From a virus: a stretch of 28,415 nucleotides of DNA. The stretch lies in IMG/VR virus record IMGVR_UViG_3300032291_003201, positions 1-28,415 of that record. One strand, 5' to 3'. Position numbers and translations under genes: made by a program. Position 1 is the first letter of the stretch. The number at the start of each line of letters is the position of its first letter. The notes under the pieces were generated by a model, which was given only the letters and a program-made list of their open reading frames with translations, made no database searches and had not been told where the DNA came from. Below, in pieces: positions 1 to 28,415 of this stretch.

Positions 1-1390
1 GGTCACCAATATATGGTGTAAAATTACTAAGTGGTCCAATAGTTGGTGCTATTGAAACAGTAAAACTAGATACGTTTGTTAATACCGGATTTATTAAACT
101 ACCTGGACCATTTACAATAACACTATCAGTGGTTACTAGTGGTTGTATGGTACCAGTTAATATTTGTACGGTTCCTGTTTTAAATGGATCTCCAGCATAT
201 GAAGAACTAGCCCATCCGTGTTCTTTTATATTTGGTACTAAATAATTTGCTCTTTGGAAATTATTTTTTAATCCTTCCTCATTTTCCCACTTAAATTTGA
301 ATCTATATCTTGCTTTTGTTGGTATACCAATTTTTGGGTCATTAGATATTGCCTGTTCACCAAATTCATTTGTATAAACATAATCTAAATTCATTGGTAA
401 ATTAACCAAATATGATCCGTCACCATCAATAACTTTACCACCAGAAGGTAATTTAAATTCTTCTAATATTGGAAAACCTAAAGCATCAGTGTTTATAGTT
501 TGTCTAATTGATAATATTTGTCCCGGTCCAGATGTTAATTCACATAAATTACCAGTATTGTTTTTTGGTGTACAACTTGGTCTTATAGCATCATCATTTG
601 TTGTTGATATAATTGACCCCATAAAGACAGCTTTAGGTTCAACACTAATATTTGCTTCTGATGTTAAATCAAAGTCAACTCTTGTTATTCCTAATTGACA
701 AACATCTGTATCACCCCATAATGGTGAGATGTCAATAATTTTATTTAAAGTTTTAATTTGTGCTAATTCATTTAAATTTGTTGATGTTTTAAATGTATTA
801 CCATCAAACTGACCTTCACTAGCTTGACCGGTTTGTATTAAATCTTGTGGTGTTAAAGAGAAACACCCCATATCTGATAAGTCAACATCTAAAAATATTG
901 TTTGGGTACCTAGTGGAACTCCAAATATCATATAATCACCACTATCATTTGTTCTTGTTGTATACTTATAATACTTGTCATAGACTTCAATATATGATTG
1001 GTCAAGTAATGTTTCGGCTTTTGTTGGAAATGTTCCGGTTGCAGCGTGCCCTTCGTATGAAGGTTCTTTTGGTAATAAATTATATCTATAACCATCTTCA
1101 TCAACTTCAGATAAACTGGTATATGGGTATAAATCAGTAATTACCGGATTATTAGAATCTTCATCAGATAACGGTATAAAAACAGAAATTCTCGCATTTG
1201 GTAACCCAAAACCACCATTAACAAAAACTCTTCCGACAACAACACCATAGTCAGAACACTGTCTACTATAAACTTCACTTTGTAAAATTTTTAAAGAAAG
1301 TATGTTAATTTGGTCAAAGTCTTGGTCCAAGTTAACTTTAAGTGATTTGTCAACCCCAACTTGGGTTCTTATTCTATATGATTTTGGCAT
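1..1390 (-). CDS. Large structural protein with carboxypeptidase-regulatory-like domain (partial, C-terminus beyond window)
   Basis: An uninterrupted reading frame runs from an ATG at 1390 to the left edge, giving 463 codons without a stop, so the C-terminus is missing. The protein starts MPKSYRIRTQVGVDK. Residues about 50-72 (VVGRVFVNGGFGLPNARISV) and 144-170 (TTRTNDSGDYMIFGVPLG, then a beta-rich stretch) fit the two halves of a carboxypeptidase-regulatory-like/Cna-B-type beta-sandwich, separated by a roughly 75-residue insertion. The rest is beta-rich and Asn/Thr/Gly-rich with few charged helices, as expected of a phage appendage or baseplate protein. It follows the gp25-gp6 wedge genes in the same direction, behind a terminator, so it is probably a separate late transcript. 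A CATAAATA motif (plus strand) lies just upstream of the start. Its exact role (fibre, wedge-associated or adhesin) cannot be decided from this fragment. Confidence 0.8.
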   Translation of the reverse strand, partial: MPKSYRIRTQVGVDKSLKVNLDQDFDQINILSLKILQSEVYSRQCSDYGVVVGRVFVNGGFGLPNARISVFIPLSDEDSNNPVITDLYPYTSLSEVDEDGYRYNLLPKEPSYEGHAATGTFPTKAETLLDQSYIEVYDKYYKYTTRTNDSGDYMIFGVPLGTQTIFLDVDLSDMGCFSLTPQDLIQTGQASEGQFDGNTFKTSTNLNELAQIKTLNKIIDISPLWGDTDVCQLGITRVDFDLTSEANISVEPKAVFMGSIISTTNDDAIRPSCTPKNNTGNLCELTSGPGQILSIRQTINTDALGFPILEEFKLPSGGKVIDGDGSYLVNLPMNLDYVYTNEFGEQAISNDPKIGIPTKARYRFKFKWENEEGLKNNFQRANYLVPNIKEHGWASSSYAGDPFKTGTVQILTGTIQPLVTTDSVIVNGPGSLINPVLTNVSSFTVSIAPTIGPLSNFTPYIGD

Positions 1391-1467
1391 TAAATTTATT
1401 GTTTTTCATAAATAGTTTATTTCCTATTTTAGAAAAATAATCTTAATTAGAAAAAAGTAAAAGGAAC

Positions 1468-1492
1468 AAAAAACCCACCATATAGGTGGGTT
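1468..1492 (-). terminator. Rho-independent terminator after the membrane-hairpin leader gene
   Basis: A perfect 8-bp inverted repeat (AACCCACC and GGTGGGTT) encloses a 5-base loop. Read on the minus strand it runs straight into six T residues. It lies about 20 bases beyond the stop of the gene at 1513-2199 and separates that gene from the next one at 1390. Confidence 0.85.
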
Positions 1493-1512
1493 ATGTATAT
1501 TTTATAAATAAA

Positions 1513-2199
1513 CTAAAATTCATCTTCAGATGTTAGTTCTCCTTTAAGTCTTTCAAGATCTTCAATTAATCTGTCTATTGATTCAACATCTTGTCTACAT
1601 TTGATAGATAAAACATCACCAGCGTTATCATCTTTATCAGTTCCAATGATATAACCAGGTCCACCTCTCATTATTCGATAGTTACTTTTTTTACCACCAA
1701 AAAATCCTTCTTCTATTGGTTCTTCATTGTCTTTAACTTTTTCTCTACCAACTTCTGAAGCCAATGTTCCCCAGACAGCACCACCCATACCAGCCATAAG
1801 AAGTGCTGCTTGTAATATTTCATCATTAGCCATTGTACCCATCATATACCCAAGAACTCCACTTACAAGTGATGCAATACCATATGTCATTAATTTTCTT
1901 TTTAAGAAATGATTTCTTGTTATTTCTTTTTTATTATCACCATAGTCATAATATTTATAACTTTCATTTATGTTCATTTCTAAAGCTCTTTGAATTTCTT
2001 CAGCCTTGTCAGGGTTTTCTTTAAAGAATTTAACTAGTCCTTGAAAATCGTCACTTTGTTTTAGTTTTTCCATTTTAGAAAAATCAGAATCCATTTCCAT
2101 ATCTTCAGATTGTGAAATCCACTCTTCTTCATTTTCTTTAACAATTCGTCTAACAATTCTTGTTAAATCAGATTCTGTAAGTCTTATAATCTTTTTCAT
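1513..2199 (-). CDS. Leader-bearing protein with glycine-rich transmembrane hairpin
   Basis: 228 residues of unrecognised family. Residues 1-22 (MKKIIRLTESDLTRI... ending V-K-E) match the N-termini of the proteins starting at 6322 and 5627, and part of the leader DNA is identical to that of the 6322 gene. Residues 25-90 are acidic and helical. Residues about 104-122 and 128-146 are two hydrophobic, Gly/Ala/Met-rich segments joined by a short NDE-containing turn, so a membrane hairpin is likely. The C-terminal 70 residues are soluble, with a GGPGYIIGTDKDD segment and a final charged helix. It sits between gp6 (27-base gap) and a terminator. The V-x-E after the leader resembles a phage prohead-protease site, so it may be a packaged protein that enters the host membrane. 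That role is inference; the two hydrophobic segments and the shared leader are directly visible. Confidence 0.85.
   Translation of the reverse strand: MKKIIRLTESDLTRIVRRIVKENEEEWISQSEDMEMDSDFSKMEKLKQSDDFQGLVKFFKENPDKAEEIQRALEMNINESYKYYDYGDNKKEITRNHFLKRKLMTYGIASLVSGVLGYMMGTMANDEILQAALLMAGMGGAVWGTLASEVGREKVKDNEEPIEEGFFGGKKSNYRIMRGGPGYIIGTDKDDNAGDVLSIKCRQDVESIDRLIEDLERLKGELTSEDEF
2155..2178 (-). repeat. 24-base direct repeat, copy 1 (leader DNA)
   Basis: This stretch is identical to 6278-6301. Both lie in the same position of the leader codons (TESDLTRI) of two otherwise unrelated genes, which implies recent duplication or recombination of the leader. Confidence 0.85.
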
Positions 2200-2226
2200 A
2201 ATTTTTTAATTATAAATACTTTCTTA

Positions 2227-4065
2227 TTAAGAAAAATTAATTCCTTTAAAATTTAAAACTCTAACATTAATATCTTTATTTGGGAATCTAATTTGATACA
2301 TTTGTGTTGGTTCAGCAAAAATAGTATCGGCAATTAATTCAATTTGTTTTGTTGTTGGGTCGGAATATCTTTGTGATGTTTGCGATGACGAGTATTGACC
2401 ACCAACTTTATTAAAAAACTGGATATCTGAAATACTAATAACCCCTTCAATATTTTGAATTCTTTTTCTAATTTCAGAAACATATATGTTATCACCCATT
2501 TGTTTATTTGATGGTGAAAAATATTGTGTAATAATATCAATCACTTGTGTTACTATTGAACCTTGATTTTGACTAGCATCTAAAACAACGTCAACATTAG
2601 TTGCTAAGTCAATTACATTCGCACTTTCAACTGAAATATAATCATTTATCATTCGGTAGTTTGATAAATAATTTGCAATATTTTGTTTTAGTGTATTTGA
2701 AGTGACTTCAGTTAACTTACCGTCACTATCATATGAAAGTAATTTAATCTTAATTTTATTATTTTCTTCTGTTATTGTTACTTTTGCTGGTGCACCAAAT
2801 TGTGAAGGCATTGTTCTAATTATAGACTCATAATCATTTATTGTTACAGCCCTATTCTGTGCTGAAAAATTAAATGTTACCATTTGTCTTACTTCCTCTG
2901 TTGACGGATTGTTCGCACCACCAATTGCAGCTGTTACGTTATTAACATTTAATGAATTAATAACACTTCTATTTGTATTTTCAGATGGTCCGTTAACAGA
3001 AAATAAAGCGTTTGAGATTTGGTTAATCACATTAACACCTAAGTTTGATTGTGAACCACCACCAACTCGGTATTGTACAAACATTGTTGAGTTTGGTTTT
3101 AATGTACTACCTAATGTTAGTGTATTTGTATATTTATTTAAATCAAATGATAATCCATCTCTAGCAAATTCTCTTAATTGGTCCTCGGCCGATGTATTAC
3201 CACCACCAAATGTCATTTTAAAGAAACCTTCAGGTGTATATTCTGTAATAAATTTATTGGTTGTTGTCACATATTTACCAACTTTAACACCTGGATTGTC
3301 AGATGTTTTTGTTGGGTCTTCAATAAAAACCCTATCTTCCATTAAGGCTTTTACCTCATACCATCTATTATTTTGTGATAAAAATTCTTGTGGTTGTGGT
3401 ATTGTGACATATTGTGTTCCTTCTTTTATTAAAACACTTGTTACGCCTAAAACATTTTTTTCCGGTAAAAATAATTCAAAAAATGGTCTAACATCATTTG
3501 GTGTTATAACTCTTTTAAAAACTTTTGTAATACCATTAACAACAACTTCTCTTTTTGTTATTGTATAATTTAATAGTTTACCGGTTGAGTCAAAGTTAGG
3601 GACTTTAAGTCTATTTGGGAATCCTTCGGCATTTACCGCGGAAGAAAAGTCAATATCATATACAGTCTCAAATGGTTGTCCGGCTCCAGCTATTTGGGAT
3701 CCTCTTCTTAAAATACCGCAATATCTTAAATCTTCTTTATCACCAGAAGCAGGTACTGTGATTGAGAAATCAACTAGTGCAACTGACGGTCTTTGTCCTG
3801 GAACTTTTAAACCATATGTTCTTGCAATATTAAATACTGAAGATCTTTGTTGTGCGTATTGTAATACCGTTTCTTGGATGCTCCTATCAATATGAAATTG
3901 TAGGTTGTCTGTTACTGCGGCATTTAAATCTAATAATACAGAAAAAATACCAGCGTCATTAAAATTTTGAACTAGTTCTGGGTAATATAACCTTGTAAAG
4001 TTGATAAGTTCAGTTCTTATTCCTTGGAAATCCCTAGTTGTGTATGATATTTTTTTATCTGCCAT
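2227..4065 (-). CDS. gp6: Baseplate wedge protein, gp6-like (baseplate J-like)
   Basis: 612 residues, slightly shorter than T4 gp6 (about 660). Family features are visible in order. The N-terminal segment is typical of gp6 (YTTRDFQGIRTELINFTRLY, residues 8-27, then NDAGIFSVLLDLNAAVTDNL at 36-55). The central beta-rich J-like core has FGGG at 286-289 and QYRVGGGSQSNLG at 331-343. The hallmark SAQNRAVTINDYESII, residues 401-416, introduces the C-terminal half. In T4, gp6 dimers form the inner ring of the baseplate that clamps the wedges around the hub. The gene lies two bases behind the gp25-like gene, the same partner pair that forms the inner wedge ring, so the two are almost certainly co-expressed. 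Confidence 0.9.
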   Translation of the reverse strand: MADKKISYTTRDFQGIRTELINFTRLYYPELVQNFNDAGIFSVLLDLNAAVTDNLQFHIDRSIQETVLQYAQQRSSVFNIARTYGLKVPGQRPSVALVDFSITVPASGDKEDLRYCGILRRGSQIAGAGQPFETVYDIDFSSAVNAEGFPNRLKVPNFDSTGKLLNYTITKREVVVNGITKVFKRVITPNDVRPFFELFLPEKNVLGVTSVLIKEGTQYVTIPQPQEFLSQNNRWYEVKALMEDRVFIEDPTKTSDNPGVKVGKYVTTTNKFITEYTPEGFFKMTFGGGNTSAEDQLREFARDGLSFDLNKYTNTLTLGSTLKPNSTMFVQYRVGGGSQSNLGVNVINQISNALFSVNGPSENTNRSVINSLNVNNVTAAIGGANNPSTEEVRQMVTFNFSAQNRAVTINDYESIIRTMPSQFGAPAKVTITEENNKIKIKLLSYDSDGKLTEVTSNTLKQNIANYLSNYRMINDYISVESANVIDLATNVDVVLDASQNQGSIVTQVIDIITQYFSPSNKQMGDNIYVSEIRKRIQNIEGVISISDIQFFNKVGGQYSSSQTSQRYSDPTTKQIELIADTIFAEPTQMYQIRFPNKDINVRVLNFKGINFS

Positions 4066-4067
4066 AA

Positions 4068-4529
4068 TTATACGTTTAATATTACAAAATCGCTAGATTC
4101 AAAAGCCGACGATGTTATTTTATAGTCAATTTTTATTCTAGCAGTATATTCTTTTTGTGCTAGTCCTGGTACTCTATACTCTCTTTTACCTTCACTATTA
4201 ACATATGTTGCTCCGGGTTCTTCCAAGTCAGCCGTTGCTTCTTTAATATCAATTTTTGTAATAAGAATACCGGGCATATATTTACTAACACTTTCTTTAA
4301 TTTCCGATTCAATATCACTAAATGTTGGTCCATCTAATGGTTCAAAAATAAATTCATATAGTCTTGACCCAAAATCAGGTAAAAAATATCTAGTACCTCT
4401 TCTTGTTAATAACAAATGAATTAAATTACTACGAATTTCTTCATCGGTAGTTTGTGTTGTACCTAAATATTTTCCTTGAGATGATTGTTCAAATGGAAAT
4501 GTTATACCGTATGTTGTTCCAAAAGCCAT
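4068..4529 (-). CDS. gp25: Baseplate wedge protein, gp25-like (GPW/gp25 family)
   Basis: 153 residues; T4 gp25 is 132. The GPW/gp25 signature is clear: TDEEIRSNLIHLLLTRRGTR (residues 28-47), PDFGSRLYEFIFEP (51-64) and the following ESEIKESVSKYMPGILITKI. The protein belongs to the wedge inner ring that contacts the sheath and starts sheath assembly. An extension near the C-terminus (residues about 98-127) between the core beta-strands accounts for the extra length. The gene is followed after two bases by gp6. An AATAAATA motif (plus strand) lies 4 bases upstream of the start, with no Shine-Dalgarno sequence. Confidence 0.92.
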   Translation of the reverse strand: MAFGTTYGITFPFEQSSQGKYLGTTQTTDEEIRSNLIHLLLTRRGTRYFLPDFGSRLYEFIFEPLDGPTFSDIESEIKESVSKYMPGILITKIDIKEATADLEEPGATYVNSEGKREYRVPGLAQKEYTARIKIDYKITSSAFESSDFVILNV

Positions 4530-4583
4530 ATTGAATAAATATAAGACATACTATTTTTGAATAAACAATTATGTGTTTTTATG

Positions 4584-5339
4584 TTAGTCTAAATCACTTT
4601 CATACTTTTCAAAAAAAGCTTTTGGTATTTCTTTGTGTGGTAATTTTGTTTTTGTTAGTACACCACTTTTTTCCATAGCGGCCAAATTTCTTTGTATTGA
4701 CGGATAACCACCCCAATTTGAACTATTTGATAAAGAATGTACATTTTTTGGTAGACTATTCACAACTCTTGGGGATGTTGGGTCTATAAGACCAATAAAA
4801 CTATACTTACTTGGGTTGTTTTCAATTTCTTTCCAAACTAATCTACCGCCAGCAGAAAAACCCATAATTTTAGTAACATTATTATCTTTTTTTAAATTTT
4901 CTAATTTTTGAGAATCGTTATAATTAATAAATTCAACATTGTCAGTTGATAATCCAGCTTTTTTCCACTCACCACGCATCCAATCTTTAGTTGCATAACT
5001 TATACCCCCAATAACAACAGATAAACCGTCTTTACTTTTTGGGGTATTATCTTTTTTCTCTTCTTTATCTTTTTTCTCTTCTTTATTCTTATCTAATTCT
5101 TTTTCAACATCTTTTTTGATTGTTTCAATTTTTTTACTAACCTCACTTTTACTTGGTGGTGTATCAACAGTTTCTTTTTTATCAAAATCAATTCCGGTAA
5201 CATCTTTAAAAATGTCTTTAACTTTTTGTACTGGCGCTGAATTTTTAATAGTATCAATTACATCATTATACCAAGCTTCTTCAATTGTTTGTGTTTCTAT
5301 AAGTCTCTTTAATTGACTTTCTGTAATTTTTATTTTCAT
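4584..5339 (-). CDS. Leader-bearing alpha/beta-hydrolase (lipase/esterase-like)
   Basis: 251 residues. Residues 1-15 (MKIKITESQLKRLIE) are a shortened variant of the shared leader, ending L-I-E. Residues 60-102 form a Lys/Glu-rich, probably helical linker. Residues 105-251 look like a compact alpha/beta-hydrolase: a strand LSVVIGGISYA (106-116), the nucleophile elbow MGFSAGG (159-165, Ser162 in G-x-S-x-G), a following strand ending in Asp186 (GLIDPTSP), and His235 near the end (LPHKEIP). Ser162, Asp186 and His235 are in the right order for a catalytic triad, so activity is plausible; the substrate (lipid, ester or peptide) is unknown. The domain lacks a lid and is small for the fold. The gene lies between a terminator and the gp25-gp6 pair, suggesting late expression. 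The hydrolase call is from motif reading; packaging into the capsid is inference. Confidence 0.75.
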   Translation of the reverse strand: MKIKITESQLKRLIETQTIEEAWYNDVIDTIKNSAPVQKVKDIFKDVTGIDFDKKETVDTPPSKSEVSKKIETIKKDVEKELDKNKEEKKDKEEKKDNTPKSKDGLSVVIGGISYATKDWMRGEWKKAGLSTDNVEFINYNDSQKLENLKKDNNVTKIMGFSAGGRLVWKEIENNPSKYSFIGLIDPTSPRVVNSLPKNVHSLSNSSNWGGYPSIQRNLAAMEKSGVLTKTKLPHKEIPKAFFEKYESDLD

Positions 5340-5370
5340 ATATTATATTTTTTATAAAAAATTTTTAAAA

Positions 5371-5397
5371 TAAAAATCCCATTAACTGGGGTTTTTT
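5371..5397 (-). terminator. Hairpin terminator after the short leader-bearing gene
   Basis: A 9-bp stem (AAAAATCCC and GGGGTTTTT, including one G-U pair) encloses a 7-base loop, and on the minus strand it is followed by a T-rich tract. It begins within a few bases of the stop codon of the gene at 5400-5627. Confidence 0.7.
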
Positions 5398-5399
5398 AG

Positions 5400-5627
5400 T
5401 TATAAAGTTTTATTACTACGTAACATCCTTCTATTAAACCAATATTCTGCTATTGGTTGTACAATATCGTCATTTGTTTCATCGGTTTCTGAATCAATTT
5501 TTGCCATAATATCTTCCATTTCTGGTGTTGGTACTTCTGGCATTTCCGGTCCTTCAGGTCCTTCATTTATTACTCTTTTAATAATACGAGATAAATCTTT
5601 CTCAGTTAATCTTGACACTCTTTTCAT
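5400..5627 (-). CDS. Short leader-bearing acidic protein
   Basis: 75 residues with no recognised family. Residues 1-22 (MKRVSRLTEKDLSRIIKRVI, then N-E) match the shared leader almost position for position, including Glu22 in an I-N-E motif. The remainder starts with a Gly/Pro/Glu repeat-like run (GPEGPEMPEVPTPEME, residues 23-38) and is strongly acidic, ending in a short Arg/Asn-rich tail (FNRRMLRSNKTL). Nearly a third of the protein is leader, so after cleavage only about 53 residues would remain. It lies 20 bases behind the amidase gene and in front of a terminator, so the two probably share a transcript. The consistency of the leader supports a real gene despite the small size; the function is unknown. 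Confidence 0.75.
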   Translation of the reverse strand: MKRVSRLTEKDLSRIIKRVINEGPEGPEMPEVPTPEMEDIMAKIDSETDETNDDIVQPIAEYWFNRRMLRSNKTL

Positions 5628-5647
5628 TTTTTTATTTTATATAAAAT

Positions 5648-6322
5648 TTATTTTGGGCATCTCCAGCCACTTTCTTTATAGCCCTTAACATCTTTACCCC
5701 AACCACATTTTACGGCGTTGGTTTCTACTTTTGTTGGGACTTTCCAAAATCTAATCTCACTAGGAACATCCCAATGATCACCACCACCACTTTTGGTTCC
5801 ATCCCAAATATCAGTGTGTCCAGCGGCATCACCCCAAGCGTCGGTTTTAAAAGCATAAACACCTTTTTTATTTTTCATTTCTTCCGGAACACCACCACCA
5901 GGATGATTAATTATTGTTGGTTCACCAAAATTTCTCTCTAAAATATTATTAAAAGCTTGTGATGATGGGTTAAAATTTGACCCAGCAGGAACATCTTGAC
6001 CACCAAAATTTACAGTTTTTTCTGTTGTGTAATTACCACCCGGTTTTAAGCCAGCTCCTAGTAATGCCATTGACATTCTACTAGCACAAGTATTTGCCCA
6101 ACTAGTAGGTATAACTTTCCTCATTGATACTAATTTTTTTGGTATTATCTTCTCAAAAAAAGGATCAACACCTTCTGGTTGTTTTGGGAATGCGTTCCAC
6201 ATTTTAGTCCAGACACTTTCATCAAGACTTTCATTTATTAATCTTTGATTTCTATCTTCAATTATTATTTTTTTAATAATTCTTGTTAAATCAGATTCTG
6301 TTAATCTAACAACTTTTTTCAT
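5648..6322 (-). CDS. Leader-bearing Tae4-type peptidoglycan amidase
   Basis: 224 residues. Residues 1-22 (MKKVVRLTESDLTRI... ending I-I-E) are the shared leader. The rest resembles the Tae4 family, NlpC/P60-fold amidases best known as type VI secretion effectors that cut the D-Glu-mDAP bond in Gram-negative peptidoglycan. The catalytic Cys lies in WANTCASRMSMALLGAG (residues 75-91, Cys79), the His in GHTDIWDG (168-175, His169), 90 residues later. The acidic third residue could be Asp171, Asp174 or Asp182. The stretch PSSQAFNNILERNFGEP (119-135) and the C-terminal Cys206/Cys222 are compatible with the family; the two Cys could form a disulfide. There is no hydrophobic signal peptide. As a phage protein it could be the endolysin or an entry lysin; the leader favours a virion-associated role. 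The amidase call is fairly secure; the role is open. Confidence 0.82.
   Translation of the reverse strand: MKKVVRLTESDLTRIIKKIIIEDRNQRLINESLDESVWTKMWNAFPKQPEGVDPFFEKIIPKKLVSMRKVIPTSWANTCASRMSMALLGAGLKPGGNYTTEKTVNFGGQDVPAGSNFNPSSQAFNNILERNFGEPTIINHPGGGVPEEMKNKKGVYAFKTDAWGDAAGHTDIWDGTKSGGGDHWDVPSEIRFWKVPTKVETNAVKCGWGKDVKGYKESGWRCPK
6278..6301 (-). repeat. 24-base direct repeat, copy 2 (leader DNA)
   Basis: This stretch is identical to 2155-2178, at the equivalent codons of the leader of the amidase gene. Confidence 0.85.
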
Positions 6323-6351
6323 AACATTTTTTATTATAAATATTACTTAAC

Positions 6352-6379
6352 AAAAAAAATCCCTACTTTCGTAAGGATT
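6352..6379 (-). terminator. Terminator overlapping the end of the DUF5522-like gene
   Basis: Read on the minus strand, AATCCTTAC and GTAGGGATT pair over 9 bp (one G-U) around a GAAA tetraloop and are followed by a run of T residues. The hairpin contains the last codons and the TAG stop of the gene at 6363-6590, so coding and terminator sequence are shared. It closes the DNA-metabolism transcript. Confidence 0.88.
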
Positions 6380-6590
6380 CTTTTAAGTTCGTGCTACCCT
6401 TTTCATATAAGGGTTCGTATGGACAATGTTTACATTTTGATCCACAACACCTACCCCTCTTTATATGATAGGATTCGGACATTACAATATTTCCAAATTT
6501 ATCCTTATAAAAATCTGGTTCTGGAGTTTTTTTTGTTGTCTCCTGAACATATAGTTGTTGTACCCAATCTTTTGATGCGTTTACTGTCAT
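6363..6590 (-). CDS. DUF5522-like small cysteine-cluster protein
   Basis: 75 residues. Residues 32-60 carry the motif I associate with DUF5522: a strand GNIVMSESYHIKRG followed by RCCGSKCKHCPYEP, giving Cys48, Cys49, Cys53 and Cys56. The tight cysteine cluster suggests a metal or iron-sulfur site. The family's biochemical function is not known to me, and it is mainly seen in Bacteroidota chromosomes. The gene follows the ribonucleotide reductase gene, separated by a hairpin, and is the last gene of the DNA-metabolism run; a link to redox or nucleotide metabolism is only suggested by position. The N-terminal 25 residues and the C-terminal tail, whose codons double as a terminator, are not conserved-looking. 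Confidence 0.78.
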   Translation of the reverse strand: MTVNASKDWVQQLYVQETTKKTPEPDFYKDKFGNIVMSESYHIKRGRCCGSKCKHCPYEPLYEKGSTNLKESLRK

Positions 6591-6616
6591 TTTAATTCTG
6601 TTTTCTTTGGTTATAA

Positions 6617-6646
6617 AACGCTAACAATACTTGATATGTTAGCGTT
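6617..6646 (-). terminator. Inverted repeat between ribonucleotide reductase and DUF5522-like genes
   Basis: A perfect 10-bp inverted repeat (AACGCTAACA and TGTTAGCGTT) encloses a 10-base loop. On the minus strand only four T residues follow, so it could be a weak or partial terminator, or an mRNA-stabilising or processing hairpin 3' of the reductase gene. It lies about 26 bases before the next start codon. Confidence 0.5.
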
Positions 6647-6674
6647 ATGTTGTTGCCCCATTGTACTTTCATAA

Positions 6675-8534
6675 TTAAACAATTTCACACGCGCCACCAG
6701 CACAAGCTGCTTCACCACGAAGATCGGTGTTATCTTGTAACTCAATTACTTTTGTAAGGTCAACATTTTTTAATGTTGTTGATAATCTTTCAAAATCTTC
6801 TTTTGTACAATCTTCAAAAGGTGCTTGTGTGTAAGTTCCTCCGTTATATGGTAAAACTGATAATCCGTTATAGAATTTTCTGTTTTTCCACATCCAATCA
6901 CCAACTAAGTCCCACTCGTCTTCTTTAATTGAAACTGTTGCTGATACATTGTGAGTATTTTGTCCGGTTCTATGTCCAGGTTTAATCCATTCTTGTGATA
7001 CTTTTTTAACTCTCTCAAGCATTTGGAATACTGACTCATATCTCAAGATTGACCCTTCTGGTGCTCTTTGTGGGATTGTAATTACCGCAGTATCGTGTGG
7101 TCTAAAAAACTCATCTTCAACAAGTTCCGGGTGATTGATTGCAAGATATGTATAAATTGCCTCATTCTTCCCAACACGGATTCTTCTTAAATAGAAGTCA
7201 TTATGCCAAGCGTGGATTCCAGATGATGTTCCCAATACTAATGATGAGGTACCAGATGGTTTAACAGTTGTTGTTCTTGCTGATTTGTTAATACCAATAA
7301 GTCCGGCAACTCTTTCATTTTCTTCTTTAACCGCTTGAGCTGCTGCTTTCATATCATAACCTAAAACAACACCTGATCCAATTCCTGTCATTCCAACACC
7401 AATAAGAGCGTCTTTTTCTGTTGTTCTTTTCCAAACATCTCTTAAATAATGGAAGTCAGTATAACCAGCTTGTAGTGTTCCGATAAATGCCGCCCCTTTT
7501 ACTCTTTTTTCAAAATCTTCTTGTGACTCAAGATCTGAAGCGTTAACTTCACATAAGTTACAGAATTGGTAAGGACGAAGTGCAATCTCACAACAAGGAT
7601 TTGTTCCCCAATCTTTATCGTTTGATAAATAGATTCCTGGTTCTCCAGCTCCAGACAATTCAATTCGTTTCCAAAGATCCATAAAATATTCTTGTGTTAC
7701 TTTATGTCTTAATAGAACTGCTGAATTATTTGCTCTACCTCTTTGTGGGTTTTGTTCCCACCAGCTTCCAGATTTACAAGAAATCATTTCTTCATCATCC
7801 GCACTAAATAATGAAATAAGTGCTGCTCTACGAATACCACCAGCAAGTACCGCATCAGCGATATGACATACGATATCGTGTGTTTCAATAGGTGTTAATT
7901 TATCACCATCATTTTTGTTTTCCATAACCTTTGTGATATTGTGAATACAATCTTTTAAAGGTTGTGGTCCAGGTGCTTTTCCTCCTGATGTAACAAGAAG
8001 GGCTCCTTTTTGACGAATGTCTGAAAAATCAAATATCGGTGTTGAAGATTTAGCCCCCATATAAGATTCAATTAATACTTTAATTGCGTCTGCCCATCCT
8101 TCAATGGAATCACCAATTAGATATCTTCTTGTTCTTGTTGGGTTTGGTTTTTTAATTTCCGGTAGTTTATCTACGTGATGTTTTTGTACTGAAAACCCAA
8201 CGCCGGTTCCACCTAACAATAAAAACATTGTTTCTGAAAATGCGTCTGTGTGGTCTACCGGTAAATAAGCACAATTATAAACTCTGTTTGGTGAAATCTC
8301 AATTGGTTTACCGCCAAATTGTAATGATCTCATAGATGGTAAGATTTTCTTATCATATACCATTTTGTAGACGTTTTCAATTTCGTCTTTAATTTGTGGG
8401 TATTTTTTTTGGTGCATTTCTTTATTTCTTGTCACCAATTCTTCCCACGTCTCCCTTCTATTTAATTCTGGGACGAATTTAGCGTACTTCATATAGACAG
8501 TAATATCGCTCAATATTTTTTGTGAAATATCCAT
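6675..8534 (-). CDS. nrdJ: Adenosylcobalamin-dependent (class II) ribonucleotide reductase
   Basis: 619 residues. It reduces ribonucleotides to deoxyribonucleotides using a B12-derived thiyl radical, supplying DNA precursors. The active-site pattern follows the Lactobacillus leichmannii monomeric enzyme: Cys88 in RVYNCAYLPV (its Cys119), Asn312/Cys314/Glu316 in TNPCCEIAL (its Asn406/Cys408/Glu410), the radical Cys325 in PYQFCNLCEV exactly 11 residues after Cys314 (its Cys419), and the C-terminal shuttle pair Cys611/Cys616 in CAGGACEIV. The barrel segments HIADAVLAGGIRRAALISLF and KPSGTSSLVLGTSSGIHAWH are typical. It is about 120 residues shorter than the Lactobacillus enzyme, roughly half of that missing between the first two active-site cysteines, where the allosteric insertion lies. 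No small subunit is nearby, as expected for class II. The gene follows the helicase by 25 bases. Confidence 0.92.
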   Translation of the reverse strand: MDISQKILSDITVYMKYAKFVPELNRRETWEELVTRNKEMHQKKYPQIKDEIENVYKMVYDKKILPSMRSLQFGGKPIEISPNRVYNCAYLPVDHTDAFSETMFLLLGGTGVGFSVQKHHVDKLPEIKKPNPTRTRRYLIGDSIEGWADAIKVLIESYMGAKSSTPIFDFSDIRQKGALLVTSGGKAPGPQPLKDCIHNITKVMENKNDGDKLTPIETHDIVCHIADAVLAGGIRRAALISLFSADDEEMISCKSGSWWEQNPQRGRANNSAVLLRHKVTQEYFMDLWKRIELSGAGEPGIYLSNDKDWGTNPCCEIALRPYQFCNLCEVNASDLESQEDFEKRVKGAAFIGTLQAGYTDFHYLRDVWKRTTEKDALIGVGMTGIGSGVVLGYDMKAAAQAVKEENERVAGLIGINKSARTTTVKPSGTSSLVLGTSSGIHAWHNDFYLRRIRVGKNEAIYTYLAINHPELVEDEFFRPHDTAVITIPQRAPEGSILRYESVFQMLERVKKVSQEWIKPGHRTGQNTHNVSATVSIKEDEWDLVGDWMWKNRKFYNGLSVLPYNGGTYTQAPFEDCTKEDFERLSTTLKNVDLTKVIELQDNTDLRGEAACAGGACEIV

Positions 8535-8559
8535 TTTTATAAATTTAATTATTTTATTT

Positions 8560-9951
8560 TTAATTTTCTACTGATTTTGTTTTTTCTTTTTGTTGTCTCT
8601 TTTCCAACAATTCCTTAACCCTTTGTCGTTGTCTTTCTTCTTTTTGTTCTTCTAAACCTAAGAATGTGGTTGTGGATTCTGTATCAATATCAAGCATTGC
8701 ATTGTCAAATTTACAATTTTCAAATACCACACCGTCATCTCCAATACGAGACTTGGTAATTGCAATTGTGGCTAATTTCATTTCTTTTTGTTGTAATGAC
8801 TTAGCAACCGAAATAATAACGTGACCCACTTGTGCTTTTTTAATTGATCCACCCATTTGATCTGTTGTCACAACATCTGAAGAGATTGACGCTCTATTTC
8901 CTTGTGTTGCGGTCCAACCAACGATGTTTAATTCGTGACACATAGCTTCAAATGCTCTCATTACAGATCCTTCACTCTTCCATTCGTCTCCTAAGTTTTT
9001 ATCCGGAACAACACAATCAATGTAGTCCAAAATCACCATATCTATCTTAGTACCATCAGCAATCATCTTTCTAATCTCATTTTTAATCTGGAGCATTGTT
9101 TTGGTGTCAGATGGTAATTTTTTTAAGATTAACTCATTTGGCATAGATTCCTTGATTTCTTTTACTTTTTGCATTACCTCATCTTTCTTTTCTGACAATT
9201 CGTCAGGATGAATCTTTGTCCAAAGGGTAAAATGTTTCCTTTGTATCACTTTTGGGTTGTCTTCAAAAAATACCTGAAGAACATTAAATCCAAGGTTAAA
9301 TGCGTGGTTCGCAATCTTTGTTGTTAGAGTAGATTTTCCAACTCCAGTTGGTGCAAGTATTACACCAATTTCACCTTTAGCCAATCCTCCTTTCATTAGT
9401 CTATCGATACCAGGTATTCCCATTGGGATTGGGTGTCTATAATCGTCATCTAGCACTTGGTCTAGGTTTGAAAAGACATCCATAGCGCTTGTGTCTTTTG
9501 AACCAACCAATAAGGCTTCTCTTACCAATTCTTCCAGGGTGTCATAGCTTTCAAACTCTCCACCATCAATAATTTTTTGTGCCTTTTTCATCACTTTCTG
9601 TAACTCCTGTTGTTTACAAAATTTAAGTGCTTTTTCTTGTACGAAATCCACTCCCTCGATAGGTGCATCCTTGATTTTCTTAACAGTATCAAGGACAACT
9701 TTAATAGCAGTTTCCTGTTGTAATTCAGATTTGGCTACTTGTTCCAGAGTATCAAATGATGGTGTGTGATCGTATTTTTTATAATACTCTTTTACCATTT
9801 GGATGATAATTTTAAAATACTTATTTTCAAAATAACTATTCTCAATTACATCAATGATTGAATGTGAAAATTCTTTGTCTACAATAATTTGGTTAAGTAA
9901 TTGAATTTGAAAATTGTTTCCGAGATACTCAAAGTTTTTGTTAGTCGCCAT
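8560..9951 (-). CDS. gp41: Replicative DNA helicase, DnaB/gp41-like
   Basis: 463 residues, close to T4 gp41 (475). It unwinds DNA at the phage replication fork as a hexamer. The N-terminal helical domain (1-150) precedes a RecA-type ATPase: Walker A APTGVGKST (200-208), catalytic Glu230 after a strand (VLQVFFED), Walker B MVILDYID (305-312), the motif ATQGNR (348-353) with its sensor Gln, and GSIKKAQ (368-374). The last 35 residues are a Lys/Glu/Gln-rich helix, probably a disordered tail or primase contact. The ATG at 9951 is preceded by an AT-rich leader without a Shine-Dalgarno sequence; a GATAAATA motif (plus strand) lies at 9974-9981. No primase gene is in the window. Confidence 0.93.
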   Translation of the reverse strand: MATNKNFEYLGNNFQIQLLNQIIVDKEFSHSIIDVIENSYFENKYFKIIIQMVKEYYKKYDHTPSFDTLEQVAKSELQQETAIKVVLDTVKKIKDAPIEGVDFVQEKALKFCKQQELQKVMKKAQKIIDGGEFESYDTLEELVREALLVGSKDTSAMDVFSNLDQVLDDDYRHPIPMGIPGIDRLMKGGLAKGEIGVILAPTGVGKSTLTTKIANHAFNLGFNVLQVFFEDNPKVIQRKHFTLWTKIHPDELSEKKDEVMQKVKEIKESMPNELILKKLPSDTKTMLQIKNEIRKMIADGTKIDMVILDYIDCVVPDKNLGDEWKSEGSVMRAFEAMCHELNIVGWTATQGNRASISSDVVTTDQMGGSIKKAQVGHVIISVAKSLQQKEMKLATIAITKSRIGDDGVVFENCKFDNAMLDIDTESTTTFLGLEEQKEERQRQRVKELLEKRQQKEKTKSVEN

Positions 9952-9990
9952 ATATTTTTCTTATGTTAGTAATGATAAATACTACTAGTT

Positions 9991-10434
9991 TTAGATAAAT
10001 TGTGGATAAAAATAATTAAATTTTTTACCTGAAAAAATGTCAGTAAGTTCCGACAATATACTTTTCAGCTTTGGACGTAGGTCTACGGTATATCTCACCT
10101 TTGGTGGGTACACTTTTGCGTCAAATGATCTCTGACAAATTGTCATATTATCTACCTTAATATAAAGGTTGAAATTTTCATCTCCCTCCGTAATTGATGT
10201 GTTTAATACATCCGGATTTTCCATAATCTCATATTTGTTCTCCAACATATAAACTACGGATCTCATTTTTAAATCAGTTTGTAGGGAGTTACAAAAAGAT
10301 TTGATGTAGTCATAAAACTCTTCTGATTTGTGGGCGTTTTTGTTAAACCCTTTAACATTGAAAAATCTTTGTACTACGATGTTGTCATTACACATTAACA
10401 AAAATTCAACTTTTGTTACATCTTGTTCTCTCAT
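9991..10434 (-). CDS. Conserved-position unknown between RNase H and helicase genes
   Basis: 147 residues; I do not recognise the family. It looks like a soluble alpha/beta protein: an N-terminal strand (VEFLLMCNDNIVVQRFF, residues 9-25), a helix around 37-55 with FYDYIKSFCNSLQTDLKM, and a second beta-rich half (FNLYIKVDNMTICQRSF, then RYTVDLRPKLKSILSEL). There is no membrane segment, signal or metal cluster; its three Cys are scattered. It sits 4 bases after the RNase H gene and 39 bases before the helicase gene, so it is embedded in the replication run and probably translated with them. A helicase loader or replication accessory role would fit the position (T4 gp59 neighbours such genes), but no gp59 resemblance is visible and I do not claim it. 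Confidence 0.75.
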   Translation of the reverse strand: MREQDVTKVEFLLMCNDNIVVQRFFNVKGFNKNAHKSEEFYDYIKSFCNSLQTDLKMRSVVYMLENKYEIMENPDVLNTSITEGDENFNLYIKVDNMTICQRSFDAKVYPPKVRYTVDLRPKLKSILSELTDIFSGKKFNYFYPQFI

Positions 10435-10438
10435 TTTT

Positions 10439-11455
10439 TTACTTTTTTGGTTTGTTTCTAAAATTTGTTTTTTCTTTTCTCGATAGTTTTAAAAATGGTC
10501 TTAAAAAATTTACCCAAGCGTCGTCACCTTTTGGTAGAAATTTAAAGAATCCGTCCTCCATCATCATTCTAATTAAGTTTCTATGTCCTCTTCCGTCTGG
10601 ATCCAACGACTCGGAGTAATATAAACTAACTAGTTCTTTTCCTTCATCTGAAATAAGTGGGTTTGCAAGATCCACCAACTTCTCATTTATGATAAAAAAC
10701 TCTTCTCCAAAAATCCCTTCTTTGGTTTTACCACTAAGTAAATTTTGTAAGGCAACATTTCCTTTTTGTTCTGTTAACAACTTTTCAGCCTTGGTTAAAA
10801 TATCGGTATATTTAACTTCACTTTCAAGTATTTCTGGAAATAATTTAAGAAATGTTTTTTCACCTAAATAAAAGATACCATCAATATTATCCGAACTATC
10901 ACCGGTTAATATTTTGTAGGTTTTAATATTATAGTGGGGGATTTCAGATGAATCCATCTTAATTCCATCCCCCAGTTTATAATATCTCTTTTGTTGTGGT
11001 GAGTATATAGAGACCCTATCAGAAATAAGTTGTGTTAAATCCCTATCCGAAGAAAAAATAGTCTTATCTTCATCCTGGGATATTTGACAATAGTAAGCAA
11101 CCAAATCATCGGCCTCTGATTGTTCAACTTCTAATTGTCTTACAAACATTTCTTCAAGGTATTGTTTTACCCTTTCTTTTTGTTTTAAAAAAGATTGTTC
11201 TTTAAAATCTTCTTCGTCTTTTTGTTTACGATTTAATTTGTACTTTGGGTATATAATTCTTCTTTGTGAAGAGCCGGTCTCACTATCCCAAAACACAACA
11301 ACTTTATTGTAGTTACTTTCTTCTAAAAATCGTCTTAGAGTATTTAAAAAATGCCAAGTACCACCAACGTGTTCACCTTTGTTAAAAAAGTCTCTAACAC
11401 CGTGGAAACCGATTTTTAGAAGGTTATTACCATCTACCAATAAAGTTTTAGTCAT
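10439..11455 (-). CDS. rnh: 5'-3' exonuclease / RNase H (FEN family)
   Basis: 338 residues; T4 RNase H is 305. It removes RNA primers and flaps during lagging-strand synthesis. The acidic metal-ligand motifs of the FEN/PIN family are all present: LLVDGNNL (Asp8), VVFWDS (Asp57), VEQSEADDLVAYY (Glu114, Asp116, Asp117), FSSDRDLTQLI (Asp137, Asp139) and LTGDSSDNIDGI (Asp186, Asp189), followed by the helix-hairpin-helix-like segment FYLGEKTFLKLF. The start overlaps the end of the methyltransferase gene by 8 bases, indicating translational coupling. The C-terminus is a basic tail (SRKEKTNFRNKPKK), perhaps for DNA or gp32 contact. The residue set is complete, so the enzyme should be active. Confidence 0.93.
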   Translation of the reverse strand: MTKTLLVDGNNLLKIGFHGVRDFFNKGEHVGGTWHFLNTLRRFLEESNYNKVVVFWDSETGSSQRRIIYPKYKLNRKQKDEEDFKEQSFLKQKERVKQYLEEMFVRQLEVEQSEADDLVAYYCQISQDEDKTIFSSDRDLTQLISDRVSIYSPQQKRYYKLGDGIKMDSSEIPHYNIKTYKILTGDSSDNIDGIFYLGEKTFLKLFPEILESEVKYTDILTKAEKLLTEQKGNVALQNLLSGKTKEGIFGEEFFIINEKLVDLANPLISDEGKELVSLYYSESLDPDGRGHRNLIRMMMEDGFFKFLPKGDDAWVNFLRPFLKLSRKEKTNFRNKPKK

Positions 11456-12470
11456 TTAATTCTTCGTTTGATTGGTTTGACAATACTGGTTCTTTTTCTA
11501 CAATGTAGTCTCCAAGAAATTCACTAAAGATTGCTTCCATTACAGGTACACATATTGAGTTACCGGCAAGTGAGACATGTCCTTTTGTTGATAATGATGT
11601 TGTTAATAATAAATCAATATCTTCGTCACGAACACCCATAAATCTATAACCTTCTCTTGCTGTGATATTTCTTACTCTACCGTCTTCAGTCATAATTTGT
11701 GGTGATCCGCTTGTTGTAAGACAAGGTGAGCAACCGTCAACAGAGTATATTCTTCTTGCTTGATCATAACTAACATCATCTCTTCTTGCAATCAATCTAC
11801 AAACAGAGTTACCTTTTGGTTGATGGTTGGTATATTGACAATCAATAAATAATTCTGGGTCCTGTGTGTCCTCAATAAAAGGTCTCATCGGAACTCTTGT
11901 TTTTTTGTGATTGTCAACATTTTCCATTCTTTGTTTTACATCTTCCCTTTCACCATCTAAAACTGAAATCATAAACACTCTTTCTCTATTTTGTGGACAA
12001 CCAAAGTCGGCACCATTAAGTAATTTCCAATATGATGTATAACCAAGACCTCTTAAAAAATAGATATGTTTTTTAAAATTATCATAATGGTTTTTTGAAA
12101 TTAGGTTTTTAACATTTTCCATTAACAAATACTTTGGTCTATTTGTTGACAAAATTCTTTCAACATCAAATAACAACCCACTTCTAGTCCCTTCTTTAAT
12201 ACCTCTTTGAACTCCTGAGATTGAAATGTCTTGGCAAGGGAATGAATATGTTAACAAATCACATTGTGGAAAATTCTTGTGATCAACTTTTGTTATATCA
12301 CCCAAATTACCCATTTGTGATTGATGTAAAACATCATAACACTCATTGGCTTGTTTGAAGTTGTCGCAATTTGCAACAACTTCGTAATCAACGCCAATAT
12401 ACTTTAAAGCCAATTCTTGTGTTCCGTATCCGGAAAATAATGAGATAACTTTTAACTTATTCTTGTTCAT
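11448..12470 (-). CDS. DNA (cytosine-5) methyltransferase
   Basis: 340 residues with a complete C5-methyltransferase motif order: motif I LFSGYGTQELAL (residues 11-22, SAM binding), motif IV YSFPCQDIS (75-83, catalytic Cys79), motif VI LLMENVKNL (115-123), motif VIII QNRERVF (160-166), a recognition region around 200-260 with SPCLTTSG (248-255), REGYRFMGV (272-280), and motif X GHVSLAGNSICVPV (297-310). It transfers a methyl group to cytosine in a specific site, which I cannot predict. There is no cognate restriction enzyme nearby, so protection of phage DNA against host restriction is the likeliest role. It overlaps uvsX by 14 bases upstream and rnh by 8 bases downstream, so it is built into the replication operon rather than inserted with its own control signals. 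Confidence 0.92.
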   Translation of the reverse strand: MNKNKLKVISLFSGYGTQELALKYIGVDYEVVANCDNFKQANECYDVLHQSQMGNLGDITKVDHKNFPQCDLLTYSFPCQDISISGVQRGIKEGTRSGLLFDVERILSTNRPKYLLMENVKNLISKNHYDNFKKHIYFLRGLGYTSYWKLLNGADFGCPQNRERVFMISVLDGEREDVKQRMENVDNHKKTRVPMRPFIEDTQDPELFIDCQYTNHQPKGNSVCRLIARRDDVSYDQARRIYSVDGCSPCLTTSGSPQIMTEDGRVRNITAREGYRFMGVRDEDIDLLLTTSLSTKGHVSLAGNSICVPVMEAIFSEFLGDYIVEKEPVLSNQSNEELND

Positions 12471-13467
12471 AAACTTTTTCTTCTTTTAAATCAAATTCAC
12501 CATCTACACCAATAATATTTTTCCAATATTCGGCATACTCACTTTTGTAAGTCTCAATAGACTTCTTTTCTTCTGTAGCATCTTTTCCAGGTAAAAACCC
12601 GTGTGGGGTTACAATAATCTTACCATCTTCAAAACCAAGTCCATTTATATGATTTTTCATAACCGATACTTTTGTTCTTGATGCAAACTTAACAGTTCGT
12701 TTGTCTTTTGTTGCTGTAATTTTTGTTGTTCCCGCACCTTTTTGATTTCCATATAAAAATACCAAAGATGAATTTAACCAAATTGCCTCACCACCTTTAG
12801 CTTTAATTTTTGGTTGACCAAATGGATTATCTGGTAACTCAACCCAAGGTTGGTTTACAATAATTAAAGTATTTTCAAACTTTGAGTCAGCTTTTCTTGA
12901 CCCGGAAATTCTTTGGTTAATACCCATACCAATTTTATCGGCTAATACGCTAGCGTTATGTTGTTTACCACCTTTACCTTCATAAGTCATTTTACAAGGA
13001 ACAGAACCAACAGAATCCCACATAATACATAATGAATAATCAAGTTCACCTTTTTCTTGAGCATCTAACAAATCATTAATATAGTCTGTAATTTGTTCAA
13101 TATAACTAAAATTATTATTGAATAAAAAGAATCCGTCCCAAGTTAATTCACCGGTTTCTTCATCAACAACTTCTTCACATTCAAACCCCATAAGTTTTGA
13201 GTGTTCAAAAGACCATTTTTGTTCTGTAATAATAAAAACTGGAAGAATTTCTTTTTTCTGAGCATCAACAGCCGTTTTTACAAGTGCTGTTGTTTTACCA
13301 GTATCAGAATGTCCCAAAAACATATTGATATGTCCCATCGCAGGTCCTGGAAGACCAACTGCATCTAAAAATGCTGGTCCTAAATCAAAGTATCTTTGTG
13401 GTTTGTATTTTGCGTCCGAAGAGAATTTTTTCTTTATCGAACTAAAGTCATTTTTCTTAATTGCCAT
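12457..13467 (-). CDS. uvsX: UvsX/RecA-like recombinase
   Basis: 336 residues; T4 UvsX is 391. It forms filaments on ssDNA and catalyses strand exchange for recombination-dependent replication. The N-terminal GPAFLDAVGLPG leads into Walker A LGHSDTGKTT (residues 51-60), catalytic Glu82 in TEQKWS, Walker B YSLCIMWDSVGS (144-155), the NQPW motif (205-208) and the Gly-rich loop KAKGGEAIWL (222-231). The final 40 residues are acidic and helical. The gene begins just after a strong bidirectional-looking terminator and is first in the run uvsX - methyltransferase - rnh - unknown - helicase - reductase. Its upstream sequence has a purine run but no clear Shine-Dalgarno sequence. Confidence 0.92.
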   Translation of the reverse strand: MAIKKNDFSSIKKKFSSDAKYKPQRYFDLGPAFLDAVGLPGPAMGHINMFLGHSDTGKTTALVKTAVDAQKKEILPVFIITEQKWSFEHSKLMGFECEEVVDEETGELTWDGFFLFNNNFSYIEQITDYINDLLDAQEKGELDYSLCIMWDSVGSVPCKMTYEGKGGKQHNASVLADKIGMGINQRISGSRKADSKFENTLIIVNQPWVELPDNPFGQPKIKAKGGEAIWLNSSLVFLYGNQKGAGTTKITATKDKRTVKFASRTKVSVMKNHINGLGFEDGKIIVTPHGFLPGKDATEEKKSIETYKSEYAEYWKNIIGVDGEFDLKEEKVYEQE

Positions 13468-13492
13468 ATAATTTTCTTTTTAAAAAGATAAG

Positions 13493-13530
13493 AAAAAATG
13501 GGTACATAGTCCACCTATATACCCATTTTT
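13493..13530 (-). terminator. Strong terminator between the gp32-like gene and uvsX
   Basis: A 16-bp stem with a single G-U pair and a 5-base loop (GTGGA on the minus strand), flanked by A/T runs on both sides, starts 12 bases after the gp32 stop. On the minus strand it ends in a T run; the A run on the other arm would let it work in both directions. It isolates gp32 transcription from uvsX. Confidence 0.9.
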
Positions 13531-13542
13531 ATTTAGAATTTT

Positions 13543-14406
13543 TTAGAATGGTAACTCTTCATCAACATCATCACCGGCTTGTGGATCTTCAACTTTTGTT
13601 TCAGTTTTTGTTTTTCCACCACCCATTGAGATTTCTTCTTCAGAAGTATTACTATAGATGTATTTTCCAGCATCTGAATCCCATCTTGGTGTTTCACCGC
13701 GAGCAATAGCTTCAAGGTATTCTGCAGGTTTTTTAGAGTAAACATCTTCCCAAGTAAGTTCGTCTTCTAACCAAGATGTCATAGTTTCTTCGTCTTCGTG
13801 AACAGTAGATGGGTCATCATACATAACTGTTTGAATTACAGTGTAGAAGGCACCTTTTGGTGTTTTTGCTTTTGTTAATTCAAGGATAAGGTCTCTTCCT
13901 TTATCGGCATCGGCAACATCACCTTTTGCTTTATAGATAGGAATGATTTTATCAAAAATACCTTCTTGTTTGTAATTGTGTTTAAATCTCCAAAATTTAG
14001 GTCCGTCTTGCTCGTTGTCACGGTCAATTACCTTAACAATATAAAACTTACGAGGTTTGTATTGTTTTGCCAATTCTTTGTCAGATTCTTTACCAGTTGA
14101 CATAAGAACATCATAAACTTCACTTAAAGGTGAACGTTCATTGTCATTCTTTCCTGGATCATAAAATTTCTGCCATTTTCCGTCCACAAGAATTTCGTGG
14201 AACCATACCTCTTTAAAAGGTGAAGATCCGTCTGGAGTTGGTAAAATACGGATTTTCTTTTGTGCTTGCTTTTCGTTGTCTTTAAGTATTGCAGCAAAAT
14301 ACTTTTTCATTCTGTCCTCTTGGGACATTTTTGATGTGGATGAACCACTTTGTTTTGAGCTTTCATACTGAGCCAAAACTGCATCTAAAACATTGTTTGT
14401 CGCCAT
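13543..14406 (-). CDS. gp32: Single-stranded DNA-binding protein, gp32-like
   Basis: 287 residues; T4 gp32 is 301. It coats ssDNA and organises replication and recombination proteins. The basic N-terminus (DRMKKYFAAILKDNEKQAQKKIRILPTP, in part residues 31-58) precedes an OB-fold-type core with KEVWFHEI, RKFYIVKVIDRD and FWRFKHNYKQ. The C-terminus is acidic, ending DDVDEELPF, like the protein-interaction tails of SSBs. Unlike T4 gp32 it has no cysteine at all, so the T4-type zinc site is absent. The gene is alone between two strong terminators with its own promoter, which fits a protein needed in large amounts. The leader before the ATG is an alternating AT run with no Shine-Dalgarno sequence, a possible site of self-repression. 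Confidence 0.88.
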   Translation of the reverse strand: MATNNVLDAVLAQYESSKQSGSSTSKMSQEDRMKKYFAAILKDNEKQAQKKIRILPTPDGSSPFKEVWFHEILVDGKWQKFYDPGKNDNERSPLSEVYDVLMSTGKESDKELAKQYKPRKFYIVKVIDRDNEQDGPKFWRFKHNYKQEGIFDKIIPIYKAKGDVADADKGRDLILELTKAKTPKGAFYTVIQTVMYDDPSTVHEDEETMTSWLEDELTWEDVYSKKPAEYLEAIARGETPRWDSDAGKYIYSNTSEEEISMGGGKTKTETKVEDPQAGDDVDEELPF

Positions 14407-14418
14407 ATATATATATAT
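14405..14418. repeat. Alternating AT dinucleotide run at the gp32 start
   Basis: Seven AT units run directly into the gp32 initiation codon. It is an unstructured AU-rich mRNA segment, the kind of site T4 gp32 binds to repress its own translation; that role here is inference. Confidence 0.6.
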
Positions 14419-14440
14419 TAATTAAAAGTTTACAATAGAA

Positions 14441-14469
14441 AATATAAGTTAAATTAGTGTCGCAGTCAA
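14441..14469 (-). promoter_or_regulatory. Sigma70-like promoter of the gp32-like gene
   Basis: On the minus strand a TTGACT -35 box (plus 14464-14469) and a TATATT -10 box (plus 14441-14446) are separated by exactly 17 bases, each one mismatch from the E. coli consensus. It lies between the preceding terminator and the gp32 start, giving a predicted leader of about 28 bases. If the host is Bacteroidota, whose promoters differ, the match may be partly fortuitous. Confidence 0.6.
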
Positions 14470-14478
14470 TAAGGTATT

Positions 14479-14517
14479 AAAAAAAATAGTTTAAGGTCGC
14501 AAATTACGACCTTAAAC
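14479..14517 (-). terminator. Strong terminator after the Pro/Gly-repeat gene
   Basis: A perfect 11-bp stem (GTTTAAGGTCG and CGACCTTAAAC) with a 7-base loop is followed on the minus strand by TA and eight T residues. It starts next to the stop codon at 14519 and closes the baseplate/tail transcript. Confidence 0.92.
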
Positions 14518-14518
14518 A

Positions 14519-15202
14519 TTACATCATATTGTTTTCATCTTCATTTCCTTCATAGTCGTTGAATGATGTTCTAACTTCTTCGGGTGAATAATCCTCAACC
14601 TCGTCGGTTGTTAATACATATTCATTTTTTCCAGATTGTCTCATCTCTTCTTGTTTGTCAACAAAAAAGTCAGATAGTTTCTGTTTAAATGGTCCGGAAT
14701 CTAAACTTCTTAGTTCAAGTTTTTCTTCTGGTGTTTTTGGTCTAAATTGGTCAAATTTAGTTTCAAGGCTATTAATCTTTTGTACTAATTGATCCATTTC
14801 ACCCAATTTTGATTCTAAATTTGTTAATTGTGTGAATAAATTATTAAAATATTCTTCTTGTTTATCTGACATTGTTTTTTGTGTATCAACAAGGTCTGTA
14901 ATATCCAATTCTTCTTCACCACCTTCACCACCTTCTTCGGCATCAATTTCTTCAACGTCAGCATCGGTCTCAACATCAACTGGAGCTCCAGGTTCTGCTA
15001 CTGGTGCTGGCGGGGCTCCTCCTGGTGGTGGTGGTACATCTCCTCCCGGTGCCGGTGGCGCTTCTCCTCCTGGAGGTGGTGGTACATCTCCACCTGGTAA
15101 TGGTAAGTCTCCTCCCGGTGGGGGTGGTACTTGTTCCATAATATAGTTATTGATATTTCTATATCTCTCTATTTCTTCTAATATTTTTTTGTCTAGACTC
15201 AT
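14519..15202 (-). CDS. Pro/Gly-repeat coiled-coil protein
   Basis: 227 residues of unrecognised family with a clear modular build. Residues 1-23 form a helical N-terminus (MSLDKKILEEIERYRNINNY, then I-M-E). Residues 25-67 are tandem PPPPGG-type units of 7-8 residues. Residues 76-100 are very acidic (EEGGEGGEEELD). Residues about 110-155 are a predicted coiled coil (FNNLFTQLTNLESKLGEMDQ). The C-terminal third is charged and soluble, ending in an acidic tail. The I-x-E at residue 23 resembles a prohead-protease site, as in the leader genes, but the preceding sequence is not the same leader. The gene starts one base after the stop of the 74-residue gene and is the last of the tail/baseplate run. 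A structural, scaffold or linker role would fit; none is shown. Confidence 0.85.
   Translation of the reverse strand: MSLDKKILEEIERYRNINNYIMEQVPPPPGGDLPLPGGDVPPPPGGEAPPAPGGDVPPPPGGAPPAPVAEPGAPVDVETDADVEEIDAEEGGEGGEEELDITDLVDTQKTMSDKQEEYFNNLFTQLTNLESKLGEMDQLVQKINSLETKFDQFRPKTPEEKLELRSLDSGPFKQKLSDFFVDKQEEMRQSGKNEYVLTTDEVEDYSPEEVRTSFNDYEGNEDENNMM
15002..15130 (-). repeat. Degenerate tandem repeat coding PPPPGG(D/E) units
   Basis: About six units of 21-24 bases code for VPPPPGGD, LPLPGGD, VPPPPGGE, APPAPGGD, VPPPPGG and APPAP. It is the only strongly GC-rich patch seen in the window, so copy number probably varies between relatives. Confidence 0.88.
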
Positions 15203-15203
15203 A

Positions 15204-15428
15204 TTAACCGTTTAATAATGTTTTTATACCAGATTTTGTTTCAACCTGAATTTTTTTAAATTGTTTCATTGTATTATCAACTCTTTCAATTAGACCGTCT
15301 TTCATTCTAACTGTATAACAATCACCAGTATCTAAATCGCATACTTCTTTAAATCCATTACCAGCATCTTTTTCTGACATTCTTGTGTTCTTACCTAAGT
15401 AATTATCCAATATTAGTTTTGTGTTCAT
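15204..15428 (-). CDS. Small unknown protein
   Basis: 74 residues, no recognised family. The sequence looks like a small beta-rich domain: VCDLDTGDCYTVRMKDGLIE (residues 29-48) has two Cys seven residues apart framing a DxDxGD-like turn, followed by a basic C-terminus (KQFKKIQVETKSGIKTLLNG). It sits between the hub-like giant gene (32-base gap upstream) and the Pro/Gly-repeat gene (one-base gap), in a run of structural genes. A 12-base TATTTATAAATA palindrome ends 10 bases before the start, the same spacing as at 28005, and supports the ATG chosen. The function cannot be inferred. Confidence 0.72.
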   Translation of the reverse strand: MNTKLILDNYLGKNTRMSEKDAGNGFKEVCDLDTGDCYTVRMKDGLIERVDNTMKQFKKIQVETKSGIKTLLNG

Positions 15429-15438
15429 ATTTTTTATT

Positions 15439-15450
15439 TATTTATAAATA
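15439..15450 (-). promoter_or_regulatory. TATTTATAAATA palindrome, possible T4-type late promoter
   Basis: The perfect 12-base palindrome contains the T4 late-promoter octamer TATAAATA in the sense direction and ends 10 bases before the ATG at 15428. The same arrangement occurs before the gene at 28005. A start point so close to the ATG would give an almost leaderless mRNA. Confidence 0.4.
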
Positions 15451-15460
15451 TCATCTTTTA

Positions 15461-18400
15461 TTAAAAAGAAAATGTTAATGGAAAAAATTTATAATAATCT
15501 TGCCTTGTTGAATCAGGGGTACCATCAGATTTTATTGGTGTTGATGAGATTTCAAATTCAGCATAATATGTTCCTTTATAATCTTGTGATGGTTGACCTG
15601 TGGTACATCCAAATTGATCGAGTATTTCTTGTAACTCCATTGTAAATGTATCAGCATTTATAATATAATCAGATACATCAACATCCCCACCTGTGTTCAC
15701 ACATGGTGCGTTTGAATTTCCTAATAAAATCATCCTAGCTAAAAATATTTTTCTTTTGTCTGCAGCCGGATTTAATTTAATTGTATATGATTCTAAAAGA
15801 GGAGGACTACTAATTGTGTATTTTGGTTGGACCAAAAATATTGAGGGATTAGGTTCTTGTGCTGGTATTGGTACTGGTGCTGGTTGTTGTGCTGAAAATA
15901 TAAAACTTAACGCGTTAGCAATTCTTGTTTTATACTCAGACTGTACCGATTCTGTTAATAAATCCCACGTACCTGCCTTTTCAACTGGGTAGTTATTATT
16001 TATAAATTTTGCAATTTCAACAATAAAATTTTCTTTTGTTGTAATTGGGATTGTGGTATCACTTACATTAACAACTAAATTTGGTATGTTTGATGCTATT
16101 ACTTTAGCAACGTATTTACCATATAACATACCAATCTGATCATTATAATCTGAAAAAACAGCAAAAGGTATTTCAACATTATTAACATTAATACAGTTAT
16201 AACTTTTATTTACAAATAGGTTTGTTGGGTAATCATTCGTTAAAGAAACTGAAGCATAATTATGATTAAACCCTTTTAATGATTCACCATCTTTAGATAA
16301 AACATACATAATACTAAACAATGTAGATATAACACCAAGTTTTTGGTTATATGAATTTCCTAGTGGAGCATTAGAGTTAACAAAATTTGTAAGGTTTGTT
16401 GCGGCAGTTGTTAAAGCTATTGTTGTTTGTGTTGGTGTTCCGGCTGTAAAAGTAGAAAATGTTGATTTTAAAGCTGAAGCACATTTTGATGTTTCTGCTG
16501 GTTTTTTATCGGCCATTTCTTTAACTTGATTTATAGATTCTGATGTTTGTTCTATTGTATTATTAACATCTTTTGTTTTTGCTTCCTTACCCTCTTCTTT
16601 AACTCTTTCTTTAATTGTATTTAAAATATTTGTACTTAAAGATTGTAATAAATTATCAATTGATGGAATACTATAAAATGGTTGTCTTTGGCCTTCAAAC
16701 GAAGTGTCAAAACCATTTTCACTTATTCTGTGTTGTACACTAGTGATCATATAAGGACCACTAAACATCGGTATATGTCTTAAATTAAAATACATTGTTG
16801 GTTGTATTAGTGCGTTACCCAACATATCAATTGAGCATTTGTAACTTCTATTTCTATAGATGTTGTATAATGAAACACTTTGTGAAGCACTTGTTCTATT
16901 TCTAGACTGGTTTGCCATTTGATTTAACATCTCTAAAGATTCGGCTGTTGCTTCACCGGCTGTTTGACCAATATCTAATTGTTTAAATATTTGTTGATTT
17001 TGTGGACCAAAATCTACATTAAACCCAACAACTTTATTTGATTTATCCCAATTTGTTTTCCCATCTTGATTTTCAAGTAATGGATTGTCACTTGCTCTTC
17101 TTAAATCAAAAGCATCATCTCTAAATCTATAATCAGCATTTTCATTCATAGCTAAATGTTGACTATCAACGTGGGCGTACATCGCTAAAATTTTCGCACC
17201 AGTTTCTCTATAATCAACTGTTGTGTGTGTTCCAAATAATGTTTTAGCAAACTCCAAAGTTCCTTCCGGTCTTGGGTTTGGGTTCTTAGAAACATCTTGT
17301 ACGTTATAAAAATTTGCATAAGCTGGTAATATCCAATATGTGAATCTATTATCACTAAAAATTGTATTTATTAAACCTAACATATTATTAGCAGGACTTG
17401 CACTAACAATTAAATTTCTTAGTTTGAATATATCGACTAAAACTTTTTGTCCTACATCTCTACTGGCTCTATCAACTAATAAAACATCCTCAAACAATGT
17501 CTTACTTCTTAAATCAGCACCAGAAATCCATTTGTCATTTATACTTTTAAATGCGTCCCACATTTCATATCTTGAAATGTCACCAAGGTACTCTTGGAAT
17601 TTAACGCCGGACGATGTTGGTTTTATTGATATGTTTCCAAGTTTAGCCCTTACTGATGTTAATGTGTTATCTAGTATTAAATTTAAATAAGTTTCACCCT
17701 TTCTTATATATTCATTCATTAATCCGTAAAACTTATTTTGGGTCATTGTTGGGTCTTTTAATTTTTGGGTTGCATACAATTTAATCATAGGAGCATAGAA
17801 CTTAACATTATTTTCTGTAAATTCCATATCCATATCAATAAAGAAATCGGTAATATATGACCCATTGTCAGTATATTCTAACTCTGGTATTTCTGAAAAT
17901 CCAACATAAGTTTCAAGTGTTTCCCAAGTTTTTGGACTTTGAGTCTTAGATTGTGCTAAAGTTGTTGTTCCTCCTTGTGTTGGTAATAAATTTGGTGAGT
18001 TTTGAAAATATCCTGACCATTCATAAGGGTCCTGGATAAAGTCAGTTGAGAATGTATAAAACATTTTCTTATTAAAGTTTGATGGGTTACCATATTTAAA
18101 TACAATTTTGTAATCCATAAAAGTTTCAATAACTTTTTGGAAATTGTTTTTTTGGTTTTCAGTTATTTGATTTATAACTGCCATACCGGTTAAACCTTCT
18201 GGATTTTGTGTTTTAAATAACGTTCTTAAAAGTCCTTGGAAATTTTCATACCCTTCTTCTGTTTTAATGTCTTCACTTCTTGGTAATAAATTACTTTCAA
18301 AATCATAAACAGACTTACTAAACAATAAAAATTGTTCTTCAAATTTATCTAATACTTCCGGAGAAAATGTTGTAAATAATTCACTTATTTTAGAGTATTT

Positions 18401-21400
18401 TGTTGGGTCACCAAAAATACCAAAGTTTTGTTGTTCGTCTTGGTTAATAAAGATTTCTCTAACATACTCATCAGGATTTGGTTTTACAACTCTTGAATTA
18501 TCAAAATATCCGTATTGTGGCGCTTTCCAAAATAGTCTAGTTGCCCCATTGTGTACTGCCGGATTACCACTTATTTCAGTCTTAATATTACCATTACTAT
18601 TAAAACATTCTTGTGTTGTTTGATTAACTGGTGAACCAAATGATGGTAATACAAATAAAGATTTTTTATCTTGTGTTAAAGTATAACAACTCCAAGGTAA
18701 CAATGTTAATGATCTGTTGTTATTACTATTATCAAAACCATTTGTTTTATTAATAACAGAACTATTTGTTAAAACCATTCTAAAAGAATCGTTTAACGCA
18801 TTTTGTATGTTTGAGTTCTGGAAACCAGGGATTGGTTTATTTGTTACAACAAATGATTGTGGTTGATTTGGTGGTCCTATTGTAACACCTTGTACTGGGT
18901 TTATAATATAGGTACCGGTGCTTCCTGTCGTACCAGTTATTTGTTGTACAATTGTTGTTCCTGGCGATAATGAAGCACCAGATAAAATTAAACCAGGTTC
19001 TAATGCCGCATAATTTAATGAAACTACTTCAAGTGTATTTCCTGTAACATAAAATGTTCCTTCAATTTTAGATGTTTGAGAAAATAAATTTGTACCAATA
19101 AAAAATAAATGAAAATCGTCTAAAAGTTTTGGATAAAATCCGGTATTAATTATTGTTTTATCATTTGACCCAAAAGTATTTGTTGCATCAAGAACAATGT
19201 TATAGTTTGTACCTTCTATTTGTAAATTATATTGTGTTGTAGAGGCAGAAAACGCCGGATCATAATTTAATAAGTAATCCGTATTTTCCCATATACCATC
19301 TAATATGTCTTTACCTTCTAATTTAAAATTTTTATACCTATGCCAGATTGATCCATATCTCAAAGCCCAAGCGTATGGTACTTCGTGAATTGCACCAAAT
19401 TTTTTAAGTGATGGTAAAATATATCCATTTGTATTTATGCTACCATCAGTATTGTATGTTTTATATTTATCCCTTAATGTTGCTAATGGTAAACTATTTA
19501 AAAATAAATAAGCTGCTGCCTTATATGGTGATTTCTCAATTAAACTATATTTAAATTCAAATAAACCTTTTTGTATTGCGTTTGCAAAATATGGTGTGTT
19601 GAATATTGATGTTGTTTGTTCGGCGACTAATTTATTATCGTAATTTCCATAAACAAGGTTACCTTCTGTTGTATATTGGTCTTTTATTTTTCTTTGTTTA
19701 TAAAAAGTTTCTAAATTTTGTAAATCTAATGTTTGACTAAACACACTACTTTTATAGTTAAAGTTTGTAACTGGTGATACAGAGCTTTTATTTTTAACAA
19801 CTTTATTTGCTTTATTATATTCTAGAGTGTCAGTCGTTTTAAAAACGTCACTAACTGACTGAACAGCTTTACCATTTGCTAAATATTTTTTACACCAATC
19901 TAAATCTGTTAGTGGGTATAAGTCTGTAAAATCAAAATCATCACTAACCGCGTCAACACCAAAATAATTAACTGTTGGTGTTTCATTTTGTAATCCAACA
20001 CCTGGTAATGATTTATTATCTAATAATATATCGTCTTTATAAAATAAAAATGATGTGTCTGTATCATTTTTTAAATAAGGTGTATTAAAAATACCTCTAA
20101 TAAAATTTTGCCAACTTTGTCCCTCACCTCCATTTGAAATGTGTTTTAAAAATGATCCATATATTGCTGAATTAATATTATATTGTTTTAATTTTTGACT
20201 AATGAATGGATTGTCGTCACTTAATGCTTGTAACATATTTGTTGTTTCAGATTCTGAAACATATGATTGTATATTAAATTGTTTAACACTATCTCTATTA
20301 AATTTTGAATAGAAGGAATTGACGTACATTCTTTCCCAAATTTCATAGAAAAATTTTACTTCCTCTGTATTTTGATAAACATCATTTTCAATCGTAAACT
20401 CAACAGCGTTAAAACTAAACCTATTTGGTTTTTCCAAATTATTACCGGTTGCACCAACATCAAATCCTGGTGGTGTTGTTTGTGTATAACCTCGTAAAAA
20501 TTCTTCAACAAATTCAACTTCTGGCCAAATTTCTGGGAAATATGCTTTTAACTGAACAGCAATATCATCATCACCCGGATATTTTAAAACATACTTTTCT
20601 TTACCATCTTCAAAACTTTCTTTAATTACTTGTGGCCAAGGATATACCGGTGAATCTAATTCACCATTTTTAAAATCAACGCTTGGTGCTGTACTATTAG
20701 TATTAAAGACTGCTTGTCTTCTATCTTTATCGTCTCTTAAATCCCAAGCTTTTGTGTGTACATCATCCATTAACCTTAAAAAAGCTTCACCTTGGGCGAA
20801 AAATACCGCTAATACATTTCTAATAGTTGGTTGGAACCCAAGACCGTTGTTTGGGTTTGTAAATTCGTCTTGAATCTCTTTTGTTAATTTTTCTTCTATT
20901 TCTTTTTTCTTAGTTAAATACTTTTCATTTATTTTCTTTATAGCATCATCAAATGATTTTGGTCCCTCAAAAAATAATAATCCTTCGTATTGACCAACAC
21001 TTGAGTAATCTATAATTTCAGTATTTAAATCATTTCGATATTTAATATATTCCTCACTAGTTGCAGTACCGGAAAATGAAGACCCAATCCTTTTTGTATA
21101 TGTTTCAGAAATGTTTATGTCTGAAATATTTGTTTTTTGAAAAAAAATACTCGTCTTTATAGGTATCGAAATTTCCTTACCTACAGCGCTATTGCCTATT
21201 AATTTATTATTATATTGTTGTACAAGACCTTCTAATTCTGTTATAGCTTTTGCTTTGTCTTGTGCGTTTTTAAATTCTGGTTTAAATCGATATAATCTTG
21301 TTTTGTCTTTATCATTTTTAATAAAGATATTTTCAAAGTCTAACCATCTTCTAGCCCAAGAATTATCGCCACCATAGTTATATATATAACCTTGATATTC

Positions 21401-22435
21401 CACCAAAACTTCAGAATACTCTTCTAATTTATTTAGGATATCTAAATTTTTCTTTTTAAATTTTTCTTCAATTGCGGTAATTAGTTTATCTAATTTATCT
21501 TTTAATTGGAGGATTGTAATCTCTGGGAATGTTTCATCAATAAGTCCTTTTGCTTTATATTCTGAATAAAGTTCTTTCATTTTTTGTAAACCTCTACTAC
21601 TTACTTGGGTTTCTTTAGGTGAACTACCCCCTGAAGAACTTGTTGTAGTTGTTGATTGTTTTGAAATTGAGACTTGGTACATTGATGGTACAGCATAAAC
21701 TGCCGGCCATTTTACTTCAGACATAATTGTATATTTGTAAGTATAGAACTGACAATTTATTCTAAAATTATGTGAAGAAGGATCAAAAGAACTACTAAAC
21801 TGATGTAACATTAGTGGTAGTCTAATTGCTTTACCTAAATAACCTTTTATTGTTAAATAAAAAACTGGGTATGGTAACTGAAAGAATGCTGCGTATGGTG
21901 AATTATTACCAGCTTCAAATAACGCTCTACCTTTAATATCTTCAAAAGTAATGTTTATTACCGGTAAAAAACTTAAACCATAATCAATATTAATTTGTGT
22001 GATACCTAGTAATCCATTATCCACAGCACCTTCTTGACCATTAGAGTATAATGATTGATTTATATAATAATCATCAGATAAATTTGGGTTTTGTGTAATT
22101 GTTATTTTTGGTTGATTAACACCCTGTCCTTCTAATGTTCCTTTACCTGTTAATTCGTCAGACCAATTAGTATCTAAATACTTTTTAAATCCAGGATTTA
22201 AAAAATTAATTTTACCAACAGATATTGTTTTAACAGCTTCATTTTGTGGTACACCAACAGCAAGTTTTGTTCTTGGTAATACAGAACACTCAAGATTAGC
22301 ATAAAAAACCAAATCTTCATGTCGTATTAGACGGTCTTTAACTTTTCCGTCTTGATCAATTACTTTATTTGGGTCAATTACGGAAATATTTTGATAGTCG
22401 AATTCTACTAATATGTTTTCTGAATTATCTTCCAT
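15461..22435 (-). CDS. Giant baseplate hub-like structural protein
   Basis: 2324 residues in one uninterrupted frame. The N-terminal 260 residues are beta-rich and contain YPVFYLTIKGYLGKAIRLP. Residues about 280-480 and parts of the middle have charged helices. Near residues 1700-1920 is a hub-type region like gp27/phage late control D: SVSLYNIYRNRSYKCSIDML, then an aromatic MYFNLRHIPMFSGPYMITSV segment followed by QHRISENGFDTSFEGQR, the classic end of a hub beta-barrel. The C-terminal 400 residues include a helical linker (TIKERVKEEGKEAKTK), a Pro-rich hinge (PAPVPIPAQEPNP) and a beta domain. Ordinary gp27-type hubs have about 400 residues, so this is greatly enlarged. The gene overlaps gp53 by 11 bases. 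A tape-measure role is unlikely, since long heptads and membrane segments are missing. The hub reading is motif-based and moderate; a structural role is nearly certain. Confidence 0.8.
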   Translation of the reverse strand: MEDNSENILVEFDYQNISVIDPNKVIDQDGKVKDRLIRHEDLVFYANLECSVLPRTKLAVGVPQNEAVKTISVGKINFLNPGFKKYLDTNWSDELTGKGTLEGQGVNQPKITITQNPNLSDDYYINQSLYSNGQEGAVDNGLLGITQINIDYGLSFLPVINITFEDIKGRALFEAGNNSPYAAFFQLPYPVFYLTIKGYLGKAIRLPLMLHQFSSSFDPSSHNFRINCQFYTYKYTIMSEVKWPAVYAVPSMYQVSISKQSTTTTSSSGGSSPKETQVSSRGLQKMKELYSEYKAKGLIDETFPEITILQLKDKLDKLITAIEEKFKKKNLDILNKLEEYSEVLVEYQGYIYNYGGDNSWARRWLDFENIFIKNDKDKTRLYRFKPEFKNAQDKAKAITELEGLVQQYNNKLIGNSAVGKEISIPIKTSIFFQKTNISDINISETYTKRIGSSFSGTATSEEYIKYRNDLNTEIIDYSSVGQYEGLLFFEGPKSFDDAIKKINEKYLTKKKEIEEKLTKEIQDEFTNPNNGLGFQPTIRNVLAVFFAQGEAFLRLMDDVHTKAWDLRDDKDRRQAVFNTNSTAPSVDFKNGELDSPVYPWPQVIKESFEDGKEKYVLKYPGDDDIAVQLKAYFPEIWPEVEFVEEFLRGYTQTTPPGFDVGATGNNLEKPNRFSFNAVEFTIENDVYQNTEEVKFFYEIWERMYVNSFYSKFNRDSVKQFNIQSYVSESETTNMLQALSDDNPFISQKLKQYNINSAIYGSFLKHISNGGEGQSWQNFIRGIFNTPYLKNDTDTSFLFYKDDILLDNKSLPGVGLQNETPTVNYFGVDAVSDDFDFTDLYPLTDLDWCKKYLANGKAVQSVSDVFKTTDTLEYNKANKVVKNKSSVSPVTNFNYKSSVFSQTLDLQNLETFYKQRKIKDQYTTEGNLVYGNYDNKLVAEQTTSIFNTPYFANAIQKGLFEFKYSLIEKSPYKAAAYLFLNSLPLATLRDKYKTYNTDGSINTNGYILPSLKKFGAIHEVPYAWALRYGSIWHRYKNFKLEGKDILDGIWENTDYLLNYDPAFSASTTQYNLQIEGTNYNIVLDATNTFGSNDKTIINTGFYPKLLDDFHLFFIGTNLFSQTSKIEGTFYVTGNTLEVVSLNYAALEPGLILSGASLSPGTTIVQQITGTTGSTGTYIINPVQGVTIGPPNQPQSFVVTNKPIPGFQNSNIQNALNDSFRMVLTNSSVINKTNGFDNSNNNRSLTLLPWSCYTLTQDKKSLFVLPSFGSPVNQTTQECFNSNGNIKTEISGNPAVHNGATRLFWKAPQYGYFDNSRVVKPNPDEYVREIFINQDEQQNFGIFGDPTKYSKISELFTTFSPEVLDKFEEQFLLFSKSVYDFESNLLPRSEDIKTEEGYENFQGLLRTLFKTQNPEGLTGMAVINQITENQKNNFQKVIETFMDYKIVFKYGNPSNFNKKMFYTFSTDFIQDPYEWSGYFQNSPNLLPTQGGTTTLAQSKTQSPKTWETLETYVGFSEIPELEYTDNGSYITDFFIDMDMEFTENNVKFYAPMIKLYATQKLKDPTMTQNKFYGLMNEYIRKGETYLNLILDNTLTSVRAKLGNISIKPTSSGVKFQEYLGDISRYEMWDAFKSINDKWISGADLRSKTLFEDVLLVDRASRDVGQKVLVDIFKLRNLIVSASPANNMLGLINTIFSDNRFTYWILPAYANFYNVQDVSKNPNPRPEGTLEFAKTLFGTHTTVDYRETGAKILAMYAHVDSQHLAMNENADYRFRDDAFDLRRASDNPLLENQDGKTNWDKSNKVVGFNVDFGPQNQQIFKQLDIGQTAGEATAESLEMLNQMANQSRNRTSASQSVSLYNIYRNRSYKCSIDMLGNALIQPTMYFNLRHIPMFSGPYMITSVQHRISENGFDTSFEGQRQPFYSIPSIDNLLQSLSTNILNTIKERVKEEGKEAKTKDVNNTIEQTSESINQVKEMADKKPAETSKCASALKSTFSTFTAGTPTQTTIALTTAATNLTNFVNSNAPLGNSYNQKLGVISTLFSIMYVLSKDGESLKGFNHNYASVSLTNDYPTNLFVNKSYNCINVNNVEIPFAVFSDYNDQIGMLYGKYVAKVIASNIPNLVVNVSDTTIPITTKENFIVEIAKFINNNYPVEKAGTWDLLTESVQSEYKTRIANALSFIFSAQQPAPVPIPAQEPNPSIFLVQPKYTISSPPLLESYTIKLNPAADKRKIFLARMILLGNSNAPCVNTGGDVDVSDYIINADTFTMELQEILDQFGCTTGQPSQDYKGTYYAEFEISSTPIKSDGTPDSTRQDYYKFFPLTFSF

Positions 22436-22748
22436 AATATAGGAAATGGTTATCTAAAGCGCTTTTATACTCTTGAACAGAAGTTAGTAACGGATATGGA
22501 ATTGTCAATACCGCACCATCCGGTATGTTAGTTTCTAGTCCTGTATATCTAGGATTTGCTTGTAGAATTAACCAACCAAATAAAGGAGAATCATAAAATT
22601 GTTGTGAAACTTTATCTAATCTTGATTGACCAAATTTATAAATGTATTTTTTATCCGAAGGTTTAGACGGTAAGTTTACGTATGGTACAACCGTTTGTTG
22701 TCCATTTTGTAAAAACATAGAATATCTATTATAATATTGTGTTGCCAT
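22425..22748 (-). CDS. gp53: Baseplate wedge protein, gp53/LysM-like
   Basis: 107 residues. The core YKFGQSRLDKVSQQFYDSPL (residues 37-56), then FGWLILQANPRYTGLE and IPDGAVLTIPYPLL, is the LysM-like fold found in gp53-type wedge and P2 gpX-type tail proteins: a YxxxxGxxLDxIs start, FYxxPLFGWLILxANP and a Pro-containing final strand. T4 gp53 is 196 residues; this is a minimal form with only the LysM-like part. It bridges the wedge and the tube/hub in T4. The gene starts one base after the stop of the 1751-residue gene and its end overlaps the hub-like gene by 11 bases, so the three are translated together. Confidence 0.82.
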   Translation of the reverse strand: MATQYYNRYSMFLQNGQQTVVPYVNLPSKPSDKKYIYKFGQSRLDKVSQQFYDSPLFGWLILQANPRYTGLETNIPDGAVLTIPYPLLTSVQEYKSALDNHFLYYGR

Positions 22749-22749
22749 T

Positions 22750-25700
22750 TTAATTAAATGTTATTTTATTATTAAAATTATCTTTATTATCAATATTAAG
22801 ATTGGAATAAGTATTTTTTAATCTTTTTTGATTATCTTTAAAATTACTATCTTTTTCTGTCGTATAATTTAAAGTAGTATCAAAAGGTTCTATTTTATAG
22901 TTTAAATATTTTTGATATGTTTCACTCTTTTCAAAATCATCTAATATTTTTTTCTGAGCATTATATTCTTCAATAAAAATTGTTTTTAACCGTTCACACT
23001 CTTCTCTTATATCTTTCTCCATATAAGTATTCTTTTTGACCAAATCTGTCATCAAACTTTCAACAAAAGTATTATATGACGATTCATTTGTAAAAGTTTG
23101 TGACATGGCAAAATAAAGTCTAACTGTTGCTGTCTGTTCAAAATTTAATGACTCACTAATAGGTATAAAACTATCATCACCATCTAAATCAGATAAATCA
23201 ATAACGTCTTTTTGGTATAAATCATCTAAATAATCTAATAAAATATTTTTAGTATTAAATTGATATTTTTGGGCCATTATTAAAAACGTATCTTCTGGTT
23301 TTTCTGGTGGATCACTTAATCTATACACTGTGAATTTACCGGTATCCAATTGGTACCCATCAATAGGTTCTGTTCCATTTGATAAATTTATACCTGTTAT
23401 TAGGTCTAATTTTCTAAATGTTTGGACATAACCTTCTTGGAATTTGGTCATTTCATTTTGTGGTCCAATCAAAGCATTATTTAACACATCTTCCTTTTCA
23501 CTAATAATATCAATTAATTTATTTTTTAATTCTCTTACTGCTGAATCTGGGAAATTTAAAGGGTCTGCTTTTACAACTTTTATAATTGGGTTTAAATCAT
23601 CTTTTACATCTTTAATTGCTTGTTTAATTATTTTAGCAATATATTTTTCAGTTTCGATTGATTTACCAAAAATTTCTACATCTTTTTCATCAATACTACT
23701 ATATTGTGATAACGTACCAGTATTATATTTTCTCTTATTATAAACAACTTGTATATACGGATATGAAGTTGTGTTATTAATAGTTTTTAATTGGTTAAAT
23801 ATTACTTTAAAGTATTCATTAGTTTTATCTGACAACTCTTGGAATATATTATCAAATTGTGTTTTACCGGTTAATATTTCACCATTATTAAATGATTCTG
23901 TTGATAAGATTGTACCAATTGTTGAGCCACCGTTTTGTGGTTGTTCATTTGGTATATCATTAGTTGTTACTTGTATTGGTGGTGGTGGGGTATTAGTTCT
24001 TGCTAATATTTGACCAACCAATTTCTCATCTTTATCTTTAGTACTTTCAGTTGATACTGCTCTTTCATCATAAATTTCAGTATTTGCATAGAAATTAAAT
24101 GATAGTGCGTTTTGAAGTTGTGCTACCGGTTCAGCTAAACCGTGTCCACCAATAAAATCAAAACTTAATGATATTTTTGCAAGCATAGGTTGTAAACCAA
24201 TACCTTCAGGGTTTATATCATAAATTAATGGTTCATATGTTATTGCTAATTGATTTGGTATTATTTTCGTATGATAAAAATCACCAATTCTTAATACCAA
24301 TACAGGAGGTGTACCAAAAGATGTATTTCTAGCATCATTATATTTTGGTTTACCATCTGGTCCAATAACTGGAATTGTTTGTCCCGGTCTAACACATTGA
24401 TTTAAGAATGTTAATCTAGCATTTAAACCTTCAGGTGTTATTGAGTGGAACGCTGGACTAAAATATTTTATTTTATCTTGAATACTAGAATAGACCATTG
24501 GGTCTGTTTCTTTTATAATGTCAAAATAATCACATTCAGAAAATAGATATCTTAATACCTTCTTAGAAATTCCTTCTTTTATTTTTTTAGGAACGTCAAG
24601 AGGTACTGGCGTAACCGGCGGTGGTTGATTTACAACCGGTGGTTCACCACAATTGTTTTGACAATCAGTTAAACCACTGAATGTTCCATTAACATCATCT
24701 CTAACACAAATACCATTAACACATCTATACTTTTCTGTTAACGGTGCTGGTGATGGTGCCGGTGGTGAAGGTGAGGGTGACGGAGTTGGTGTTGGTGTTG
24801 GTGGTGGTTTTGGTACTTCAATTGTAATTCTTTCAATACCAACTCTTCTACAAACCATCGCAGGAACACTATACCATTGTGAGTTACTTGTTACATAACC
24901 AAGATTTAAATCAACAATATTATTGGTACAATTAACACCCTTACCATTACCTTTATTGCTTTTTGGTATTATAAATTGTTCACCACTTGAAACAAATTTA
25001 AAATTTAAATTACCTTTTGTTTGTAATTCAGCCATCGTTGTATTACCAAGTGTTTGTGCTAAAAACCATTTTTTAACAGAGTCGTTTCTTCTTTTTGATA
25101 ACGAAGAGTTATATTCAACAGATGCTGGAGCTGAAGCTGAACCTTGTAATTCAATTGTTACCTTACCTTTTTTATCAACCAAAATTTCTTTTAATTTTGG
25201 TAACAATTTATTTTTGATTTCTTGGAAATTCCCTACTACAACATTCTCAAAAAATGGAATAACCTCACTTTTAGTAAAGACAGTCCCATCTGGTGCCAAT
25301 GCCCCAGTTCTAGCATTAACAACTTTATATGGTTGTACTTTTTGTGGTGCCGCATTACTATTGTAAACACTTTTTCTACCGTTATAAACATTATACCAAT
25401 ATTCATAATTTTGGTTTGTTGGTACTGTTGTTTCCCAACTTCCAAACCCAAACGGATAATCATTATCAAAATAAAAAGCATAACCTTCCCATTCTGTTAA
25501 TTCTTGTTTATCCATTTCTGTTGATATATCTGACACAACATTTGTGTTACTATTACTATTTCCACCATTAGTATCGTTTAATGTATTGTTTCCTGTTGAT
25601 GATGTAGCATCATCGGCACCAATACTATCATCAATTTTTACTTCTGGATTTTTTGGTATATCGTCTAAAATACCATATTTTTGTTCATCCGTTAACCTTG

Positions 25701-28005
25701 GATTTGATAACAACTGTTGATATTCATATAATAAATTAACTGGAATTGTATTAAATTTTGCCGCTAAATCGTATAAATCGTATTTTACACAACCAGCAAA
25801 AAATGAATTAATTATTGAGTCAGTTTCTTCTGGTGATAATTTTTCTAATTGTTTTCTAACCAATGTGTTTAAAACGGATGGGTGGTCAACAACTATTGTC
25901 CAGTTAATACTACCACTTCTTGTTGTACTTTTATAAGTATGGATTGGTTCTGGTCTACCTAAAAATGATGTTGGGTTCCAATTTGCAGTTGACGAATCAC
26001 TAAATGTTAAATTGTATGGTGGGAACCACATTATTCTACCCCCATTAGGTCCTCTTTCACAAACTGGTAAATCATCATAAGTATAACCCGGTTCACTTGA
26101 TGTTCTCCAGGCTAAGTTTTCTAATGAAAACATATATTTTTTAACCTTTTGGTCTCTAATGTTTGTCGAACCTGGTATTCTTAAAGGTGCTATATTTAAA
26201 TTGTATGTGTTATCAATGACGGAGTATTCAAACTTTCTACCAAAATTTGTAATACCATCGGTTTTTTGTAAATCACCATAAGTATAATATGGTGTATCTT
26301 TTTGGAATACTCTACAGTACTCTCTACCAACCTCTGTTCCATCAATTGTTATTGTTTCAGAATCTTCATCAGTACTATCATAATAAGCAATAACTTGAGA
26401 ACCTTTGGTCATTTCTTTATACCCATCGTTAAACACTTTGGATACTTGGTTAATTGCATTACCAACATGTTGTAATCTTTTTGCACCAGTTACATTATCA
26501 GCTGAATTTATTAATCTTTGTGTATTATCAAGTATTGACCCACCTTTAAATTCAAATCCGGTTGATTCTGTGTCAGAATTAAATTCAGCGCTTACCGCGT
26601 TAAATTGTTGGTCTAACTTAACTGGGTCACCACCTGGTTTTACTTTAAAACCTAAGTTATCTTTATATTTTGGTGACACCCAAGTAAATTGTCCGGTAAT
26701 ACCACCTTTATCTGAAAGTGATTTACCAGCTAAACCAAATTTTATTTTATCTTCGTTACCTTCATATAGTTTACCAAGAGCACTTGGACCATAAACAAGA
26801 GCATCTTGTTGTTTCCCAAATCTATCAACTGGAACTTCGTTTGCTGGTGAATTTATTTTTGATGGTTCTGCCTGATCACTACCAACATAATAACCACCAC
26901 CTTGGTCTGTGTTTGCACCTAATAGGTTATTAACAGCATCTGTAACACCTAAGATTAATCCTTTATTATATTTTGGTCTATATATGTTATAATCTAAACT
27001 TTTAAATAAAACTGATTTTTGTCCATAACCTGTATTTGCTAAAAATACTTCTGATGGATTTCTGGAATTATTTAATATTGAACCTAAAGCCCCACCAGTT
27101 AAATTGTTTACAACATTTAATGCGTTTTCAGTTTGTGGTGATAAGACTTGTGTTGGTGTTGTAAAATAATCACCAGGTATAAATGAAACTGGAAAATAAG
27201 TACCAGTTAATCTATTTGCCAATGAAACAGCGGCCGTCAAAGGATTTTCAGGTACTGTAATCTTCCAATTTTTATTAATTAAAGGTTGTTGTCCACTTGC
27301 AACTAAACTAGCTTCAAACGGGTCTTGTAATGAATCTAAGTTAACAATACTATTAATTGTATTATTAACCTCATCGGCAATTCTTTGTTCAAAAGCTTCT
27401 TTTAATTTTTTCGCACCAATTTTAGCTAAAAGTGAATCTTGTGATAATGGTCCTGGATTTCCGGTTGGGTTATCTGATATTAAAATATCATAAGGACTGT
27501 ATATTGAATACAAGAAATTTATTGGTGCTGATTGGAATACACTGCCATTTTGTGTTGCATACGGTGAAAAGTACTGTAAACTATTAAAATTATCAGTAAC
27601 AATTACTAAATCCTTATACCCACCTTCTGGTCCGTAAGAATTTTTAATGTATGCCGAATCAATATAAAATTCATTAACTAAATCTATTTCTGCGTTGTCT
27701 TGTCCGTATTCACCTTGATTTGGTGTTACTGGTAATGGTTCACCATCAGTTGATATAATATTGTTATAACCACCTTCTGGTCCATATTCATTTAATGTAT
27801 AAAGTTGGTTTGCTTGTATAGTAGTCCCAATTAAATCATTTGGTGAATCAATAACAGAGTTATCATTCATTGGTGAAATTTCATAATTAACATCACCACT
27901 TGGGGGACTAAAAGCTCCTGTAACACTATATGGTGCTAAATTTCTAGCTATTAGTGCATTTCTAAATGATGAGGTTAAATTAAATGATAATGAACTTTCT
28001 GCCAT
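22750..28005 (-). CDS. Giant tail/baseplate protein with OmpA-like domain
   Basis: 1751 residues. In order: an N-terminal region with two YGPEGGY copies (residues 74-80 and 124-130); a beta domain near 620-715 with GPNGGRIMWFPPYNLTFSD and GRPEPIHTYKSTTRSGSI, resembling tube-initiator or tube-type folds; a Ser/Asn-rich linker (about 800-825); an OmpA-like domain (about 843-1063) with FYFDNDYP, then IELQGSASAPAS and YNSSLSKRRNDSVKKWF; a Pro/Thr/Ser linker (1064-1090); a four-Cys module (YRCVNGIC to DCQNNC, 1093-1119); a second tube-like beta domain (VLVLRIGDFYHTKIIP to SLSFDFIGGHGL, 1236-1290); and a helical C-terminus. The usual OmpA Asp that binds diaminopimelate is Ser958 here, while Arg973 is kept. 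The protein is co-translated with gp53 and the hub-like gene. A baseplate/tail role with possible peptidoglycan contact is inferred. Confidence 0.82.
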   Translation of the reverse strand: MAESSLSFNLTSSFRNALIARNLAPYSVTGAFSPPSGDVNYEISPMNDNSVIDSPNDLIGTTIQANQLYTLNEYGPEGGYNNIISTDGEPLPVTPNQGEYGQDNAEIDLVNEFYIDSAYIKNSYGPEGGYKDLVIVTDNFNSLQYFSPYATQNGSVFQSAPINFLYSIYSPYDILISDNPTGNPGPLSQDSLLAKIGAKKLKEAFEQRIADEVNNTINSIVNLDSLQDPFEASLVASGQQPLINKNWKITVPENPLTAAVSLANRLTGTYFPVSFIPGDYFTTPTQVLSPQTENALNVVNNLTGGALGSILNNSRNPSEVFLANTGYGQKSVLFKSLDYNIYRPKYNKGLILGVTDAVNNLLGANTDQGGGYYVGSDQAEPSKINSPANEVPVDRFGKQQDALVYGPSALGKLYEGNEDKIKFGLAGKSLSDKGGITGQFTWVSPKYKDNLGFKVKPGGDPVKLDQQFNAVSAEFNSDTESTGFEFKGGSILDNTQRLINSADNVTGAKRLQHVGNAINQVSKVFNDGYKEMTKGSQVIAYYDSTDEDSETITIDGTEVGREYCRVFQKDTPYYTYGDLQKTDGITNFGRKFEYSVIDNTYNLNIAPLRIPGSTNIRDQKVKKYMFSLENLAWRTSSEPGYTYDDLPVCERGPNGGRIMWFPPYNLTFSDSSTANWNPTSFLGRPEPIHTYKSTTRSGSINWTIVVDHPSVLNTLVRKQLEKLSPEETDSIINSFFAGCVKYDLYDLAAKFNTIPVNLLYEYQQLLSNPRLTDEQKYGILDDIPKNPEVKIDDSIGADDATSSTGNNTLNDTNGGNSNSNTNVVSDISTEMDKQELTEWEGYAFYFDNDYPFGFGSWETTVPTNQNYEYWYNVYNGRKSVYNSNAAPQKVQPYKVVNARTGALAPDGTVFTKSEVIPFFENVVVGNFQEIKNKLLPKLKEILVDKKGKVTIELQGSASAPASVEYNSSLSKRRNDSVKKWFLAQTLGNTTMAELQTKGNLNFKFVSSGEQFIIPKSNKGNGKGVNCTNNIVDLNLGYVTSNSQWYSVPAMVCRRVGIERITIEVPKPPPTPTPTPSPSPSPPAPSPAPLTEKYRCVNGICVRDDVNGTFSGLTDCQNNCGEPPVVNQPPPVTPVPLDVPKKIKEGISKKVLRYLFSECDYFDIIKETDPMVYSSIQDKIKYFSPAFHSITPEGLNARLTFLNQCVRPGQTIPVIGPDGKPKYNDARNTSFGTPPVLVLRIGDFYHTKIIPNQLAITYEPLIYDINPEGIGLQPMLAKISLSFDFIGGHGLAEPVAQLQNALSFNFYANTEIYDERAVSTESTKDKDEKLVGQILARTNTPPPPIQVTTNDIPNEQPQNGGSTIGTILSTESFNNGEILTGKTQFDNIFQELSDKTNEYFKVIFNQLKTINNTTSYPYIQVVYNKRKYNTGTLSQYSSIDEKDVEIFGKSIETEKYIAKIIKQAIKDVKDDLNPIIKVVKADPLNFPDSAVRELKNKLIDIISEKEDVLNNALIGPQNEMTKFQEGYVQTFRKLDLITGINLSNGTEPIDGYQLDTGKFTVYRLSDPPEKPEDTFLIMAQKYQFNTKNILLDYLDDLYQKDVIDLSDLDGDDSFIPISESLNFEQTATVRLYFAMSQTFTNESSYNTFVESLMTDLVKKNTYMEKDIREECERLKTIFIEEYNAQKKILDDFEKSETYQKYLNYKIEPFDTTLNYTTEKDSNFKDNQKRLKNTYSNLNIDNKDNFNNKITFN
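24736..24816 (-). repeat. Proline/threonine/serine-rich linker code
   Basis: Codes for PKPPPTPTPTPSPSPSPPAP-type sequence (residues about 1064-1090) between the OmpA-like domain and the four-Cys module of the 1751-residue protein. It is a flexible linker made of simple alternating codons. Confidence 0.8.
27616..27786 (-). repeat. YGPEGGY protein repeat pair
   Basis: Two copies of YGPEGGY occur exactly 50 residues apart in the N-terminus of the 1751-residue protein (27766-27786 and 27616-27636), sharing a 14-base identical stretch. Confidence 0.7.
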
Positions 28006-28015
28006 CTATTTGTTT

Positions 28016-28027
28016 TATTTATAAATA
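28016..28027 (-). promoter_or_regulatory. TATTTATAAATA palindrome, possible T4-type late promoter
   Basis: Same perfect palindrome and same 10-base distance to the ATG as at 15439-15450. It contains TATAAATA in the sense direction, upstream of the 1751-residue gene. Confidence 0.4.
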
Positions 28028-28055
28028 GATAATAGTTATTTTTTTTAAAAAGTAA

Positions 28056-28406
28056 TTAAGGTGTTTTATAAGATTCTTTTGGTATTAAAGTGTATCGTCT
28101 TTGGATTTCTTTCATTTGTTCATCGAGAAACCAAGACATTTTTGATGGGTCTGAAAAATACTTATTAACAGCTTCTTTCATCATATTTGATATTGCTTGA
28201 TCTTTTGCAGCATCATCAAGTTTAACATTTATATCAATACTATTATTTAAATTAATGTCATTTTTAGTATTTTGAGTTGATGTATTTGATGCGTTTATAT
28301 TTGAATTAGATGTACTTGTGTTTGAACTACTATTATTATATGTTGCCGTTGAGTTTGTTGTGTTTGTACTACTTGAACTTGTTGTGTTATTTAGCGGTGT
28401 AGCCAT
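28056..28406 (-). CDS. Asn/Ser/Thr-rich small protein
   Basis: 116 residues from the first ATG at 28406; the frame has no stop before the right edge 9 bases further, so the true start could lie outside the window. Residues 1-57 are almost only Asn, Ser and Thr and must be disordered. Residues 58-116 are a normal globular or helical part (DAAKDQAISNMMKEAVNKYF, then WFLDEQMKEIQRRYTLIP). It lies 50 bases before the 1751-residue tail gene, at the head of the visible baseplate run. A structural or tail-assembly role is suggested only by position. The family is not recognised. Confidence 0.7.
   Translation of the reverse strand: MATPLNNTTSSSSTNTTNSTATYNNSSSNTSTSNSNINASNTSTQNTKNDINLNNSIDINVKLDDAAKDQAISNMMKEAVNKYFSDPSKMSWFLDEQMKEIQRRYTLIPKESYKTP
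28236..28406 (-). repeat. Asn/Ser/Thr low-complexity code
   Basis: Codes for the first 57 residues of the protein above, nearly all Asn, Ser or Thr, from AAT/AGT/ACA-type codons. Such simple sequence is prone to length change by slippage. Confidence 0.75.
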
Positions 28407-28415
28407 ACCACTTGA

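Follow-up and report, generated by a model that had tools for sequence, protein, structure and literature searches.

The locus and its genes

The window, the whole 28,415-nucleotide stretch of viral DNA that was analysed, encodes a 251-residue protein next to a baseplate gene and an amidase gene. The original prediction placed an active lipase/esterase-like enzyme at 4584-5339, in a compact domain behind a Lys/Glu linker and a leader. The coordinates are correct, the gene lies on the minus strand, and linker and leader are both real. The features referred to below are as follows (arrows mark the junction at the end of a leader).

1513..2199, minus strand: leader-bearing protein with a hydrophobic segment; its junction PIEE↓GFFGGKKSNY is conserved and reads PIDE↓GLFGG in the homologue on contig L003
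4068..4529, minus strand: gp25, a baseplate wedge protein that bounds the exchange slot on its downstream side (profile and locus comparison)
4584..5339, minus strand: leader-bearing α/β-hydrolase gene, 251 aa (the ORF reads from 5339 to 4584)
4587..5027, minus strand: compact α/β-hydrolase domain, residues 105-251 (alignment, model and Foldseek)
4635..4637, minus strand: codon of H235, the predicted base (LPHKEIP; alignment and model)
4782..4784, minus strand: codon of D186, the predicted acid (GLIDPTSP; alignment and model)
4854..4856, minus strand: codon of S162, the predicted nucleophile (GFSAGG; alignment and model)
5028..5195, minus strand: Lys/Glu-rich linker, residues 49-104 (model; the L010/L012 crossover lies here)
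5196..5276, minus strand: predicted helical segment, residues 22-48 (AWYNDVIDTIKNS...; alignment and model)
5277..5339, minus strand: N-terminal leader, residues 1-21 (MKIKITESQLKRLIETQTIEE), whose last residues are I-E-E, followed by A22; cleavage is proposed after E21 (motif and dN/dS)
5400..5627, minus strand: small protein with a leader and an INE↓G site at residue 22 (leader alignment)
5648..6322, minus strand: Tae4-type amidase with an LTESDL-class leader and an INE↓S site at residue 31 (PF14113, 1.1e-14; matches to solved Tae4/Ssp1)
6363..6590, minus strand: DUF5522 protein that bounds the exchange slot on its upstream side (profile and locus comparison)

A predicted compact α/β-hydrolase with an apparently intact triad

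The predicted catalytic residues fall where they had been placed: S162 in GFSAGG, D186 in GLIDPTSP and H235 in LPHKEIP. All three are identical in 10 of 10 aligned relatives, some of which span the hydrolase domain alone, down to 41% identity. The other histidine of the protein, H201, was considered as the catalytic base and set aside, as it is not conserved among these relatives. The dN/dS ratio is low in both the hydrolase part (0.09-0.29) and the leader (0.13-0.20) and rises to about 0.5 in the linker; leader and enzyme are thus both constrained, while the linker is loose.

In the AlphaFold2 model of the whole protein, residues 101-251 have block pLDDT values of 75-97 (at least 85 in most blocks, with dips to about 78-79 at 201-220), and the leader and linker residues 81-103 are modelled with low confidence. 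In this model S162 sits between strand 155-161 and helix 163-174, D186 immediately follows strand 181-185, and H235 opens the C-terminal helix 235-245, the last long helix of the protein. The secondary-structure elements follow one another as in a small α/β-hydrolase, with a nucleophile elbow and Ser, acid and His in canonical order in alignment and model alike. Nearly all of the best 50 Foldseek matches in the PDB are carboxylesterases or other α/β-hydrolases, apart from single outliers. They include the carboxylesterase/phospholipase 3b5e (probability 1.00) and the compact YdeN-like 3bdv (0.99-1.00). TM-scores are modest, partly because about 100 query residues fall outside the domain.

The phage protein shares with these members of the superfamily the fold, the nucleophile elbow, the Ser-Asp-His order and a core of about 150 residues. 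It differs from them in lacking a detectable sequence family, in being smaller than most, and in an SNSxNW segment that is invariant in the alignment of relatives. Among viral models, Foldseek returned two compact α/β-hydrolases of 151 and 166 aa predicted from uncultured Caudovirales (BFVD A0A6J7WH09 and A0A6J5MSD8), both with probability 1.00 but only 14-20% identical to the phage hydrolase. Pfam, NCBIfam and PHROG profiles gave no convincing family above cut-off for the ORF, and no lipase family passed it in Pfam or NCBIfam; a weak Pfam match to DurN lies under the cut-off and was discarded as an identity. Sequence searches of the PDB with the domain and with its profile yielded chance matches only, and no relatives were found in 50,697 phage records or in the bacterial and archaeal genomes searched.

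With fold, triad and purifying selection all pointing the same way, the prediction of an active enzyme is well supported: the ORF product is very probably an active compact α/β-hydrolase with an intact S162-D186-H235 triad, most likely of the esterase/lipase type.

An exchange slot between DUF5522 and gp25

Relatives of the locus were gathered via gp25 and via the leader. In the slot bounded by DUF5522 and gp25, they keep the N-terminal leader and the Lys/Glu-rich linker, and the C-terminal domain differs from contig to contig. The window-type hydrolase occupies the slot in L009, L010, L011, L014, L015, L016, L028, L126, L129 and L130, and a second α/β domain with an FSAGC motif in L012, L017, L018, L128 and L136-L138. 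SGNH-like cargo is found in L009 and L131-L134, and also in L135, where it lies outside the gp25 slot; the only GDSL profile match is that of L009, at E = 0.025. In L144 and L145 (at 3001), upstream of gp25, the cargo is a dual-specificity phosphatase (HCAHGADRTG; PF00782, 1.7e-6). With a phosphatase among the cargoes, the set appears broader than wall enzymes. A similar topology and Ser/acid/His order had suggested that the FSAGC cargo was another α/β-hydrolase. This assignment is weakened by a poorer model, with an overall pLDDT of 57 and values of about 70-78 across most of the domain, and by the mixed Rossmann-like folds that Foldseek returned.

L010 and L012 provide a case of exchange. 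Their sequences match at 99.8% over 604 bp on the upstream side, as far as the linker, and at 100% over a 579-bp stretch that begins immediately past the stop codon. The cargo between these flanks cannot be aligned, and the crossover lies in the linker. Near-identical flanks around an unalignable cargo indicate a recent cassette exchange. Comparison of contigs shows cargo enzymes being swapped by recombination behind a leader and linker that stay constant, apparently as a delivery module. L009 carries two leader-bearing genes in tandem, SGNH-like and then hydrolase; in the window the matching position is taken up by the genes for the Tae4 amidase, for a 75-aa protein and for the hydrolase.

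By eye, small ORFs around the DUF5522 gene and the cargo gene of L016 look homing-endonuclease-like; they lie about 0.9-2.4 kb upstream of gp25 and might drive local exchange.

This arrangement is reminiscent of polymorphic toxins, in which a constant N-terminal delivery module is likewise followed by exchangeable C-terminal enzymes. It departs from them in that no immunity genes are seen here and that the proposed delivery is by a phage head rather than by secretion.

Two leader classes with a shared terminal motif

The hydrolase leader is short and has an L/I-X-E end, IEE↓A at residue 21. The helical segment that follows it (residues 22-48) is common to all slot cargoes of this leader class, the phosphatase excepted. 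The ends of the slot leaders are TIEE↓A, DLNE↓A, TLNE↓A, VLNE↓A, MINE↓A, MLNE↓A, SINE↓A, NINE↓S and QIKE↓G. All distinct leaders have I or L at P3, E at P1 and A, S or G at P1′, fitting [IL]xE[ASG], and the flanking residues differ from leader to leader ahead of the conserved AWY[N/D]D or the sequence in its place. Secretion through a signal peptide was set aside upon inspection of the sequence, which is charged and amphipathic rather than hydrophobic. A literature search found no occurrence of the leader sequence.

A second class, named here for its LTESDL motif, is found on three window genes, among them that of the Tae4 amidase. A DNA pattern fixing residues 1-16 only recovered it from at least 120 stretches. 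Across 154 distinct proteins among the matches listed, conservation runs to E22, beyond the fixed residues, and then stops at once. In this class, among the matches listed, P3 is I, L or V in 97% and E is present in 95%; P1′ is often Q, N or E, not A, S or G. When both classes are taken together (171 proteins among the matches listed), [IL]xE[AGS] occurs within residues 16-65 of 50, against 16.7 ± 3.8 in shuffled sequences, counts that are not independent because the leaders share ancestry. None of 1000 shuffles reached 50, and neither the motif at residues 66-115 nor the control motifs were enriched. Across whole genomes the motif shows a modest N-terminal excess, weak because few proteins carry leaders; in the genome G001 this excess falls short of significance.

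The LTESDL class is widespread outside the gp25 slot. In 84,980 bacterial and archaeal genomes the leader pattern matched three contigs. Two come from the same metagenome bin, and at least one of these is phage-like, with an ORF that resembles a terminase by eye; in the third, a Bacteroidota contig, the match is an ORF of 53 aa. The 26-aa consensus leader had no match in 50,697 phage records.

In IMG/VR (L146-L225 and further), the LTESDL leader of about 22 residues precedes very many otherwise unrelated small proteins, several per contig. Most of these cargoes, which come from large phages, have no function evident from sequence. Within this leader, L/I-X-E occurs twice in near-invariant form, as LTE at 7-9 and as IxE at 20-22, and the leader might be cut twice.

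The leader-bearing protein at 1513-2199 (minus strand) has a 93-aa homologue in L003 that is without the hydrophobic insert and retains P-I-(E/D)-E↓G-(F/L)-F-G-G at the junction, as though this were where the mature domain starts. A Pro/Gly-rich repeat protein (PPPPGG) at 14519-15202 (minus strand) begins with another amphipathic N-terminus, ILEEIERYRNINNYIME↓Q, which also has an I-X-E end.

Head maturation and the parallel with T4

In phage T4, the prohead protease gp21 cuts after L/I-X-E, and internal proteins bear N-terminal propeptides of 10-19 residues that are capsid targeting sequences (PMC9026906). The internal proteins of T-even phages are a diverse set in which the targeting sequence alone is conserved (PMC3012670). 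Large freshwater phages with gp23-type head genes have predicted Bacteroidetes hosts (PMC9723584), and we infer that the window belongs to this group. The isolate Flavobacterium phage immuto was considered for comparison and is too distant to help.

An S77 prohead protease and gp23 are each present in 14 of 14 large LTESDL-bearing contigs, which were chosen for size, so that this is an association and not a controlled test. Among the relatives, a 322-kb contig (G010) has both the S77 protease and gp23, and a 152-kb contig (G013) has gp23. All 12 distinct sequences of the relatives' major capsid protein (MCP) carry INE↓A at residue 60. A head-cluster protein of the relatives keeps E↓APIDYEGPERM even though its leader has diverged. 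The window, a 28-kb fragment, is without head genes, and its nearest contigs are also without gp23 and S77; protease and MCP are therefore predicted for the phage from more distant relatives.

These features make it likely that the leader is a prohead-cleavable capsid-targeting sequence. The original prediction recognised a leader variant, which is real, but missed this probable prohead-protease-type nature and its sharing among exchangeable cargoes. Like the T4 internal head proteins processed in the gp21/S77 manner, the proteins described here combine a short N-terminal leader, an L/I-X-E end and a leader conserved on divergent mature proteins, and a T4-type gp23/S77 head system is present in the relatives. 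Unlike them, the cargoes are hydrolytic enzymes, and it is at a single locus that one replaces another, downstream of a helical segment and Lys/Glu linker that stay fixed. The best reading is that the leader-hydrolase would be a new variant on the T4 internal-protein theme.

Proposed delivery of the enzyme

A capsid-targeting leader shifts the likely delivery route from that of a late envelope enzyme to that of a head-internal, ejected one. In this model, residues 1-21 would direct the protein into the prohead and then be cut off after E21 by an S77 prohead protease resembling T4 gp21. The mature enzyme of about 230 residues would then be packaged with the DNA and ejected into the Bacteroidota host at infection, where it would most likely hydrolyse a cell-envelope ester alongside other delivered enzymes such as the Tae4 amidase. 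We give this combined reading, a leader-tagged head-internal enzyme that is ejected into a Bacteroidota host and probably acts on the envelope, a probability of roughly 0.55, with most weight on the hydrolase and on head delivery; location, cleavage and substrate are the predicted parts.

The envelope target is argued from the Tae4 neighbour, whose catalytic Cys and His align to those of solved Tae4/Ssp1, and from the company kept by distant homologues, namely CHAP/NlpC-like, PG-binding, tail-lysozyme, GDSL and CarboxypepD_reg domains. A pair of envelope-directed enzymes, hydrolase and amidase, is plausible. The dual-specificity phosphatase cargo is a poor fit to an envelope target or to a pure cell-wall role, and the chances that the substrate is an envelope ester appear about even. 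The pairing of a PF14113 Tae4 domain with a GxSxG-type hydrolase recalls the Tae4 amidase and Tle lipase effectors of the type VI secretion system (T6SS), in which envelope enzymes are injected by the same functional logic. Here, in contrast, the enzymes are phage-encoded, no T6SS or immunity gene was seen, and the hydrolase matches no lipase family searched.

Alternative roles

The distant homologues also underlie the main rival to head delivery, in which the hydrolase is associated with the tail or baseplate, its leader being a docking helix, and acts on the envelope from the tail tip during penetration. The slot lies directly upstream of gp25 and a gp6/J-like wedge gene. In L004, the hydrolase domain follows CarboxypepD_reg in a 674-aa baseplate-adjacent protein, two genes upstream of a gp25-like gene. 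In L007/L008 (7347-10127), a 41% identical hydrolase domain is part of a tail-lysin-like 926-aa protein with CHAP/NlpC-like, PG_binding_1, Phage_lysozyme2 and GDSL domains. The hydrolase domain may thus be tail-borne in those phages. Their homologues are, however, without this leader, while in the slot the leader ends in a motif of the head-protease type and is common to very different cargoes, including a phosphatase; the LTESDL class is, in addition, widespread beyond the slot. We consider a tail location unlikely for the window protein. Small proteins encoded next to the L007/L008 gene start with FINE↓S- or LNE↓S-like leaders.

Still less probable is a hydrolase that acts late, in the cytoplasm or at lysis, and is absent from the virion, its leader being a regulatory or interaction motif. 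Amidase/esterase pairs do occur in lysis modules, the hydrolase gene is near an amidase gene, and its product has no evident signal peptide. Nothing holin- or spanin-like is evident beside the gene, though, and the same leader types, close to phage-specific, sit on many unrelated cargoes and end in a head-maturation motif.

Folds of this type are sometimes re-used as non-enzymes, but a catalytically dead structural or binding domain is very improbable here, given a triad invariant down to 41% identity and low dN/dS, and no computed result points toward it.

Possible implications for large Bacteroidota phages

Head delivery of a leader-tagged enzyme yields a specific cut site that can be tested, and a specific enzyme. 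It also suggests, more tentatively, that large T4-related phages of Bacteroidota load an exchangeable head arsenal by means of a cleavable leader hardly seen elsewhere, that recombination in the linker swaps the cargo, and that the set is injected with the genome. If true, this arsenal would comprise an esterase, an amidase, an SGNH hydrolase, a phosphatase and many unknowns. To our knowledge, the proteins injected with DNA by large phages are known for only a few cultured models. The leader would then provide a sequence handle on the ejected proteome of abundant uncultivated phages, and head-delivered enzymes would be traded between phages as cassettes, in a manner close to that of polymorphic toxins.
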